NCBI GenBank assembly: GCA_022843745.1 | Contig: JALHNB010000030.1 | Span: 1 to 64,000 of the forward strand | Direction of reading: 5' to 3' | DNA from: Anaerolineae bacterium | GTDB lineage: Bacteria > Chloroflexota > Anaerolineae > Aggregatilineales > Phototrophicaceae | DNA length: 64,000 nt | Part shown: piece by piece, positions 1 to 64,000 of the stretch | Numbering within the stretch: position 1 is the first letter of the stretch | Layout of the letters: each line of letters begins with the position of its first letter | The notes under the pieces: generated by a model | What the model saw: only the letters and a program-made list of their open reading frames with translations | Told to the model about the DNA's origin: nothing | Database searches by the model: none | Translations under genes and position numbers: made by a program

Positions 1-44
1 TGTTCAAATTGCTCTTCTGTTACACTGGTCGGGATAGTGCTCAT
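1..44 (-). CDS. 5' end of a gene that runs off the window, product unknown
   Basis: An ATG at 44 on the minus strand is preceded by an AAGGAAAA ribosome-binding site and opens a frame to the window edge reading MSTIPTSVTEEQFE. Fourteen codons are too few to assign a family. A short Thr/Ser-rich start followed by an acidic EEQFE stretch is seen at the beginning of Uma2-type endonuclease-like proteins, but that is only a guess. Confidence 0.4.
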   Translation of the reverse strand, partial: MSTIPTSVTEEQFE

Positions 45-81
45 GGTTATTTTCCTTTGTGAGGCTTTTAACCACTTTGCA

Positions 82-249
82 CTATCCTTCTCTTTTTGAA
101 AAGCTTGAATCACTTCTATCGTAGACGGTGTTATGGGTACAGGCGTGAAGGATGCCTTCTCGATAGGGTTTTGAAGCATGAGTTTTGAGATGAAGAATCG
201 CGCGTCCCAGGCCGATTTCGAGGATGCGTTGGAACTCAGAAGCGTCCAA
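82..249 (-). pseudogene. Short coding remnant, possible fragment of a conserved HEAT-like hypothetical protein
   Basis: Directly behind the permease stop, the minus strand reads as 55 codons from a TTG at 249 to a TAG at 82-84. The product contains FQRILEIGLGRAILHLKTH and YREGILHACTHNTVYDRSD, which reads like real protein. I recall similar wording (a YR-x-x-IL-x-ACLHN-x-AYD pattern) in uncharacterised proteins of cyanobacteria and Chloroflexota, where it lies near the N-terminus of a much longer chain. Here the frame stops soon after that motif and ends in a low-complexity Ser/Lys tail. An AGG lies 7 bases before the TTG, so a short peptide could still be made. I judge it a truncated remnant; the family link is from memory only. 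Confidence 0.4.
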
Positions 250-257
250 TATTTTGC

Positions 258-1268
258 CTATGACCGCCGAGACAGGCTGCTCAACGTGACCGCCAAAATG
301 ATGATGCCGCCTGTGAGAATCTGCTGAATATACGAGTCGATGTTCATCTGTGTCAGGCCATTCGCTAGTACGCCGATCATGAACACGCCCAATAGAGTCC
401 CCAAAACGTGAGGTTCACCTTCTTCGCTCATGGTCATGCCGAGGAAGACCGCCGCAATTGCTGTGAGCATCAGACCGTCGCCCTGCTTGGGATTCGCGGA
501 AGCGAGACGGCTGGTGAGCATCAAGCCTGCCGCCGCCGCGCCCAGCCCACTAAAAATAAAGGTCATCATGCGCAGCAGACGCACACGGACTCCGCCGAGC
601 GCCGATGCTTCCTTGTTGCCGCCGATAGCATACAGCCGCCGTCCGAACACGGTTTGTTCAAGGATGACCCAGATCAGCGCTAAGGTCACAAGTGTCACGA
701 TTGACAGGAAGGGGAGGTCAATATTTTTCTCGGCTATGGTCGTTAAATAGATACCCTCGTTGCCAAAAGTGACGAAGGATTCGGGAATAATTTTTCCAAA
801 AATCGTGCTGCCGCCGCTGATATATAACGCTAAACCGCCGAAAATTGTCATCGTTCCCAATGTGGTGACAAATGGCGAAATTCCGACGTAGGAGACGAGG
901 ATGCCGTTTAGCAGGCCCCCTAGGATGCCAGTCACCAGCGCGGCGACGATCACGACGATAATCGGCTGTTCAGCTTCAAATAACACGCCAATGACGATTC
1001 CTGAGAGGCTTGCCATCGTGCCAACGCTCAGGTCAAAATCGCCCACGACCATCACAACGGTCATGGCGAAAGCGATCACGCCCAAAATGCTCACCTGCTG
1101 AGTGATGTTGAGCCAGTTGTTGACGGTCATAAAGGTGGTTGGTTTTTGCCACCAGAAAAAGCCGACGATCACCAGAAAGCCGAGCAGCGTTCCGAATGTC
1201 CGCAGGAGGCGTGACCAGGGGATATAGCGGCGCGTAATTTTTGAGGCTAATTCTGACGTGTGATTCAT
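258..1268 (-). CDS. Sugar ABC transporter permease, RbsC-type
   Basis: Integral membrane subunit of a ribose/galactose-class (CUT2) importer, about 336 residues, the usual length. It shows the family's pattern of eight to ten hydrophobic segments, the GDFDLSVGTMASLSG stretch (residues about 75-90) that corresponds to the conserved DLSVG motif, and GRRLYAIGGNKEASALGG, the cytoplasmic loop that contacts the ATPase. The start is placed at the ATG at 1268, because it overlaps the ATPase stop codon as ATGA, a typical coupled junction; an upstream start at 1289 would extend into the ATPase gene. It is the last gene of a binding protein - ATPase - permease operon. The sugar cannot be told from sequence. 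There is only one permease, so it presumably acts as a homodimer. Confidence 0.92.
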   Translation of the reverse strand: MNHTSELASKITRRYIPWSRLLRTFGTLLGFLVIVGFFWWQKPTTFMTVNNWLNITQQVSILGVIAFAMTVVMVVGDFDLSVGTMASLSGIVIGVLFEAEQPIIVVIVAALVTGILGGLLNGILVSYVGISPFVTTLGTMTIFGGLALYISGGSTIFGKIIPESFVTFGNEGIYLTTIAEKNIDLPFLSIVTLVTLALIWVILEQTVFGRRLYAIGGNKEASALGGVRVRLLRMMTFIFSGLGAAAAGLMLTSRLASANPKQGDGLMLTAIAAVFLGMTMSEEGEPHVLGTLLGVFMIGVLANGLTQMNIDSYIQQILTGGIIILAVTLSSLSRRS

Positions 1269-2797
1269 AGTTTTTCCGCGTTGTAGCACAGAGTCAATAA
1301 CGATTCTTCGGTCAATCCTTCGGCGCTAACCTGATCGACCAGATAACCGCCACGCATGATGAGGATGCGGTCACTCAGGCCAAGCAGTTCGGGCAAATCC
1401 GATGACACCATGATGATACCCGTTCCGGCGGCGCTGATCTGGCGAATAAGCGCGTAAATATCGGCTTTCGCGCCAATATCGACACCGCGCGTTGGCTCGT
1501 CGAGCAGCATGACACGCGGAGGTCGAGCCAGGGCGCGGGCAAAGATGACTTTTTGCTGGTTGCCGCCGCTTAATTGGCGAACAGTCTGGGCGGGGCTTTT
1601 GGATTTTAGGCGTACAGAGTCGCCAAGTTTGCGGCTGGTCTGGTATTCCGCGCCATGATTGAGCAGCATTCCAGCGTGGCTGAGGTGGCGTAATTGCGGC
1701 AGTGTAATGTTGTTGCCGACGCTACGCGAGAGAATAAGGCCTTGCGAACGGCGTTCCTCCGGCACATAAGCTAATCCGTGCTGCCAGGCCGATGTTGGCG
1801 ATAAGCCGCGCACCGCCAAGCCGTCTAACACGATTTCGCCATCAATTACACGATCAGCACCCATCAATGCGCGTAACACTTCGGTTCGACCAGAGCCGTT
1901 CAATCCGGCAATGCCGAGAATCTGACCTTCCAGAAGCTCAAAAGTGACATCTTTCACACCTTTGGTTTGCAGCCCACGCGCTTCGAGCAGGATACGTCCG
2001 CCATGCGGCGTTTCGCGCGGCGGGTAAATCTGTTGCAGGGCGCGTCCGGTCATCATGCGGATGATGTCGGCAGGGTTTACGGCTTCGATAGGCTGCGTCT
2101 CCACGACCTGCCCGTCGCGCATCACCGTGATACGATCCGCGATTTTGAATACCTCGTCCATGCGATGCGAGACGTATAAAATCGCGCAACCACGTTTTTT
2201 GAGGCTCTCAATCATGCGAAACAGCATCGCCGTTTCCTGTCCGGAAAGGGAGGCGGTAGGTTCGTCCATCACGTAGATTGAAGCCTGCTGAGTTTCATCA
2301 TTCACAAATGCGCGGACAATGCTGACAAGCATCTGGTCGCCAGGACTCAGACGTGCCATCAATTGGCGGGTATCAATATGATCGACACCAAGCTGGTCGA
2401 GAACGCGACGTGCCTGCTGGTTGAGTTTGCCCCAATTGACAAATAAACCTGCGTGCGTTGGATATGGACGGTTGAGGAAAATATTTTCGGCAACCGATAG
2501 CTGGGGGACAATATTGAGTTCCTGGTGGATGAAACGCAGCCCCAGGTCAAACGCTGCCTGTGAGTGATGAATGGTCACGGGCTGACCGCGCATGGTGATT
2601 CGAATAGAATCAGGAGATACGACACCTGCCATAAGCTTAATCAAAGTCGATTTTCCCGCGCCATTTTCACCCATCAACGCATGAACTTCGCCAGCATGTA
2701 GGTCAAGGGCGGCATCAATCAATACCGGGACGCCGCTATAACTTTTGTTTGCGCCGGAGATACTCAGGAGAGGGGGTAATGCAGATGAATCTGCCAT
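1265..2797 (-). CDS. Sugar ABC transporter ATP-binding protein, RbsA/MglA-type
   Basis: Cytoplasmic ATPase of 510 residues with two tandem ABC domains, the normal arrangement for CUT2 sugar importers. The first domain has Walker [10 protein letters not shown] (about residues 43-51), a divergent signature LSPGDQ and Walker [11 protein letters not shown]. The second has the degenerate P-loop LNGSGRTEV that is normal for this family, a good signature LSGGNQQKV and Walker B MLLDEPTRGVDIG. It lies 52 bases after the binding-protein gene, with a GC-rich hairpin in the gap, and overlaps the permease start by four bases. It energises uptake of an unidentified pentose, hexose or sugar derivative. Confidence 0.95.
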   Translation of the reverse strand: MADSSALPPLLSISGANKSYSGVPVLIDAALDLHAGEVHALMGENGAGKSTLIKLMAGVVSPDSIRITMRGQPVTIHHSQAAFDLGLRFIHQELNIVPQLSVAENIFLNRPYPTHAGLFVNWGKLNQQARRVLDQLGVDHIDTRQLMARLSPGDQMLVSIVRAFVNDETQQASIYVMDEPTASLSGQETAMLFRMIESLKKRGCAILYVSHRMDEVFKIADRITVMRDGQVVETQPIEAVNPADIIRMMTGRALQQIYPPRETPHGGRILLEARGLQTKGVKDVTFELLEGQILGIAGLNGSGRTEVLRALMGADRVIDGEIVLDGLAVRGLSPTSAWQHGLAYVPEERRSQGLILSRSVGNNITLPQLRHLSHAGMLLNHGAEYQTSRKLGDSVRLKSKSPAQTVRQLSGGNQQKVIFARALARPPRVMLLDEPTRGVDIGAKADIYALIRQISAAGTGIIMVSSDLPELLGLSDRILIMRGGYLVDQVSAEGLTEESLLTLCYNAEKL

Positions 2798-2805
2798 CTT
2801 TTACC

Positions 2806-2841
2806 GAGGCGGGGATGCATCAATATCCGTATCCCCGCCTC
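2806..2841 (-). terminator. GC-rich hairpin between binding-protein and ATPase genes (attenuator candidate)
   Basis: A perfect 11-bp inverted repeat (GAGGCGGGGAT at 2806-2816 with its complement at 2831-2841) sits in the 52-base gap after the solute-binding protein gene. No T-run follows on the minus strand, so it is more likely an mRNA-stabilising or partially terminating element that lets the binding protein be made in excess than a full terminator. That role is inference. Confidence 0.6.
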
Positions 2842-2849
2842 ACTTAAAT

Positions 2850-3800
2850 TTATTCGGCTTCGGGCATCATGTCGGCGACATTGGCTGCCGTGACGAGTAC
2901 CGTTGGCACATAAACGGTGGTTTGCTTGATTTCACCGCCGCCAAGATAGGTTTCGATTAAATCAGCAACGGTGCTGCCCATACCGGAGAAATCCTGGGCG
3001 ACAGAGGCTTCAAAGTTGCCGCCAGCAGCGATAGCGTCGAGCGCCTGCGGATTAGCGTCGATACCGACGATGATGATACCTTCACCTTCCCGTCCTGCGG
3101 CTTCAATTGCTTGCAGCGCACCTAACGCGGGTTGATCCCAGGCGGCCCAGACGGCTGAGATACTGCCAGCATCGGGATTAGCGGCGAGGATGGCTTCCAT
3201 TTTGGCGCGTGAGTCGGCAATACCACCGTCAGCGACATCCGGCACAACGGTATCGACGATTTCAATGTCGGGCGCGTTTCCAAAAATAGCTTCCGCGATG
3301 ACACCGCGTTTTTGGACGGGTGGGTAGGGCGGGAATTCGAACAGGACAATGCGACCCACACCATTCAGGCGATCCACGACGTAGCTGGCGGTTTCAGAGG
3401 CCATCGCGTAACCATTGCTGGTGACGTTTACAATCAGTTCGGGAACCGTGCCTGCATCCAGACCAAAAACGGGGATTCCCGCTTCATTGGCTTCACTGAG
3501 CGCAGGTACTTGCTGTGGATCAACGTTGATGACAATCGCGTCCACTCCCTGGTTGACTACATCCTGTACACGACTGTTTAGCGCCGCGATGTCGCCTGCT
3601 GTGTCGATGACGTTAACCGTCCAACCTTTTTCTTCAGCAGCGGCCTGAAAACCTTCAACCATGAACTGTGTTCCGGGCTGTGCCAGATAGGGAGTCAGGA
3701 CGGCAATTTCGGGGGCATCCTGTGCGGAAACCGCCGGAATAATGAACACACTGACCAAAGCAGCCAGCAAAAATGTCAAAATCAGCGCACGTTTTCTCAT
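2850..3800 (-). CDS. Sugar ABC transporter substrate-binding protein, RbsB-type
   Basis: Secreted binding protein of 316 residues. It starts with a signal peptide (MRKR, a hydrophobic stretch, then VSAQ near residue 27). The mature part has the periplasmic-binding-protein type 1 fold: IAVLTPYLAQPGTQFMVEGF, then the hinge-region GVDAIVINVDPQQ, and later IIIVGIDANPQALDAI, the segment that contributes a sugar-binding Asp in RbsB relatives. A strong AAGGAG site precedes the ATG at 3800. First gene of the operon; a -10 box (TATAAT) lies at 3822-3827 and paired 20-bp repeats lie further upstream. Ligand unknown. Confidence 0.92.
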   Translation of the reverse strand: MRKRALILTFLLAALVSVFIIPAVSAQDAPEIAVLTPYLAQPGTQFMVEGFQAAAEEKGWTVNVIDTAGDIAALNSRVQDVVNQGVDAIVINVDPQQVPALSEANEAGIPVFGLDAGTVPELIVNVTSNGYAMASETASYVVDRLNGVGRIVLFEFPPYPPVQKRGVIAEAIFGNAPDIEIVDTVVPDVADGGIADSRAKMEAILAANPDAGSISAVWAAWDQPALGALQAIEAAGREGEGIIIVGIDANPQALDAIAAGGNFEASVAQDFSGMGSTVADLIETYLGGGEIKQTTVYVPTVLVTAANVADMMPEAE

Positions 3801-3821
3801 GAAGAGGCTCCTTTAAATAGC

Positions 3822-3827
3822 ATTATA
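3822..3827 (-). promoter_or_regulatory. -10 box of the sugar ABC operon
   Basis: A perfect TATAAT on the minus strand lies 22 bases before the start codon of the binding-protein gene. No good -35 hexamer stands 16-18 bases upstream (best TTCATC), which fits a promoter that needs an activator bound at the repeats at 3869-3921. Confidence 0.45.
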
Positions 3828-3868
3828 AATTGAGCGAGGCTTAACGATGAATTGTACTGTGATCGTTT

Positions 3869-3921
3869 GGTAAACGCTATAGAATCAATGACCATCTGAA
3901 CGGTAAAGGCTATAGAATCAA
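3869..3921. repeat. Paired 20-bp direct repeat, operator candidate for the sugar ABC operon
   Basis: GGTAAACGCTATAGAATCAA at 3869-3888 and GGTAAAGGCTATAGAATCAA at 3902-3921 differ at one base and start 33 bp apart, close to three DNA turns. They lie 42-99 bp upstream of the -10 box of the sugar operon, a position typical for activator binding. No regulator gene is adjacent. Confidence 0.6.
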
Positions 3922-4455
3922 CTACCAACTAATATGATAGGTGCAGGTTTCCGCACCCTTTTTGCGACAGGGAGCGCGTAAATCGTGATAAACGGCGAGA
4001 TTGCTGTCCGCAGGTTTAAAACGCCGCGCCAGCCCAACGATAATGCCGTAATCCAGGTCGCAGGGAAAGGGAGTCTCGGCGATGATATCGATATGGCGAG
4101 AACGCAGCGCATGGGCATGGTAATGGCCGATTTCGCCCCCGCGATGATTGATGTGATAGACTTCATCGAGCATCATCAGCGCCTTTTCGAGCGTGTCAAT
4201 TTCAGGTGGAAAGACGGCTTTTTCAGGGACTTTCATACCTGTTCTGACAAGGTTGAGCATAGCCTTGCGAGATAGGGAAATTTCCTTGTAAAAATCCAGA
4301 ATAGGTTGCAATGGATACCATTTTTCAGGTTCCAGCTTGTCCAGGCCATATTTTTCGATCAGAGAGTGCGCTGTCGCATCCATGCCCGCCACGACGGATA
4401 ACATGGATTGTCCGATAACTTCGACATTGGGGTCAAATGAAATAAACTCTGCCAT
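3922..4455 (-). CDS. V4R-like small sensor/ligand-binding protein, function unknown
   Basis: A 177-residue soluble protein without signal peptide or membrane segment. The last 30 residues, NLAVYHDLRAPCRKKGAET followed by CTYHISW, resemble the end of V4R (4-vinyl-reductase-like) domains, which bind small hydrophobic ligands or metal through Cys/His residues. The N-terminal half has EVIGQSMLSVV and EKWYPLQPILDFYKEIS, patterns I associate with proteins that pair such domains with a helical N-terminal part. GGAG stands 8 bases before the ATG at 4455, and a TATAAT-like -10 lies at 4500-4505. It is transcribed toward the sugar operon but stops just at its operator repeats. V4R assignment is tentative; no enzymatic role is claimed. 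Confidence 0.55.
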   Translation of the reverse strand: MAEFISFDPNVEVIGQSMLSVVAGMDATAHSLIEKYGLDKLEPEKWYPLQPILDFYKEISLSRKAMLNLVRTGMKVPEKAVFPPEIDTLEKALMMLDEVYHINHRGGEIGHYHAHALRSRHIDIIAETPFPCDLDYGIIVGLARRFKPADSNLAVYHDLRAPCRKKGAETCTYHISW

Positions 4456-4527
4456 CCAGCACTCTCCGAGATTAATTGCCAGTAAAAAATATTACGGATA
4501 TTATAACGCAATTTTTCTGAATAAGAT

Positions 4528-4562
4528 AAGGCCGTAGAAAATAGTTTACTGCGGCCTTTTTT
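4528..4562. terminator. Bidirectional-looking hairpin terminator after the S9 peptidase gene
   Basis: A 10-bp stem (AAGGCCGTAG at 4528-4537 with CTGCGGCCTT at 4549-4558, one wobble pair) has T-runs on the plus strand and a weaker T-rich stretch on the minus strand. It lies 8 bases downstream of the minus-strand S9 peptidase stop, so it most likely ends that transcript. Confidence 0.65.
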
Positions 4563-4569
4563 AGTTATA

Positions 4570-6624
4570 TTACCCAGGTTGGCAGTATTTGTTGAACCAG
4601 TCAATCATGTAGGTCAGGCTGCTGACGCGATGTTCAGGTTCGCCGCTGCGTGAAAGTTCGTGACCGTCACGCGGGAAGCGTACCATCTGCACCGTCCCGC
4701 CGCTGCGCCGGACGTAGGCAAAAAGCTGTTCGCCATCGGAAATCGGCACACGGAAGTCATTTTCGCTGTGGATAACCAACAGCGGGGTTTTGATCTGATG
4801 TGCATAGGCTAGTGGTGAATGCTGCCAGAGCAGAATCGGGTCTTCCCAGGGTTCAACGTCAAATTCGTTGGTGATGAGCAGGGGGACATCCGATGTGCCA
4901 TAGAAGCTGAGAAGATTGTAAACGCCGCGAATGGATACTGCTGAGACGAAGCGATCTGTGTGGCCGACAATCCAGGCAGTCATATAGCCGCCATAAGAGC
5001 CTCCCGTGATCGCCATACGACCCGGATCGACAAAGCCTTTTTCGATGAGTGTGTCAACGCCCGTCATGATGTCCGTATAGGCGACATCACCCCAAGCTGC
5101 GTGGAGCGCCATCTGGAAGCCCTCACCATAACCACCTGCGCCGCGTGGGTTGCAATAAAAGACCACGTAGCCCTGCGCTGCCTGAAGCTGCATCTCATGC
5201 CAGATCGACTGGGTGCTTGCGCCCCACATGACATGCGGCCCGCCGTGAATATTGAGCGCGAGGGGATAGGTTTTGCCGTTTTCGTAGCCTGTCGGTAGGA
5301 TATACCAGCCTTGAATTTCCTGCCCACTTGCGGGCGTGTAGCGGATTTCGTGAAGCTCCTGAAGCGCAATGCCGCCCAAAAATTCCTGATTAACCGTCGT
5401 CATCTGCACAGCAGCGGACGTGCCAGCCGCTTGCCAGAATAATTCGGATGGGTTCGCGGGAGTGCTGGCGGCATAACTGGTCCCACCATCAGGTGCAATG
5501 TCAAAGGCGGTGATTTCCAGCGTACCTTCAATAATTTTTTGAATTTCGTATGTGCCGATTTGCACACGGTAAATTTCCAGGCTTCCCCAGCTTTCGGCAG
5601 TGAAGAAGATTGCGCTGCTATCTGGCGACCAGCGATAGCCTGTGACATTGCGATCAAGTTCAAGATTCAGATCGCGCGGTTCGCCTCCGGCTGCGGACAG
5701 AAGTGTCAGGCGGTTGATGCGCTCGGTCAGGCGATCCTGGGGTGTGCGGATGTAAGCAATCCACTGACCATCCGGTGAGGGCTGCGGCATCCCATCGCTG
5801 TTGTTCTCGTCGGTAAGCTGCTCGGCTGTGCCATCTTCGACGCGGATACGATAGAGGGTATTCCAGCGCCAGGGAACATCGAGAGTCGGATCAAGTGTAC
5901 GTGCCGTCAGGATATATTTGCCGTCCGGTGTCCATTGCGGCTGTTCGTGCGAAGCGTTGATAGCCGTCAAGCGACGCGGTTTGGCTTCTTCTTTTTTCAG
6001 ATTTTCGGCGATGGGCATCACGTAAATCTGGGCATAGCGCTCATCAACATAGCTTGTCCCGACACGGTAGGGGATGCGCCAGGCGACGCGCGGGTCAAAA
6101 CGTTTGGATTCGTCCTGTTCCTTGCGTTCACCCCGGTGCTTCGCTTCAAGCTTATCAATGGGCGGGGGTTCTTCTTCAGCACGATCTTCTTTGCCGCGTT
6201 CGTTTTCGCTCATCCCAGACAGAAATGCAAGCTGTGTGCCATCTGGCGACCATGCCGGGCTGCCCGCGCCGTTTGGCACGCTGGTGAGCGCACGGGCTTC
6301 GCCGCCGGGAACGGTCACGCGCAGCAGAAAAATCTGCGGTTTTTTGTCACGGCCTGAGACAAACGCCAGTGTGTGACCATCTGGCGACCAGCGTGGTTGC
6401 GAGTCTTTGCCACTGCGCGTCAATTGGATGGGTCTTCCACCATGCGTATCGACCAGCCAGATATTGCGCTTGTAGCCATTTTCCATCTTATCGACTGTCA
6501 CCTGCACATAAGCGATCCACTGACCATCGGGGCTGATGCGCGGGTCTTCGATAAGCGTAATCTTGTAGAGATCATCCACAGTAATCGGGCGTTTTTCGTC
6601 AGTCAATTCAGAAACCCCTTTCAA
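4570..6624 (-). CDS. S9 family serine peptidase (acylaminoacyl/dipeptidyl peptidase type)
   Basis: A 684-residue cytoplasmic peptidase. The N-terminal two thirds are TolB/WD40-like beta-propeller repeats (SPDGQWIAYVQV, SPDGHTLAFVSG, SPDGTQLAFLSG, TPDGKYILTART), which gate the active site in this family. The C-terminal alpha/beta-hydrolase domain has the nucleophile motif GGSYGGYM (Ser near residue 530), the acid in HSENDFRVP and the histidine in RDGHELSRS, so the triad is complete. It removes short peptides or acylated residues from peptide N-termini. There is no signal peptide. A recognisable promoter lies just upstream, and a hairpin terminator follows, so it is probably monocistronic. Confidence 0.93.
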   Translation of the reverse strand: MKGVSELTDEKRPITVDDLYKITLIEDPRISPDGQWIAYVQVTVDKMENGYKRNIWLVDTHGGRPIQLTRSGKDSQPRWSPDGHTLAFVSGRDKKPQIFLLRVTVPGGEARALTSVPNGAGSPAWSPDGTQLAFLSGMSENERGKEDRAEEEPPPIDKLEAKHRGERKEQDESKRFDPRVAWRIPYRVGTSYVDERYAQIYVMPIAENLKKEEAKPRRLTAINASHEQPQWTPDGKYILTARTLDPTLDVPWRWNTLYRIRVEDGTAEQLTDENNSDGMPQPSPDGQWIAYIRTPQDRLTERINRLTLLSAAGGEPRDLNLELDRNVTGYRWSPDSSAIFFTAESWGSLEIYRVQIGTYEIQKIIEGTLEITAFDIAPDGGTSYAASTPANPSELFWQAAGTSAAVQMTTVNQEFLGGIALQELHEIRYTPASGQEIQGWYILPTGYENGKTYPLALNIHGGPHVMWGASTQSIWHEMQLQAAQGYVVFYCNPRGAGGYGEGFQMALHAAWGDVAYTDIMTGVDTLIEKGFVDPGRMAITGGSYGGYMTAWIVGHTDRFVSAVSIRGVYNLLSFYGTSDVPLLITNEFDVEPWEDPILLWQHSPLAYAHQIKTPLLVIHSENDFRVPISDGEQLFAYVRRSGGTVQMVRFPRDGHELSRSGEPEHRVSSLTYMIDWFNKYCQPG

Positions 6625-6643
6625 TGGAGCGTTGATCGGGCGA

Positions 6644-6672
6644 ATTATACTGGTAAACGGGCTGAGGGTAAA
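6644..6672 (-). promoter_or_regulatory. Sigma-70-type promoter of the S9 peptidase gene
   Basis: On the minus strand TTTACC (6667-6672) and TATAAT (6644-6649) are separated by 17 bp. The -10 is 20 bases before the ATG at 6624. A pair of tandem 31-bp repeats begins at the edge of the -35 box. Confidence 0.6.
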
Positions 6673-6732
6673 AAAGTAATGCCTCTTAAGAGAACATAGA
6701 GGAAAAGTAATGCCCCTTACCAGAGCATGAGG
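6672..6732. repeat. Tandem imperfect 31-bp repeat between divergent genes
   Basis: Copies at 6672-6702 and 6703-6732 share AAAAGTAATGCC, CTTA, AGA, CAT and a final GAGG. The first holds the palindrome CTCTTAAGAG; the second is followed by a GCCCCTT / AAGGGGC inverted repeat (6712-6718 and 6738-6744). The array abuts the -35 of the S9 gene, so it may be a regulator-binding site. The rest of the 220-bp gap before the M24 gene holds no gene. Confidence 0.5.
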
Positions 6733-6844
6733 TGGTGAAGGGGCTGCTAAAGGAGTAAAGCTTGTCGTCTATCTCTATATACGCCGCTGCGGGCAAAAAT
6801 GTTGCAAACTGCTAAAATAAACACGCATACCACAAGGAGTTTTT

Positions 6845-8050
6845 ATGACCATCACAACCACACAACTGAAAATCAGCGATGCCGAACACCTCGGACGCTG
6901 CGACCAGCTTTTGAGTCATATACAAGCGGAAAAGCTGAATGGCGTCATTTTATATGACCGCGACTATATCCTTTATTATACGGGTTTTTCGTTTGTCCCT
7001 ACCGAGCGCCCCATTGCTTTTGTCATGAGCGCTAAGGGCGAACGCGCCATGTTTGTCCCGCGCCTGGAAGTCGAACATGCGAAGGCGAATGCGCTGATTG
7101 ACCGTGTGGACAATTATCTGGAATACCCCGATAACCCGCACCCGATGATGATCCTCGCGGAAATGATTAAAGAGATGGGGCTGACCGGGCGCATTGGCGG
7201 CGATAACGATGGTTACCCCTGGATTCTCGGCTATCGTGGGCCGCTGCTTTCAGAAGTTGCAGATGTGACAGTGTGCGCGGTTCGCGCGTTTATCGAGGAT
7301 CGGATGGCGATTAAGTCCGAAGCGGAACTCAACTGCCTGCGCGAAAGCTGTAAATGGGGCAACATAGCGCATATGCTGTTGCAGCAATATACCGTCGTCG
7401 GCGCGTCAGAAACCGAAGTCGCACAGCGAGCCAGTAACGAGGCGACATTGGCGATGTATAACGCGATTGGGCCGATTTATCGAGCCTATGGCGGACTCAC
7501 TGGAAGTGGGGCATTTGCTGGCTACCGGGGGCAGATCGGACGCAACGCCTCGATTCCGCACTCGCTGGCGAATAATATACGTTTTCAGGCGGGCGACGTG
7601 TTGGTGACAGGGGCATCCGCGCCCGTGTGGGGCTATTTCTCGGAACTTGAAAGAACCATGTTCCTGGGGAAACCGTCGGACGATCAACGCCGCTTTTTCG
7701 ACCACATGGTTACGCTGCAAGACACGGCACTGGGGGCAATGGAGCCGGGGAAACCCTGTTCCGAAGTGGATAAGGAAGTCCGCGCCTATTTTGAAAAGCA
7801 CGAACTGATGCCCTATTGGCGGCATCACAGCGGTCATACGATTGGCTTGCGCTATCACGAAGGGCCGTATCTGGATCGCTATGATACCACTGAGATGCAG
7901 CCGGGTATGGTGTTTACGGTAGAGCCTGGGTTATATTCACCAACACTTGGCGGTTTTCGTCATTCGGATACTGCTGTGATTACCGAAAACGGAATCGAAA
8001 TGATGACTTATTATCCGCGCGATATTGACAGCCTCACATTACCTATATAG
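6845..8050 (+). CDS. M24-fold (creatinase/Xaa-Pro peptidase-like) hydrolase with altered metal site
   Basis: A 401-residue protein with the two-domain creatinase architecture: an N-terminal domain (1-150) and a C-terminal pita-bread domain with HHSGHTIGLRYHEGP (327-341) and TVEPGLYSP (358-366). An AAGGAG site lies 6 bases before the ATG. Metallopeptidases of this family bind two metals through Asp, Asp, His, Glu, Glu. Here the first Asp position is Thr255 (VLVTGAS), the second is Glu267 (GYFSELERT), His331 and Glu360 are kept, and the last Glu position is Ser374 (FRHSDT). So the dinuclear site is incomplete, as in creatinase and other metal-free relatives, and a C-N hydrolase with a non-peptide substrate is as likely as a dipeptidase. 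It is followed 19 bases later by an enolase-superfamily gene, probably co-transcribed. Confidence 0.85.
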   Translation: MTITTTQLKISDAEHLGRCDQLLSHIQAEKLNGVILYDRDYILYYTGFSFVPTERPIAFVMSAKGERAMFVPRLEVEHAKANALIDRVDNYLEYPDNPHPMMILAEMIKEMGLTGRIGGDNDGYPWILGYRGPLLSEVADVTVCAVRAFIEDRMAIKSEAELNCLRESCKWGNIAHMLLQQYTVVGASETEVAQRASNEATLAMYNAIGPIYRAYGGLTGSGAFAGYRGQIGRNASIPHSLANNIRFQAGDVLVTGASAPVWGYFSELERTMFLGKPSDDQRRFFDHMVTLQDTALGAMEPGKPCSEVDKEVRAYFEKHELMPYWRHHSGHTIGLRYHEGPYLDRYDTTEMQPGMVFTVEPGLYSPTLGGFRHSDTAVITENGIEMMTYYPRDIDSLTLPI

Positions 8051-8069
8051 GACAAACTAGGATTAACTC

Positions 8070-9203
8070 ATGATTGTCAAAAAATTAGATGTATTTCCCG
8101 TAGAGTATCAGGAACCGAATGATGATAACGCATGGCGTTACCTGATTTTTGTACGCCTCGAATCGGATAACGGCGTGGTCGGATGGGGCGAGGCGATCAC
8201 GCAATTTCGCGAATCGACAATGGCAGCGACGGCACTCATCGAATATGGATTGGGCGAGGTTGTTCTCGATCAAGACCCCATGAATGTCGAAGCGCTGTGG
8301 GAAGCGATGCGCCAGCGTGTGTGGTGGTACGGCGACGTGGGCGGAATCGCGGCGATGGCGATCAGCGCGATTGACATGGCATTGTGGGATTTGAAAGGCA
8401 AGCTTCTGAATTTGCCACTGCACCAGCTTCTCGGCGGCAAGCTGCAAGACCGACTTCCGGCCTGCGCCAGCACGCATCCAAAATCATTCGAAATTGATAC
8501 GATGGCTGAGGAATTAGCCGAACACATTAAGAATGGCTACAAGCTGGTCAAAGTTGGATTCGGCAAAAAAGGCCATGCCAATCTGGGTGTCGAGGAAGCG
8601 CGTGATATTGCTTTTGCCCGCGCAGTTCGTTCGGCGATTGGCCCGGATGCCGGATTTATCATCGACATTGGCGCAAAAGTCCGCTGGGATGTGCCACGCG
8701 CGGTACGTATGGCGAAGGCTTTTCATGAATGCCGTCTGACATGGTTCGAAGACCCATTCCCGCTGACGAATCTTGAAGGTTATCGTCTGCTGCGCGCTGC
8801 CGTACCAGATTTGATGCTGGGGACGGGGGAACGGCTCTGGAATCTCCAGGACTATCATCGGTTATTCGAAGCGGGTGTCTGCGATGTGATTCTGGTTGAT
8901 CCAGGTCGCACCGAAGGTATCACCGGGATGCACAAGATCACCCAACTGGCCGCGCAATACAATATCGGGATGGATCCGCACTGCTGGAGCAGCGCGATCA
9001 TTACCGCCGCCAGCATCCACCTTGCATTGTGCGCGTCGCGTCCGACAATTTTTGAATTGAAGCCGTTTACGAACCCGATGCAGCATGAGCTTGTGAAAAA
9101 CCCAATAGCGCATGTCGATGGCTGGGTCACTGCGCCGGAAGGCCCAGGAATAGGTGTTGAGGTAATCGAAGATACGATCCATAAGTATGCGATTAAGCGA
9201 TAG
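8070..9203 (+). CDS. Mandelate racemase / muconate-lactonizing family enzyme (enolase superfamily)
   Basis: 377 residues, normal for the family. The N-terminal capping domain (1-120) is followed by the barrel. KLVKVGFGKKG (about 155-165) supplies the lysine pair region, FIIDIGAK the first metal acid, WFEDPFP the second, GTGERL the third, and DVILVDPGRTEGI and MDPHCWSS the later barrel ends. Such enzymes abstract a proton next to a carboxylate and in sugar-acid pathways usually act as dehydratases. The Asn that often follows the first metal Asp (D-x-N) is replaced in DIGAKV. Its neighbours (a creatinase-like hydrolase, a binding protein and mannonate dehydratase) suggest a sugar-acid substrate, but it is not identified. 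A weak AGGA site lies before the ATG. Confidence 0.88.
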   Translation: MIVKKLDVFPVEYQEPNDDNAWRYLIFVRLESDNGVVGWGEAITQFRESTMAATALIEYGLGEVVLDQDPMNVEALWEAMRQRVWWYGDVGGIAAMAISAIDMALWDLKGKLLNLPLHQLLGGKLQDRLPACASTHPKSFEIDTMAEELAEHIKNGYKLVKVGFGKKGHANLGVEEARDIAFARAVRSAIGPDAGFIIDIGAKVRWDVPRAVRMAKAFHECRLTWFEDPFPLTNLEGYRLLRAAVPDLMLGTGERLWNLQDYHRLFEAGVCDVILVDPGRTEGITGMHKITQLAAQYNIGMDPHCWSSAIITAASIHLALCASRPTIFELKPFTNPMQHELVKNPIAHVDGWVTAPEGPGIGVEVIEDTIHKYAIKR

Positions 9204-9327
9204 AGGGCAATGAGTAAGGCATAAAACAGGAAGGCGATAAACGTAATTTTTGAAATCTTATCGCCAAAAATGACTCTGATTCGGGTACGATGGATTGAAA
9301 GATGGGTTTTATCGAGGAATGCTTTGA

Positions 9328-10677
9328 ATGACCGAAAAGAAGATTTTTTCTCGTCGTGACTTCCTGAAGGCTGCCGCAGCCGCCAGCACACTAGTCCCTC
9401 TTTCAACGATTGTACCCTTCGCCAGAGCGTCACAGCCTGAGCAGGCCAGCACCGAACTGGTGATCTGGTATTGGGCAGATTATAACCGCGAGATCATCTC
9501 TGCCAGTCCTGATAATCCAGAGGCGCGATGGTGGGGCTGGATTTTCGATCATTTCGAAGAAGCGAATCCGAATGTTAAGCTGAAAGTTGAAGCGCACGGC
9601 TGGGATAAGGCGCTGCATGATGGCCTCATGGCGGCGATTGCTGGCGGTAACGCACCGGATGTCACACATGGCGAGGCGTTTGTTCAGGAATTTGCGGCAT
9701 TAGGCGCTTTTGATGCTGTGAACATCAACCCTGAAGATTTTCCTTCCGGGGCGATTGCTGGCGCGATGCGAGAGGATGTCGTTTACGGCGTTCCGGCGAT
9801 GACCAGTTCGTTTGCTCTAGAGATCAATCAAACGGTTCTGGAACAGTCTGGAGGCGATGCTAATTTCTCGCCTGAGACATGGATCGAATTGGTCTGGGAC
9901 TCCGCAGCAGTTTTCAAGGCAGGCGGCGAAGGCGAGAATTGGTTTGGCTTCATGGCACCTGGGCCGGGTTCGACTTACCGATCCGCACTGCGAGTCGCGC
10001 CCTGGATTAACCGGGCAGGAGCGTCGATGGGAGACGGCAAGCAGGCCACGCTGAACGATGCTCGCGCAATACCCGCATACGAACTGATGCGCTCGCTGTT
10101 CAAGACCAGCGATATGGGGGCGGCTTTGAGTGATGATGATGAAATTCTCGGCAGCGTGGTATGGAATAACCGCGCCGCTTACCAAATATCGGCGTCATGG
10201 GATGCCTGGTACGCTCACCGGCATAACGCAAATACGAAATTCGTCCCGTTGCCAGCTTATAATGGCGAGGGTGCAACCACAGCAAACAGCGTTGTCGGAA
10301 ATATCGTATTTTCGCCTTTAAAAACCAGCGCAAATGCGGGATTGGCGGTGAAATTGGTTGAATTTTTGGCAGAGGCGGAAACCCAGTGGCAGATTGCTAA
10401 AATTCGCGGATTTTTCTTGCCCGCGCTGAAAAGTGTTTTGGCAGATTCTGACGTAACGCGACAGAAGCCATATGAAGGCTTTGAGGCGAATTTACAGGTG
10501 ATCGTGGATACACTGCTGAATGAACAAACTTACCCTGTCCCACCGTTTGCGAAAAACGCGACGAGCATTTGGGAAAATTGGAATAACGTGTATGGTCAAA
10601 TCCTGTTCACGGACGAACCTGTTTCTGCGCTACTCGATAAATTACAAGCTGACACGGAACACCTGTTGACCCGATAG
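9328..10677 (+). CDS. Extracellular solute-binding protein, family 1, Tat-exported
   Basis: 449 residues. The N-terminus carries a clear twin-arginine signal: SRRDFLKAAAAAS (residues 8-20), a hydrophobic segment and a cut near ARAS (about residue 35). The mature protein has the CUT1-class fold, with LVIWYWADYN at the start, NPNVKLKVEAHGWDKALHDGLMAAIAGG, and NAPDVTHGEAFVQEFAALGA, the region that faces the sugar. No permease or ATPase gene is adjacent, so it must use components encoded elsewhere. Tat export implies it folds, perhaps with ligand or metal, before leaving the cytoplasm. It is 36 bases upstream of uxuA, which suggests a hexuronate-related ligand; that is inference. Confidence 0.88.
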   Translation: MTEKKIFSRRDFLKAAAAASTLVPLSTIVPFARASQPEQASTELVIWYWADYNREIISASPDNPEARWWGWIFDHFEEANPNVKLKVEAHGWDKALHDGLMAAIAGGNAPDVTHGEAFVQEFAALGAFDAVNINPEDFPSGAIAGAMREDVVYGVPAMTSSFALEINQTVLEQSGGDANFSPETWIELVWDSAAVFKAGGEGENWFGFMAPGPGSTYRSALRVAPWINRAGASMGDGKQATLNDARAIPAYELMRSLFKTSDMGAALSDDDEILGSVVWNNRAAYQISASWDAWYAHRHNANTKFVPLPAYNGEGATTANSVVGNIVFSPLKTSANAGLAVKLVEFLAEAETQWQIAKIRGFFLPALKSVLADSDVTRQKPYEGFEANLQVIVDTLLNEQTYPVPPFAKNATSIWENWNNVYGQILFTDEPVSALLDKLQADTEHLLTR

Positions 10678-10713
10678 CTCACAGGAGTATTCCGAATAAA
10701 ATCTGGAGATAAT

Positions 10714-11781
10714 ATGAAACTCGGACTTGGACTTTACAGCCATATGCTGACGCAAGACAATTTTCGTTTTGCTCGTCAGGCGGGCGCAACGCATATCGTG
10801 GCGCATCTGACCGATTATTTTGGCAGCTCGTCACGTTTGCCAACGGCGACAAGCGGCGGTTGGGGTGTGTCAGATAACCGCGAGAATCTGTGGACGTATG
10901 AAGAACTGCGCGATCTGCGGGCGGCGATCAATGCTGAAGGGCTGGAACTGGCAGCGCTCGAAAATTTCGACCCATCACACTGGTATGATGTGCTGCTGGA
11001 TGGGCCGCGCAAAAAAGAGCAGATGGAAAATGTTAAAACGATGATCCGCAGCATCGGCAAAGCGGGCATTCCGGTGATGGGTTACAACTTCAGCATCGCC
11101 GGGGTATGGGGGCATGTGCAAGGGCCATATGCACGTGGCGGTGCGGAATCTGTCGGCTTTATGGGGCCGGACGGGCCGGAAGAAACACCGATTCCGAACG
11201 GCATGGTCTGGAATATGGTTTATGACGCGAATGCGCCTGCCGGGACAATTGGTCATATTACGCACGAGCAGCTTTGGGATCGGCTGACCGATTTTCTCGA
11301 AGAAGTTGTTCCGGTGGCAGAGGAAGCAGGTGTCCGGCTGGCCGCGCACCCCGATGACCCGCCGATGCCAACTATTCGTGGTACGCCTCGTCTCGTCTAT
11401 CAGCCGAAATATTATCAAAAGCTGATGGACATCAAGCCGAGCCAATCGAACGGTATGGAATTTTGCATCGGGTCGCTGGCGGAAATGACCGAAGGCGATA
11501 TTTATGACGTAATTGACAAGTACAGCCAGACGGGAAAAATCGGCTACATTCATTTCCGTAATGTGCGCGGTAAAGTGCCTCATTACGAGGAAGTGTTTGT
11601 CGATGAAGGCGATGTCGATATGATCCGTGCGATGCGTATCCTCAAGAAGAATAACTATGACGGCGTTCTCATCCCTGACCACACGCCGCAGATGACCTGC
11701 GATGCGCCCTGGCACGCGGGCATGGCGTTCGCGCTGGGTTATATGAAGGCCGTTATCACGATGCTGAAGTCTGAGGGATAA
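10714..11781 (+). CDS. uxuA: Mannonate dehydratase
   Basis: Cytoplasmic enzyme that dehydrates D-mannonate to 2-keto-3-deoxy-D-gluconate, the last step of glucuronate breakdown before KDG kinase. 355 residues, matching the shorter bacterial and archaeal UxuA forms. Typical wording includes MKLGLGLYSHMLTQDNF, GIPVMGYNFSIAGVWGH, LAAHPDDPPMPTIRGTPR (metal-binding His and substrate contacts), MEFCIGSLAEM, YIHFRNVRGK and IPDHTPQM. GGAG lies 5 bases before the ATG. It belongs functionally with the uxaE and uxuB-like genes near 50 kb, although they are 38 kb away in this window. A strong terminator follows. Confidence 0.93.
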   Translation: MKLGLGLYSHMLTQDNFRFARQAGATHIVAHLTDYFGSSSRLPTATSGGWGVSDNRENLWTYEELRDLRAAINAEGLELAALENFDPSHWYDVLLDGPRKKEQMENVKTMIRSIGKAGIPVMGYNFSIAGVWGHVQGPYARGGAESVGFMGPDGPEETPIPNGMVWNMVYDANAPAGTIGHITHEQLWDRLTDFLEEVVPVAEEAGVRLAAHPDDPPMPTIRGTPRLVYQPKYYQKLMDIKPSQSNGMEFCIGSLAEMTEGDIYDVIDKYSQTGKIGYIHFRNVRGKVPHYEEVFVDEGDVDMIRAMRILKKNNYDGVLIPDHTPQMTCDAPWHAGMAFALGYMKAVITMLKSEG

Positions 11782-11843
11782 CGGCCGGTCAGCGTCTCAG
11801 CCAGTCAGCATTTCAGCTTTTCATGCGTAAAATCGAGAGAAAA

Positions 11844-11880
11844 AAAACAGGCTCTATCCTTTGTGAGTAGAGCCTGTTTT
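11844..11880. terminator. Bidirectional rho-independent terminator
   Basis: A perfect 13-bp stem (AAAACAGGCTCTA at 11844-11856 and its complement at 11868-11880) with an 11-base loop carries A- and T-runs on both sides. It lies between the converging uxuA and PKD lipoprotein genes and can serve both. Confidence 0.85.
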
Positions 11881-11887
11881 ATTGGTG

Positions 11888-14800
11888 TTACGGGACGAAT
11901 GCATCGGGGAAGATGATATTTCGCAGCGTGTCCAGCGTCACTAGCGCGTTGTAGTTGAGTGCGTTGAGGCCGTAGGTCGTTGGCGCGCCTGCTGTGAGGT
12001 CACCTGCGCCGTTGGGCGATACGCTGAGTGTAACGTTGTCGCCATTCAAGCCGCTGTTGGGCAGTTCATTGAGCGCCCGCCACAGATTGAAAACAGGCAC
12101 CTGATTATTCGTCGCCACGTCGATGATGATCTCATTGAGGGCGGTAATGGTATCAGCGGAAACATCCTGGCGCGGTGGAATGGTCGCCAAAACTGGAATC
12201 ACACCCATATCAGCGGCATCGCGCACCGCCTGACGGATGCTGGCACGGAACGTATCTGGGTCTGTGCCTTGCAGCGCATCGTTTGTACCTACAGTGATAA
12301 TCACCACTGATGGCTGAATCAGGCGGAGTTCACAGGCCAGTGGTGTTTCGCCAGCCGCACAGAGTGATGGGTCGCTGTTAGCGGGGTCTACCAGGTCGGC
12401 AGCCGTCCAACCTGCGCGACGTGCCACCCCCGCATGATTAAAGCTGTTATTTCCGCCAAGATCAGTCAGGTTGTACCAGTCGATGATGCCCTGCAATGAT
12501 CCGCTGCCACCGTCGAGGAAGTAGCTGCCGGATGCCGCAAACGGATCGAGATAACCGGGCTGTGCGGCATAATCATCGCCTGCAATCGCGAACACACTGG
12601 CACGGTTGCCATTTGCGATGCCAGCGTCATAAACTGCACGAAGTCGATTCACAAGCTGCCCGTCCAATTCAGGAATGATCGGCGTGGTATCGACAATGCC
12701 TGTCTTTAGCTCTGTCGCTGCGGGTTCGTTAACCGTGATCGTGGTTTGCGAACTATTTGAGCCACCTGCACCCTCGACAGTGAGCGTGACGGTGTAAGTG
12801 CCAGCGGTGGCGTAGGTGTAAGCGGGGTTCACGTCTGCGCTGGTGCCACCATCGCCAAAATCCCAGATATTGAACTGAATATCGCCTGTCGATTGATTGG
12901 TGAACTGAACAGCCAGCGGCGCTTCGCCTTCGGTTACATCAGATGTAAAGGTCGCAACAGGCGCTCCGGCGTTGACCGTGATGATGGCTTGCGAACTATT
13001 CGTTCCTCCAATACCTGTGACAGTAAGTGTGACGGTGTAGGTGCCAGGAGTGGTGTAGGTGTAAGCGGGATTAACATCAGTGCTGGTGTTGCCATCGCCA
13101 AAGTCCCAGGCATAGGATTGGATGTCACCTGTCGATTGGTTGGTAAATTGGACGGCAAGCGGTGCATTACCGTTTGTTATATCTGGTGCAAAAGCAGCCA
13201 CAGGCGCAGCGGCATTGACCATGATAATCGTTTGAGCGTTAGCAGCCCCACCCGTGCCCGTGACAGTCAGCGTGACCGTATATGTGCCGAGAACCGTGTA
13301 GGTATGGGATGGATTGACATCAGCGCTCGTTCCGCCGTCGCCAAAATCCCAGGCGTAAGCTTGAATATCGCCAGTGGATTGATTATTGAACTGGACGGCA
13401 AGAGGCGCGTTGCCCTGGTTTACATCTTGTGTGAAGGCGGCAACGGGTGCAGCGGCGTTGACAGTAATGGTGGTCTGCGCACTATTCGTTCCACCTACGC
13501 CTGTAACGGTGAGCGTGACGGTGTAGGTGCCGGGGGCAGCGAAGGTGTAGGCCGGGTTCACGTCCGCGCTCGTGCCACCATCGCCGAAATCCCAGGCATA
13601 GGACTGAATATCGCCAGCCGATTGATTAGTGAACTGGACGGCAAGAGGCGCATTACCGAAAGTCACATCTGGTACAAAGGCGGCAACGGGTGCAGCGGCG
13701 TTGACAGTGATGGTCGTCTGTGAGCTATTCGTTCCACCCGCGCCTGTAACGGTGAGCGTGACGGTGTAAGTGCCGGGGACAGCGTAGGTGTAAGCCGGGT
13801 TGACATCGGCGCTCGTGCCACCATCGCCGAAATCCCAGGCATAGGCTTGAATATCGCCAGTGGATTGATTGGTGAATTGGACGGCAAGTGGTGCATTACC
13901 GAAGGTCACATCCGGGACAAAGGCGGCGACAGGTGCAGCGGCGTTGACGGTGATGGTCGTTTGCGCACTATTTGTCCCACCTGCGCCTGTAACGGTGAGC
14001 GTGACCGTGTAGGTGCCGGGTGCAGCGTAGGTGTAGGCCGGATTGACATCGGCGCTCGTACCACCGTCGCCGAAATCCCAGGCGTAAGCTTGAATATCGC
14101 CAGTGGATTGATTAGTGAATTGGACGGCAAGCGGCGCATTGCCGAAGGCCACATCTGGTACAAAGGCGGCGACAGGTGCAGCGGCATTGACGGTAATGGT
14201 CGTCTGCGCACTATTCGAACCACCTGCACCTGTAATAGTCAGTGTGACCGTATAAGTTCCAGAAGCAGCGTAGGTGTAGGCGGGATTAACATCGGCGCTC
14301 GTGCCACCATCGCCGAAATCCCAGGCATAGGCTTGGATGTCGCCGCTGGATTGGTTAATAAACTGAACAGGCAGCGGTGCAGCACCAAATGTCGTATCGG
14401 ATGTGAACGACGCAACTGGCGCGGCAATCGTTGGTGTCTCGGTAGGTGTTTCGGTGCTGGTTGCCGTTGGAACGTCGGTGTTGGTCGATGTTGCTGTTGG
14501 AATGTCGGTGTTTGTAGATGTTGGCGTTGGCGTTTCCGTCAGAGTCTCGGTCAACGTTGGGATCAGTGTTTCGGTACTGGTCGCTGTCTCAGTCGGCGTT
14601 TCGGTGCTGGTTGCCGTTGGAATATCAGTGTTGGTCGATGTTGCTGTTGGTGTTTCCGTCGGAGTCTCGGTTAACGTCGGGATCAATGTTTCCGTGTTGG
14701 TCGCCGTCGCGGTTAGGGTCGGTGTTTCTGTCGAGATAGGTATGGTTGTGGCAGTAGGTTCACCTGTGTTGGTCGCGCTCGGCACAAGCGTATTTGTCGC

Positions 14801-16249
14801 CGTTGGTGTGTTGGTCAGTGTAAGAGTCGCTGTGGAAGTCAATGTTGGCGTATTGGTGAGCGTTGGCGTGAATGTCGCAGACGCTTGGATCGGTCTGGGA
14901 GTGGGTGTTGGCGGCTCAAACGCGGTAATGACGATTTGGGCGGTTCCGATGCCGCCCGGCCCGGATGCAATCAGGGTTATGGTATAAGTTCCCGGATAGG
15001 CATAAACATGAGTCGGATTGGCTTCAGCACTCAATGTGCCGTCGCCAAAATTCCAGTTGTAGTTGGTGATATTGCCAGTGGAACGGTTGGTGAATTGAAT
15101 CGTCACAGGTATAACACCGCTTACAGGATTCGCTGTGAAAGCCGCTGTTGGTGCTGGCACAGAAGGATTCTGAACCGTAATCTGACGTGTGACAAGTGAT
15201 GAACCGCCAGGGCCGGACACCGTAAGGAATACGTTGTAAACGCCGACATTTGTAAACGTATGTAGCGGGTTTTGATCGGTACTGGTTGTGCCATCGCCAA
15301 AATCCCATCGGTAAGCATTAATGCCCCCTGTGGATTGGCTGGTGAATTGGACAGTCAGCGGCGCATTTCCGTTGTATTTATCGGCGACGAAAGCAGCGAC
15401 AGGTGCTGTCAAACTCTGAACAGTAATTTGGCGGGCGACATTCGATGAGCCACCCGGCCCGGTGACAGTCAGCGTTACGGTGTAAATGCCGGGTCGGTTA
15501 AATGTGTAAACTGGGTTAATGGCAAGGCTTGTTGTGCCGTCACCAAAGTTCCAATTTGAACTGGTGATATTGCCCGTTGATTGGTTGAAAAAGCGTACCG
15601 TTAACGGCGCTTGACCACTGGATGGGCTTTCGACAAAGGCCGCAGCAGGGCGCGGTATGGAAGGCGTAGCAGACGGGACAGGTGTTGGGGTACGGTTTTG
15701 CACACGAATGCTGTTAATTGCCGTGATGATGCTCGTACCATCGCGCAGGGTAACACGCAGTCGAATCGTGTAAAGTCCATCCGGTGCGGAAGTTGTATTC
15801 CAAACCCCAAGCTGTCCATTTAAGACTGGTGTTTGAGTAACGATGCCAATCGGATACCAGAGATTGCTGGAATTCGGCTCTGGCCCATATTCCAATTGAT
15901 ACTGTAAAAATTGTGGGTGCAGCGCCGAACCAATAATTTGTGCATTCCCGGAAATGATATTCCCTGGCACAGGCGACAAAATGAAAATGCTGATCGGCAA
16001 CTGTGTGCTGGTCGGGATAGCAGAAGTCGGCGGCGGTGCGCTAGTTGGGAAGTTGGCCGGAACGGTTGTTGGCACGCTTGCAGAATTCACAGGGGTTGTG
16101 CTGGGCGCAACTGTGCCTGTAATTGTACCCGTCACGGTCTGTGTCTGCGTAACGGTGAGCGTTGGGTCTGGCGCACTGGATAAGTTACAGGCGCTCGTGA
16201 GCAGAACAAGCAATAATGCTACTCGATAAAAAATCTGTCTTATATTCAT
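11888..16249 (-). CDS. Large PKD-repeat lipoprotein with C-terminal SGNH-like domain
   Basis: About 1453 residues from the ATG at 16249, chosen because GGAAGG stands 6 bases upstream and the product then opens with MNIRQIFYRVALLLVLLTSAC, a lipoprotein-type signal whose Cys21 would be lipidated. Three PKD domains (each with W-N/D-FGDG and P-x-H/Y-x-Y/F) follow a Thr/Ser/Pro region. A long TPT/TNT/TET linker comes next, then seven more PKD domains of 81 residues that are nearly identical to each other. The C-terminal 260 residues resemble the SGNH hydrolases common in Chloroflexota (IITVGTNDA, GVIPVLATIPPR), but the GDS nucleophile motif reads AGDDYAAQP and the final D-G-x-H motif is missing, so hydrolase activity is doubtful. 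It is probably a surface stalk that binds polysaccharide or other cells. Confidence 0.85.
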   Translation of the reverse strand: MNIRQIFYRVALLLVLLTSACNLSSAPDPTLTVTQTQTVTGTITGTVAPSTTPVNSASVPTTVPANFPTSAPPPTSAIPTSTQLPISIFILSPVPGNIISGNAQIIGSALHPQFLQYQLEYGPEPNSSNLWYPIGIVTQTPVLNGQLGVWNTTSAPDGLYTIRLRVTLRDGTSIITAINSIRVQNRTPTPVPSATPSIPRPAAAFVESPSSGQAPLTVRFFNQSTGNITSSNWNFGDGTTSLAINPVYTFNRPGIYTVTLTVTGPGGSSNVARQITVQSLTAPVAAFVADKYNGNAPLTVQFTSQSTGGINAYRWDFGDGTTSTDQNPLHTFTNVGVYNVFLTVSGPGGSSLVTRQITVQNPSVPAPTAAFTANPVSGVIPVTIQFTNRSTGNITNYNWNFGDGTLSAEANPTHVYAYPGTYTITLIASGPGGIGTAQIVITAFEPPTPTPRPIQASATFTPTLTNTPTLTSTATLTLTNTPTATNTLVPSATNTGEPTATTIPISTETPTLTATATNTETLIPTLTETPTETPTATSTNTDIPTATSTETPTETATSTETLIPTLTETLTETPTPTSTNTDIPTATSTNTDVPTATSTETPTETPTIAAPVASFTSDTTFGAAPLPVQFINQSSGDIQAYAWDFGDGGTSADVNPAYTYAASGTYTVTLTITGAGGSNSAQTTITVNAAAPVAAFVPDVAFGNAPLAVQFTNQSTGDIQAYAWDFGDGGTSADVNPAYTYAAPGTYTVTLTVTGAGGTNSAQTTITVNAAAPVAAFVPDVTFGNAPLAVQFTNQSTGDIQAYAWDFGDGGTSADVNPAYTYAVPGTYTVTLTVTGAGGTNSSQTTITVNAAAPVAAFVPDVTFGNAPLAVQFTNQSAGDIQSYAWDFGDGGTSADVNPAYTFAAPGTYTVTLTVTGVGGTNSAQTTITVNAAAPVAAFTQDVNQGNAPLAVQFNNQSTGDIQAYAWDFGDGGTSADVNPSHTYTVLGTYTVTLTVTGTGGAANAQTIIMVNAAAPVAAFAPDITNGNAPLAVQFTNQSTGDIQSYAWDFGDGNTSTDVNPAYTYTTPGTYTVTLTVTGIGGTNSSQAIITVNAGAPVATFTSDVTEGEAPLAVQFTNQSTGDIQFNIWDFGDGGTSADVNPAYTYATAGTYTVTLTVEGAGGSNSSQTTITVNEPAATELKTGIVDTTPIIPELDGQLVNRLRAVYDAGIANGNRASVFAIAGDDYAAQPGYLDPFAASGSYFLDGGSGSLQGIIDWYNLTDLGGNNSFNHAGVARRAGWTAADLVDPANSDPSLCAAGETPLACELRLIQPSVVIITVGTNDALQGTDPDTFRASIRQAVRDAADMGVIPVLATIPPRQDVSADTITALNEIIIDVATNNQVPVFNLWRALNELPNSGLNGDNVTLSVSPNGAGDLTAGAPTTYGLNALNYNALVTLDTLRNIIFPDAFVP
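12700..14420. repeat. Tandem 243-bp coding repeats (PKD domains)
   Basis: Seven consecutive units encode the C-terminal PKD block. The spacing measured between matching GCAGCGGCGTTGAC sites at 13692 and 13935 is exactly 243 bp, i.e. 81 codons. The inner copies are nearly identical at DNA level, which points to recent duplication or gene conversion. The edge copies are more diverged. Confidence 0.85.
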
Positions 16250-16462
16250 CGTGCGCCTTCCAGATGATAACTTTTGTATCAACATGATAACGATACCGCG
16301 TCTATATAGAATTAGCATAAAAGACCTATTTCGGAAACTGATCGGCTCACTTTCAATGGCCTTATCAATGACTGAATTTGTTTGAATCTTTCTAAACATA
16401 AGCTATAATGACCAGAAATGAACAGAAATTTTCAGCCAATGCATCAACAAGGAGCTTGTGTG

Positions 16463-16969
16463 ATGATTTCGGGTAGAAAGGTCATTCTCCTAAGCTTACT
16501 GTTAATTCTGGTTTTGGGCAGCCTGGTCGTACCTGCGATCGCTCAGGATGGTATCACAATTCGCGTCTGGCGGCATGTTGATGCTGGCTCTAACGATGGC
16601 GATGATGCGCTCGCGGCAGCTTATATTGAAGCGAACCCCGTTGTCATCTCTTTCGAATCTTTTGACTATCCCACCTATAGTCAAATATTACAAACTGAGC
16701 TGGTTGCTGGAACAGAGGCCGATGTCCTTAGGCGCTTCGGTGTCTGGGTATATGGTTATGCAGAGGGTGGACGGTTAGCGCCCATTTCTGAAACGGTTGT
16801 GCCGTTTATTGAAATTTTCCCATATAAGCAATTTATCGAACATCTCCCAAACCTCGATTTGTTATTTTATGACATTACACTTCCGTATATCTATAATGCA
16901 ATGCTTGGGATCGAGACCATCGACGAGGTGTTGCAGGCCATTCATGACGAAGCGAGTGTCTCGCTGTAA
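16463..16969 (+). pseudogene. Solute-binding protein with a large internal deletion
   Basis: The frame encodes 168 residues from the ATG at 16463 (AAGGAG 8 bases upstream), against about 420-450 for intact family 1 sugar-binding proteins. The first 110 residues are normal: signal peptide ending VPAIAQDG, then ITIRVWRHVDAGSNDG, SYSQIL-like PTYSQILQTELVAGTEADVL and YAEGGRLAPISE. The last 50 residues (LPYIYNAMLGIETIDEVLQAIHDEA) match the extreme C-terminus of such proteins. The whole middle, with the second lobe and hinge, is missing without a frameshift. It cannot bind sugar as a normal two-lobed protein. It stands next to a DeoR regulator and a rhamnosidase gene, so it may be the relic of a lost transporter. 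Confidence 0.75.
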
Positions 16970-16999
16970 GGTCTGATGAGGATCATTCAGGGGGACTAT

Positions 17000-17028
17000 A
17001 AGACACTCGAACGCTGGTGTCTTGTTTT
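17000..17028 (+). terminator. Probable terminator after the truncated binding-protein gene
   Basis: A 7-bp stem (AAGACAC at 17000-17006, GTGTCTT at 17017-17023) is followed by GTTTTG. It separates the truncated gene from the DeoR regulator. Confidence 0.55.
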
Positions 17029-17092
17029 GTGAATTGATGACACGGGCAGGAATACAGCGCGAATACAGCACGGACATGGCAGGGATGTGACA

Positions 17093-17872
17093 ATGAACAA
17101 CGCAGATTTAATGACGCTTGAGCGTCAAGAGCAAATAGTTGGGTTGGTGAATGAACTCGGACGATTAACGGTTACAGAGTTGAGTCAACGTTTTGGCGTG
17201 AGCGAAACAACGATTCGTCGCGATCTCGCGGCTCTCACTGCGCGTAGCCTCATTCGGCGAACTCATGGCGGTGCGGTTCGGCTGCGCCCGGTTGCAACCT
17301 CCGAAACGCCGATTTTGCAACGCCAGCATGAACATGTGGAGGACAAAGAGCGTATCGGCACGGCAGCCGCACGGCTGGTGCAGAATGGCGAAACCCTGCT
17401 GATTGTATCAGGCAGCACCGGCGTGGCGTTTGCACGTTGTCTGGAAGCACACTCCAACCTGACCGTCATTACCGATTCGCTGCTGATCGCGAACGAACTC
17501 CTGAATCAAGGTCAGCATCGAGTGATTATCCTCGGTGGAACCATAGACCCCGATGAGCAGGCGGTGCGGAGTTCACTCGCACGGGCAATGCTCAAGGATT
17601 TTCGAGTGGATAAGGTGTTTATCGGCACACGTGCAGCCTCGATTAATGGTGGTTTGAGCGCGGAAACGCCCGAAGAAGCCGAATTTTTTAAAGCCTGTAT
17701 TGATTGCGGACAGAACGTGATTCTGATTACGGACAGCAGCAAGTTTCATGTTTCGGCGCTGGTACGGCTGGCATCGCTTGAAGATATTCACACGATTGTT
17801 ACGGATTCGGGGATTGATGGAGAAATCGCGGAGCAGATTCGCGAACTCGGTGTCTATCTGATACTTGTCTAA
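17093..17872 (+). CDS. DeoR/GlpR-family transcriptional regulator
   Basis: Cytoplasmic sugar-responsive repressor of about 259 residues. N-terminal winged helix: ERQEQIVGLVNELGRLTV, TELSQRFGVSETTIRRDL (recognition helix) and the family hallmark RRTHGGAVRL. C-terminal DeoRC sensor domain, an isomerase-like fold that binds a phosphorylated sugar: ETLLIVSGSTGVAFARCL, ITDSLLIANEL, VIILGGTIDP, VFIGTRAASINGGLS and LITDSSKF. The ATG at 17093 has AGGG 8 bases before it; a GTG at 17087 is possible. It lies 72 bases before the GH106 gene in the same direction and most likely controls it. The inducer is inferred to be a sugar phosphate of that pathway. Confidence 0.92.
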   Translation: MNNADLMTLERQEQIVGLVNELGRLTVTELSQRFGVSETTIRRDLAALTARSLIRRTHGGAVRLRPVATSETPILQRQHEHVEDKERIGTAAARLVQNGETLLIVSGSTGVAFARCLEAHSNLTVITDSLLIANELLNQGQHRVIILGGTIDPDEQAVRSSLARAMLKDFRVDKVFIGTRAASINGGLSAETPEEAEFFKACIDCGQNVILITDSSKFHVSALVRLASLEDIHTIVTDSGIDGEIAEQIRELGVYLILV

Positions 17873-17944
17873 TGGGGTTTGTTTCGCTGCTCCCAAATAT
17901 ACCCAAAGCCAAATTAAAGATTTATACAGAGGATTTGACCAACA

Positions 17945-20740
17945 ATGAATTTAGATGGCATTTCGATTAGCGAATTTCGTACACCCTCGCCTGAATACCG
18001 CCCCTGGACTCGCTGGTGGTGGCCGGGTGGTGATGTCGAACTCGGCGAACTTTTGCGCGAAGTAAAATTGTTGGCGGACACGATGTTTGGCGGTGCGGAG
18101 ATTCAACCATTTACAGCAGGTATGAGCCAAAAAACGCTCAATGATCCGACTTCGGCTGTTTACGACTACGATAGCCCTGCTTATTACGAAAAACTGGCCG
18201 CCGTCATCGAAGAAGCCCGTAAAAACAGTATTCAGATTGACCTGACGATGGGATCGGGCTGGCCTGCTGGGGGTAAATTCGTACCCCTTGATGATAATGT
18301 TGATACCCTTCTGTATGGGGAAATGACGGTGACACGCGCGGTCAATATGCCTGTGCCTGCGCCAATCATGCCCTTTGCTTATGCGCTTTTCACGCAAGAG
18401 AGCACGATGCCGCTGCTGAGAGGCCGCGAATGGGTACAGACATTAACCTATCACCCCGAAGCAGTGCGATTGGTAGTAGTTGTCGCCGCGAGGATCGCCG
18501 AAAATGGGCGTTCGCCTGACCCGTCTGTTCTTACAGATACGATGGAACTTGATCTACCAACAGCGCTTGATATTACGGATTGCGTGAGTGACGGGTATTT
18601 GCAATGGCAGCCACCTTCACCCGGCACATGGCAGGTCATCGCCATTTACACCATGCCGAGCGGAAGCCGCCAGCTTATCACCGCGCAAATTGGCGAAACT
18701 TATGCGGTTGACCCCTTTGATAGCGCTGCGATTAACCGATATTACGAAAATTGGCTTGGAAAACATCCAGAATTATTGGAATTTGCAGGGACGACATTAC
18801 GCGCACTATTCAGTGACAGCTATGAGTATTTTCCACAGCGACATTTTGCCGATGATCTGATCGAGATGTTTCGCGCGAATCGCGGATATGACATCACGCC
18901 GTTTCTGCCAGCCGTGTTTCAGCCCGCTCGCGACCAACATTTTTTCTTCTTTAGCGGCCTGCGAACTGCGCCGGATTTTTCGTTTGGCGAGATCAGCAAG
19001 CGCATTATCCATGATTATGATCTCACCATTTCCGATCTGTTTTTCAAACACTGGTATCCGGTCAGTCGCCAATGGATAGAGGATAAAAATCTGCAATTTC
19101 GCCAACAGGGTTACAATCCGCCGCTGGATGTCATTAAAGCGGCAGGGGAGGCCAGCATTCCCGAAACGGAAGGTGGCAATGAACTGTGGCTCAAGCGGGT
19201 GGCATCGGGTGGACATCTCTATGGTCGCCCGCTGATTACGGCGGAGTCCTTTGTTTTCCTGCCGCAGGGTGGATTCGCCCTAACGCCGCAGGATTATAAG
19301 CAGGGGATTGACCTACTGATGACTTCTGGCGTGAATCAGATTATTTATCACGGCACACCGTATCGTTGGGATGAACCAGGTTATGGCGAGATTGGCTGGT
19401 CGCCGTTTATTTCGCCGCATGGCGCGATTGACATCACCGCGAATTTTTCTGAAGCCGATGTGTTCTGGAAATATCAGACCGACATTAATCTCTATGCGGC
19501 GCGTTTACAGGCTCTTTTGCGTCAGGGAAAGCCGGATGCCGATCTGGTTGTCTATCTGCCATTGTTTGATAAGCCGGATGATCCCAAATTTGCCTTCGCA
19601 TTGCAGACGATTGATGCCAACGGACGCACCTGGGAATGGGTGAACGACGAACTGCTGATCTGCGCTGAGTGGACAGACAGCGGCCTCAAAGTTGGCGAGA
19701 TGCTGTTTCAAGGCGTTGTTTTGCCAAATGTACAATCGCTGCCTGTGGCTGTCGCGGAAAGTTTAGCAAGGTTGGCAAAAGCAGGCTCTCCAATCGTCAT
19801 TTTTGGTCAAAGACCCACGCAGCAGCCGGGCTATCTGAATTATCAGGCGAATGACCGGGCGGTTGCGAATCTTGCGGAAACAATTATCAGCCAGATATCG
19901 AGCGCTTATGCCGCAGATGTTGATTCTCTGGCGACATGCGTTCAAAATCTGCCAGTAGGGAAAATTAGCTATGCCCCCAATCCGTCTTTGCGCTGCATCC
20001 GGCGAAAACTGGAAAATGGCTATATCTCGTTTCTACGCAATACGACGGAAGATGCCACGAATTTCAAATTTGTCGTTGATTCGTCTTTAAGTGTTGGCTA
20101 CTGGTTCGATGCACTCAGTGGAAATGTTTATTCCGCACAGGTTGTTGATGGTCAGGTGACGGGTTGGCTGCCTGGATTCGGGTCAATCGCGCTGGTTTGT
20201 AGTTCAGAAGCCCTGTTCGCGGCAAGTGAATTGACCGATGGCAATCCGGTGGCAGAGCCGGTTCTCACTGAGTCGATTCCTCTGGCGGATTGGAAACTCG
20301 AAATTACGGGTCAGGATGTCCCAGGTGGGCAAGTGACGATAGCAGCCGACGGATTGGGAGACTGGCGCACACGTGAGGGTTTGCTGCATGTTTCGTCTCC
20401 AGGGGTTTATACGACGCAATTGCGTTTAAAGGCTCTTGAGGCGAATAAGCAATATGTTTTAGATTTGGGCGAGGTTTTTGCCGCCGCTGAGGTTAAGGTG
20501 AATGGACAAGCCGCCGGACACGCGATTTTTTCGCCGTATCAGGTCGATGTGACCGAATACCTCAGAGCAGGCGATAATGTCATGGAAATCACCGTTACGC
20601 CATCACTGCGTAATCGTCTTATTGGCAAGGCGCTGCGTGGCGACCCGGAGTATGCGCAGTTTCGCGGGGGATTTATAGGGCCGAGTAATCCTGTGCCGTC
20701 TGGTTTGGTCGGACCAGTGACACTTAAAATTATACCTTGA
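17945..20740 (+). CDS. Glycoside hydrolase family 106-type alpha-L-rhamnosidase
   Basis: 931 residues. The N-terminus has the pattern typical of GH106: PEYRPWTRWWWPGGDVE (residues 16-32), FGGAEIQPF and DLTMGSGWPAGG, followed by an (alpha/beta)8 barrel containing TAESFVFLP and GVNQIIYHGTPYRWDEPG. The C-terminus (about 770-931) has galactose-binding-like beta-sandwich features, including LDLGEVFAAAEVKVNGQAAG and SPYQVDVTEYLRAGDN. The enzyme would release terminal alpha-L-rhamnose from plant polysaccharides or glycosides. There is no signal peptide, so it should act on imported oligosaccharides or glycosides in the cytoplasm. The ribosome-binding site is weak (GAGG 12 bases before the ATG). Partner of the DeoR gene upstream; the rhamnose-type transporter is at 52-57 kb. 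Confidence 0.82.
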   Translation: MNLDGISISEFRTPSPEYRPWTRWWWPGGDVELGELLREVKLLADTMFGGAEIQPFTAGMSQKTLNDPTSAVYDYDSPAYYEKLAAVIEEARKNSIQIDLTMGSGWPAGGKFVPLDDNVDTLLYGEMTVTRAVNMPVPAPIMPFAYALFTQESTMPLLRGREWVQTLTYHPEAVRLVVVVAARIAENGRSPDPSVLTDTMELDLPTALDITDCVSDGYLQWQPPSPGTWQVIAIYTMPSGSRQLITAQIGETYAVDPFDSAAINRYYENWLGKHPELLEFAGTTLRALFSDSYEYFPQRHFADDLIEMFRANRGYDITPFLPAVFQPARDQHFFFFSGLRTAPDFSFGEISKRIIHDYDLTISDLFFKHWYPVSRQWIEDKNLQFRQQGYNPPLDVIKAAGEASIPETEGGNELWLKRVASGGHLYGRPLITAESFVFLPQGGFALTPQDYKQGIDLLMTSGVNQIIYHGTPYRWDEPGYGEIGWSPFISPHGAIDITANFSEADVFWKYQTDINLYAARLQALLRQGKPDADLVVYLPLFDKPDDPKFAFALQTIDANGRTWEWVNDELLICAEWTDSGLKVGEMLFQGVVLPNVQSLPVAVAESLARLAKAGSPIVIFGQRPTQQPGYLNYQANDRAVANLAETIISQISSAYAADVDSLATCVQNLPVGKISYAPNPSLRCIRRKLENGYISFLRNTTEDATNFKFVVDSSLSVGYWFDALSGNVYSAQVVDGQVTGWLPGFGSIALVCSSEALFAASELTDGNPVAEPVLTESIPLADWKLEITGQDVPGGQVTIAADGLGDWRTREGLLHVSSPGVYTTQLRLKALEANKQYVLDLGEVFAAAEVKVNGQAAGHAIFSPYQVDVTEYLRAGDNVMEITVTPSLRNRLIGKALRGDPEYAQFRGGFIGPSNPVPSGLVGPVTLKIIP

Positions 20741-20854
20741 TGCCCGTGAGCGTAATTCCCTGAATAATCGATGCTGAGGCTGAACTGCTACGCCTCCAAT
20801 ATCTGGCAAAAACCCTGAACGTATGTGAGACTCTGCCAGATAAGGAGATCGGAT

Positions 20855-22093
20855 TTGAGCGAACAAGTAGATATTGTGATCGTCGGTGCTGGCGCAGCGG
20901 GGTTAATGGCGGGGATATGGGCAGGCCGCACACATCCCGGTTGCACGATTGTGATTCTCGACGGTGCTCGTAAGCTTGGTGCGAAAATCCTTGTCGCGGG
21001 GGGCGGGCGTTGTAATGTCACTCATGATGAAGTGGACGCGAATGCCTACGCGGGATCATCACGGAATGCGATCAAAAAAGTGCTGCGCCGTTTTGATGTG
21101 CCGCAAACGATTGATTTTTTTCGCGAACTAGGCGTGAAGCTCAAGCGTGAGGAAACGGGCAAGCTGTTTCCAACGACTGATAACTCCCAAACGGTGTTGG
21201 ATGCTCTTTTTATAGCGATTCATGAAAGCCGTGTGGTCATCAAACACCCGTGCCGCGTTGAAACGATCCGCAAAGAGAATGATTTATTTTGCGTGGCAGG
21301 GGAGTGGGGACAGATTGATGCGAAGTCCCTCATTATGGCGACTGGCGGGAAAAGTCTGCCAAAAACGGGTTCGGATGGTCATGGGTATGAGATCGCTCGC
21401 ACATTTGGGCATCAGATTACTCGGCGTGTTTTTCCGGCGCTTGTCCCGCTGACTCTACCGAAAGATCATTTTATCTGCCAACTCAGCGGCCTGACTCTGC
21501 CCACGACCATCGAGTTGTATTCTTCAGACGGCAAAAAAAGCGTTTGGTTTACGGATTCCACGCTTTGCACCCATTTTGGCTTGTCTGGGCCGTCGATTCT
21601 GGATTTTAGCCGCTATTATATCGACGCAAAATTTGATGACCCAAAGGCAGTCGCAGCGATCAATTGGCTGCCGGGGACGACCACCGAGCAATTTGAGGCT
21701 GAACTCCTATCGCTTGGACGGGTGACACCACTGAAGCATCTGACTCAGCACTTGCCGGAGCGCCTGTCTCGGATGTTGTGCGCGCAAGCCAGTATCGAAC
21801 CGGGTACACGTGGCGACCAGATGACACGAGAACAGCGAAAAACCTTGGCGCAATTTGTAACACGGCTTGAACTGCCCATTACCGGGAATCGCGGTTTTAC
21901 GTATGCGGAAGTGACTGCCGGAGGTGTGCCATTATCCGACATCCGGCTTGAAACGATGGAATCGCGACTCTGTTCAGGACTTCACTTCTGTGGTGAGATT
22001 TGTGATGTCGATGGGCGTATCGGTGGTTACAATTTTCAGTGGGCATGGTCAAGCGGTTATGTTGCAGGTGTATCGGTAGGGGAGGAACGATAA
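20855..22093 (+). CDS. HI0933/YhiN-family FAD-dependent oxidoreductase
   Basis: About 412 residues. The start is taken as the TTG at 20855, which has AAGGAG 7 bases upstream; the product then begins with the dinucleotide-binding motif DIVIVGAGAAGLMAGIWAG. Other family marks are KLGAKILVAGGGRCNVTH (the GGGRCN motif), MATGGKSLPKTGSDGHGY, and the C-terminal FCGEICDVDGRIGGYNFQWA (19-20 residues from the end). This is a widespread flavoprotein family of unproven reaction, in some members linked to tRNA or redox chemistry. It stands alone with its own terminator. Confidence 0.9.
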   Translation: MSEQVDIVIVGAGAAGLMAGIWAGRTHPGCTIVILDGARKLGAKILVAGGGRCNVTHDEVDANAYAGSSRNAIKKVLRRFDVPQTIDFFRELGVKLKREETGKLFPTTDNSQTVLDALFIAIHESRVVIKHPCRVETIRKENDLFCVAGEWGQIDAKSLIMATGGKSLPKTGSDGHGYEIARTFGHQITRRVFPALVPLTLPKDHFICQLSGLTLPTTIELYSSDGKKSVWFTDSTLCTHFGLSGPSILDFSRYYIDAKFDDPKAVAAINWLPGTTTEQFEAELLSLGRVTPLKHLTQHLPERLSRMLCAQASIEPGTRGDQMTREQRKTLAQFVTRLELPITGNRGFTYAEVTAGGVPLSDIRLETMESRLCSGLHFCGEICDVDGRIGGYNFQWAWSSGYVAGVSVGEER

Positions 22094-22118
22094 GGGTTTG
22101 GCGCGACCAAACCCTTTT
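22092..22118. terminator. Terminator shared by converging genes
   Basis: A perfect 10-bp stem (AAGGGTTTGG at 22092-22101 and complement at 22107-22116, five-base loop) has TTTT on the plus strand and AAGGG-flanking A-runs giving T's on the minus strand. It overlaps the stop codon of the flavoprotein gene and lies 7 bases from the stop of the cyclase gene. Confidence 0.8.
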
Positions 22119-22124
22119 AAGATT

Positions 22125-23012
22125 TTACGCAATCGCAATCGGATGTACCCACGAGCCGGTAGAGCCTTGCAGTCGCAGCGGTGTGACGATCAGCACAAAC
22201 TCGTACACTTGTTGAGCGGCTAATTCTTCGAGATACAAATTTTCAAGATGGGTAACGCCGTTATGCACCAGTAAAAAGCGGTGTACGGGGTGATCGAAGG
22301 GCGGGAAAGCTTCAACCGTCATATTATCCGCACCAGCCAGGATCATACCCTGCTTGAATAAATACTGTGCAGATTCCAGCCCAAGCCCCGCAATCGCATC
22401 GCTGTAAGCCTGGTTGCCATCCCGCAAATGCTGATAAAAGCCGGTGCGCACCAAGACGGCTGTTCCGGGATGAATTTGTGTCCCTTGTGCTGTCAATGTC
22501 CCAGCAATGTCTTCCGCCGTAATCACGTAACCATCTGGCAGGACATCCACATTTCGGAAGCGTGCGATATCTAATAGGACAGCTCGAGTGACGATCGGGG
22601 GCATCTCGGCAATGCTCAGATGCGTTTGCCCTTTAAAATTGACACTTTCGGAAGCAGCAACGGTTTTGTCTGGGCCATTATAGAGACGTACTCTGCCGTT
22701 TGGATCAGGATTACCCGCCTCATCCTGATGTTCCCCGATATGACATAATGCATCGATGTGCGTCCCTGTGTGCGCGGCCATCGTGATTGCTTCAGCTGCT
22801 GCCGAGGCGGGTAATATCTCGTTGAGATCGCCATGACGCAGGCGAGGGGTCAAGGTGTATGGAACCATTGGCCCAGGCACAGGAATGCCCTCGTAATGAA
22901 CGACTGCCAGGCTGTAAACGCTGCCCGTGCGTATTAAACCTAACAATTCAGGGGTTACTTTTGGTATTGGGAGCACGCCATAGGAATTGAGTTGTCCGGG
23001 TTGAGCAGTCAT
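22125..23012 (-). CDS. Cyclase-family (kynurenine formamidase-like) metal-dependent hydrolase
   Basis: 295 residues. The defining metal motif H-x-G-T-H-x-D-x-x-x-H is present as HTGTHIDALCH (residues 81-91). Further family marks are SLAVVHYEGIPVPGP near the N-terminus, RAVLLDIARF, GTAVLVRTGF and ADNMTVEAFPPFDHPVHRFLLVHNGV in the C-terminal half. Proteins of this family hydrolyse amides or lactones, or dehydrate, using a mononuclear or dinuclear metal site. The substrate is not known; a formamidase role in tryptophan breakdown cannot be claimed, as no other kynurenine gene is near. It lies 11 bases downstream of the STAS-like gene region and is probably co-transcribed with it. Confidence 0.88.
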   Translation of the reverse strand: MTAQPGQLNSYGVLPIPKVTPELLGLIRTGSVYSLAVVHYEGIPVPGPMVPYTLTPRLRHGDLNEILPASAAAEAITMAAHTGTHIDALCHIGEHQDEAGNPDPNGRVRLYNGPDKTVAASESVNFKGQTHLSIAEMPPIVTRAVLLDIARFRNVDVLPDGYVITAEDIAGTLTAQGTQIHPGTAVLVRTGFYQHLRDGNQAYSDAIAGLGLESAQYLFKQGMILAGADNMTVEAFPPFDHPVHRFLLVHNGVTHLENLYLEELAAQQVYEFVLIVTPLRLQGSTGSWVHPIAIA

Positions 23013-23023
23013 TGTTGGTTAAC

Positions 23024-23407
23024 TTAACTTTTTCCTGCTTCGTTCGTAATCGCGTCCTGAAGAAATTTCATTGCTTCAGCTTCGGTGGTGAAGAATTTTG
23101 CTTTCTCGTAGCGCGTGACTTTGAAAATCGTCTCGCTCAATGATCGAACGAAAGTTGAGGCACCGCAAATGACAATGTGGGCGCATCGTGGGTGCGACAT
23201 GGTGGGCACGTTGCGGGCGCGTAATATACCAGACGGTATCTGGCGAATTTTTTCGACATTGATTAAGATGTGCATGTCTACTGTTGCTTTATCGAGATAG
23301 ACTATTGCGTCATCATTGACGCGTTTAATATCATCCACACTCCATGGCTCGTCATAATAGAAGTAGATGATCCTGTTATTTTCCCTGACTTCGAATTTAG
23401 CTCCCAT
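23024..23407 (-). CDS. Small STAS/SpoIIAA-like protein, function unknown
   Basis: 127 residues from the ATG at 23407 (AGGGAAG 5 bases upstream). The pattern is alternate beta and alpha: FEVRENNRIIYFYYDEPWSVDDI, DMHILINVEKIRQIPSG, CAHIVICGASTFVRSLSETIF and a final helix FFTTEAEAMKFLQDAI. This is the layout of SpoIIAA-like STAS domains found in many uncharacterised bacterial proteins, including the C-terminal A-E-A-x-x-F/W-L helix. It has no transmembrane segment. A regulatory or ligand-binding role is likely but unproven. Confidence 0.6.
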   Translation of the reverse strand: MGAKFEVRENNRIIYFYYDEPWSVDDIKRVNDDAIVYLDKATVDMHILINVEKIRQIPSGILRARNVPTMSHPRCAHIVICGASTFVRSLSETIFKVTRYEKAKFFTTEAEAMKFLQDAITNEAGKS

Positions 23408-23443
23408 TCGTTCTTCCCTTGTGGTTGGTATAGATAATAGCAT

Positions 23444-23734
23444 TTTCAGACTGGTTATATTAAATTATATCAGCTAAAGATGCTTAGAATAATTTTTGTC
23501 CTGTTAATTTGTGCAAAATTCATGATGTAAACTACATGAAAGTGATTTACAATTCAAACTAATACAATAATTAAGATACATCAGTTAGTATCTGCATACC
23601 TTTATTGTTTTCTCATTTTGGGGGTTTACACTTTTCACAAAGTTAAGTATAAACATCATTAGCAACTATACCTCTCAAAATTTAAGTATTATTTCTAAAG
23701 ACAACTTTGAAACATTTGGAATCAGGAGCACCAC
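23444..23734. other. AT-rich intergenic region before the P450 gene
   Basis: This 290-bp stretch between divergent genes is much richer in A+T than its surroundings. It contains the P450 promoter (separate entry) and a short inverted repeat CATG-ATGTAAACTA-CATG near 23521. No reading frame of note was seen. Confidence 0.6.
23625..23653 (+). promoter_or_regulatory. Sigma-70-type promoter of the P450 gene
   Basis: TTTACA (23625-23630) and TATAAA (23648-23653) stand exactly 17 bp apart, each one base from consensus. Transcription would begin near 23660, giving a leader of about 75 bases before the ATG at 23735. Confidence 0.65.
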
Positions 23735-25099
23735 ATGAAAATCATCCACCCTCCTGGCCCGGCAGGTTTACCGTTCGTAGGCTCAGCCACGAAGATTGTG
23801 AACCCTGAAAACATCCTGTTGTTTCTTGAGCAGAATGCTCGTCACTACGGTGACATTTCACATTTTACCGCGTTTGGGATGCAGTTCTACTTTGTTAACC
23901 ATCCCGACTATATTCAGCAAGTATTGGTCACAGACGGCGAAAAATATCATAAAGATCGCATGACCAAACTAGTTGGCAAAAAATTCCTCGGAAATGGCCT
24001 GATTTTTAATGAAGGCGAATTCCATAAAAGACAACGAAAACATATCCAGCCCGCTTTTCATCACAATCGTTTAAAAACCTATGTCGCTCAGATTAATGAT
24101 ATTACCAATAGCTGGTTAGATAGTATTGACGATTGCCAGGTTGTATCGATTCATCCAGCAATGATGAAACTGACATTGGCCATTGTCTGTAAGGCGCTTT
24201 TCAATACTAATTTATCTGACGGCGAGACCGGGCACAGAGTTGAAAAAGCGATGGACTATTTTCACGAGGTTATGGGTATCGAGGCACGATCTGTCATCCC
24301 TATTCCTGATTGGCTGCCGATTCCCCGAAAGCGACGCTTGAAGCGTTCAATGCAGTATCTTCATGAAGTAGTTCATGAGATCATTGCCGAAAATCGGTTA
24401 AAGGGCAAAGATGATGGGTCATTGATCTCGATGATGATGTCCATCACGGATGAAAATAATCAACCGGCAATGGATGACCCACAGGTTATGGATGAAAGCA
24501 TTACCCTATTTATGGCGGGACATGAAACCTCCGCATTGGCTCTCGCATGGGCATGTTACCTGCTGGCTCGACATCCTGAGACTCAACACAGACTTCAGCA
24601 GGAAGTTAAAACGGTTCTTGATGGACGACGGGCTACCATGGAGGACATTCCTCGACTGACATATACAACGATGGTTATCAAGGAAATTCTCAGGCTCTAC
24701 CCGCCAGGGTGGATTTTGGGGCGAGAGCCAATTGAACCGACGACTATAGGTGACTATGCTATTCCGCAAGGCGCGATTATTTTCATCAGTCCGTATGTTG
24801 TCCATCGGGATAAGCGCTTTTTCGATGATCCAGACACTTTCCGTCCTGAACGTTTTGACTCTGCGCATGAAAAAGATATTCCTCGTTACGCCTATTTCCC
24901 ATTTGGCGGAGGGTCGCGGGTTTGTATGGGGGCGGGGTTTGCCACAATGGAAATGCAGCTTGTGTTGGCGACCATTATGCAGCGTTTTACGATGCAATTA
25001 ACAACGGATGCCAAAGTAGGGGTTGTTTCTGGGCTGACCTTGATGCCAGATCGACCCATTAACTTATCCTTTCAAAAGCTCAATCACACATCTGTCTAA
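23735..25099 (+). CDS. Cytochrome P450 monooxygenase
   Basis: A soluble 454-residue P450 without membrane anchor. All signature elements are intact: the oxygen-activating I-helix MAGHETSALALAW (about 257-269), the E-x-x-R of the K-helix KEILRLYPP, the PERF segment FRPERF, and the haem loop FPFGGGSRVCMGAG with the cysteine thiolate ligand near residue 388. The N-terminus PPGPAGLPFVGSA resembles the proline hinge of CYP4/CYP102-like enzymes. CAGGAG precedes the ATG. It needs separate electron partners; no ferredoxin or reductase gene is near. The substrate is unknown. It is followed by an unrecognised helical protein that may be functionally linked, with isoprenoid precursor genes 6 kb further on. 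Confidence 0.95.
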   Translation: MKIIHPPGPAGLPFVGSATKIVNPENILLFLEQNARHYGDISHFTAFGMQFYFVNHPDYIQQVLVTDGEKYHKDRMTKLVGKKFLGNGLIFNEGEFHKRQRKHIQPAFHHNRLKTYVAQINDITNSWLDSIDDCQVVSIHPAMMKLTLAIVCKALFNTNLSDGETGHRVEKAMDYFHEVMGIEARSVIPIPDWLPIPRKRRLKRSMQYLHEVVHEIIAENRLKGKDDGSLISMMMSITDENNQPAMDDPQVMDESITLFMAGHETSALALAWACYLLARHPETQHRLQQEVKTVLDGRRATMEDIPRLTYTTMVIKEILRLYPPGWILGREPIEPTTIGDYAIPQGAIIFISPYVVHRDKRFFDDPDTFRPERFDSAHEKDIPRYAYFPFGGGSRVCMGAGFATMEMQLVLATIMQRFTMQLTTDAKVGVVSGLTLMPDRPINLSFQKLNHTSV

Positions 25100-25105
25100 T
25101 TAAAT

Positions 25106-25160
25106 CCACTAAAATCTGGGGTTCAGCGCTTAAATCCTGGGTTCATGGAAATTTTAGTGG
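25106..25160 (+). repeat. Inverted repeat enclosing a direct repeat, leader of the helical-protein gene
   Basis: CCACTAAAAT (25106-25115) is perfectly complementary to ATTTTAGTGG (25151-25160). The 35-base interior holds a 14-bp direct repeat, AAATCTGGGGTTCA (25112-25125) and AAATCCTGGGTTCA (25132-25145). It lies 7 bases after the P450 stop and 48 bases before the next start, so it could act at RNA level on the downstream gene. Confidence 0.5.
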
Positions 25161-25208
25161 TGGTATTACATTCTAAATTTCATTATCGCATTGCATAGGA
25201 GGAAAACA

Positions 25209-26507
25209 GTGCGCGCAGATCAGTTCCAGAAGATGCTTGATCTAACGGCAGATGCCTTAATTGAATCTCTCCCCAAGCATATGCCTGCTGGACTCTATCG
25301 TGAGTTTTACAGTTGGGGGTTTTCTCATGAGAATCCGGTGCGGGATGCCTGGCTTCAGACGACTGGCTTGACCCAGTTGGTGAAGCTGACCGTTAATCTT
25401 TATGAAGGGTTAGCGCCAGAAAGCGAAATGCAGCGCTTGGTGGAGTATTGCATCCCTGTCAATATCTATCAAATTTATGAGATTGTGTCTGATAATCTCG
25501 CGTTGGGGCTGGCACAGCGCGCTCCAGGGGATAAAACCTTTGCGGAACGGCGAGGCTTGCTACTGGAATTTAACCGCGCAATGGAGGTCTGTCTGCAAGA
25601 CTTGACCTCTCAGACTGAAAAGGTGTTTAACCCGTTAAGATCGCTCATTGAAGATATTTCTTCGGCGACACAAAGCCTGAGTCCCCATAAGCATATGGTT
25701 CTGATGCGAACCTACCTGAGCATTCGCCGTCCGCCTTCGACAAAAGAGTTGGAATATGCAATTTTGCCGCTTCTGATGGCGAATATCGAAGCCTGCGTGG
25801 ATGTAGCAAGGGCAACGCAAAATTATCGGCTTGGGCGAATGATTCAACATGGATTGACCCAGCGATATCGTGGTGTAACGGGGCTGTTGGAAAATCGGCA
25901 TCTGGAAGTTTCTGAGCGCCTGGATCTGAGCACGAATGCGATCCTGGTTGCGCCGATTGTCGCCAATTTTATCAGCGGGTTATGCGAAGAAGTAAACCCG
26001 GTTGATAATTTTCAGTCGGTTATTCAGAACAATACGCTCCCCGAAGCCTTATATCTGGTAGCGCTGTTGATTCGGCTGCTCAATGACCTCGGCACTGGGT
26101 TGATTATGCAATCGCCAGAGGAAAGAGCAGGCTTTTTTGATGAACTGCGCCGAAATGTGCGACCCGATGAAACAATCATGTCGGTTGTACGCGAGGCGGT
26201 CCAGCAGCACGGTTCACTGCTTACCCGTATTGATAAAGATGTGCGTCACGGCGAGTTTAACCTGGCATTTTTCGATCTTTATTCCATGCCATCTGTAACG
26301 GACGCACTGGACACATTTGAAGAACGTATCCGCTATTATTCGCAACTTTATCGTGAAAGCCGTGTGCGGCTGATGACCTTGCTTGAATCGATGAGCCTGA
26401 CTTTAAAGGACGAACGTGCTGGTGCTATAATTCACCGTTGTTTAGTCTTTCACGAGCGATTGTACGCTCACTCATTTGAGGAAGCTGAGGGTGAATACGC
26501 GGTATGA
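25209..26507 (+). CDS. Unrecognised all-helical protein, possible isoprenoid-synthase fold
   Basis: 432 residues from a GTG that follows a perfect AGGAGG site by 6 bases. No signal peptide or membrane helix. The composition predicts almost only alpha-helix. Two segments recall class I isoprenoid synthases: [15 protein letters not shown] followed by an ERRG about 15 residues later, where polyprenyl synthases have their first Asp-rich motif and RRG; and [14 protein letters not shown] near residue 280, which fits the first part of the terpene-synthase motif (N/D)D(L/I/V)x(S/T) but lacks the final Glu. A true DDxxD is absent. So it may be a divergent terpene synthase or a non-catalytic relative; I do not recognise the family with certainty. 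It sits between a P450 gene and a TIM-barrel isomerase gene whose start overlaps its stop by ATGA. Confidence 0.45.
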
Positions 26508-27271
26508 ATCATATTCGACAGTCGGTGTCGTGGTGGTGTTTTGTTCCCAATAAGATGATACCGGAAGAGCTGGTACGTGCTTCGGCTGAGATTGGTTATG
26601 AAGCGATTGAGCTGGTGAGGCAGGAGTATTGGCCTTTGATTAAAGATCATGGTCTGAAGATTGCCTCTTCTAATGGACATCAGAGTATTGAAGATGGATT
26701 GAACAGGCGCGAAAATCGTGAGCGCATTACAGGCGAGATTCGCGCCAATCTTGAGTTGGCTGTGAAATGGGAAATCCCCAATCTGATTTGTTTCAGCGGT
26801 AGTCGCAAAGGGCTTGATGACCAGATCGGCGCAGAAATTACTGCCGAAAATTTGCGCTCGGTTGCCCGTATGGCGGAAGACGCAGGCGTGAATCTCGTCG
26901 TGGAGCTGCTGAACAGCAAGGTCGATCACCCCGATTACCAATGTGATAAAACCGACTGGGGTGTCAAGGTTATTGAAATGGTCGATTCGCCGCGCGTTAA
27001 ACTGCTCTACGATATTTATCATATGCAGATTATGGAAGGCGATGTTATCCGCACTATTCAAGGAAATTATGCCCATTTCGCGCATTACCATACGGCTGGC
27101 AACCCCGGACGGAATGACCTGGATGATACGCAAGAACTCAACTATGCGCCGATTATGCGGGCAATTCTCGCTACAGGTTATGACGGTTATGTGGGTCAGG
27201 AGTTCATCCCCAAGAGCGATCCCATTGCAGCGCTGAAGGCCGCTTTTGATATATGCAATGTCTCAGCTTAA
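26504..27271 (+). CDS. Hydroxypyruvate isomerase-like TIM-barrel protein
   Basis: 255 residues, typical length. Xylose-isomerase-like barrel: [19 protein letters not shown] at strand 1-2, [29 protein letters not shown] with a metal Glu, [16 protein letters not shown] with the metal Asp and His, [18 protein letters not shown] with the catalytic His region, and GYVGQEFIP with the last metal Glu. These are the same four positions used in Hyi and OtnI. It probably interconverts hydroxypyruvate/tartronate semialdehyde or a related 2-keto acid, but TIM barrels of this group vary in substrate. Its ATG overlaps the stop of the helical-protein gene, so the two are translationally coupled. Confidence 0.82.
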
Positions 27272-27300
27272 TGACGAGTCTGTTATTATATGCAACATCT

Positions 27301-27385
27301 TGGCCTGAATATGAGTCCACCTAGACTCCTGACCAGGCCACCTGTCAAACTCAAAACCCGTCCGATGCCGGGTGTATTGGGCATC
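27301..27385. promoter_or_regulatory. Structured leader with nested hairpins before the receiver-domain gene
   Basis: A nested inverted repeat pairs TGGCCTG (27301-27307) with CAGGCCA (27334-27340), and inside it GAGTC (27313-27317) with GACTC (27324-27328). A second hairpin pairs GATGCC (27364-27369) with GGCATC (27380-27385). No T-run follows, so this is not a standard terminator. It may be a small RNA, a leader structure or a repeat element. Confidence 0.45.
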
Positions 27386-27438
27386 AGATTGCTCTAACAT
27401 AAGCTTATCTTTGTTGGATGGGTTTTGAGCAGGCCAGG

Positions 27439-27798
27439 ATGATGACCACAATTCATATCATAGAAAACGATCCTCAGCTTTGTAATGAGTATCGTGATGT
27501 TTTGAAAAGCGCCGGTTATGAAGTCGAGATCAACCGCTTTGGTAGTATGGCGATGATCGTTCTGCCTCGGTTACTGCCGGACATCGTGATTCTGGATATG
27601 CAGCTTCCAGGCGTGCCCAGCAGTCTGATTCTCGCATACATCCAATCCTATCCGAATCTGCAAAACAGCCGTATCGTGCTGATCGGCGGTGACGAAAAAA
27701 TGACGCAATATCGCAAGCCAGATGTTCATCTGCGGAAGCCCGTTACACCGTTACAGCTTTGCCAGGCCGTATCTGAATTGCAGATGCGTATCAACTAA
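27439..27798 (+). CDS. Single-domain response regulator
   Basis: A lone receiver domain of 119 residues with no output domain. The acidic pocket is in IIENDPQLC (residues 6-14), the phospho-acceptor Asp in IVILDMQLPG, and the conserved Lys in HLRKPVTPLQL. The switch Thr/Ser position reads IVLIGGDEK, i.e. Gly, which is unusual. The start is uncertain between ATGs at 27439 and 27442, with AGG close before. No histidine kinase is nearby, so the partner is elsewhere. Such proteins act by protein contact, for example in chemotaxis-like or phosphorelay systems. Confidence 0.82.
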   Translation: MMTTIHIIENDPQLCNEYRDVLKSAGYEVEINRFGSMAMIVLPRLLPDIVILDMQLPGVPSSLILAYIQSYPNLQNSRIVLIGGDEKMTQYRKPDVHLRKPVTPLQLCQAVSELQMRIN

Positions 27799-27806
27799 AG
27801 CTGAAA

Positions 27807-28889
27807 TTAAAGATCGGATATGCGGATCGGCTGACCGCCCGCTTCGCTCGAACGATAAGCGGCGTCCAGTAATTCGACGGTGCGAACGCCTGCTTCTACC
27901 GGAGATCCATTTTCCTCTTTACCTAAAATCAAGTTCACCAGATTGGCGGATGGCGCATGAGTGGGGTAGCGATCCGCCGGATCGAGAGGGCCGTAGTTTC
28001 TCTCTGTCCCATCGGATTTGCGTACCAATAGCGTCCCCTCGTGCTGATTGAGTACCAAGCGACCCTGCTCGAAGTAAACTTGTAACTCAAGCTCTGAGCT
28101 ATCCCCTTTGACGACATTGCCTGTGCTGCCGACCACGCCTACAGGCGAATGCGCTCCATCTGGTTTGAAACGCACGGCAATCGCATCTACCAGATCGACG
28201 TTCAGGTCAAAATTCTCCATAAAGCATGATACTTTGTCAGCCTGCAAACCTGTCACATAAAACATCGTCCCAGCGGAGTGTGTGACCTGCAAATGGCCCT
28301 GACCGCCGCCCGATAGTTTGGGATCGGAATAGGCTGTACCCGGCCCGGTGACGGCATAACCTGATGGTGGGCTGTAGGCCTGATCGTTGCCGCGCAAGAA
28401 TTCCAGCACCACCGATGCGAAAAGGCAGGAGACATATTGAATCGCGCCCAATTCGCCGGACTGCACAATCTCACGGGCGAGGCGTGTATTTTCGGTATAG
28501 TGCCAGGGGTAGCCCATGATAATTTCTACGCTCTTCGCGTTGGCAATATTCACCAGATCGTAAGCGTCGGCGGCTTTCAATACCATCGGTTTGTCGATGA
28601 CGACATGCAGGCCAGCCTCCAGACAGGCTTTAGCGGCCTCATAATGGGCGCTGTGATTGACACAAACGACTGCACCATCCAGTGTTTCCTGCGCCAGCAT
28701 CTCGTGAATATCGGTATATGTTTTCACCGGCCCATAAGCAGCATCCGCTTTTGCAAGGCGCTCAGGCTGCCTGTCGCAAAGCGCGACAAGCTCCGCATCC
28801 GGGTTGTTCTTGAGCGCGGGTATATGAGCCGTCGTTGACCACCAACCTGCGCCGACGACGGCAATACGCGCTTTTTTTGTTGACATCAT
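27807..28889 (-). CDS. Gfo/Idh/MocA-family oxidoreductase
   Basis: 360 residues from the ATG at 28889 (GAGG 7 bases upstream). N-terminal Rossmann domain: ARIAVVGAGWWSTTAHIPALK (NAD(P) loop), LVALCDRQPERL and GAVVCVNHSAHYEAAKACLEAGLHVVIDKPM, which includes the catalytic-lysine motif of the family as DKPM rather than the usual EKP. The C-terminal domain is a beta-sheet substrate domain (GGQGHLQVTHSAGTMFYVTG). These enzymes oxidise or reduce sugars, inositols or related polyols. Divergently transcribed from an SDR gene across 120 bp; the substrate is unknown. Confidence 0.9.
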   Translation of the reverse strand: MMSTKKARIAVVGAGWWSTTAHIPALKNNPDAELVALCDRQPERLAKADAAYGPVKTYTDIHEMLAQETLDGAVVCVNHSAHYEAAKACLEAGLHVVIDKPMVLKAADAYDLVNIANAKSVEIIMGYPWHYTENTRLAREIVQSGELGAIQYVSCLFASVVLEFLRGNDQAYSPPSGYAVTGPGTAYSDPKLSGGGQGHLQVTHSAGTMFYVTGLQADKVSCFMENFDLNVDLVDAIAVRFKPDGAHSPVGVVGSTGNVVKGDSSELELQVYFEQGRLVLNQHEGTLLVRKSDGTERNYGPLDPADRYPTHAPSANLVNLILGKEENGSPVEAGVRTVELLDAAYRSSEAGGQPIRISDL

Positions 28890-29009
28890 TTTTCGTCCTC
28901 TATGAAAGATTTTTATGGGCATTAAGCCTGAACCAGTAATCCGAGATATTGTGGATGATTTTGGGGTATTCTTCAATGATCTTGGTTTCGCAATAATGGA
29001 GAAGAGCTT

Positions 29010-29804
29010 GTGGCGCAAACATTGACAGGTAAGGTGGCGGTTGTAACCGGAGCAAGCCGAGGTGTGGGACAGCTTATCGCTATTCGTCTGGCTGAAGCGG
29101 GTGCGGCGGTGGCGTTGATTGCCCGCAGCGAACAGGCATTACAGACAACTGCGCAAATGATTCAGGAAAAAGGCGGCAAGGCGATTGTCATTCCGGCGGA
29201 CGTCGCAAACATTGATTCACTTGGTGAACTCAAAACTCGCGTTGAGGGTGAATTGGGACAAGCCTCGATTCTGGTGAATGGAGCTGGGGTATTCGGGCCG
29301 ATCAAGGCTATTCGGGATACTGACTCGCGCGAATGGATTGAAACGATGTATATCAACGCCATTGCGCCGTTTGTGACGTGCCAATTATTCGTCGGCGGGA
29401 TGATCGACCAGGGCTGGGGGCGGATCATTAATGTGACTTCTGCGGCTTCGCTGCACACGCCGGGGCCGTTTTACAGCGCCTATGCCACCAGTAAAGTGAC
29501 GCTGAACCAATTTACGCGCCATTTGGCAGCAGAATTGAACGGGACAGGTGTTACCGCTAACGTGATTCACCCTGGCGAAGTTAAAACAGAAATGTGGGCC
29601 TATATTCGCGATTCTGTTGAACAGATGGGGCCGGAACTTGAAGGCTATAAGCAGTGGGCGAAATGGGTCGATGAAACGGGTGGTGATGACCCCGAAAAAT
29701 CGGCGGATTTGGTGCTAAAGCTGATGAGCGATGAGTCAGCGTCGATCAATGGGCAGTTTTTGTGGATCGAAGATGGATTGCAAAAGCCGAGTCCAAGCTG
29801 GTAG
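29010..29804 (+). CDS. Short-chain dehydrogenase/reductase
   Basis: 264 residues from a GTG with GGAG 8 bases upstream. Classical SDR: cofactor loop TGASRGVGQLIA (residues 14-25), NGAGVFG, structural INVTSAASLH with the catalytic Ser, and the YSAYATSK Tyr/Lys pair. The residue after the second beta-strand (ALIARSEQAL) carries Arg, which suggests NADP(H). After TAYN-type sequence VTANVIHPGEVKTEMW the C-terminus is normal. The adjacent Gfo/Idh/MocA and enolase-superfamily genes suggest a sugar or polyol substrate, but this is not certain. Confidence 0.9.
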   Translation: MAQTLTGKVAVVTGASRGVGQLIAIRLAEAGAAVALIARSEQALQTTAQMIQEKGGKAIVIPADVANIDSLGELKTRVEGELGQASILVNGAGVFGPIKAIRDTDSREWIETMYINAIAPFVTCQLFVGGMIDQGWGRIINVTSAASLHTPGPFYSAYATSKVTLNQFTRHLAAELNGTGVTANVIHPGEVKTEMWAYIRDSVEQMGPELEGYKQWAKWVDETGGDDPEKSADLVLKLMSDESASINGQFLWIEDGLQKPSPSW

Positions 29805-29842
29805 GATTCAAGAATTATTTGCGATCCCATGTGTCAATTTTG

Positions 29843-29872
29843 CGTAGGGGCAGGTCTCAGACCTGCCCTTAC
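29843..29872. repeat. REP-like palindrome
   Basis: A near-perfect 14-bp stem, GTAGGGGCAGGTCT with its complement AGACCTGCCCTTAC, with practically no spacer. It lies between the SDR and the enolase-superfamily gene. Palindromes with this GGGCAGGTCT/AGACCTGCCC core are, as far as I recall, dispersed in cyanobacterial and Chloroflexota genomes. I saw no second copy in this window. Confidence 0.65.
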
Positions 29873-29915
29873 AGATACATATGTTGGGTAAATGCAACAC
29901 AAATTGGAGCAAAAC

Positions 29916-31052
29916 ATGAAAATTACGCAAGTTGAAGTGATCCCTTTAAGCCGAAAACTACAGTCACCTTTTGAAGGTGGTACTTATCGAATCGATAACC
30001 GCAACACGATTGTCACGCGGATACATACCGACGAAGGCTTGACAGGCGAAGTGTTTGGTGGCGACGAGGATATGACGCAGATGCAGATCGTCAACCTAAT
30101 TCGCAATCATTATGTGCCGATGCTGATCGGCGAAGACCCACGCGATGTTGAAAAACTGTGGAATAAAATGTTTTACCACACCGTTGATCTGGGCAATCGC
30201 GGCCTGCACCAACTCGATATGCGCAATCGCGGTATTGTGACGCAGGCGGTTGCGGCGGTGGATAACGCGCTGTGGGATTTGCTCGGCAAAATTTACGAAG
30301 TGCCGCTTTATAAGCTTCTAGGTGGTTTCCGTGAAAAAGTACCGATCATCGCCATCGGTGGCTACTATAAAGGTGGAAAAGGTCAGGATGGTCTCTACGA
30401 CGAAATGATGCACTATCGCGAGATTGGCTTGTCTGGGGTGAAATTCAAGGTAGGCCGCCTGAGCATCAAAGAGGACATTGCGCGTGTAAAGAAGGTGCGC
30501 GAAATTGTCGGCGATGATTTCATGGTGGCCTGTGACGCGAATCAAGCCTGGACACCGCAGGACGCGATTCAATTTTGCCGTGCGGCAGAAGGGCTTAACC
30601 TCGGCTGGATTGAAGAACCTGTGCGCTGGTATGACCAGATTGAAGGGCTGCGTATGGTACGCGACAGCACCTCGATTCCTGTGAACGCGGGCCAGGGCGA
30701 ACTGACAGCGTTTGGATGCCGTGATCTGGTCATTGGCAAAGCTGTTGATATTCTCAATGTGGATGTCACAGTTGCAGGTGGAGTCACCGAATGGCGGAGG
30801 ATCGCGGCGATGGCCGGGGCGTTCCATGTCCAGATGGCGCATCATGAAGAACCACAGATCGCCGTGCATTTGCTGGCATCTGTGCCGAACACGCTCTACG
30901 TCGAAATTTTCCCGAATTACGAACGTGACCCGATGTGGGTTGATCTGCCGCTAAACCCGCCTGTGATTCGCGATGGCTACATGGAAGTTCCACAGGGCTA
31001 TGGGACGGGCATCCAGTTGAATCAGGAAATCATTGAGAAATATCGTATCTGA
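29916..31052 (+). CDS. Mandelate racemase / muconate-lactonizing family enzyme (enolase superfamily)
   Basis: 378 residues from the ATG at 29916 (GGAG 5 bases upstream). Active-site elements are typical for the mandelate racemase subgroup: the K-x-K pair in GVKFKVGRLS, first metal Asp in VACDANQAW (D-A-N), second in GWIEEPVRW, third in AGQGELTAF, then ILNVDVTVAGGVTEW and the His in MAHHEEPQIA. This set supports proton abstraction by either the Lys or the His side, i.e. a racemase or sugar-acid dehydratase. Complete, in contrast to the less canonical paralogue at 8070. Followed by a cupin gene. Confidence 0.92.
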   Translation: MKITQVEVIPLSRKLQSPFEGGTYRIDNRNTIVTRIHTDEGLTGEVFGGDEDMTQMQIVNLIRNHYVPMLIGEDPRDVEKLWNKMFYHTVDLGNRGLHQLDMRNRGIVTQAVAAVDNALWDLLGKIYEVPLYKLLGGFREKVPIIAIGGYYKGGKGQDGLYDEMMHYREIGLSGVKFKVGRLSIKEDIARVKKVREIVGDDFMVACDANQAWTPQDAIQFCRAAEGLNLGWIEEPVRWYDQIEGLRMVRDSTSIPVNAGQGELTAFGCRDLVIGKAVDILNVDVTVAGGVTEWRRIAAMAGAFHVQMAHHEEPQIAVHLLASVPNTLYVEIFPNYERDPMWVDLPLNPPVIRDGYMEVPQGYGTGIQLNQEIIEKYRI

Positions 31053-31074
31053 TTGAGGCCTAATTAACGTAAAA

Positions 31075-31107
31075 TGTAATGGTGAGGAAGTTTTGCTCAC
31101 CATTACA
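31075..31107. repeat. Perfect 12-bp inverted repeat between enolase-family and cupin genes
   Basis: TGTAATGGTGAG (31075-31086) and CTCACCATTACA (31096-31107) enclose nine bases. No plus-strand T-run follows, so it may be an attenuator or RNA-processing hairpin. On the minus strand TTTTA follows, but no minus-strand gene ends here. Confidence 0.5.
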
Positions 31108-31131
31108 TGCTTTATGAGACAGGAGATTTTG

Positions 31132-31554
31132 ATGATGCAAGAAGCTTCGACTAAATCAACGTGTAAAGTCATCCGTTCATCGGGCACTTATGACGGCAAG
31201 CAGGGATTCAGTTATTTCGAGGGGATTTCCACCGAGACGGTTGGCTCAAGAGGGGTTTGTATGCACCTGCTGACCATCCCACCGGGAGGCCGCGCCAAAG
31301 CACATCTGCATGAAAGCCATGAAACCGCGATTTATGTCCTCAGCGGCGAAGCAGAGACATGGTTTGGAGAAAACCTGAGCGAACATCTGACGGTACGCGC
31401 GGGCGAATTTTTGTATATTCCAGCGGGGATGCCGCATTTACCTGCCAATCTTGGCAGCGAATCCTGCACAGCGGTCATCGCGCGGACTGATCCCAATGAG
31501 CAGGAAAGCGTCGTGCTGCTGCCAGAGCTAGAGAAATTCGTGAACCTGCCGTGA
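31132..31554 (+). CDS. Cupin-domain protein
   Basis: A 140-residue single cupin. Start ATG at 31132 with AGGAG 6 bases upstream. First cupin motif: GGRAKAHLHESHETAIYVLSG, with two His and a Glu as metal ligands (G-x5-H-x-H-x3-E pattern, with an extra His). Second motif: GEFLYIPAGMPHLPANLG with the last metal His. So the metal site is intact. Such small cupins act as sugar isomerases, dioxygenases or binding proteins. Being 80 bases after an enolase-superfamily gene, it may help handle the same sugar acid. Its stop is only 7 bases from the converging isopentenyl phosphate kinase stop. Confidence 0.85.
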   Translation: MMQEASTKSTCKVIRSSGTYDGKQGFSYFEGISTETVGSRGVCMHLLTIPPGGRAKAHLHESHETAIYVLSGEAETWFGENLSEHLTVRAGEFLYIPAGMPHLPANLGSESCTAVIARTDPNEQESVVLLPELEKFVNLP

Positions 31555-31561
31555 AAATCTG

Positions 31562-32350
31562 TTAACCCGCCGTGATGAGCGTGCCGGGTTGAACTTCACC
31601 GAGCAGCGTTTTGCGCAGTAAATCCGGCTGTGTGCCGTCGATAATCCGAATGGTCAGACCGGGAACTTCGCGGGTGAGTGCCAGCATGTCCTGAACTTTG
31701 GTTTCCATGCCGCCGGTGACATCCGTACCAGCTGAGCCGCCGAGCGCTTTTTCGACTTCGGGCAGATTCGCGGGTGTAATCTGGGGGATGACCTGCTTAT
31801 TCTGATCGTACACGCCTTCGACCTCGCCGAGCAGTAGAATCTGCTGGACAGGGAGGTGATGTGCCAGATAGAAGAAAATTTTTTCGGTGGACAAAATTGT
31901 GCCACCGAGTGCTTCGTCCAGGCCGACATCACCGTAAACCAGCGGCACTAAACCTCGCGCGAGGGCAGTTTCGATGGGTGAGATTGCCATGTTGACGAGC
32001 ATACCGTCACGGCTCAACGCGGATGCTGAAGGTTGGATGCGCCAGACCGGGACACCCACGCTGTTGAGCGTTTTGGCGACCAGATTGCTGAGTTCCCCGG
32101 CGACTGACGCGACTTGCGCAAAGCCGCGCCATTCCTCGGCGGTATGGACACCTTCAATCGTGCGGTAGCGTTTGGCGGCGAAATGGCCGAACGAGCCGCT
32201 GCCATGCCCCAGGAGAATCTGCAAATCGGCGTTTTGCTTGAGTGCTGCATCAATTTCGTGCGCGAGACGTTCCATCACTGATTCGCGATAGCTGGACTCG
32301 ACTTTTTTGTCCGTGATGAGCGAGCCACCGAGCTTGATAAACGTGAGCAT
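31562..32350 (-). CDS. Isopentenyl phosphate kinase
   Basis: 262 residues, amino-acid-kinase fold. Phosphorylates isopentenyl phosphate to isopentenyl diphosphate with ATP. Characteristic sequence: FIKLGGSLITDKK (Gly-rich ATP site with catalytic Lys), LLGHGSGSFGHFAAK with the signature histidine that separates this family from other kinases (His56), PLVYGDVGLDEALGGTILSTE, and GSAGTDVTGGMETKV. Found in archaea, plants and some Chloroflexota. It is in a cluster with mevalonate kinase and a mevalonate-phosphate decarboxylase, and no phosphomevalonate kinase gene is present here. That set fits the alternative mevalonate pathway. 80 bases separate it from the mevalonate kinase gene upstream. Confidence 0.92.
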   Translation of the reverse strand: MLTFIKLGGSLITDKKVESSYRESVMERLAHEIDAALKQNADLQILLGHGSGSFGHFAAKRYRTIEGVHTAEEWRGFAQVASVAGELSNLVAKTLNSVGVPVWRIQPSASALSRDGMLVNMAISPIETALARGLVPLVYGDVGLDEALGGTILSTEKIFFYLAHHLPVQQILLLGEVEGVYDQNKQVIPQITPANLPEVEKALGGSAGTDVTGGMETKVQDMLALTREVPGLTIRIIDGTQPDLLRKTLLGEVQPGTLITAG

Positions 32351-32430
32351 TTGTTATGTCCTTGTGTCTATCCGTAAATTCTGTTTGGGGCGCAATATCT
32401 TGTGCTCTTGCTGATTTTTAGGATAGGTTT

Positions 32431-33369
32431 TTATGGCGTAACTGTTGTCTCAAAAACCCGCACTGCGCCTGCGTTTAAAAGCGCCTGCCGCACATTTTCG
32501 CTCGACTCCGGCGTTACCAGCGCGATCATGTTGCCGCCGCGTCCACCGCCAGAAAGTTTCGCACCTGCTGCACCTGCATTTACTGCTGCTTCGACCAACT
32601 GATCGAGTTCATGTGACGAAACGGTAAGCTGCTGCAACAAGGCGTGATTTTTCAGCATCAGCGGGCCGAGTTCACTGATTTCGCCGCTTTCAATTGCGAT
32701 TTTTGCCCGCTTCACTAATGCGCCAATTTCGTCGAGTATTGGCTGGATGCGCTCTGGGTCGGCTTCAAAAAGTTTGCGAACGTCGCCAACCGCGATTTTC
32801 GTCAATGCACCTTGCCCCGTGTCGCCGATAAGCAGGGTAAACGCCGCGCCAATCGGCATTTTTTCGATGGGAGCGCCACGGACAAAATACACAGGCTGCT
32901 CGTAAACAATGACCGTGTTGTCGATGCCGCTGGGTGTGCCGTGATAGGTTTTTTCCATCTCGTAGACCAGCGCATTCAGAGTCTCATTTTCAATCGTCTG
33001 ATGAACGGCTGCGCTCAAGGCGCGTCCGAGTGCTGCTGAGACCGCCGCGCCGCTGCCCAGGCCGCTTGCCATCGGGATAGCGGAATGCAGGGTGATGGTC
33101 ACATCGGGCGTGGTGGCCTTCAGGGTTTTTAACACAAGACGCGCGGTAGCTGCCAGAGAATGATCGACGATTTCGCTTTCGATGCTAATCGGCAAGACCT
33201 CGTTCAAATCGGCGGCGGCGATACGCAATCCTTGCCCGGAAGGGTTATTCGCTGCGACATTGGCTGTCGCGCGTAAGCTGCTGACTGGAACGGCAATAGC
33301 AGGCTGACCGTAGACGACGGCGTGTTCACCAAACAGGATAATTTTAGCGGGTGCGCTGGCTTCGATCAT
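32431..33369 (-). CDS. mvk: Mevalonate kinase
   Basis: 312 residues from the ATG at 33369, which lies 5 bases after the stop of the upstream prenyltransferase gene; longer starts would overlap that gene. GHMP kinase: SAPAKIILFGEHAVVYGQPA (motif 1), IPMASGLGSGAAVSAALG (ATP loop) and GAKLSGGGRGGNMIAL (motif 3). GEHAVVYG distinguishes mevalonate kinase from galactokinase-like relatives. It makes mevalonate 5-phosphate, the substrate of the decarboxylase encoded divergently. No good Shine-Dalgarno is seen, so translation is probably coupled. Confidence 0.92.
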   Translation of the reverse strand: MIEASAPAKIILFGEHAVVYGQPAIAVPVSSLRATANVAANNPSGQGLRIAAADLNEVLPISIESEIVDHSLAATARLVLKTLKATTPDVTITLHSAIPMASGLGSGAAVSAALGRALSAAVHQTIENETLNALVYEMEKTYHGTPSGIDNTVIVYEQPVYFVRGAPIEKMPIGAAFTLLIGDTGQGALTKIAVGDVRKLFEADPERIQPILDEIGALVKRAKIAIESGEISELGPLMLKNHALLQQLTVSSHELDQLVEAAVNAGAAGAKLSGGGRGGNMIALVTPESSENVRQALLNAGAVRVFETTVTP

Positions 33370-33374
33370 AATTT

Positions 33375-34265
33375 TTACGCTTGATGCGGCAGGTACAGGA
33401 TAATGATAAATGACAATCCCCATAAGATAATGGAGGCTAACAGCGGCATATCGCGCAGAAGCAGTTCATCGGGTGCGCCACCTTCACCTTTGACGTGAAT
33501 GAGATAAAGATACCGAAAAAGCGCATATAATACGAACGGCACGGTCACAAGCGCGATATTGGTATTGGCGACCTTAATCGTCGGGGCTTCAATTGTGTAG
33601 AGCAGGTAAGCAATAAAAGTGCCAGTTGTCACCAGCCGCAGCATATCATCGAGTAAAGGCAGATTGTAGTGCTTGTAGGTGACGCGGACATTTTGCGCGT
33701 TTTCCGCTAATAATATCAACTCCTGACGGCGTTTACCGATTGCCAGGAACAGCGCCAGCAGGCCGGTGCAAGCATACAACCAGGGTGAAAAATTGGCGAC
33801 CTTGACGACGACCACGCCAGCCGCCACACGCAGGACGAAACCTGCTGTAATCGCCATAATGTCGATGATGACAACATTTTTGAGCAGGAATGAATAGAGA
33901 ACATGCAGGACAAAATAGCTAATCAGGACAACGGTATATTGCGGACTGTACAAGGTCGCCACGCCCAGCGAAAATAGAGGTAAAATGACGGCGGCGGCAA
34001 TGGCAAGGGGACTCGGAAGCTGACCGGAAGGCAGGGCGCGATATTTCTTGCGCGGGTGCTGACGATCACTCTCGATGTCAACAATGTCGTTAATGATATA
34101 AATGGTACTGGCGACCAGGCACAAGAGAAAAAAGCTTAGTGTGACGCGAACGAAAGCGCCCGGAGCAAATAGTTGACCATCAAAAACCAACCCTGCGTAG
34201 ATAAATACATTTTTCGTCCATTGTTTGGGACGCATGGTGCGGATAAGACCGATAATCGGTTGCAA
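33375..34265 (-). CDS. UbiA-family prenyltransferase, decaprenyl-phosphate phosphoribosyltransferase-like
   Basis: About 296 residues with eight or nine membrane helices. The start is placed at the TTG at 34265, with AGGAG 6 bases before it; the residues before it in the frame look unlike a protein N-terminus. IRTMRPKQWTKNVFIYAGL and the Asp-rich motif YIINDIVDIESDRQHPRKK are typical of enzymes that transfer phosphoribose to polyprenyl phosphate (Rv3806c-type), a step in making decaprenyl-phosphoryl-arabinose donors. LAIGKRRQELILL is the second motif region. Clustered with isoprenoid genes, it probably consumes polyprenyl phosphate. A quinone or other prenyl acceptor cannot be excluded. Confidence 0.8.
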   Translation of the reverse strand: MQPIIGLIRTMRPKQWTKNVFIYAGLVFDGQLFAPGAFVRVTLSFFLLCLVASTIYIINDIVDIESDRQHPRKKYRALPSGQLPSPLAIAAAVILPLFSLGVATLYSPQYTVVLISYFVLHVLYSFLLKNVVIIDIMAITAGFVLRVAAGVVVVKVANFSPWLYACTGLLALFLAIGKRRQELILLAENAQNVRVTYKHYNLPLLDDMLRLVTTGTFIAYLLYTIEAPTIKVANTNIALVTVPFVLYALFRYLYLIHVKGEGGAPDELLLRDMPLLASIILWGLSFIIILYLPHQA

Positions 34266-34365
34266 AATAAGCTCCTGCGATGAGCGATAAGCACAAGTAA
34301 GATTATACCTACAGTGATTATGTGACAATGCTTAACTTTTACAGCTTTCATGAATGTGAGCGATC

Positions 34366-35361
34366 ATGACCAATAAGCAAAATCGGGCGACAGCGATCAG
34401 CCATCCAAATCTGGCATTTATTAAATACTGGGGTAATCAGGATGACCGTCTGCGGCTGCCTGTCAATTCGTCAGTCAGCATGAATCTGCATGGCCTTCAG
34501 ACTCAGACGACGGTGGAATGGGGCGAAAATCTGGAAGGCGATACCCTGATTCTCAACGGCAATTATGAAACTGGACGTGCGTTAGAACGGGTATCGGCAC
34601 ATCTGGACGTGATTCGCGAACGCTTAAACCTGACAATGCGGGCATCGGTACTTTCAGCAAATAATTTTCCGATGGGAACGGGCATTGCTTCGTCGGCATC
34701 CTCGTTTGCGGCGCTGACGGTTGCGGCGGTTGCAGCAGGAGGTGGAAACCTGACCGAGCGTGAATTGACCACGCTGGCACGTAGAGGGTCGGGATCAGCC
34801 TCGCGTTCTGTGCCAAGCGGCTTTGTGCGCTGGTACAAAGGTGACTCCCACGAAACGTCTTATGCCGAAAGCATCGCCGCGCCCGATTATTGGGATGTGG
34901 TTGATGTGATCGCTGTTGTCAGTGGACAGCATAAGGCGGTTGGCTCAACTGAAGGACATCAATCCGCGAATACCAGTGATTTACAGGCGGCGCGTGTGGC
35001 GGGGGCGGATGAGAGGCTTCGTGTGTGTTGTGATGCGATTTTGGCACGCGATTTTGCCTCGTTTGCGGAAGTCGTGGAGATGGACAGCAATCTCATGCAC
35101 GCTGTTATGATGACCAGCCGCCCGCCGCTATTTTACTGGCTGCCCGCGACGCTGGCGATTATGGAGCAGGTGCGGCGTTGGCGAGCAGATGGTTTGCAGG
35201 TTTGCTATACGCTCGACGCGGGGCCAAATGTGCATTGTATTTGTATTAGAAAAGATGCCGAACAGGTAAAAAGCGGCCTAAAAGTGCTGTCTGGAGTCTT
35301 GAATGTGCTGACTGCGCCTCCCGGTGGTCCTGCTAATATCATCGAACATGCCACTGAATAA
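34366..35361 (+). CDS. mvaD: Mevalonate-phosphate decarboxylase (phosphomevalonate or diphosphomevalonate type)
   Basis: 331 residues, the usual length, GHMP fold. Motifs: SHPNLAFIKYWGNQDDRLRLP, NSSVSMNLHGL, NNFPMGTGIASSASSFAALT (ATP loop), RRGSGSASRSVPSGFVRW with the catalytic Arg, and DAGPNVHCICI. Classical enzymes decarboxylate mevalonate 5-diphosphate. In Roseiflexus castenholzii the homologue acts on mevalonate 5-phosphate and an isopentenyl phosphate kinase then completes IPP. The kinase is encoded 2 kb away here and no phosphomevalonate kinase is present in the window, so the monophosphate specificity is the more likely one. Divergent from the kinase operon. Confidence 0.9.
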   Translation: MTNKQNRATAISHPNLAFIKYWGNQDDRLRLPVNSSVSMNLHGLQTQTTVEWGENLEGDTLILNGNYETGRALERVSAHLDVIRERLNLTMRASVLSANNFPMGTGIASSASSFAALTVAAVAAGGGNLTERELTTLARRGSGSASRSVPSGFVRWYKGDSHETSYAESIAAPDYWDVVDVIAVVSGQHKAVGSTEGHQSANTSDLQAARVAGADERLRVCCDAILARDFASFAEVVEMDSNLMHAVMMTSRPPLFYWLPATLAIMEQVRRWRADGLQVCYTLDAGPNVHCICIRKDAEQVKSGLKVLSGVLNVLTAPPGGPANIIEHATE

Positions 35362-35411
35362 CCATGAGTATCCCTGGTCATGCAACTGAATAATCAATGA
35401 GTATCCTTGCC
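35347..35411. repeat. Tandem 32/33-bp repeat overlapping the mvaD stop and the rseP promoter
   Basis: Copies begin with CATGC at 35347 and 35379 and share ACTGAATAA, C/A-ATGAGTATCC and TTGG/TGG endings; one base is inserted in the second. The first copy contains the mvaD stop codon and the second reaches the -35 of the next gene. It looks like a local duplication. Confidence 0.55.
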
Positions 35412-35436
35412 CAGCCATGAATTGCGCCATTATAAT
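35407..35436 (+). promoter_or_regulatory. Sigma-70-type promoter of the RseP-like gene
   Basis: TTGCCC (35407-35412), an 18-bp spacer and a perfect TATAAT (35431-35436), 34 bases before the ATG at 35470. Confidence 0.6.
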
Positions 35437-35469
35437 GAGTAAACAATTTACAGTTAGAGGACTCTGCTG

Positions 35470-36975
35470 ATGTTGGATTTTCTCGTCGGAAATGACGCCT
35501 TATCGGCGATTGTCGCTTTTGCGCTGGTCTTGATACCAGCCGTTTTTATTCATGAACTCGGCCATTTCCTGGCAGCCAAAGCCGTTGGGATCACGATCCT
35601 TGAATTTGGTATTGGTTTCCCGCCGCGTATGGTAAAACTGTTTACGCGGGGTGAGACGGAATATACGCTGAATTGGCTGCCAATCGGTGGCTTTGTGCGG
35701 CCATTGGGTGAGGATTTTGTGCGCCCGGTGAGCAAAGAGGCGATGGAGAAAGACAAGCAAGACCTCTATGACCGGATCGGCGAAGACCTTGCTGATGAGT
35801 CTGATCCTGATGCGAATTTCAGTGAACGCGAGGTTTTGCGGGCGCGGGGTATCCGCAAAATGAAGTCGGTTAACGAAGCCAGCCCGTTGCAACGAATTTT
35901 CTTTATGACGGCGGGCGCACTGGCGAACCTGCTGACCGGGATCATCCTGTTTATGATTATCGGACTTTCCGGCTTACCGACGATTGTGGGCGCAAGTGTA
36001 GGCATTGGCTACGTTGAGCCTGATTCAGCAGTAGCGGAAGCCGGATTACAAACGGGCGACGTTATCCTGAAGGTTAATGGCAACTACTTTGAGGGCGTTG
36101 ACCAGTTTTTCGGGCAGGCTTTGCTTCCGGTTGGCGTGCCTGTAACACTTACGATTCGGCGTGGCGATCAAGTGATGGATGTTTCCTACACACCCGCGAC
36201 GACACCCAATGCCGCAATTGACAGTTATGTGTTTGTTTCCGGCATCGCGGCTAATTCGCCTGCGGCTGAAGCTGGGATCATGCCGGACGATTTTATCGTG
36301 GCGTTCAACGGGGAAAGTTTCGCACAATTTGAAGACTTGCCGCAGCGAACTCAGGAAGGGGTTGGGCAGGAAGTCACGCTCACCTTACTGCACGATGGTG
36401 AAACACGTGATGTGACTCTTGTTCCTCGCGAGAATCCGCCAGAAGGCGAAGGAGCGATTGGTATCAGTATCCTTCCAGCGTATCAAAGCGCTGCTAATGG
36501 CCTGATTTTTGTTCAGGGTGCGCCGCAGCAGGCACTCGTCTCGTATTCGCTGGGTGAGTCGGTGCAGTACAGCGTGGAGCGAATCATTTTCTTTCTCGAT
36601 TCGTTTGTCCGGCTGCCGGGGCAGCTTATCAGCGGGGCGCTGTCCGCCGAGGAAGCGCGTTTTGTCAGCCCACTGGGTATCAGCCAGATTGGGTCAATGT
36701 TTTTGCAACAGAGTATCGAAGAAAACCAGCCGTCGATTATCCTCAATTACATCGCGATCATCAGTGTTTTGCTGGGGATCACGCAGCTTCTTCCGCTGCC
36801 GATGCTTGACGGTGGACGTATCGTCTTTGTGCTTATCGAGATGGTTCGTGGGCGGCCTATCGCCCCGGAACGCGAAGGCATGGTGCATTTGATCGGTATG
36901 GCGTTTCTACTGTCTCTGATGGTATTAGCGTTCCTGAACGACATACTGAATCCGGTGACTAACCTGATTCGTTAG
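35470..36975 (+). CDS. rseP: RIP metalloprotease RseP-like (site-2 protease)
   Basis: 501-residue intramembrane zinc protease that cleaves anti-sigma factors or signal-peptide remnants in the membrane. The zinc-binding HELGH is in the first helix (residues 28-32, AVFIHELGHFLAAK), and the third ligand is in LPLPMLDGGRIVFVL near the C-terminus. Two PDZ domains lie between (IGYVEPDSAVAEAGLQTGDVI and GIAANSPAAEAGIMPDDFI), as in E. coli RseP. An insertion of about 60 residues rich in charged residues (70-130) precedes the second membrane region. AGAGG stands 9 bases before the ATG. The next gene, a HEAT-repeat protein, follows after 8 bases. Confidence 0.93.
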   Translation: MLDFLVGNDALSAIVAFALVLIPAVFIHELGHFLAAKAVGITILEFGIGFPPRMVKLFTRGETEYTLNWLPIGGFVRPLGEDFVRPVSKEAMEKDKQDLYDRIGEDLADESDPDANFSEREVLRARGIRKMKSVNEASPLQRIFFMTAGALANLLTGIILFMIIGLSGLPTIVGASVGIGYVEPDSAVAEAGLQTGDVILKVNGNYFEGVDQFFGQALLPVGVPVTLTIRRGDQVMDVSYTPATTPNAAIDSYVFVSGIAANSPAAEAGIMPDDFIVAFNGESFAQFEDLPQRTQEGVGQEVTLTLLHDGETRDVTLVPRENPPEGEGAIGISILPAYQSAANGLIFVQGAPQQALVSYSLGESVQYSVERIIFFLDSFVRLPGQLISGALSAEEARFVSPLGISQIGSMFLQQSIEENQPSIILNYIAIISVLLGITQLLPLPMLDGGRIVFVLIEMVRGRPIAPEREGMVHLIGMAFLLSLMVLAFLNDILNPVTNLIR

Positions 36976-36983
36976 GGAGAAAT

Positions 36984-37994
36984 ATGAGAACAATGAATGA
37001 TTATCGTGACGACAACCTCGAAGAAGAAGATGATGAGATCGTTGAGCGCGAACAGCCCGATTTAGAGACGACTATCGCTGCATTACAAGCGGAAGAAGAT
37101 GCGTTCAATTCGACGATCTTCTACGGTCTGTCGAATTTGTCGGTAGATGATATTGAACGTATTAAGCCAGCGTGGGAAGGCTTATCACCCGAATATCGGG
37201 AAAAATTGATGCAGCAGTTAGTCGATACGGCAGAGACAAATTTCGAGCTGAATTATCACGCGCTGGCGGTCTATGGCCTGACGGATGAAGAAGCGGGTGT
37301 GCGTGAGGCTGCGATTGAACTGTTATGGGAAGACGAATCGCTGGAATTGATGGATCGGTTGATCGACCTGGCACAGTGGGATGAAGCAATTTTGGTACGG
37401 GCCGCCGCTGCCAGTGAACTAGGGCGGTTTATCCTGCTCGGCGAAATCGGTGATTTGCCAGAATTGGAAACGATACGCGCACAGGATGCGGTCATTACAC
37501 TGCTGACGGATGAAGCTGAAGATGTCGAGGTGCGCCGCCGCGCTCTGGAAGCGATTTCGAATTGCAGCCATGAGATCGTGGATGATGCCATCACTGAGGC
37601 GTATGAGAGCCATGACGAACGGATGAAAGCCAGTGCCATATTCGCGATGGGGCGCACCAACGATAAGCGTTGGGAGACGTTTATTTTGCGCGAGATGGAC
37701 AATTCGGATTCGGCTATCCGCTACGAAGCAGCACGTGCCAGCGGTGAGTTGGAAATCGAAGAGGCTATACCTCAATTGGCTCGGCTTTCACGTGAGGATG
37801 ATCGCGAAATTCAGAATGTTGCTATCTGGTCGCTGGGTGAAATCGGCGGTGGTCAGGCGACACGTTTCCTGAGTGTGTTGGCTGAGGAAGCCGAAGAAGC
37901 CGAAGATGACGATTTGCTGGAACTGATTGAGGATGCCATCGGCAGCGCAAGCCTCGCGGGTGATGACATCGATTTTGACTTCGAAGATGACTAA
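36984..37994 (+). CDS. HEAT-repeat protein
   Basis: 336 residues, acidic, cytoplasmic. After an acidic N-terminal tail (EEEDDEIVEREQPD) come several HEAT-like helical pairs, each with E-A-A-x-x-L/I patterns: EAGVREAAIELLWEDE, AILVRAAAASELGRFI, DVEVRRRALEAISNC, DERMKASAIFAMGRT, DSAIRYEAARASGELEIEEA and DREIQNVAIWSLGEIGG. The C-terminus is again very acidic. These proteins act as scaffolds or phycobilin-lyase-like modules; no enzymatic motif is visible. AGGGAG lies 4 bases before the ATG. Eight bases after rseP, it is probably co-transcribed with it, and a strong terminator follows. Confidence 0.85.
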   Translation: MRTMNDYRDDNLEEEDDEIVEREQPDLETTIAALQAEEDAFNSTIFYGLSNLSVDDIERIKPAWEGLSPEYREKLMQQLVDTAETNFELNYHALAVYGLTDEEAGVREAAIELLWEDESLELMDRLIDLAQWDEAILVRAAAASELGRFILLGEIGDLPELETIRAQDAVITLLTDEAEDVEVRRRALEAISNCSHEIVDDAITEAYESHDERMKASAIFAMGRTNDKRWETFILREMDNSDSAIRYEAARASGELEIEEAIPQLARLSREDDREIQNVAIWSLGEIGGGQATRFLSVLAEEAEEAEDDDLLELIEDAIGSASLAGDDIDFDFEDD

Positions 37995-38025
37995 ACGACG
38001 AGTCTGCGCCCAAGTTTGAGTCTGG

Positions 38026-38061
38026 AAAGATGTCCGGTTAATTCGCCGGACATCTTTTTTT
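38026..38061 (+). terminator. Rho-independent terminator after the rseP - HEAT gene pair
   Basis: A perfect stem AGATGTCCGG / CCGGACATCT (38028-38037 and 38046-38055) is followed by seven T's. It ends just before the next gene. Confidence 0.9.
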
Positions 38062-38080
38062 GTATCTGTCTGTAGAGGGA

Positions 38081-39013
38081 ATGAGATTGCTCGAACTGCT
38101 ACAAATTTTTATTGATAATATCGCGCCGATTTTGCTCATTGCCGCCGTTGGCTATACCATTGGTCGCCGCCTGGAAGTCGATCCCAAGCCAGTGGGACGT
38201 ATCCTCTACAATGTGCTTTCACCTGCTCTGGTTTTTCAATCGATCTCGACCAGCAGAATTACAGGTGTGGAAGTCGCGCAGATTTTTCTGGTCATGTCGC
38301 TTTTTATCGTGATTATGGGCGGCGCAGGCTGGTTGATTATGCGCGGCAACAATAGAGTCGAACGCGCGTCGGTGATGCTGTGCGCGACATGCGCGAACAA
38401 TGGGAATTTTGGGCTGCCACTCATTAGTTTTGCTTTTGGGCCAGAAGTTTTTACACGGGCTGTCATTGTTTTTATTGCATTCACGATTTTTAACTATACT
38501 TCAGGTGTCTTTATCGCATCCAGTGGGCGGAAATCACTTCGGCAAGCGGCGCTGAATGTTTTGTTCGTGCCTGCTGTATACGCTGCCATTGCCGGGATAA
38601 TCGTGAGTTTTGCCGGATTTACACTGCCACCTGTCCTGGCTCGTTCGGTCTTGCTCGTTTCGCAGGCCAGCGTACCGATGATGCTGCTGCTATTGGGGTT
38701 ACAGCTTGCTCGTTCGGCTGCTTTAACGAGGATCGGCGTTGTCAGTGTTGGGGTAGGGTTGAGGCTGCTGGTTTCGCCTATTGTTGCTGCTGCCCTGGTG
38801 ATGCTGGTGGGGTTGAACGCGCCTGCCACTGTCGCGGTGATTATGCAATCCAGTATGCCAGTCGCCGTCGCGACGATCATCCTTGCCAGTGAATTCGAAC
38901 TCGATCATCAGCTTTCACTGAGCATGATTATGGCCTCGACACTGCTGAGTCCGGTGACACTCTCGATATTGATTTTTCTGCTCAGAAGATGGAATCCAGC
39001 ACTGGCGTTGTAA
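38081..39013 (+). CDS. AEC-family (auxin efflux carrier-like) transporter
   Basis: A membrane protein of about 310 residues with ten predicted helices, as usual for AEC transporters. Typical segments are PILLIAAVGYTIGRR, LYNVLSPALVFQSIS with the conserved N-x-x-x-P, CATCANNGNFGLPLISFAFG with the N-x-G-x-x-G-L-P motif, and AIIMQSSMPVAVATIILASEF near the end. These carriers export or take up small organic anions; bacterial members move malate or other carboxylates. The start could be the ATG at 38081 or the TTG at 38087, both near an AGAGGG. The gene is single, between a terminator and a hairpin. Confidence 0.9.
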   Translation: MRLLELLQIFIDNIAPILLIAAVGYTIGRRLEVDPKPVGRILYNVLSPALVFQSISTSRITGVEVAQIFLVMSLFIVIMGGAGWLIMRGNNRVERASVMLCATCANNGNFGLPLISFAFGPEVFTRAVIVFIAFTIFNYTSGVFIASSGRKSLRQAALNVLFVPAVYAAIAGIIVSFAGFTLPPVLARSVLLVSQASVPMMLLLLGLQLARSAALTRIGVVSVGVGLRLLVSPIVAAALVMLVGLNAPATVAVIMQSSMPVAVATIILASEFELDHQLSLSMIMASTLLSPVTLSILIFLLRRWNPALAL

Positions 39014-39014
39014 A

Positions 39015-39050
39015 AGGCGTGGTCAATGATACTTGCCACACTCCACGCCT
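39015..39050. terminator. Hairpin between converging AEC and SCP2 genes
   Basis: An 8-bp stem (AGGCGTGG at 39015-39022, CCACGCCT at 39043-39050) with a 20-base loop and a short T-poor tail. It begins 2 bases after the AEC stop. The lack of a strong T-run makes the terminator role uncertain. Confidence 0.45.
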
Positions 39051-39079
39051 GTTCAATGCTGCGCTCTGTGTGACGTGTG

Positions 39080-39406
39080 TTAGCTCAAAAACAGCGGTTG
39101 CAGTTTCAGCGCCAACCCCATGTCGCCCTGAATTTTGATTTTGCCACTCATAAACGCCTGCATCGGATTCAGAGTGCCAGCGATGACCTGCGCCCAATCA
39201 TCAGCCGTTGATCGCAAAGTCATATTGGGATTTTCCGTTTGTCCGGATCCGCCTTCAACTGTGCCGTTCGCAATTTTGATCCAATACATGCCGCCATTGT
39301 CACCGCTAAGGTCGAACTGAATGATAGCGTTCATACCAACAATTTTCTTGGGATCAACGGATGACATTTTGGCGAAAATTTGCTCAATTTCCTGGCTGGT
39401 TGCCAT
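39080..39406 (-). CDS. SCP2 sterol-binding domain protein
   Basis: A single SCP2 domain of 108 residues with no other domain. GMNAIIQFDLSGDNGGMYWIKIANG is the first strand pair, followed by DMTL-type NPNMTLRSTADDWAQVIAGTLNPMQAFMSGKIKIQGD, the conserved end of SCP2 domains, and the final helix with LALKLQPLF. It binds a lipid or acyl chain in a hydrophobic tunnel. AGGAG lies 9 bases before the ATG. Paired 26-bp repeats occur upstream between this gene and the divergent beta-propeller gene. Confidence 0.9.
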   Translation of the reverse strand: MATSQEIEQIFAKMSSVDPKKIVGMNAIIQFDLSGDNGGMYWIKIANGTVEGGSGQTENPNMTLRSTADDWAQVIAGTLNPMQAFMSGKIKIQGDMGLALKLQPLFLS

Positions 39407-39441
39407 ACTGAATTAACTCCTCAAGTCTCGGTTAGATTATA

Positions 39442-39502
39442 AAATGATGAACTCTTATATCATCAAATAGATTGTGAAATGATGAACTGTTATATCATCA
39501 AA
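39442..39502. repeat. Paired 26-bp direct repeat, each with internal dyad, in a divergent promoter region
   Basis: Copies at 39442-39467 and 39477-39502 (AAATGATGAACT[C/G]TTAT then ATCATCAAA) differ at one base and are 35 bp apart. Each contains TGATGA and TCATCA as an inverted repeat. They occupy the gap between the SCP2 gene and the beta-propeller gene and are a strong operator candidate. Confidence 0.65.
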
Positions 39503-39559
39503 CCAACGAATAGTATACAATTAAATGTGCCAGCACCCAATAGGTTTTGGAGAGTTGTC

Positions 39560-40855
39560 ATGAAGAAGACGGGTTTATTTTTACTTCTGATCGTTTCAAT
39601 CTTTGTATATGGCGGCGTTGTTCAGGCAGAGGATAGCAGCCTTCAAGCCGATGAACGGGGGCGGATCGCCTATGTCGGTGAAGATAATAATATTTATACA
39701 CTCAACCCCGTCAACAACAGCCAGGTTCAGATGACCGATGATGCCGGCGAAACCCGCCGCTATCAATGGCCTACCTGGTCTACGGATGGCCGTCTGGCTT
39801 ACTTTAGCCTGTATCTGGACGAAGGTCAGTTGTCTATGGGGGCTTATATTGCTGAACAAAACGGCGATAAAGGCAGTCTGGCTTATACAGGTGAAAATGA
39901 GTTGTTTAATTACGCCTATTGGTCACCCCAGAACTGTGGGAACAGCGAAAATTGCCGTGATCTGGCGATGCTCATCAGCAGTGAAGCAGACGGGATGTTT
40001 GTCGAACTGCTGCACGACGATGGCGATCAACCGACAAGCGATACCGTTGGGCTTGGTGGGCCACCTTTTTACTATAGCTGGAGTCCCGATGGCAGTCGGA
40101 TGCTGTGGCAGCGTGGAAATCAAACGTTTGATGTTTATGACGCAGCCAGTGATGCGGTGATTGATACGCTGACGCAAGTCCCCGGTGCGATTCTTGCACC
40201 TGCGTGGTCGCCCGTTGATGACCGCTTGCTTTTTGGAGCACGTGATCAAGAAAGCGGGCTTACCGACCTCGTGATTGTTGGTCAGGGCGATGAAGTACAA
40301 CAACTGGCATCGGGATTAGAAGGGCTGGTTTCGTTTTCGTGGTCGCCAGATGGTAATTTTGTGGCCTACCGGGTCGCCACGCGCGAATCATTTGGGTCAT
40401 TATTTGTCGTTGATGCGGTGACCGGTGAAACAGTAGCTCGCAGCCCTGTCAACGGAATTTTCGCGTTTTTCTGGTCGCCGGATAGTCAGCATATTGCTTA
40501 TATCACGTTAGCGACGACATCCGGTTCGTTTAGTGCCAGTGCCCAAGGCAGCACGCATCTGGCTGCTCCTGTGCAGCAGGAGGTGAGTGGATTGGCATGG
40601 TCGGTGCTGGATGTTGAAAGTGAAGGTGTTAACCGCTACGGCGCATTTATCCCGACTGAGCAGATGATTTATATTCTGACCTATTTTGACCAATTCGCGC
40701 AGAGTCATCGCATCTGGTCGCCGGACAGCCGCCATTTGCTCTATAGCGAAATGACATCGGAAGGCCCTGTCATCAATTTGCTGGATGCGACCCAGGCGGA
40801 CAGCGTTCCATTTTCAGTCGCGCAGGGGTTTATCGGGGTTTGGAGCTTCTCTTAA
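39560..40855 (+). CDS. Secreted TolB/WD40-like beta-propeller protein
   Basis: 431 residues from the ATG at 39560 (GGAG 7 bases upstream), starting with the signal peptide MKKTGLFLLLIVSIFVYGG and a cut near VQAED. The rest consists of PD40-type blades: GRIAYVGEDNNIYTL, WSTDGRLAYFS, WSPDGSRMLWQR, WSPVDDRLLFGAR, WSPDGNFVAYRV, WSPDSQHIAYIT and WSPDSRHLLYSE. Such propellers bind peptides or polysaccharides outside the cell. It begins a run of three envelope genes (LysM/M23 lipoprotein and SH3-type protein follow), so it may act in wall maintenance. Confidence 0.85.
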   Translation: MKKTGLFLLLIVSIFVYGGVVQAEDSSLQADERGRIAYVGEDNNIYTLNPVNNSQVQMTDDAGETRRYQWPTWSTDGRLAYFSLYLDEGQLSMGAYIAEQNGDKGSLAYTGENELFNYAYWSPQNCGNSENCRDLAMLISSEADGMFVELLHDDGDQPTSDTVGLGGPPFYYSWSPDGSRMLWQRGNQTFDVYDAASDAVIDTLTQVPGAILAPAWSPVDDRLLFGARDQESGLTDLVIVGQGDEVQQLASGLEGLVSFSWSPDGNFVAYRVATRESFGSLFVVDAVTGETVARSPVNGIFAFFWSPDSQHIAYITLATTSGSFSASAQGSTHLAAPVQQEVSGLAWSVLDVESEGVNRYGAFIPTEQMIYILTYFDQFAQSHRIWSPDSRHLLYSEMTSEGPVINLLDATQADSVPFSVAQGFIGVWSFS

Positions 40856-40874
40856 GTCGTGGCATAATTGATTG

Positions 40875-42425
40875 ATGCGTAGACTCCTCATCACCCTGAC
40901 TTTGATGATTTTGGGGGTATCGGCTTGCATTCGCAACCAGCCTGAAATTGTCATTATTACATCTACACCCGAACAGCCGCTTGTGCTGACAAAACCCCCG
41001 GTGGTTGAACCAACTTCACCGCCTCCTGCGCTGACTCCGTTGAGTAACCCGACTGCTGATCCTACACGACCAAGTGCTGCGACGACGGTGCGGGAATATG
41101 TCGTCCAGCCAGGGGATACGCTGTCGGCTATCGCTGGTGCGCATAACGTCACCCTCGACGCACTGGTGATTGCGAATCCGCAAATTAACCCCGATATTAT
41201 TTCTGTCGGTCAGGTTATCAGCCTGCCAGAACCACCCAGGGAACAAACCAGCAATTTTAAGATGATCCCCGACAGCCGACTCGTGCGTGGCCCCGGCAGT
41301 GATGCGCTGGATGTGGCAGCTTTCATCAACCAGCAACCCGGCTATGCGCGCCTGGCGACAGATATTGTTAATGGCGATGTGCTTTCGGCGGCGCAGATTA
41401 TTCAACGAGCCTCACTTGAATTCAGCGTGGATGCGCGATTGCTGCTGGCACTGTTGGAATATAAATCCGGCTGGCTGACGAATGCTAATCCTTCGGATGA
41501 ACTAAAAACTTATCCGTTGGGCGCGCAGGCATCACCACAGGGGTTTGACCGCAATGGGCTGTATCGCCAGATTACCTGGGCAGCCGATCAGCTCAATCGC
41601 GGCTATTACGGCTGGAAGTATGGGGCGATCAGCACAATTGAATTTGAGGATGGTGTACGGCTTGCGGTTGCTCCTGGTTTAAACGCCGGAACTGTCGGCT
41701 TACAATTTCTTTTGAGTCAGTTTAACCAATATGATGTCTGGACGCAGCAAGTCAGCGCTGAAGGTTTCTACCGAACATACATCACCTATTTTGGCGATCC
41801 TTTTGTGAATGCCGTTGATCCGCTTGTGCCTGCTGGTATTCAACAGCCGACACTGTCACTGCCATTTCCCAGCGGCGAGACCTGGTTTTATACAGGCGGG
41901 CCGCATGGAGGCTGGGGGGCAGGGAGTGCGTGGTCAGCCATTGATTTCGCGCCGCCGGATGACCGCCCTTCTGGGAGTTCAGCATGCTACGTTTCGGAAT
42001 TCTGGGCAACGGCTGTCGCGCCTGGGATCATTGCACGTACCGATGAGGGTGTCGTAATCCTCGATCTGGACGGTGACGGCAATGAAACGACAGGCTGGAG
42101 CATTTTGTACTTACATATGGCTGCGCAGGGTCGTGTTGAAGCTCGCACCATTGTTGAGGCTGGAGACCGCATTGGCCGTCCTTCGTGCGAAGGCGGGTTT
42201 TCGAATGGCACACATATGCATATTGCACGCCGCTACAATGGCGAATGGCTTCCGGCAGATTGCAGCGATTGCCCGTCCGATCAGTCAAAGCCGTCATTCA
42301 TGATGAGTGGCTGGTCAGTTATTGGGTTAACTGGGCAGGAATATCAGGGTTTTCTGGCGAACGGCGGCGATCAGCGAGTTGCCGACCAGGGACGCTTGAA
42401 CCCGGATAATCGCGTCGAGTGGTAA
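40875..42425 (+). CDS. LysM lipoprotein with M23-like peptidase domain
   Basis: 516 residues. Lipoprotein signal MRRLLITLTLMILGVSAC (Cys18), then a Pro/Thr linker and a LysM peptidoglycan-binding module YVVQPGDTLSAIAGAHNVTL (residues about 76-120). A central helical region follows, with LLLALLEYKSGWLTN. The C-terminal domain resembles LytM/M23 endopeptidases: GPHGGWGAGSAWSAIDFAP would supply the first His and Asp with a longer spacer than the usual H-x3-D, and NGTHMHIARR supplies the H-x-H pair. So a zinc site is plausible. Probably a wall hydrolase that cuts stem peptides on the cell surface. It follows the propeller gene after 19 bases. Confidence 0.85.
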   Translation: MRRLLITLTLMILGVSACIRNQPEIVIITSTPEQPLVLTKPPVVEPTSPPPALTPLSNPTADPTRPSAATTVREYVVQPGDTLSAIAGAHNVTLDALVIANPQINPDIISVGQVISLPEPPREQTSNFKMIPDSRLVRGPGSDALDVAAFINQQPGYARLATDIVNGDVLSAAQIIQRASLEFSVDARLLLALLEYKSGWLTNANPSDELKTYPLGAQASPQGFDRNGLYRQITWAADQLNRGYYGWKYGAISTIEFEDGVRLAVAPGLNAGTVGLQFLLSQFNQYDVWTQQVSAEGFYRTYITYFGDPFVNAVDPLVPAGIQQPTLSLPFPSGETWFYTGGPHGGWGAGSAWSAIDFAPPDDRPSGSSACYVSEFWATAVAPGIIARTDEGVVILDLDGDGNETTGWSILYLHMAAQGRVEARTIVEAGDRIGRPSCEGGFSNGTHMHIARRYNGEWLPADCSDCPSDQSKPSFMMSGWSVIGLTGQEYQGFLANGGDQRVADQGRLNPDNRVEW

Positions 42426-42502
42426 CAAAAATTAATGAAAGCGATGAGTCGCAAGTCATGAGCGCTGTGTTAAAAGTATGTTCAATCCGTAGGACTTTGG
42501 CT

Positions 42503-42508
42503 TATAAT
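42503..42508 (+). promoter_or_regulatory. Candidate -10 box before the SH3-type gene
   Basis: A perfect TATAAT in the gap after the LysM/M23 gene, 35 bases before the ATG at 42544. The -35 region (GTTCAA, 17 bp upstream) is poor, so confidence is low. Confidence 0.35.
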
Positions 42509-42543
42509 CGTCCACTCTGGTTTAAATAGCCATTGGATTGCGG

Positions 42544-43341
42544 ATGAGTCGTAAGCTATTTGTGATAATCGGATGCCTGTTTTTTTTCGGTCTGGCCGTA
42601 ATCAGTAGCAGTCAATCTGCTATCGCGCAGGAACTTGTGACGGCAACAGCTGTGCCTGCCAATTTTCCAACGTTAGCGCCACCTCCTATACAGGGTGCGG
42701 TTACGGAGATGCCGACACGAACGGCAACCGTTCCGGGACGTGCGGTTCTCGAAGCGAAAGCGGACGCGGGAGATGTCAACGTGCGATCTCAGGCCGATAT
42801 AGGCTCAGACATCATTGGTACAATTCGTACTGGTGATCAATACGTGATTTTGGGGAAATATTTTCGCTGGTATCAATTTCAATTTGATCTTACACCAGCA
42901 GGGAGAGGGTGGGTTTTTGACGAATTGGTGAATATCATCGGTGATCCATCGACCATTCCCGATTTAAGTGTTGAAGCACTGCCCACTGATGACCCGGCGA
43001 TTGTTGGGGCAACGCAAACCCAGTTGGCGCTTACCCAAACTCCTGGTGGTATTTTGACGGCGACTGAGGATTCTCGTCAGCTTGCTCTGCCGGGGACACC
43101 CGCCGCGCCGGGTGGGGCTGAAGACGCGGCCAGCAGTAGTAATGCCGCGCCGCTGCCGACATTTACCTTTCCACCTGATCTAATTGCTGCAACACCTGTT
43201 GATTTGACCATGATAACGCCGACGCTCGTCCCAAGCTTTACCTCGATTGCTGTTTCGAATGGCGTTCCGCCGATTGTTCCGATTGTCGTGCTGGGCGGCT
43301 TTGGACTTTTGGGGTTATTTGTCAGTTCACTGCGTCGCTAA
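42544..43341 (+). CDS. Exported SH3-type (bacterial SH3b) protein with C-terminal membrane anchor
   Basis: 265 residues from the ATG at 42544. Signal peptide (RKLFVIIGCLFFFGLAVISSS) then AIAQE, a Pro/Thr linker, and a bacterial SH3 domain at about 75-135: KADAGDVNVRSQADIGSDI, IGTIRTGDQYVILGKYFRWYQFQF, GRGWVFDELV. Next comes a long Ala/Pro/Thr linker and a final hydrophobic helix PIVPIVVLGGFGLLGLFV followed by SSLRR, a tail anchor. SH3b domains bind peptidoglycan. The protein would tie the membrane to the wall or act with the LysM/M23 lipoprotein upstream. Confidence 0.82.
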   Translation: MSRKLFVIIGCLFFFGLAVISSSQSAIAQELVTATAVPANFPTLAPPPIQGAVTEMPTRTATVPGRAVLEAKADAGDVNVRSQADIGSDIIGTIRTGDQYVILGKYFRWYQFQFDLTPAGRGWVFDELVNIIGDPSTIPDLSVEALPTDDPAIVGATQTQLALTQTPGGILTATEDSRQLALPGTPAAPGGAEDAASSSNAAPLPTFTFPPDLIAATPVDLTMITPTLVPSFTSIAVSNGVPPIVPIVVLGGFGLLGLFVSSLRR

Positions 43342-43355
43342 ATCTCTGGAAATGA

Positions 43356-43390
43356 AAAAGGCGAGCTGCTTTGAGCGACTCGCCTTTTAT
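43356..43390. terminator. Bidirectional rho-independent terminator
   Basis: A 10-bp stem (AAAAGGCGAG at 43356-43365 with CTCGCCTTTT at 43379-43388) stands between the converging SH3 and A-type carrier genes, with A/T-runs on both sides. Confidence 0.8.
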
Positions 43391-43412
43391 TTTGCGCTAA
43401 ATCTGCCAGAGT

Positions 43413-43829
43413 CTAGTGACTGCAACTCCCGCAACCACCGCTTGATTCTTCACCAGAATCGTTGGCAGTTTTGAACGAGCTACCGCAGCCGCAGGAGGAT
43501 ACCGCGTTGGGGTTCTCGATGCGGAAGCCGCCACCCATCAGGCTGTCAACAAAATCAATTGTCGCGCCTTGCAGGTACATCAGGCTGGTCGGGTCTACGA
43601 TCAAGCGTACACCATCAATTTCAACAGTCTTGTCGAAATCACGAGCGCCTTCTTCGAAGGCCATGCCGTACTGCATCCCTGAACAGCCACCACCGGAAAC
43701 AAACACGCGCAGGGCATGATTCGGAATCTGGCGTTGTTCAAGCAGAGTACGGATCACATTAACCGCTGCTGATGTAACAGTCATAACGGGGGTATCTACC
43801 AAAACAGTATTGAATGTATCGACAGCCAT
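43413..43829 (-). CDS. A-type Fe-S cluster carrier (IscA/ErpA/HesB family)
   Basis: 138 residues from the ATG at 43829 (GAGGG 5 bases upstream). Core of the family: VMTVTSAAVNVIRTLLEQR, LRVFVSGGGCSGMQYGMAF with the first Cys, GVRLIVDPTSLMYLQGATIDFVDSLMGGGFRIENPNA and the paired C-G-C in SSCGCGSSF. The three Cys bind a cluster for transfer to apo-proteins. A tail of about 20 residues ends in GGCGSCSH, adding two more cysteines that the family normally lacks. A SufR-like repressor gene lies just upstream in the same direction. Confidence 0.9.
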   Translation of the reverse strand: MAVDTFNTVLVDTPVMTVTSAAVNVIRTLLEQRQIPNHALRVFVSGGGCSGMQYGMAFEEGARDFDKTVEIDGVRLIVDPTSLMYLQGATIDFVDSLMGGGFRIENPNAVSSCGCGSSFKTANDSGEESSGGCGSCSH

Positions 43830-43931
43830 TTTGTCCCTCAACCTTATCTATATCTATGATAACGTATTTTGATTCTAGCACATCCAGAAAAAACCGTCAA
43901 TTAAAACGACATTTGTCAGCGAAATTGCGCC

Positions 43932-44567
43932 TTAATTGGACTTATTGGGGATCAGATAAGTACAGGTTTCGTCACCCGTAGCTTTGTGACTGAGCCTGCG
44001 CGGTACGATGCCCAATAACGACGACACAAAACGCATATCCATGTCACATACCATCTGGTCTTTGACCGCGATAGAGTGATAGGGGCAATTGCTGGTCTGC
44101 AAGATGTAGCCCTCATCGCAGCTTTCCCAACTAGCGTTATAACCCTGGTTATTGAGATGTTCGACCACTTTATCCAGGCGTTGACTCAACGGCAGATCGG
44201 GGATTTGTGCTTCATTCGCCATGATGTTGGCGACATCTTCCAGAATGACATTAACACCATCGGGTGGTAAGTGTTGGCGTATGCCGACCAGCAGGCTCGC
44301 AGCCAGACGTTGATAATTATTCGGAAATTGAGCTTGAGCGAGTTCCGTCAACACATAAACATGTTGGGGTCGCCCCGGCGTGGTGCGATGCCGCATCTGT
44401 GGGATTGATATGAGTTCGTCCTGCTGCAAACGCGCGAGGTGATGCCGGACAGTCACGGGCGTAATATCTTTTCCCCGGCGTTTTTCCAGTTCCGCTACAA
44501 TATCATCGACGGTAGCTTCGCCACGTTCTTTAAGAATGCTCAGGATATGGCGGCGAGTTTGCTGCAT
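43932..44567 (-). CDS. SufR-like iron-sulfur-sensing transcriptional regulator
   Basis: 211 residues from the ATG at 44567 (AGAGG upstream). N-terminal winged helix: TRRHILSILKERGEATVDDIVAEL, then DITPVTVRHHLARLQQDELI as recognition region and a wing RTTPGRPQHVYVLTE. The C-terminal half contains four cysteines, Cys150, Cys161 (NCPYHSIA), Cys174 and Cys202 (DETCTYLIP), in the order and approximate spacing of SufR, where such cysteines bind a [4Fe-4S] cluster that controls repression of suf genes. The next gene downstream is an A-type Fe-S carrier, which supports the assignment. No sufBCDS genes lie in the window. It is divergent from the alpha-mannosidase gene. Confidence 0.8.
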   Translation of the reverse strand: MQQTRRHILSILKERGEATVDDIVAELEKRRGKDITPVTVRHHLARLQQDELISIPQMRHRTTPGRPQHVYVLTELAQAQFPNNYQRLAASLLVGIRQHLPPDGVNVILEDVANIMANEAQIPDLPLSQRLDKVVEHLNNQGYNASWESCDEGYILQTSNCPYHSIAVKDQMVCDMDMRFVSSLLGIVPRRLSHKATGDETCTYLIPNKSN

Positions 44568-44655
44568 GACACAGATACCTCTTGGAATATTTCTCGTGTG
44601 TATCTGAAAAAAGTTTATCATCTCTAACAAGCTGTTGTCAAATGCGCTATGATTG

Positions 44656-44668
44656 TCGAATATTTCGA
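44656..44668. promoter_or_regulatory. Short dyad TCGAA-TAT-TTCGA between the SufR-like gene and GH38 gene
   Basis: A perfect 5-bp inverted repeat with a 3-bp spacer, 22 bases before the GH38 start. It does not match the CAAC-N6-GTTG operator described for cyanobacterial SufR. The binding protein is unknown. Confidence 0.35.
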
Positions 44669-44689
44669 AATTGTAGGAGAACGCGGATT

Positions 44690-47485
44690 TTGAGTAAAAA
44701 ATACACACTTTATGTTGTGCCACATACCCATTGGGATCGCGAGTGGTACGCCTCGTTTCAGCTATTCCGGCTGAGGCTGGTGCGGATGATGAGCAAGCTT
44801 CTGGATTTGCTCGAACGTGACCCGGATTATACGGTGTTCAATTTTGATGCGCAGACGGTGGTGCTGGAAGATTATCTGGAAGTGTACCCGGAGCAGCGTG
44901 AGCGCGTTAAACGGCTGGTGAGCGCCGGACGGCTGACGGTTGGCCCCTGGTATGTTCAGCCGGATGAATTTCTCATCAGTGCCGAAAGTTACGTGCGTAA
45001 TTTGCTCTTGGGCAAGCGTCAGGCTGAAGAATTTGGGCATCGCATGATGGTCGGCTATATCCCGGACACATTCGGTCATATCGCGCAACTGCCGCAAATT
45101 CTGCTCGGCTTCGGAGTTGATACAGCCATGCACTTTCGCGGCCTCGACCCTGCTGGACACAAAAGCGAAATGTGGTGGGAATCGCCCGATGGTTCCCGTA
45201 TTTTGTTGCATCATATGTCGAATATCGCCAATTATAATGACGCGGCGGCGCTGGCGGACGATTGGGACACGGCGGCGCAAGACCTGCGGGCAACCGCCAT
45301 ATTTAAAGCGAAACGGGCGACCACGCCGATTTTGCTGGGCATGAACGGTGTCGATCAATTGGCAGCACGTGAGGATTTGGCTGGGCTGCTGCGCCGAGCC
45401 AATGAAAAAATCGAGGATGTCGAATTTATTCAGGGGTCGTTTGAGGATTTCTGGGCTGCGTTAAAGCCAGCGTTGGACGGAATCGAACTGGAAACCGTGC
45501 GCGGCGAACTTCGGGACGTGCCACGCAGCGAAGGTGGTCAGAATTTCCTGCTCTATAATGTGCTGTCATCGCGAGTCGATAACAAGCTGCAAAATGCCCG
45601 CACACTGCTGGCGCTCGAAAACTGGGCCGAACCCTGGTGTGCGCTGGGCTGGACACAGAATGTTGGCGATTATCCACATGGACATTTGTGGACAGCGTGG
45701 AAATGGCTGCTGCAAAATCACCCGCATGACTCGCTGGGCGGTTGCTCGGTGGACGCTGTGCATCGCCAGATGGCGACCAAGTTTGAGTGGGCAACGGAAA
45801 TCGCCGATAATCTGACCGAGGAGCGCTTTCAACTCGTGGCGCAGGAGTTAAACCTCAGCGGCGTTCATGATGACGAACTCGCGCTCGTGGTTTTTAATGC
45901 TTCACCCTGGGCGCGTGACGAAGTGATTACAGTTGAGGTCGATTTACCGGAAATCTGGCTGGCAAGGCAGGCGCTCAAACGCGCCAAACCCGCGCCGGAG
46001 ATCACGCCGGATACACCATTTGAGACACTTTTCCCGATTCGCGCTCGCCAAAAGTGGTTTGGCGACCCGCCGCCGATGCCGAATATGCACATGCGTGGGA
46101 TTCATATACGACCTGTTGACGGCGATGAAATTCCGGTGCAGATCGAAAGTATCGAATCAACGCCAAAGGCTGCGGCACTGGGGGATGGGCCAAGTGGTAT
46201 TTTTGGGGTCAAGCGTGTACGTGTCAGCTTCCGAGCCAGTTTGCCTGCGCTGGGTTACGCGACGTTTGCCGTCAAGCCGGATTCGAAGCCGGATCGCTGG
46301 CCGCGCCCCTACCTTTCGCCCAACGAGATGCACAATGCCTATTTGAGCGTCTATGTTTATCCAAATGGCACTTTTGACCTGACCGATTTGGAATCCGGTG
46401 AACAATTTAACGGGCTGGGTCTTTTCGAGGACGGCGCGGATAACGGCGACGGCTACACCTATTCCGACCCGCTGTTCGATCAGGTTTACAGCACGGACGG
46501 AGCAGCACCGCGCATTTCGCATATTGGGCGAGGGATTGGTGTCCAACGGCTGCGAATCGAATATGATCTCATACTACCTGTGGGCTTAAATGAGAGCCGG
46601 GATCGCCGACGCTCTGAAACCGTCATCAGCCCGCTTCAGGTCGATTTGATTTTGCGTGATGGCAGTCGGCGGCTGGAGATTGAAGTCACGCTGGAAAATC
46701 GAGCAAAAGATCATCGACTGCGGATGTTGTTTCCGACTGACTTGGTCGGTGTGGATGAAGCGTCCAGTGCCATGCAGTTCGACGTGGTGACAAGGCCGAT
46801 TACGCCAGAGCCAATCGCGCCGGATGCGTGGTGGGTAGAAGACCCGCCGAACACTTTCCCTCAGCACGGCTGGGTCGATATGTCGGATAAACGCGGACGG
46901 GCATTATGCGTTATCAGTGAAGGTGTGTACGAGTTTGGCGTTAAAAAGACTCCTCGCCGCCAGATCGCGCTGACGCTGCTGCGGGCTGTCGGTTATCTGG
47001 GTGCGCGGCAAGATCCGACGACGATTATCGGTGGGGCAGGGCCGGGGTTCGCCACGCCGGAAGCGCAGTTGGAGACAACGCTCAAATATCGTCTGGCGCT
47101 GCACCCGCATATCGATGCCTGGGATAAAGATGAAGTTTGGCGACAGTCCGCCGAATATTTAGCGCCGCCGCGCACGATTGTCAGTGAACCGCACAGCGGG
47201 GAACGACCCAATCAGGCATCATGGTTGCAAGTGAGTGGGCAGAATGCCATTCTCAGCAGTGTGAAAGGCTCTGAGGATGGGCAAGCATTAATCGTGCGGC
47301 TGTACAATCCCTCGCATGATTCGACGATTGCGACGGTGACACCGCCTGTACCACTGCAATCGGCGCATCTGGCGAATTTGCAGGAGGATACGCTCGACGC
47401 GCTCCCCCTGTTAGATGAAGGCCAAGTCGTCACCGACCTGCCGCCGGGAAAAATCGTCACGCTGAGGCTGGTTAAGCAGGCGTAA
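44690..47485 (+). CDS. Alpha-mannosidase, glycoside hydrolase family 38
   Basis: About 931 residues from a TTG at 44690 (AGGAG 10 bases upstream), so that the protein opens with SKKYTLYVVPHTHWDREWY. HTHWDREW is the zinc-binding signature of GH38 (His12 and Asp16 region), and the nucleophile Asp sits in YIPDTFGHIAQLPQIL (about residue 128). HHMSN supplies a further metal His. The middle and C-terminal beta-sandwich domains follow (VRRV-type AFRAS-PALGYATF, RLEIEVTLENRAKDHRLRML). No signal peptide, so it acts in the cytoplasm, releasing alpha-mannose from imported oligosaccharides or recycled glycans. It has no obvious operon partner downstream on this strand. Confidence 0.92.
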   Translation: MSKKYTLYVVPHTHWDREWYASFQLFRLRLVRMMSKLLDLLERDPDYTVFNFDAQTVVLEDYLEVYPEQRERVKRLVSAGRLTVGPWYVQPDEFLISAESYVRNLLLGKRQAEEFGHRMMVGYIPDTFGHIAQLPQILLGFGVDTAMHFRGLDPAGHKSEMWWESPDGSRILLHHMSNIANYNDAAALADDWDTAAQDLRATAIFKAKRATTPILLGMNGVDQLAAREDLAGLLRRANEKIEDVEFIQGSFEDFWAALKPALDGIELETVRGELRDVPRSEGGQNFLLYNVLSSRVDNKLQNARTLLALENWAEPWCALGWTQNVGDYPHGHLWTAWKWLLQNHPHDSLGGCSVDAVHRQMATKFEWATEIADNLTEERFQLVAQELNLSGVHDDELALVVFNASPWARDEVITVEVDLPEIWLARQALKRAKPAPEITPDTPFETLFPIRARQKWFGDPPPMPNMHMRGIHIRPVDGDEIPVQIESIESTPKAAALGDGPSGIFGVKRVRVSFRASLPALGYATFAVKPDSKPDRWPRPYLSPNEMHNAYLSVYVYPNGTFDLTDLESGEQFNGLGLFEDGADNGDGYTYSDPLFDQVYSTDGAAPRISHIGRGIGVQRLRIEYDLILPVGLNESRDRRRSETVISPLQVDLILRDGSRRLEIEVTLENRAKDHRLRMLFPTDLVGVDEASSAMQFDVVTRPITPEPIAPDAWWVEDPPNTFPQHGWVDMSDKRGRALCVISEGVYEFGVKKTPRRQIALTLLRAVGYLGARQDPTTIIGGAGPGFATPEAQLETTLKYRLALHPHIDAWDKDEVWRQSAEYLAPPRTIVSEPHSGERPNQASWLQVSGQNAILSSVKGSEDGQALIVRLYNPSHDSTIATVTPPVPLQSAHLANLQEDTLDALPLLDEGQVVTDLPPGKIVTLRLVKQA

Positions 47486-47622
47486 TTCGGATTGTCTCTC
47501 CCTGTTCAGTTTCGATTTCGAGCAGGGAGTCGTTAATTGCTGTTTCGCCATTCGCGCAGGCGGCACTCACCAGAAAGCTGCTTGTGCGAATGGATTGAAT
47601 GTTGGCATCAACTATTCTGACC
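47472..47622 (-). pseudogene. Possible coding remnant between mannosidase and SDR genes
   Basis: Reading the minus strand in one frame across the SDR stop gives VDANIQSIRTSSFLVSAACA, then about 26 more residues including DSLLEIETEQGE and a stop at 47472. It has no convincing start. The pattern FLV then SLLEIETE-x-G recalls the beginning of enolase-superfamily proteins, but the match is faint. It may be a decayed fragment; it may also be chance. Confidence 0.25.
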
Positions 47623-48412
47623 CGGCGAACGATGATGTTTCGCCCAAACCCTCGGCACTCAAGCCCATATAGCCGCCATCGACGAGAAGTTCGGTAGCCG
47701 TGATAAAGCTGGAGTCGTCACTGCACAAAAACAGCACAGAACGGGCAACTTCGCGCGGTTCGCCCATCCGCCGCAGCATGTGATATTTGCCCCACACGGG
47801 TTCCCATTTTTCGCGATCTCCTTCGGCGGCTTTGGCGACTTCCGGTGTCCATATCCAGCCGGGGCTGACGCAGTTGACGCGGATACCATCTGGCGCAAGG
47901 TCGAACGCCTGACATTTGGTCATCGTCACAATCGCGCCTTTAGTGGCATTGTATGTCCAACGATTCGGTTGGGCAATGTGGGCAGAAATGCTGGCGATGT
48001 TAACAATTGCCCCCTTTTTCCCTTGCTTCATCGTCGGGTAGACGGCTTGCACCATGTTCGCATAGCCACGCACGTTAACGCCTAAGCTGCGCTCCCAATC
48101 GGCATCGGTCACATCCAGTCCTTTGGCGATGAAGCTGACGGCATTATTGAGCAGAAAGTCGATACGCCCTAGTTTTGTGGCAACTTCATTGACCGCCGAG
48201 CGACAGGCTTCCCCATTCGAGACATCGACCTGAAAAAAATAAGCCTCGCTCCCAGCAGATCGCAGATTTTCGGCGAGTTGTTCGCCAGCCGTCTGATTAA
48301 TGTCAAAAATAACGACAGCAGCGCCTTCTCGCGCAAATTCCTGCACCGTTGCCGCGCCGATTCCCGAAGCGCCGCCCGTGACAATCGCAACTTTTCCTGA
48401 CCAATCCATCAT
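47612..48412 (-). CDS. Short-chain dehydrogenase/reductase
   Basis: 266 residues. SDR marks: IVTGGASGIGAATV (cofactor loop), FDINQ with Asp, pointing to NAD(H), VDVSNG, LLNNAVSF in place of the usual NNAG, IVNIASISAH with the catalytic Ser, and YNATKGAIVTMTK (Tyr and Lys). C-terminal NCVSPGWIWTPEV and ATELLVDGGYMG are normal. GGGAG 5 bases before the ATG. It is 9 bases downstream of the zinc alcohol dehydrogenase gene, so both form an operon. A sugar or sugar-alcohol substrate is likely, for example rhamnose, fucose or a uronate derivative; not provable from sequence. Confidence 0.9.
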   Translation of the reverse strand: MMDWSGKVAIVTGGASGIGAATVQEFAREGAAVVIFDINQTAGEQLAENLRSAGSEAYFFQVDVSNGEACRSAVNEVATKLGRIDFLLNNAVSFIAKGLDVTDADWERSLGVNVRGYANMVQAVYPTMKQGKKGAIVNIASISAHIAQPNRWTYNATKGAIVTMTKCQAFDLAPDGIRVNCVSPGWIWTPEVAKAAEGDREKWEPVWGKYHMLRRMGEPREVARSVLFLCSDDSSFITATELLVDGGYMGLSAEGLGETSSFAGSE

Positions 48413-48421
48413 TCTTTCTCC

Positions 48422-49450
48422 CTATTGCGCCGTGAGGATGACTTTCGTCAATCCGGCGGGTTCGTCAATTAAACGTTGAAAATAAGAGATGCCTTCGCTG
48501 AGAGGCGCGACGTGAATCATCGGCTCGACTTGTATCTGACCCCTGGCGATGAGTTCTAGTGAGCGCTGAAAATCGTCGTCATTGTAGGCATATGCGCCGC
48601 GAACTGTGATTTCCTTGTTGACAATGGGGTTAAAATTCACTGAAGATTCGCCAGCAGCCAGCCCGACAAGGCCGAAAATGCCATCTGGCGCAAGCATCGC
48701 GATGCCCTGCTTTTTCAATGAGGCTGCGCCGACTGCATCGACCACAAAATCCGCACCCCACTTATCCGTAGCCGCCAGAACGCGCTGAACGGGGTCTTCC
48801 TGATCGGCCTGAATGGTCATGGTCGCGCCTAATTGCTCGGCCAGTGCGAGTCGCTGCGGCACAATATCCGTGACGATAATCTGGCTCGCGCCGCCGATTT
48901 TGGCAAGCTGGACTGCTAGAAGCCCCTGCGCACCCGCGCCGAGAATGACGACAGTACGCAGTAGAGCAGGCGCAAGCTGCCGGAAAAGATGCACTTCGAC
49001 AGCCAGCGTTTCGGTCAATGCGCCGTTGACATCGCTCAGGCCATCGGGCAGGAGGAAAAGGCGATCTGCGGGAACAGTGACCCATTCGGCAAATGCGCCA
49101 TGACGTTCGATGCCGAGTACCGCCATATTGGGGCAAATATTGGTTTTGCCAGCACGACAGGCACGGCAAACGCCACAATGGATCAGCGGCTGCACGATGA
49201 CTTTCGCGCCGATGGGCGGACTATTTTTGACATTGCTGCCGAGTTCAGCAACTATGCCTGTAAATTCGTGTCCCATAATCAGCGGAACATGAGCATCACG
49301 GCGCGGGCTGTGGCCCAGATAGCCGTGTAAATCCGACCCGCAGATGCCGCAGGCGTTGACACGCAGCAGTGCTTCGTCGGGGCCGGGTGTTGGCTTGGGC
49401 ATATTTTCAAGCGCGAGTTGATGTTCGCCGTGAAAAACGATGGCTTGCAT
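48422..49450 (-). CDS. Zinc-dependent medium-chain alcohol/polyol dehydrogenase
   Basis: 342 residues from the ATG at 49450 (GGAG 7 bases upstream). Catalytic zinc ligands: Cys in NACGICGSDLHG, His-Glu in IMGHEFTGIVAELG. Structural zinc site with four cysteines in IHCGVCRACRAGKTNICPN. NAD-binding part: VVILGAGAQGLLAVQLAK and IVTDIVPQRLALA, where the Asp favours NAD. Similar to sorbitol, threonine and galactitol dehydrogenases. It is the first gene of a two-gene operon with the SDR; substrate unidentified. Confidence 0.92.
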   Translation of the reverse strand: MQAIVFHGEHQLALENMPKPTPGPDEALLRVNACGICGSDLHGYLGHSPRRDAHVPLIMGHEFTGIVAELGSNVKNSPPIGAKVIVQPLIHCGVCRACRAGKTNICPNMAVLGIERHGAFAEWVTVPADRLFLLPDGLSDVNGALTETLAVEVHLFRQLAPALLRTVVILGAGAQGLLAVQLAKIGGASQIIVTDIVPQRLALAEQLGATMTIQADQEDPVQRVLAATDKWGADFVVDAVGAASLKKQGIAMLAPDGIFGLVGLAAGESSVNFNPIVNKEITVRGAYAYNDDDFQRSLELIARGQIQVEPMIHVAPLSEGISYFQRLIDEPAGLTKVILTAQ

Positions 49451-49627
49451 AAAAACTCTCCATTTCAATCAAATTTTGTTGAGTATATCGAGTGATTGAT
49501 GAGTAGGAAACACTGTCAAAAGAGGTGGTTTATTTATGCGGTTATGACCCTCCACCCATTGTCCAGAAAATAATTGGGAATGGGGGAGGGTGATGCAGAC
49601 TTCAGAATAGGAAATGAACGGAGAAAA

Positions 49628-50446
49628 TCAAACGCCTTGGTAGGCCATGAAACCGCCATCTACCGGGATGACCGTACCCGTGACGAAGCGTGCGCCGTCC
49701 GAGACGAGATAGAGCAGCGTACCGACCAATTCGTCGGGTTCGCCGAAACGATCCATCGGCGTGTGGGTGATGATTTTTTGCCCACGTTCGGTGAGGCCAC
49801 CAGTCGCTTCGTCCAGGAGCATTCTGCGGTTCTGGTTAGTCACGAAGAATCCCGGTGCGATGGCATTCACGCGAATGGTCGGGCTGTATTCCTGGGCGAA
49901 ATGAACGGCTAGCCACTGCGTGAAATTGCTGATCGCGGCTTTTGAGGCAGAATATGCCGAGACACGTGTGATCGGCAGGTAGGCAGACATCGACGAAATA
50001 TTGATAATCACGCCTTCGTTCTGCTGAACCATGATTTTCCCGAAAATCTGCGACGGCACGAATGTCCCCAGAAAATTGAGATCAAATACGCCTTGGATGG
50101 CTTCTTCCGGCAGATCAAAAAATGATTTGGTGGGAGACGTAATCGCGTTGGGATTATTGCCGCCTGCGCAGTTAATGAGAATATCGACGCGGCCAAACTC
50201 ACTCATGATGCGGCTGGCAGCGGCATCGAGCGAGGAGCGTTCAACCACGTTCGCGGCGAACCCCACTGCTTTGCCACCTTCGGCCTTAATTTCTTCTGCT
50301 AATGCGCTGGTTTTGTCATCGGTGGTGCCGAGGACGACGACGGTAGCACCAGCCTGGGCCAGCCCGCGACACATGGCCGCGCCTAAAACTCCGCTGCCGC
50401 CTGTGACGACGGCGACCTTTCCAGAAAGATCAATTGTGTAGCTCAT
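49628..50446 (-). CDS. SDR of the D-mannonate oxidoreductase (fructuronate reductase) type
   Basis: 272 residues. IDLSGKVAVVTGGSGVLGAAMC is the cofactor loop, ILINCAGGNNPNAITSP the N-x-A-G segment with the extension typical of the SDR-type UxuB of Bacillus, and SAYSASKAAISNFTQWLA carries the Tyr-Lys pair. The C-terminal GTVIPVDGGFMAYQGV is also as in that subgroup. It would interconvert D-fructuronate and D-mannonate with NAD(P)H. The gene directly upstream, 13 bases away, encodes tagaturonate epimerase, whose product is fructuronate, which strongly supports this role. The following enzyme, mannonate dehydratase, is encoded at 10.7 kb. Confidence 0.82.
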   Translation of the reverse strand: MSYTIDLSGKVAVVTGGSGVLGAAMCRGLAQAGATVVVLGTTDDKTSALAEEIKAEGGKAVGFAANVVERSSLDAAASRIMSEFGRVDILINCAGGNNPNAITSPTKSFFDLPEEAIQGVFDLNFLGTFVPSQIFGKIMVQQNEGVIINISSMSAYLPITRVSAYSASKAAISNFTQWLAVHFAQEYSPTIRVNAIAPGFFVTNQNRRMLLDEATGGLTERGQKIITHTPMDRFGEPDELVGTLLYLVSDGARFVTGTVIPVDGGFMAYQGV

Positions 50447-50459
50447 AGTGTTTTAGCCT

Positions 50460-51815
50460 TTATGCCTGAAATGGCGCGATGTGTTTATCAAAATGTGTTT
50501 TTAAGACGGCTTTATACGACTCATCGTTGGCTTCGAGTGTTGCGTACAGCCGATCTCGAAATTGAGTCATGACCGAGCCGAAGGTGACGTGGAGAACCTG
50601 CCGCGCATCGAGATTTTCGAATAGATTCGGCAGATCGACATCCATCAAATCGTCCGAAATTTTAGCAGGGTCAGCAGAAATATGATAACTGGCTCTGTCG
50701 GTGGGAAAGCGCTCAATGGCAAAATCGAGAATCTCGCGGAATAATGCCGTATCGTACATGGCGATCACCCGCAGCGCTTCCAGCCAGCTTGTGCCTGCCG
50801 TTTTCAGATGGACATATTCGCCTGTGTGTTTGTAGATGATGGGATAAATGCTGAATTTGTCTGAGCCGGAATGGATGCTGAGTTTATACGGGCCGAGTTC
50901 GCGGGCGATACGCGCATGGGCAGCAAAATCCTCCTCAAAGACATCCAGATCACCGATGTAATCGACACCTTTTTCGAAGCTGCCAATGAAGCGCGGCGCT
51001 AAACCCTGAAATTTCACGCCCAGACGCTTTAGTTCCGAAGCGATGAAATAATGTTCGGCGGGGCTGGTGGGCGTATCGGTTTCGTCCACCGAGACTTCCA
51101 GATCGTAGGCTTTGCCACCGAGGTGGGATTCGATGCGCTGCGACAGATGCCGGACATGCGCAATCGCCGTGCTGTATTTGCAGGCCGCGCGCAATAAAAT
51201 TTCTTCAGTGATCTCGCCAACAAATGAACCTCCCAGATAGCGTTTGCGCAGATCATCCGGCGTAATTGCGAGGTCATCCCAGGGCAGGGCGGCGAATTTT
51301 GCCTGTAACCCAGCCAGCGTATCAATGTGCGCGGCGTTATCGACGAATTCACCGGGGTCGAGCGTGAAGCCGATATAGCCAGCAGCGATACATTGGTCGA
51401 TCACATCGGTATTTTTGAGATGGTCGGCATCGCAGCCAAAGCCGGATTGATAATCCATCTCGAATACGCCCCAGGTCGCGTCATCCATCACGTTTTGCGG
51501 CGTACGTCCGGCACGTACCATCTCGCGGATCGACTGCTGGGCAAATACCGGGAACATATCGCTTTCGCGCACCGCCAGGATATGCCCCGGCGTGGCTAAC
51601 CCTAAGCGATCACCACAGCCAACCGACTTGCGCAGGCCAACCGTCGTCGGTGCTGTCCAGGGCAGCGCACGGCGCAGGGCAGCCGCATTCGCCTCATCCA
51701 GCGGGCAAATCCAGGTGTCTCCCTGTTGTTCGCCATGAAATCCGGCTGGCAGGCCGCCGCTAATTTGCAGACGCTTACCGTGTTCAGTTTTGATTAATGC
51801 AAAAGTTTCACTCAT
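50460..51815 (-). CDS. uxaE: Tagaturonate/fructuronate epimerase
   Basis: 451 residues. Converts D-tagaturonate to D-fructuronate, letting galacturonate breakdown use the glucuronate branch without altronate enzymes (described for Thermotoga). Family features: LRKSVGCGDRLGLATPGH near residue 65, MDDATWGVFEMDYQSGFGCDADH, YDLEVSVDETDTPTSPAEHYFIASEL, a metal-binding Glu/Asp cluster, LSIHSGSDKFSIYPIIYKHTGE and YHISADPAKI. AAAGGGG stands 5 bases before the ATG. First gene of an operon with the uxuB-like SDR. Supports growth on galacturonate from pectin. Confidence 0.88.
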   Translation of the reverse strand: MSETFALIKTEHGKRLQISGGLPAGFHGEQQGDTWICPLDEANAAALRRALPWTAPTTVGLRKSVGCGDRLGLATPGHILAVRESDMFPVFAQQSIREMVRAGRTPQNVMDDATWGVFEMDYQSGFGCDADHLKNTDVIDQCIAAGYIGFTLDPGEFVDNAAHIDTLAGLQAKFAALPWDDLAITPDDLRKRYLGGSFVGEITEEILLRAACKYSTAIAHVRHLSQRIESHLGGKAYDLEVSVDETDTPTSPAEHYFIASELKRLGVKFQGLAPRFIGSFEKGVDYIGDLDVFEEDFAAHARIARELGPYKLSIHSGSDKFSIYPIIYKHTGEYVHLKTAGTSWLEALRVIAMYDTALFREILDFAIERFPTDRASYHISADPAKISDDLMDVDLPNLFENLDARQVLHVTFGSVMTQFRDRLYATLEANDESYKAVLKTHFDKHIAPFQA

Positions 51816-52034
51816 AAAATCCCCTTTAGTGGCGGGTCACGAAATTTCGATCTATAATGAACTATATAGAAAGGAATCAGTACCAAACGAAATTCAATGT
51901 AAAGCAATACGCTTTATAATAATAGCACTTTGCAGGCGACAACGGTACATTTTTCACCTGTCTAAAAAAACAGTTTGATCAGATTTTATTGCTAATAGTT
52001 CGCACGTTGTTTGAAAATATTGAGTCATATTGAA
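51816..52034. other. Intergenic region between uxaE and the rhamnose-type operon
   Basis: AT-rich 219-bp region separating divergent operons. It contains the promoter candidate listed next and a CTGT-CTAAAAAA-ACAG dyad near 51958. No gene was seen. Confidence 0.55.
51893..51920 (+). promoter_or_regulatory. Candidate promoter of the rhamnose-type ABC operon
   Basis: TTCAAT (51893-51898), a 16-bp spacer and a perfect TATAAT (51915-51920). The leader would be about 105 bases. Confidence 0.4.
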
Positions 52035-53537
52035 ATGCAGCCTATTCTTAAATTAGAGAATATTTCAAAAGCCTTCCCAGGCGTTAAAGCCCTCGATCAT
52101 GTTGAGTTTGAATTGTTCCCCGGCGAAGTCCATGCCTTGCTTGGCGAGAATGGTGCGGGTAAATCCACGCTGATTAAAATTATGACTGGAATCTATCAAC
52201 CCGATTCCGGCCAGATTTTGTTAGATGGACACCCTATCAAAATCGGCAATTCTGCTCAGGCACAGGGTTATGGTATCGCCGCAATCTACCAGGAACCTTT
52301 GGTTTTTCCTGACCTCAATGTCGCGGAAAATATTTTTATCGGGCATCGCGTGAAGGGTGCTTTCGTCGATTGGCGGAAAATGTACCGGGAAGCAGATGAT
52401 ATTCTGGCGCGACTCGGTGTCTCCCTCGATGCTCGCAGTCAGGCGCGTGGCTTAACGTTAGCTCAACAGCAGACTGTCGAAATCGCCAAAGCGCTGTCAT
52501 TGAATGCGCGTGTTCTGATTATGGACGAGCCGACAGCTTCGCTCTCCGCACACGAGGTTGAGCAGCTCTTCAATCTCACGCGGGTTCTGCGGGAGCGCGG
52601 TGTCGCAATTCTGTTTATCAGCCACCGGATGGATGAAATCTTTGAGATCGCTGACCGCGTGACGGTTTTCCGCGACGGGCAGCAAATCTCCAGCAAACCG
52701 ATTGCTGAGATAACCCGCGATGGTGTAATTCAGGATATGGTCGGGCGCAAGCTGGAGTCGTTTTTTGCGCGAAATGAACATGAACAGGGCGAGTTAATGC
52801 TTTCCGTCCGTAATCTGGGAAAAAGGGGAATCTTTTCCGACATCAATTTCGATATTCATCGGGGCGAGGTTCTCGGATTTGCGGGATTAGTCGGGGCGGG
52901 CCGCACTGATGTTGGACTGGCGTTGTTTGGCGTTGAGCCTGCTGATTCTGGCGAGATTATTTTGAAGGGCAGCCAACAACAAATCCGTTCACCGGAGCAG
53001 GCGCAAGCGTTGGGGATTGCCTATGTGACCGAAGATCGGCGCCAACTTGGGTTGACGCTGCCCATGTCCATCGCTGCCAATATTTCGCTGCCGAGCTTGC
53101 GCAAATATCTATCGGCAGTAGGCATTATCCGGCGCAAGGCTGAACAGGCGACGGCTGAGAATTATCGCCAGCGCCTTTCGATTCGCACACCTTCGATATG
53201 GCAGGAAGCTGGGAAACTCTCAGGCGGCAATCAGCAAAAAGTAGTTTTGAGCAAATGGTTGAACACAGAACCTCAACTGCTGATTCTCGACGAGCCGACA
53301 CGCGGAATTGATGTGGGCGCGAAGGCCGAAGTGCATCACATCATTGACCAACTCGCCGGGCAGGGCATGGGCATCATGCTGATCTCATCGGATTTACCCG
53401 AAGTGCTGGCGATGAGTGATCGTATTCTGGTCATGCGCGAAGGCCAGCAGATGGGTATTTTCAACCGTGAGGAGGCTACTCAGGAAGTGGTCATTAATGC
53501 CGCGATGGGACAATCCCGCTCAGATGTGAAAGTCTAA
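52035..53537 (+). CDS. rhaT: Rhamnose-type sugar ABC transporter ATP-binding protein
   Basis: About 500 residues, two ABC domains. First: Walker [15 protein letters not shown], Walker [13 protein letters not shown]. Second: degenerate P-loop [11 protein letters not shown], signature [11 protein letters not shown] and Walker [15 protein letters not shown]. The start is set at the ATG at 52035, since [20 protein letters not shown] is the usual beginning; an upstream TTG at 52011 is possible. No clear Shine-Dalgarno is visible. It is the first gene of an ATPase - permease - permease - binding protein operon, the arrangement of the RhaT/RhaP/RhaQ/RhaS importer of Rhizobium. The symbol rests on that arrangement and on the binding protein. 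Confidence 0.85.
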
Positions 53538-53539
53538 TT

Positions 53540-54601
53540 ATGTACCGAATCCGACACTATATTCGCCCCGAACAGATTCGTGAGTTCAGTCTCATTTTTA
53601 TCATTATGCTGGCGGTGCTGTTTTTCGGGACACAAATTGATGGTTATTACAGCGCCCGCACCTTTAACCGAATCGCCGCCAGTGTTGCGATCATCACGGT
53701 GCTTGCCGCTGGGCAGACTTTGGTGATCCTGACGCGCAATATTGATCTCTCGATTGGGTCGATTGTGGGATTCGCATCGTATTTTGCCGGACAGCAGCTT
53801 TCGGCTAACCAGGACATGCATCCCCTGATTGCTGTGGGAATCGCGATTGGTTTCGGTGCGCTGCTCGGCAGTGTCAACGGATTGCTGGTTGTTTATGGGC
53901 GTGTCCCGTCGATCATTGTTACGCTTGGGACATTAGCGATATATCGAGGTGTACTCGTAGATTATGCACAGGCCAAGACGATTACCACAGATATGATGCC
54001 GACATGGCTGGTTGATCTGCCGCGTGTGAATCTGTTTACCGTAGGTGAAATAGAAATTCGGGTCATGGTTGGGGTAGCCGTACTCGTGGTGATCGCTTTT
54101 CAATTATGTTTGACTTACTTGCTTCTGGGTCGCCGTTTGTATGCGATTGGCTCGAACCCGGACGCTGCTCGCGTCGCTGGGCTTCCTGCGCGGCGTATCG
54201 TTTTATTGGCGTATATTCTTTGCGGAGCGCTGGCAGGGCTGGGTGGTTTTATGTTCTTGGTTCGCTTCGGCACGATAACGGTATCCGCTGGTGTGGGATT
54301 GGAATTATCGGCAGTTGCGGCAGCAGTTGTGGGCGGGGTCAATATATTTGGCGGGGCAGGAACGATGTTTGGCGCACTGTTCGGCGCTGTAGTCATTGGT
54401 ACGTTGGAGCAAAGCCTCCTGCGAATGCCAAATGTCAGTGAGTTTGTGCGGGATGCGCTGCTGGGCTTGTTTATCCTTCTGGCGGTTGCCAGCGATGCCG
54501 TGATCTTGCAGCAATTGCGCAGCCTGTGGGCGCGTTGGGCGCGAGAAGCAAGAGAGACACCTGCGGCGCATTCAGAAAAGGAGTCAGGCCATGCCTCCTA
54601 G
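53540..54601 (+). CDS. rhaP: Rhamnose-type ABC transporter permease 1
   Basis: 353-residue membrane subunit of a CUT2-class importer. Signature LTRNIDLSIGSIVGFASYFAG (the DLS-x-G motif) and GRRLYAIGSNPDAARVAGLP (ATPase-contact loop). The last 25 residues are a polar tail. It begins 2 bases after the ATPase stop and its end overlaps the next permease start by 11 bases, so translation is coupled. A separate second permease indicates a heterodimer, as in RhaP/RhaQ. Confidence 0.88.
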   Translation: MYRIRHYIRPEQIREFSLIFIIMLAVLFFGTQIDGYYSARTFNRIAASVAIITVLAAGQTLVILTRNIDLSIGSIVGFASYFAGQQLSANQDMHPLIAVGIAIGFGALLGSVNGLLVVYGRVPSIIVTLGTLAIYRGVLVDYAQAKTITTDMMPTWLVDLPRVNLFTVGEIEIRVMVGVAVLVVIAFQLCLTYLLLGRRLYAIGSNPDAARVAGLPARRIVLLAYILCGALAGLGGFMFLVRFGTITVSAGVGLELSAVAAAVVGGVNIFGGAGTMFGALFGAVVIGTLEQSLLRMPNVSEFVRDALLGLFILLAVASDAVILQQLRSLWARWAREARETPAAHSEKESGHAS

Positions 54602-55574
54602 CTTTAAGTGGGACTCGCTGAAGCGTTGGGAAACTCTGTTAGCAGTGGTATTGGCAGTTGTCGTTATATTTAATATCAGCCAGTCGTCCGTTTTCCTGCG
54701 CGTGGATAACCTGGTCAATCTGTTCATGCTGCATATCGAAAAAATTATTGTTGTACTCATCATGACGCTCATTATTATCAACGGCGAAATTGACCTGTCA
54801 GTGGCTTCGGTTATGGGGCTGGGAGCGTGTGTGGTCGCCAACCTCTACGAGCGTGGTGTGTCGATGGAGGCTGCTATTCTGGTTGGACTAGGTGTGGGTG
54901 CGCTATGCGGGATCATCAATGGTTTCTGGGTGGCCTATGTCCGATTACCGTCGCTGGCGGTGACTCTGGCGGGTTTGATTGCTTATCACGGTATCGCTGA
55001 AATGCTGGTCGAAGACCGTTCGATAGGCAACTTCCCTGATTGGTTTAATCAGCTTGGTCAAAAAGCCCTGATTGGCCCACTGCCGCTTTCACTTGTTATT
55101 TTTTTCATTTTATTCATTATCTTTGCAGCAGTCCTGCATTTTTCCGCTTTTGGACGCTACGTTTTCGTGATTGGTAACAACCGCGAGGCAGCACGCTATT
55201 CTGGTGTGCGTGTTCGCCAAGTGAAGATGATGCTTTACATCATGTCCGGGGTGATTGCCAGCCTCGCCGGGATACTCTTCGCAGCGCGATTAGGCGCGGT
55301 GCGTGCCAGCACAGCGGAGGGTTTTGAACTTGATATTATCACAGTCGTTCTGCTGGGCGGTGTGAGTATCTTCGGTGGCAAAGGTACCCTTGCTGGCGTT
55401 GGCTTATCCATTATGCTAGTCCTTTGCCTGCGCAATGGTATGAATCTTTTGAGCATTACAGGCAATACCCAGAGTACCGTTATCGGTGTTTTGTTGATTT
55501 TTTCTGTGCTTATTCCCAACCTGACGCAGGATTTCCAGGGTTTCTGGAATCGCCGTCGGATGATTGCAAAATGA
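54591..55574 (+). CDS. rhaQ: Rhamnose-type ABC transporter permease 2
   Basis: 327 residues with the CUT2 permease pattern: IINGEIDLSVASVMGLGACV holds the DLSV motif and GRYVFVIGNNREAARYSGVR the coupling loop. GGAG stands 7 bases before the ATG, within the tail of the preceding permease gene. It has only about one third identity by eye to its partner, which fits an old heterodimer rather than a recent duplication. Confidence 0.88.
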   Translation: MPPSFKWDSLKRWETLLAVVLAVVVIFNISQSSVFLRVDNLVNLFMLHIEKIIVVLIMTLIIINGEIDLSVASVMGLGACVVANLYERGVSMEAAILVGLGVGALCGIINGFWVAYVRLPSLAVTLAGLIAYHGIAEMLVEDRSIGNFPDWFNQLGQKALIGPLPLSLVIFFILFIIFAAVLHFSAFGRYVFVIGNNREAARYSGVRVRQVKMMLYIMSGVIASLAGILFAARLGAVRASTAEGFELDIITVVLLGGVSIFGGKGTLAGVGLSIMLVLCLRNGMNLLSITGNTQSTVIGVLLIFSVLIPNLTQDFQGFWNRRRMIAK

Positions 55575-55657
55575 GAGTGAAAGGAGTATCCCGACAAGAT
55601 AGATGATTTCGAGATGCTATGAGAGTGGAATTTAGTGAATATCTATGGAGATGTAAC

Positions 55658-56746
55658 ATGAAGAAAAGCTTTTTAATTCTGATTATCCTTACAGTGATGT
55701 CGCTCAGTCTGGTGAGCGCACAAGATGAAGCGGTGGTTGCTACCCCTGGCGAAACCGTGAATATGATTCTTTTGCCAAAGTTCCTGGGTATTGCTGTTTT
55801 TGATCAGGCGCATCAGGGCGCTGAAGAAGCCCACGCGGAATTGCAGAATGCAGGTACGCTCGAATTCCTGGGGCCGACGCAGGAAAACAGCGCCGCTGGA
55901 CAGGTCGAAATCGTGACTACGGCAGCCTCGCGTGATGATGTGGATGCCATCATGATCTCGAATAACGCGGGCGATCAGCTTGGGCCGGCGCTTGAGGCAG
56001 CAAAAGCAGCAGATCAAACCGTCGTGACCTGGGACTCTCCGATTCCTTCCGGTGACAGCGAAGATTTGTTCGTTGCGCAGGTGGATTTTGATCAAACTGG
56101 CAAGGTTATGGCTGATATGGCACTGAGTATTCTCGGCGAAGATGGCGGCAAATTTGCTGTTCTCTCCGCCTCGCCAGATGCCGCTAACCAGAATGCGTGG
56201 ATTGCCTCACTTCAGGAAACGCTGGAAGATGAAGCATATGCCAGCCTTGAACTGCTGGATATTGTTTATGGTGACGATGTAACCGAAACCAGCTATGACC
56301 AGGCGCTTGCACTGGTCGATAAATATCCTGACATGGAACTGATTATGGCTCCGACCACTGTTGGTATCGCAGCAGCGGCGAAGGCCATGCAGGACGAAGG
56401 TCTGTGCGAGACGGTCAAAGTCAGTGGGCTGGGACTCCCCGCCGAAATGCTGGACTTCACGCTGAACGGCTGCGCACCGGAATTCGCCCTGTGGAGCTTC
56501 GTTGATCTGGGTTATGTGACCTACTATGCCACGTATCTCTTGGCGACGGGAGCGATTGAAGCTGAAGAAGGCGTGAGTTTCGAAGCCGGACGCATGGGAG
56601 TCTATACCATTGAGAAAGACCCCACCCGCGAAGTCGGCCTACGCATTGTGATGGGACCCTTCAGTGTTTACAATATCGACAACGTGGAAGCAGCAGCAAA
56701 CCCCGGTGGTGCAGAAATGACACCAGAGGCCACCGAAGAAGGTTAA
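55658..56746 (+). CDS. rhaS: Rhamnose-type ABC transporter substrate-binding protein
   Basis: 362 residues from the ATG at 55658 (GGAG 7 bases upstream). Signal peptide [21 protein letters not shown]. The mature protein shows type 1 binding-protein features ([51 protein letters not shown]) and the [11 protein letters not shown] plus [15 protein letters not shown] pattern that I associate with RhaS. It binds L-rhamnose or a close deoxysugar. It is last in the operon and followed by a terminator. An alpha-L-rhamnosidase gene lies at 17.9 kb. Confidence 0.85.
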
Positions 56747-56808
56747 CCGAGGCAGGCCGTATTTTGCCTAAGCCTTAATTCAGTGATCTAAATTTCTGAT
56801 TCGCAATT

Positions 56809-56845
56809 AACAGCCTCTTTTCAACTGAGAAGGGGCTGTTCTTTT
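56809..56845 (+). terminator. Rho-independent terminator of the rhamnose-type operon
   Basis: An 11-bp stem (AACAGCCTCTT at 56809-56819 with AAGGGGCTGTT at 56830-56840, one wobble pair) followed by CTTTTGTTGTT. It ends the ABC operon 63 bases after the last stop. Confidence 0.8.
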
Positions 56846-56962
56846 GTTGTTCTGTGCGGCGGGGATATAATCGTAATAGTTAAAATATTTTTGTATCCAT
56901 ACAATAGCAATCTTTAACAATCAACAGAATGATAGCACCCTTAAAACTGACTGAGGTTGGAT

Positions 56963-59047
56963 ATGTTAGGCGGACGATTACGTGCCGCGCGGCATTCGCG
57001 CTTTGTAGGGCGATCAACGGAACAAACGTTATTTCAATCGGCTTTGGCTGAGACTATACTGCCATTCCAGGTGCTTTATGTATTTGGCCCTGGCGGGGTC
57101 GGTAAAACAACGCTGCTCCAGGAATTTTTATATATCTGCGAGCGTCTTGACACCCTGGCGATTTATCTGGACGTGCGAAATGTTGAACCATCCCCGGAGG
57201 CATTCCTCAGTGCACTGCGGCAAACGCTAAACCTGTCGCCGCAAGACTCATTTTTTGAGGCTATTGGGAAGGATGATCGGCGCAGCGTTATTTTGATTGA
57301 CACCTATGAAACGTTTGTGCCGCTGGATGATTGGATGCGCGAAAACTTTCTGACGCAACTGCCGAATAACACACTGGTTGTGCTGGCAGGGCGTAAATCA
57401 CCAGGTTTGGCGTGGCGCAGCGATCCTGGTTGGCAGATGCTCATGCAGACGATTTCACTGCGTAATCTTGAGCCGAGTGAAAGCCGAAGTTACTTAGCAC
57501 GACGACAAGTACCCGATGACCAATATGCAGGAATTTTAAGTTTTACACATGGTCATCCGTTGGCACTTTCGCTGGTGGCGGATGTGTTTGCCCAACGCCG
57601 CGAAATCCAGTTTCAGCCAGAAGTTGTGCCGGATGTTGTGCGAACATTATTAACTCAATTTGTGCAAAAAGTACCTGGGCCAGCACACCGCGCGGCGTTA
57701 GAAGTGTGTGCGCTTGTGCGGCTCACCACAGAATCACTGTTGGCAGAAATGCTCACACTGCCCGATGTTCATGAATTGTTTGAATGGCTGAACACGCTTT
57801 CATTTATAGATTTTGGTCCCGAAGGTATTTTTCCGCATGACTTGGCGCGGGAAGCACTCATCGCTGACTTACGATGGCGTAATCCAGAATGGTACGCCCA
57901 ACTTCATCGCCGAGCACGGGGCTATTATCTGAAACTGCTGCAACAGACTACGAGTTGGGCGCAGCAGCGTGTGTTATTTGATTATATTTTTTTGCATCGC
58001 GATAATCCATTGGTCAGACCTTTTTTTGAGTGGCAGGTCAGCGGAACGATTCTGACAGATGTGATGCAGGCCGGTGATATTCAGGCCTTGAAAGCTGTCG
58101 TTAAGCAATATGAGGGTGACGAATCCGCGCGCTTGGCCTCGTATTGGTTTTCGCGCCGCCCTCAGTCGGTTCTGGTATGGCGCGATTCGAAACGACAACC
58201 GGTAGGCTTCCTGCTGCTGATTTCGTTGGGAGAGGTGAGTCAAAATGATATTGAAGTTGACCCGGCAGTAAAATCAACGTGGCGTTACCTGCAAAATCAC
58301 GCGCCGCTGCGTGTGGGTGAGGTCGCTACCTTATTTCGATTCTGGATGGCGCATGACACTTATCAGTCGGTTTCGCCTGTACAAAGCCTGATCTTTGTCA
58401 ATATGGTTCGCCATTATCTTTCGACTCCAGGATTGGCGTACACTTTTCTGCCGTGTGCCGACCCGGATTTCTGGGCGACAGTGCTGACCTATGCTGACCT
58501 CTCGCATGTTCCAAGCGCAGATTTCACCGTTGGCGATCAACAATATGGTGTGTATGAGCATGACTGGAGGATTGTCCCGCCGATGGCATGGCTAACCTTG
58601 TTGGCAGAGCGAGAAACGGCGACAACGCCCGAAGCTGTTACAAGCCCGGCGGTTGAGTCGCTGATCGTTCTCAGCAAAGCGGATTTTGCCGAAGTCGTGC
58701 GCAATGCGCTGCGCGATTTTTCCCGCGCTGATTTGCTGCGTACCAATCCGCTGCTGCGTTCCCGGCTGGTGATCGAACACAGCGGCGTGAATGCTGTGGA
58801 TAATGAACGGGTTGCATCCTTGCAGATTTTGCTGCGTGACGCTGTGCAAACCCTTCAGCAATCACCCCGGCAGGTGAAATTGTACCGCGCGTTGTATCAC
58901 ACCTATATTCAACCGTCGCCCACTCAGGAGCAGGCGGCTGAACTTCTGGACTTGCCGTTTAGCACCTATCGCCGCCATTTGAAAGCGGGATTGGATCAGA
59001 TAACCGATTATTTATGGCATAAAGAAATCGGGACACTTGAAAAATGA
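56963..59047 (+). CDS. AAA/STAND-like ATPase fused to a GNAT-like domain and a C-terminal HTH
   Basis: 694 residues from the ATG at 56963 (GAGG 6 bases upstream). Residues 1-230: P-loop ATPase with FVGRSTEQ (the R-box-like start), GPGGVGKTTLL (42-52) and Walker B SVILIDTYE, a STAND-type sensor NTPase. Helical winged part to about 390. Residues about 400-560: QSVLVWRDSKRQPVGFLLLI, PLRVGEVATLFRFWM and HDWRIVPPMAWLTLL, which reads as a GNAT acetyltransferase-like fold. C-terminal PTQEQAAELLDLPFSTYRRHL is a sigma-70-region-4/LuxR-like helix-turn-helix. So it may sense a ligand and regulate transcription, perhaps of the SnoaL-like gene downstream. The GNAT part is from pattern memory, and activity is uncertain. 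Confidence 0.75.
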   Translation: MLGGRLRAARHSRFVGRSTEQTLFQSALAETILPFQVLYVFGPGGVGKTTLLQEFLYICERLDTLAIYLDVRNVEPSPEAFLSALRQTLNLSPQDSFFEAIGKDDRRSVILIDTYETFVPLDDWMRENFLTQLPNNTLVVLAGRKSPGLAWRSDPGWQMLMQTISLRNLEPSESRSYLARRQVPDDQYAGILSFTHGHPLALSLVADVFAQRREIQFQPEVVPDVVRTLLTQFVQKVPGPAHRAALEVCALVRLTTESLLAEMLTLPDVHELFEWLNTLSFIDFGPEGIFPHDLAREALIADLRWRNPEWYAQLHRRARGYYLKLLQQTTSWAQQRVLFDYIFLHRDNPLVRPFFEWQVSGTILTDVMQAGDIQALKAVVKQYEGDESARLASYWFSRRPQSVLVWRDSKRQPVGFLLLISLGEVSQNDIEVDPAVKSTWRYLQNHAPLRVGEVATLFRFWMAHDTYQSVSPVQSLIFVNMVRHYLSTPGLAYTFLPCADPDFWATVLTYADLSHVPSADFTVGDQQYGVYEHDWRIVPPMAWLTLLAERETATTPEAVTSPAVESLIVLSKADFAEVVRNALRDFSRADLLRTNPLLRSRLVIEHSGVNAVDNERVASLQILLRDAVQTLQQSPRQVKLYRALYHTYIQPSPTQEQAAELLDLPFSTYRRHLKAGLDQITDYLWHKEIGTLEK

Positions 59048-59134
59048 GCATAAACTGAACATGATTTGAACTGTCAATCAGACATGAGGGTCGTTTAGAC
59101 TATAGATGTCCAAATAGAGTGGCTATCGTTGTTT

Positions 59135-59554
59135 ATGACGCCCGAAGAAACGAAACAGTTCGCCCGCCAACTGGTTCAGGGTTGGAACACGCACGATCTC
59201 GAACAGATTTTAACTTTTTATTCCCCTGATTATGAAGGTTTAGACGTTGGCCGAGCAGAGCCTCTGTATGGTCATGAAGCGCTGCGTCAGTCCTTCCGTC
59301 ACTACTTTCAGGCTTTCCCTGATGTGCATATTGAGATTAACGAAGTGGTCGTCGAAGCGGATCACATTTCGCTGGGGTGGATCGCAAAAGGAACGCATTC
59401 AGGAGTATTTATGAAAATCCCGCCGACAGGCCGAACAGTCACATTACAAGGGGTATCCATATTTATTCTCGATGACCGGAAAGTGCATCGCGGACAGCAT
59501 ATCTGGGACCTCGCCGGACTGCTTCGAAATGTCGGTTTGCTGCCTGATCTTTAG
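59135..59554 (+). CDS. SnoaL-like polyketide cyclase/ester cyclase-family protein
   Basis: 139 residues. NTF2-like fold: TKQFARQLVQGWNTHDLEQILTFYSPDYEG, then YGHEALRQSFRHYFQAFPDVHIEINEVVVEADHISLGWIAKGTHSGVFMKI-type core with PPTGRTVTLQGVSIF and GQHIWDLAGLLRNVGLL. This is the SnoaL-like/ester-cyclase pattern, in which a conserved Asp-His pair can do acid-base chemistry, though most bacterial members have no known substrate. It begins 80 bases after the AAA-GNAT-HTH gene. A ribosome-binding site is not evident. Confidence 0.8.
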   Translation: MTPEETKQFARQLVQGWNTHDLEQILTFYSPDYEGLDVGRAEPLYGHEALRQSFRHYFQAFPDVHIEINEVVVEADHISLGWIAKGTHSGVFMKIPPTGRTVTLQGVSIFILDDRKVHRGQHIWDLAGLLRNVGLLPDL

Positions 59555-59870
59555 CTTTTGAATGATCGTAACTTGTCCAGGAGTCTTAAAGTATTTTTAA
59601 CGGTTTTAAAGGTCTAAAAGAGGTGCTTAGGAATTGAAAATTGTCTCGTAAAAATGTGAATGAAACCTCGATTTTACGCCTCAAAAAGTAAATTATTTCC
59701 CTCTATTTTCTCCTGTAAAAGCGATATTGCTCAACTCATCAAATACTTATTGCAAATTTGCGAGTATAGGTCTAATATGTCGTATTAATTTAACGGTTGT
59801 GTCATATCGGAATGAATTGAAAATAGCAGCGCAATACCATCCACCTTTTTAGAGTTATTAAGGGGTTATG
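59555..59870. other. Long AT-rich intergenic region before the peptide-type ABC operon
   Basis: 316 bp without a credible gene. It contains the perfect palindrome GCAAATTTGC at 59752-59761, a CGTAAAA / TTTTACG inverted repeat with a wide loop near 59647-59680, and a -35/-10-like pair TTGCAA and TAATAT 17 bp apart around 59751-59779, overlapping the palindrome. The palindrome is a plausible operator for the following operon. Confidence 0.5.
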
Positions 59871-61475
59871 ATGAGAAGCAAGTCCAAGAAATTTGTTGTT
59901 GCAATGCTTATTTTTGCGATGTTGGGGTTGGGCATTGTGGTTAATGCGCAGGATGCCACCACGACCCTGCGGATCGGGACAACGTACATGATTGATACGT
60001 TAGGCCCAGGCAGTGGTTATTATGGATATGATATTCGCGGTTTGTTCTACGAAACGCTTGTTGAAGCGGCAGATAATAACAATGTCGAGCCTGGTCTGGC
60101 CGAAAGCTGGACTGTATCTGATGATGGGCTGACCTGGACGTTTAAAATCCGTGAAGGCGTAACATTCAGTGATGGAACACCGCTAACAGCAGCCGATGCC
60201 GCGTGGAGCATCAACTGGATTATCGAAAACCAGGTCGTGTCGATGGTTTCTTATCTCGCGTTTGTCGAAAGCGCAGAAGCGCCGGATGCGACCACGCTGA
60301 TTATGAATCTGTCAGAGCCAGTCTCGAACATGATTAGCTCCAAGCTACTGTATGTGTATATTTTGCCACCCCATATCTGGGAAGGGAAAACTGCCGAAGA
60401 AATCGCGGAATTTAATGAGCCGGAATCAACGATTGGCGCAGGGCCATATCATCTGGTCGAGCATCAACCGGATGAATACATGATTTTGGAAGCGAATGAT
60501 AATTACTGGCGCGGGCAGCCTCCTGTTGACCAGATTATTTATCAGCAATATTCAACAGAGGACGCTCTGGTTCAGGCATTGGCCGCTGGCGAAATCGACC
60601 TCGCAAAAGTCCTTCCTACTTCCGGTGTCCAGACACTCGAACAAACTGAAAATGTGCAGGTTATCAAGACAACAGGTTTAAATTTCCTGCAACTGTCGAT
60701 GAATGTTTCCGAGGATGGTACACAGCCAGCCAGTATGCGTGATCCACAGGTGAGGCTGGCAATTGACCACGCCATTGATCGTGAGCAAATTGTCACGGTT
60801 GGCTATTTTGGCCTTGCTGAACCTGCCGAAATTTTATTCCCACCGGCGATGGCGCAATGGCGTAACACGGATATTCAAATCGTTCCGTTCGATATTGCCG
60901 AGGCGAATCGCATCCTTGATGAAGCTGGATATGCCGATACGGACGGCGATGGTATTCGTGAAGATGCTGATGGTAATCCATTAGAATACCGTCTCGCCGG
61001 GCCGGACAGCGATGCCTACTACCCTCGCATTCTGGAAATCATCTCTGATGGCCTTTCACAAATCGGGATTTCTGCGCTACCTTATACACAATCTACTGAA
61101 AGCCTGACAGTCCTTCAGGTTGATTATGACTACGATATGATCCTCTGGGATTGGGGTATTGACGCTGACCCTCATTTCTTGACCAGCGTCTTTACGTGCG
61201 CTGAGATGGCAGACGGTGGTTGGAATGATACAGGATACTGCAATCCTGAATATGACGCGCTGTTCCAGACCCAGGCGACAGCTACCAGTGACGAACAACG
61301 CCGTGACGCGCTTTGGAAAATTCAGCAGATGATCTTTGATGATCGCCCCTGGATTATCCTGGTTTACCCCCAAGCGATCAGTGGTTATCGAAGTGATCGT
61401 TTTACCTTCGATCCCAATCTCCCGAATGCGCTTTTAAAGTGGGGGCTTTTCACTGGGTTCTCAATTGTTCAATAA
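59871..61475 (+). CDS. ABC transporter substrate-binding protein, family 5 (peptide/nickel/oligosaccharide type)
   Basis: 534 residues from the second of two adjacent ATGs, preferred because AAGGGG is then 5 bases away. Signal peptide to about residue 26 (FAMLGLGIVVNAQ). Family 5 marks are LRIGTTYMIDTLGPG, LAESWTVSDDGLTWTFKIREGVTFSDGTPLTAADAAWSI with the conserved F-x-DG-x-P-x-T-A-x-D motif, GAGPYHLVEHQPDEYMILEANDNYW, and a C-terminal region MILWDWGIDADPHFL. Ligand could be a peptide, a nickel complex or an oligosaccharide; in Chloroflexota such systems often import sugars. First gene of a dpp-like operon. Confidence 0.9.
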   Translation: MRSKSKKFVVAMLIFAMLGLGIVVNAQDATTTLRIGTTYMIDTLGPGSGYYGYDIRGLFYETLVEAADNNNVEPGLAESWTVSDDGLTWTFKIREGVTFSDGTPLTAADAAWSINWIIENQVVSMVSYLAFVESAEAPDATTLIMNLSEPVSNMISSKLLYVYILPPHIWEGKTAEEIAEFNEPESTIGAGPYHLVEHQPDEYMILEANDNYWRGQPPVDQIIYQQYSTEDALVQALAAGEIDLAKVLPTSGVQTLEQTENVQVIKTTGLNFLQLSMNVSEDGTQPASMRDPQVRLAIDHAIDREQIVTVGYFGLAEPAEILFPPAMAQWRNTDIQIVPFDIAEANRILDEAGYADTDGDGIREDADGNPLEYRLAGPDSDAYYPRILEIISDGLSQIGISALPYTQSTESLTVLQVDYDYDMILWDWGIDADPHFLTSVFTCAEMADGGWNDTGYCNPEYDALFQTQATATSDEQRRDALWKIQQMIFDDRPWIILVYPQAISGYRSDRFTFDPNLPNALLKWGLFTGFSIVQ

Positions 61476-61491
61476 AAATACAAACTTTCAT

Positions 61492-61520
61492 CTCCGGTTG
61501 ACCTATTCAGGTCGCCGGAG
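61492..61520 (+). terminator. GC-rich hairpin after the binding-protein gene (attenuator candidate)
   Basis: CTCCGG (61492-61497) pairs with CCGGAG (61515-61520), and GACCT (61500-61504) with AGGTC (61509-61513) inside it. No T-run follows. It lies in the 83-base gap between the binding-protein and first permease genes, the same place as the hairpin at 2806-2841 in another operon, which suggests partial termination or mRNA stabilisation. Confidence 0.6.
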
Positions 61521-61558
61521 GTGAACTAAAAAGTTATAGGGCGGGTAACGTACTCAGA

Positions 61559-62569
61559 ATGCAATTCGATTACTTGTTACGTAAGGTTTTCTTTGCAGTT
61601 ATCACGCTGATTGTGGTTATCGTTTTTAACTTTTTCCTGTTTCGTATTTTGCCGGGTGATCCAGTCAAGCTGCTGTTTCGCAATCCTCGTTTGACGCGCG
61701 AAGCCCAAGAACTGATCCGTGTACAATTTGGTCTGGACAAACCTGTGTGGCTCAACATAGAACGCCTGAGCGCAGGTGATATACCAGGCGCTTTAGACAG
61801 CCAATTCACCGCTTATATCCACAATTTACTACAAGGCAAACTGGGGATTTCGTTTACCAACCGCCAGGATGTCGGCGAAGTGCTATCGGAACGAGTTTGG
61901 CGAACGGTGCTGTTGGTGTTTAGTGGCGAACTCCTGGCAATCGTGATGGGAGTTGTTGTCGGCCTAGTCGCGGCATGGAAGCGTGGCACTGCGATTGATT
62001 CTGCGGCTTTGTTTATCGGTTTATTGACCTGGGCGCTGCCGACTTTCTTCTTAGGGATTATTTTATTGATTCTGGCGCGAGGCATCCTGCCGACAGGTGG
62101 CATGGTAACACCGGGATTGGCTGAGGAAGGTACGCTCGAATACTGGATTGATGTTGGCAGACATCTGATTTTGCCCTCGCTGACGCTGGCTGTGGTCAGT
62201 GCCAGTGGCTACATGCTCATTATGCGCAGCAGCGTGGTTGAGGTGCTTTCTGAGGCCTATATTCTCACAGCAAAGGCCAAAGGGTTGAGTAATGCACGTA
62301 TTTTATTCAGCCATGCGTTGAAAAATGCCATGTTGCCCATGATTACGATTATCGCGCTCACGCTGGGCTATGTTGTCGGCGGGGCGATTCAAGTCGAAAC
62401 CGTGTTTTCGTGGCCGGGAATTGGTCGCTTGATTTATGACTCGGTTGCCAAGCAGGATTACCCGGTTTTACAGGGTGCATTTCTGCTGCTGGCGGTCAGT
62501 GTGATTCTGGCGAACCTGACAGCCGATATTCTGTATTCGGTGTTCGATCCCCGCGTGAAAGTGACGTAG
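61559..62569 (+). CDS. ABC transporter permease, DppB/OppB-type
   Basis: 336 residues with six membrane helices. N-terminal FYLLRKVFFAVITLIVVIVFNFFLFRILPGDP is typical, as is LLQGKLGISFTNRQDVGEVL. The BPD-transp-1 coupling loop reads YILTAKAKGLSNARILFSHALKNAMLP (E-A-A-like region), and VETVFSWPGIGRLIYDSVAKQDYPVLQG is the conserved end. It pairs with the DppC-type permease whose start is 8 bases downstream. Confidence 0.92.
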   Translation: MQFDYLLRKVFFAVITLIVVIVFNFFLFRILPGDPVKLLFRNPRLTREAQELIRVQFGLDKPVWLNIERLSAGDIPGALDSQFTAYIHNLLQGKLGISFTNRQDVGEVLSERVWRTVLLVFSGELLAIVMGVVVGLVAAWKRGTAIDSAALFIGLLTWALPTFFLGIILLILARGILPTGGMVTPGLAEEGTLEYWIDVGRHLILPSLTLAVVSASGYMLIMRSSVVEVLSEAYILTAKAKGLSNARILFSHALKNAMLPMITIIALTLGYVVGGAIQVETVFSWPGIGRLIYDSVAKQDYPVLQGAFLLLAVSVILANLTADILYSVFDPRVKVT

Positions 62570-62577
62570 GAGCGCAC

Positions 62578-63498
62578 ATGAAACAGTTCAGACAGTTCTG
62601 GCGTAAACCAGGTGGTGTAATCGGGGCGCTCATGTTGTTGGTCGTTCTGGTCGCTGCTGTTTTCGCACCCTGGCTTGCTCCCTATGATCCGTATCAGCGG
62701 GTTCAGGTGGAGGCATCCGATATTCTCGCGCCGCCGGATTCAGAACATTTGCTGGGAACTGATGACGCAGGCAAAGATGTTTGGAGCCAGCTTATTCATG
62801 GCGCACGGGTTTCGCTGCTGGTCGGGTTTACAGCCTCGTTCGTGTCGATGGTTATTGGAACGACTGTGGGACTCGTGGCAGGTTATTTCGGCGGCAAGAT
62901 CGACAATTTTCTGATGCGGATCGTTGATTTTCTGCTTGTGATACCGGATTTGCCTTTGGCACTGGTGATTATCGCCGTGTGGGGCAGGGGATTATGGAAG
63001 ATTATCCTCGTCATCAGCTTATTGGGATGGACGTATACGGCGCGTTTGGTACGTGCGCAGACTCTTGCGATCAAAGAGCGTCAATTTATCCTGCGGGCGC
63101 GGGCGATTGGCGCGAATCATCGACGGATTATCATCTATCATGTTTTACCCCTGGTGATGCCTTTGATTATGGCCCAAGCAGTGCTGGATATTTCTGCGTC
63201 GATTCTGGCTGAGGCCTCACTGAGTTTTCTCGGCCTCGGCGACCCGACTCTTGTCAGTTGGGGAAATATGCTGAATTTTGCCTTTGAACGTGCTGTCAGC
63301 CGACAGGCATGGTGGTTCCTGCTGCCACCAGGGTTCGCGATTTTGTGGGTGACACTGGCTCTCATTCTGATTGGCACGAGCCTGGAAGAGGTTGTTAATC
63401 CCCGCATCAAATCTCATCACCTGTTTAACGCCAGCCGGATGGTTTCGCTTATTTTGCCAGTGCCTCCACGCGCCGAGGCCATTAAAGAGGAACCCTGA
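62578..63498 (+). CDS. ABC transporter permease, DppC/OppC-type
   Basis: 306 residues. N-terminal WRKPGGVIGALMLLVVLVAAVF followed by HLLGTDDAGKDVWSQLIHGARVSLLVG (the family's LGTD-x-x-GRD-like motif, here GTDDAGKDV). Coupling loop FILRARAIGANHRRIIIYHVLP and SFLGLGDPTLVSWGNML near the end. GGAG stands 4-6 bases before the ATG. Its TGA stop overlaps the next ATG as TGATG. Confidence 0.92.
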   Translation: MKQFRQFWRKPGGVIGALMLLVVLVAAVFAPWLAPYDPYQRVQVEASDILAPPDSEHLLGTDDAGKDVWSQLIHGARVSLLVGFTASFVSMVIGTTVGLVAGYFGGKIDNFLMRIVDFLLVIPDLPLALVIIAVWGRGLWKIILVISLLGWTYTARLVRAQTLAIKERQFILRARAIGANHRRIIIYHVLPLVMPLIMAQAVLDISASILAEASLSFLGLGDPTLVSWGNMLNFAFERAVSRQAWWFLLPPGFAILWVTLALILIGTSLEEVVNPRIKSHHLFNASRMVSLILPVPPRAEAIKEEP

Positions 63499-64000
63499 TG
63501 CTCGAAGTACGCGGTTTATCCGTCGATTACTTATCCAACGGAACGGCTTTGCACGCTGTCGAAAATGTCAGTTTCAAAGTTGAAAAGGGGCGCTCCATAG
63601 GGTTGGTGGGAGAGTCTGGTTGCGGCAAAACAACGACGATGCTGTCACTGCTGCGGCTGCTCCCCGCCGACGGACGGATCGTAAGCGGGCAAATTCTGTA
63701 CGATGGTATGGACTTGCTGCAACTTTCTGAGCATGAGATGCGCGGTTATCGCTGGAACAGGATCGCAATCGTATTTCAGGGCGCGATGAATGCGCTCAAT
63801 CCGGTGCGCAAAATCGGCGACCAAATTGCTGAGGCTATCCAGCTTCATGATCGGCTTGATAATCGGGAAACGCGGCAGCGCGTGGGTGAGTTGATGGAAA
63901 TGGTCGGCATCGCGCCGGAACGCGCCCGACAATATCCGCACCAGTTCAGCGGTGGGATGCGTCAGCGGGCGATGATCGCGATGTCGCTGGCCTGTAACCC
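63498..64000 (+). CDS. ABC transporter ATP-binding protein, DppD/OppD-type, cut by the window end
   Basis: The first 167 codons are present: MLEVRGLSVDYLSNGT, Walker A GLVGESGCGKTTTML, Q-loop IAIVFQGAMNALNPVRKIG and, just before the edge, the signature QFSGGMRQRAMIAMSLACNP. This is the typical start of the first ATPase of a dpp/opp operon. The Walker B and C-terminal oligopeptide-transporter extension lie outside the window. A second ATPase gene (DppF-type) probably follows. Confidence 0.93.
   Translation, partial: MLEVRGLSVDYLSNGTALHAVENVSFKVEKGRSIGLVGESGCGKTTTMLSLLRLLPADGRIVSGQILYDGMDLLQLSEHEMRGYRWNRIAIVFQGAMNALNPVRKIGDQIAEAIQLHDRLDNRETRQRVGELMEMVGIAPERARQYPHQFSGGMRQRAMIAMSLACN

Follow-up and report, generated by a model that had tools for sequence, protein, structure and literature searches.

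Described systems and the locus

To our knowledge, transcription control in the Chloroflexota has been little explored. The STAND class takes in plant and animal immune receptors. In MalT from Escherichia coli, a NOD, a sensor and a C-terminal HTH follow one another in this order, and several repeated DNA boxes are involved. DNA-binding and GNAT domains are combined in a single chain in MarR-GNAT and other HTH-GNAT fusions, of which we know of none with a STAND module, and the N-acyl amino acid synthase FeeM uses acyl-ACP, not acyl-CoA. In AfsR from Streptomyces, as described in an excerpt of PMC10936776, a STAND NOD is joined to a DNA-binding domain, and 11-bp direct repeats overlap the -35 region near the -10. 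Finally, excerpts of PMC8999054 and PMC7730460 present the ECF41 and ECF56 sigma factors, in which a SnoaL-like extension is tied to transcription control.

The window, which is the whole 64,000-nucleotide stretch of Anaerolineae DNA that was analysed, encodes a protein best read as a variation on the MalT/AfsR plan, with a GNAT fold standing where MalT and AfsR have their sensor. It shares with MalT the domain order, and the first Foldseek match of the whole model is a maltose-system entry (8bob chain C, E 1.4e-9), which we take to be MalT; it differs in that a GNAT fold, instead of the TPR-like sensor of MalT/LAL proteins, separates NOD and HTH, in that the HTH gives no GerE match in Pfam at E ≤10, and in the DNA sequence. 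With AfsR and the SARPs it has in common a STAND NOD joined to a DNA-binding domain, and direct repeats spaced at 11 bp that reach over the -35 close to the -10, the repeats being a likeness in mode of working only. AfsR has an N-terminal OmpR-type domain and a TPR sensor, whereas the window protein has a GNAT domain and a C-terminal HTH, begins with the NTPase and gives no Pfam match to the N-terminal OmpR-type and BTA domains of SARP/AfsR proteins. FeeM (2g0b) provides the nearest fold to the middle domain but is a stand-alone enzyme, and SnoaL, which lies inside the regulator in ECF41 and ECF56, is here a separate downstream gene. The open-licence PMC papers searched describe neither a STAND-GNAT regulator nor such a DNA motif.

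Proposed mechanism

With a probability of roughly 0.7, the protein is a STAND one-component regulator that binds 11-bp repeats and controls the SnoaL gene and a dispersed regulon, probably as an activator. In the resting state, the NTPase module, with its Walker A, Walker B, GxP and MHD-like His-Asp motifs, would keep the protein closed. Placed like a sensor between NTPase and HTH, the GNAT-fold domain would bind some small molecule, an acyl donor or amine being candidates, with no need for acetylation, and ATP-dependent opening and oligomerisation would bring several C-terminal HTHs side by side on the DNA. Their predicted targets are the 11-bp-spaced repeats TGAGCA, TGAGCA and TGGNCTGG overlapping the -35 region, and their binding would turn the SnoaL gene on (less likely off) along with dispersed genes that serve signalling or the modification and transport of small molecules. 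The physiological role may be the handling of toxic or secondary metabolites.

The analysis yields a predicted regulator, DNA site, promoter geometry and target list together, and a GNAT domain acting as sensor would be a new sensing module for STAND switches. A broader version is tentative, at somewhat less than even odds: a GNAT fold converted from enzyme to ligand sensor within an NLR-like ATP switch, which would assemble on an 11-bp repeat ladder and govern scattered genes of the detoxification and polyketide-tailoring kind as a global regulator across Anaerolineae; a sister clade would use a different DNA code, and further members would occur in other phyla. If this is true, switch, DNA code and regulon would together form a complete regulatory system, of which the literature searched gave no description.

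Table 1. Features of the locus, in positions of the window
Feature	Position	Strand	Basis or remark
STAND-GNAT-HTH regulator gene, 694 aa	56963..59047	+	ORF, full-length homologues and AlphaFold2 model; ATG 56963, stop 59045-59047, alternative TTG start possible at 56957
NB-ARC/STAND-like nucleotide-binding oligomerisation module, residues ~5-342	56975..57988	+	VIA, Foldseek
Walker A GPGGVGKT, residues 42-49	57086..57109	+	41-row alignment
Walker B SVILIDTYE, residues 108-116	57284..57310	+	41-row alignment
GxPLAL motif HGHPLAL, residues 196-202	57548..57568	+	41-row alignment
MHD-like His-Asp, residues 292-293	57836..57841	+	41-row alignment
GNAT-fold domain, residues 364-551, proposed sensor	58052..58615	+	model, VIA, Foldseek
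beta4-alpha3 loop, residues 467-474 (YQSVSPVQ), replacing [RQ]xxGx[GA]	58361..58384	+	41 rows
C-terminal HTH-like end, residues 613-689, with the proposed recognition helix at 666-689	58799..59029	+	model, NCBIfam
Intergenic array TGAGCA-N5-TGAACA-N5-TGAACTGT	59045..59074	+	ahead of the -10-like TAGACT
Array box 1 TGAGCA	59045..59050	+	its TGA doubles as the regulator stop codon
Array box 2 TGAACA	59056..59061	+	11 bp past box 1
Array core TGAACTGT, consensus TGGNCTGG	59067..59074	+	11 bp past box 2, at the expected -35
-10-like TAGACT	59096..59101	+	at +51 relative to the start of the array
SnoaL-like (NTF2-fold) gene, proposed target	59135..59554, from first ATG	+	PF07366

Architecture of the regulator and its STAND module

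The preliminary description had proposed a STAND ATPase joined to a GNAT-like domain and an HTH, beside a SnoaL-like gene. Open reading frames, homologues and the predicted fold (AlphaFold2, mean pLDDT 88.0, pTM 0.73) bear this out, and the three parts can be delimited as in Table 1. The architecture goes beyond chance, since copies along the whole length occur in 24 other genomes of the class (44-62% identity, 199 searched), on cyanobacterial and other contigs, and on six plasmid records from Nostoc, Rhodococcus, Kitasatospora and Streptomyces (29-52% identity, with 80% or more of the query covered). The copy on the Rhodococcus opacus PD630 plasmid adjoins a gene for an FAD oxidoreductase.

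According to VIA, the NTPase module resembles the plant NLR resistosome 6j5t (Z 17.2, residues 7-332). In a single-sequence Pfam search the window protein matches AAA_16 just below the cut-off (E 3e-7, 31.5 bits against 32.6), a family matched by 41/41 homologues, and its NB-ARC and NACHT matches both lie below their cut-offs. All the motifs that mark a STAND NTPase were found in the 41-row alignment: for Walker A, the second G of GG plus the G and K of GK (GxGK core) in every row; for Walker B, D113 in 40 and E116 in 38; for GxPLAL, the P in 37 rows, the first L in all 41, and the A and the last L in 40 each; and the His-Asp pair, which we liken to the MHD motif of the NB-ARC winged helix, with H and D in 38 rows each.

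Repeat array and predicted promoter

It had been advised that DNA binding be sought upstream of the SnoaL gene, and a conserved operator-like array indeed sits there. It shares bases with a plausible -35, TGGAAA, and a fourth, weak box is seen between -35 and -10. The spacing to the -10 is fixed: of 92 array sites elsewhere, 63 carry TAnnnT at +50 or +51, against a mean of 1.2 per offset, and this geometry formed no part of the search pattern.

At 33 of 86 regulator loci, an array with at most 3 mismatches is found no more than 350 bp downstream of the gene, of the TGAGCA type at 27 and of the TTCGGCA type at 6. The same scan on the upstream side gives 0 of 86, the best candidates there having 6 and 7 mismatches. 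Since the TGAGCA pattern was derived from some of the same loci in which it was counted, it is the upstream control and the genome-wide and promoter tests that carry weight. The 86 loci do not count as independent, L036, L039 and L046 being nearly identical and L034 the same as L283; short or partial matches (L026-L030, L074) are excluded from the counts, as are L015 and L019, which contain unknown bases, from sets A2 and A3. When exact 7-mer repeats are sought in an unbiased way, their periods peak weakly at 11 bp (9/72 downstream, 3/71 upstream). At the limit of 3 mismatches no array adjoins the other 53 loci, and these include the closest relative (L043, 65% identity), in which the SnoaL gene is present. 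Arrays noted by eye after two Rhodococcus regulators, L076 and L077, with a core and a box on each side, were rejected, as they score 8 and 7 mismatches with null fractions of 0.62 and 0.12.

The position of the boxes also bears on the sign of regulation, which the main reading leaves open. A repressor on the same DNA target, released by its ligand, would overlap with that reading and would fit the boxes lying over a passable -35 as well as the fourth box beyond it. It is rather unlikely, since AfsR, in the excerpt of PMC10936776, activates from 11-bp repeats similarly placed, and MalT and GutR are described there as switched on by inducer and ATP.

Array and regulator across genomes

The array pattern, at no more than one mismatch, occurs in 36 of the 396 genomes of the class (97 sites, counted by hand), while a reversed-pattern control in the same genomes gives 1 match. 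The regulator (E ≤1e-40) is found in 33/36 array genomes versus 21/360 others (Fisher p 2e-30), and the co-occurrence persists when stratified by family (exact p 5e-15, with strata counted by hand from genome listings). In family f1, the window's genome is the only one among 28 with array or regulator. For the promoter analysis 92 of the 97 sites were used, one being dropped for identical context and four lying outside the scanned stretches (G170:C10, G668:C170, G155:C35 and G137:C117). Three of these four adjoin a regulator and a SnoaL gene.

An unlikely explanation for these figures is that some other protein, an alternative sigma factor or a different regulator, reads the array, the STAND gene being merely linked to one of its targets. 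Sigma-70-type genes do occur after arrays in some cases, including one in the window's genome; 21 of the 54 regulator genomes have no strict array, and three array genomes (G085, G729 and G733) have no regulator match at E ≤1e-40. Against this stand the co-occurrence within families and the form of the sites, as 11-bp boxes before a regularly spaced -10 resemble activator boxes and not sigma elements. Moreover, a gene that was merely co-regulated would need an upstream array of its own, a position empty at all 86 loci. The remaining objection, that the array type mostly follows the regulator clade, comes from the HTH end.

In the model this end comprises four helices, with a weak NCBIfam match to sigma70-ECF (E 0.0038); GerE, the LuxR-type HTH, is not matched in Pfam at E ≤10, a search in which filters drop most weak matches. 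The remote STAND-GNAT relative L128 has a C-terminal OmpR-type winged helix instead (Trans_reg_C, E 2.4e-21, Pfam), and L129, L132 and L133, judged by reading, also end in an OmpR-type domain. Residue 671 lies in the proposed recognition helix. Among loci having an array, those with Arg671 carry the TGAGCA type in 26/26 cases, and in 6/7 with Tyr671 TTCGGCA fits better, the exception being L273, with Tyr671 yet a TGAGCA-type array; L071 favours TTCGGCA narrowly (3 versus 4 mismatches). Array type mostly shifts with the regulator clade, the Tyr671 clade mostly having TTCGGCA arrays, also inside G664 (L268, L267) and G542 (L122, L131), where the two regulator copies each have an array of their own type downstream. 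On a FastTree tree that included the HTH columns and left out L127 (broken frame) and L034, the residue changes 3 times and the array 2 times, which gives 1-2 independent pairs and is not significant. The pairing of Arg/Tyr with TGAGCA/TTCGGCA offers a natural handle on DNA specificity.

The GNAT-fold domain

The GNAT fold had been read from the sequence alone, and structure prediction recovers it with both Foldseek and VIA. Of the two outcomes named beforehand as refuting, lack of an acetyl-CoA-binding fold and a gene pair that is not conserved, neither came about. Modelled by itself, the domain reaches pLDDT 91.5 and shows the order beta0-alpha1-alpha2-beta2-beta3-beta4-alpha3-beta5-alpha4-beta6-beta7, with an additional helical stretch (427-446) between beta3 and beta4. 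Its best VIA match is FeeM (Z 13.8, 175 residues, rmsd 3.2, 10% identity), Naa60 reaches Z 12.9, and the Foldseek matches are for the most part acetyltransferases. NAT10 entries also appear in the whole-model Foldseek search, with TM-score ≤0.17 and rmsd ≥24; kinship with NAT10/TmcA was rejected and the resemblance is read as common domain order only.

The suggestion that an active GNAT acetylates the regulator itself, a partner or the signal molecule, while the HTH regulates the neighbour, has fared worse and appears quite improbable. A clear fold and many conserved polar residues favour it, and activity is known for some GNATs that lack the standard loop. However, catalysis is unlikely because the canonical acyl-CoA pyrophosphate loop [RQ]xxGx[GA] is missing at residues 468-473 in all 41 rows, and anywhere in 455-490 it occurs in one (L048). 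In its place, Q468 (40/41), S471 (37/41) and Q474 (38/41) are conserved, and position 473 is mainly Ile, Val or Thr. The window protein matches no GNAT family in Pfam or NCBIfam, none is among the 25 of 46 families listed for the homologues, and a PDB sequence search using the GNAT-domain profile returns nothing at E ≤10.

The SnoaL neighbour and the candidate regulon

The downstream gene is clearly SnoaL-like (PF07366, E 2.1e-28, 99.1 bits against a cut-off of 28.4). Conservation of the gene pair holds in part of the family, with SnoaL within 1.5 kb downstream on the same strand at 32 of 86 loci (downstream on the opposite strand at 2, upstream on the same strand at 0 and on the opposite strand at 1; 11 of the 32 lack an array), and fails in the nine cyanobacterial contigs examined. 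With none there or on the Nostoc plasmid, SnoaL was discarded as a universal partner. To see it as a protein target or as handling the signal molecule, as suggested earlier, is unnecessary, for it looks like one transcriptional target of many. The window's genome has four further SnoaL genes above cut-off, all on contigs devoid of array sites.

That the STAND protein serves conflict or defence with SnoaL as effector is very improbable: the fold is akin to NLRs and Avs proteins and there is a weak PADLOC match (mads_8, E 1.8e-4), but this is the sole one for the gene pair at E ≤1, an abortive effector would not be expected to bind DNA or to have a regulon of dispersed promoters, and SnoaL is only one among many downstream genes.

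For the preferred reading, control of a dispersed regulon, SnoaL follows 20 of the 92 array sites. Of the other 72, 68 had an ORF of at least 80 aa starting within 300 bp, and one hand-picked ORF per site was scanned; among the 25 of 71 families listed, the genes after these arrays include ABM, DinB, SRPBCC-like, FAD-binding, cyclase and sigma-factor matches. The predicted regulon is mixed in function.

Domain architecture of the regulator

The 694-residue protein encoded upstream of the SnoaL-like gene is most likely a one-component STAND regulator that senses through a GNAT-fold domain and has a putative operator of its own and a dispersed predicted regulon. The preliminary description, which had noted a STAND ATPase fused to a GNAT-like domain and a helix-turn-helix (HTH) beside a SnoaL-like gene, had caught a real system, and one larger than first described. 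Single-sequence profiles returned a weak AAA_16 match alone and left the middle of the protein without any match. In an AlphaFold2 model built from 41 sequences (mean pLDDT 88.0 over the whole protein), the part spanning residues about 5-342 is matched by both Foldseek and VIA to STAND and AAA+ ATPases. For the model, Foldseek ranks 8bob chain C first (E 1.4e-9); this entry comes from the maltose system, and we infer it to be MalT. VIA ranks a plant NLR resistosome first, 6j5t (Z 17.2 over 309 residues, rmsd 5.5). Conserved motifs in the regulator rows are Walker A, Walker B, GxP and an MHD-like His-Asp.

Modelled alone, residues 350-562 (pLDDT 91.5) are matched by VIA to FeeM 2g0b (Z 13.8, 175 residues, rmsd 3.2) and Naa60 (Z 12.9), and Foldseek likewise returns acetyltransferases, so that the earlier GNAT assignment was correct at the level of the fold. 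The acyl-CoA loop motif [RQ]xxGx[GA], sought at residues 468-473, is absent in 41/41 rows, and YQxVSPxQ is conserved where it would be expected. Acetyl transfer has low odds on this sequence evidence, and the modelled domain is read as a binding or sensing module, placed where MalT and AfsR carry their sensors. The regulator would work like both of them, but it lacks the TPR sensor of MalT and the N-terminal SARP domain of AfsR, and is therefore classed as a separate variant among STAND transcription regulators.

The model ends in an HTH-like four-helix unit (residues 613-689). Remote STAND-GNAT proteins at 27-28% identity differ at this end: L128 (28%) carries an OmpR-type winged helix (Pfam Trans_reg_C, E 2.4e-21), and the ends of L129, L132 and L133 were judged similar by reading, Pfam confirmation being for L128 only, which points to a STAND-GNAT core used with various DNA-binding ends. 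A methyltransferase gene follows L132. The regulator's own C-terminal module, at 27-34% identity, is also found in L140, L141, L142, L145 and L146, and in L136 and L137. It either closes long proteins whose N-terminal segments are hydrophobic and whose middle is GAF-like, or opens others with kinase-like and receiver-like parts (domains judged by eye); apparently, it is a DNA-binding output module common to several protein types.

Full-length copies at 44-62% identity occur in 24 other genomes (199 class genomes searched), and 54 of the 396 class genomes scanned have matches with E of 1e-40 or lower. Relatives occur on 18 named contigs, many of them cyanobacterial. On a Nostoc plasmid, a homologue follows genes for a TnsA-like endonuclease and a second ATP-binding protein, as if in the vicinity of a Tn7-like element.

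Coordinates of the regulator gene, its surroundings and related sites
Feature	Location	Strand
Regulator ORF, 694 aa	window 56963-59047	+
Three-box array	window 59045-59074	
SnoaL-like ORF	window 59135-59554	+
ABC transporters flanking the pair	window 52011-56746 and 59868-63498	
Arrays before sigma-70-type and glycosyltransferase genes, window's genome	L147/L159 and L149/L160, contigs C5 and C16	
Array site before globin gene, Bacteroidota MAG	L041:2334-3050	
Array site before globin gene, genome G641	L200:703-1680	
Regulator homologue with TnsA-like gene, Nostoc sp. MS1 plasmid pNSMS103	L075, 1474-8208	

A repeated element behind the regulator gene

The inspected gaps behind regulators share an element consisting of TGAGCA, a second TGAGCA 11 bp on and, after another 11 bp, TGGNCTGG; in the window, the first three bases of this array are also the stop codon of the regulator gene. 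With up to 3 mismatches allowed, arrays of one or the other type (TGAGCA or TTCGGCA) lie downstream of the regulator in 33/86 loci and upstream in 0/86 (best 6 and 7 mismatches), and this upstream control outweighs the downstream count, since the TGAGCA pattern was derived from some of the same loci. The array is present in 21 of the 32 SnoaL loci; L043, the closest relative, has the SnoaL gene and no array.

The window's genome (8.0 Mb, 117 contigs) holds 17 matches at up to 3 mismatches versus 1 for the reversed control, and at up to 1 mismatch the pattern occurs in 36 of 396 class genomes, with one match for the reversed control. Array and regulator occur together in 33 of these genomes, the array alone in 3, the regulator alone in 21 and neither in 339 (Fisher p 2e-30; exact p 5e-15 when stratified by 10 families). 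Among the 28 genomes of its family, the window's genome alone has array or regulator. Three genomes (G085, G729 and G733; loci L277, L278 and L279) have array sites, and a regulator search at E up to 1e-40 matched nothing in them, which suggests incomplete assemblies or a different array reader.

Across 92 array-aligned sites, TAnnnT, which lay outside the search pattern, peaks at +50 (34 sites) and +51 (29 sites), whereas offsets average 1.2 sites. This spacing puts the TGGNCTGG core in the -35 place, with a weak fourth box at +34, so that the array looks like a promoter element. PMC10936776 describes AfsR, also a STAND regulator, as binding two 11-bp repeats overlapping the -35 region and spacer.

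Residue 671 and array type

In a sister clade (43-46% identity), position 671 of the proposed recognition helix is mostly Tyr instead of Arg, and six members of the clade are followed by TTCGGCA-N4-TTCGGCA-N4-TTNGNCTGG. The array is of the TGAGCA type in 26/26 array-bearing loci with Arg671; with Tyr671, TTCGGCA fits better in 6/7, by merely 3 vs 4 mismatches in L071, and L273 is the exception. Two genomes (G664 and G542) have two regulator copies each, every copy followed by its own array type. On the tree, residue 671 changed independently 3 times and the array 2 times, giving 1-2 independent pairs, which is not significant; with so few changes, the match supports, without proving, direct reading of the array by the recognition helix.

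Genes beside the regulator and behind the arrays

Conservation of the regulator-SnoaL pair, on which the preliminary description depended, holds in part: a profile built from SnoaL neighbours finds a same-strand SnoaL ORF within 1.5 kb downstream in 32/86 loci. The control counts are 2 downstream on the other strand and, upstream, 0 on the same strand and 1 on the other. The nine cyanobacterial contigs have no such SnoaL gene. Chance adjacency is unlikely, as the window's genome has just 5 SnoaL matches above cut-off in 8 Mb. Three loci (L033, L055 and L066) carry three to five consecutive SnoaL ORFs. Elsewhere the downstream genes encode FAD oxidoreductases (two Rhodococcus plasmids), a glyoxalase-like protein (L068), an FAD-binding protein (L071) or a methyltransferase (L072). 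The ABC transporters flanking the window's pair, one sugar-type with an RhaS/LsrB-like binding protein and one peptide/nickel-type, are probably unconnected with it.

SnoaL is the next gene at 20/92 array sites. One ORF at each of 68 further sites was scanned with Pfam; among the best 25 of 71 families, members number 6 for adenylate or guanylate cyclase, 5 for ABM, 4 each for NicO and DinB_2, 3 each for Abhydrolase_1, Polyketide_cyc2 and FAD_binding_3, and 2 for Sigma70_r2. Of the better arrays in the window's genome, one precedes a sigma-70-type gene and another an EryCIII-like glycosyltransferase gene. For many products the predicted targets are small organic molecules, and some appear akin to polyketide tailoring or detoxification enzymes; with so mixed a set, the physiological signal stays a guess. 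Single checks of array-downstream ORFs gave one MFS transporter and one globin. Two array sites, in different genomes, precede bacterial globin genes, which may point to a link with redox or nitric oxide.
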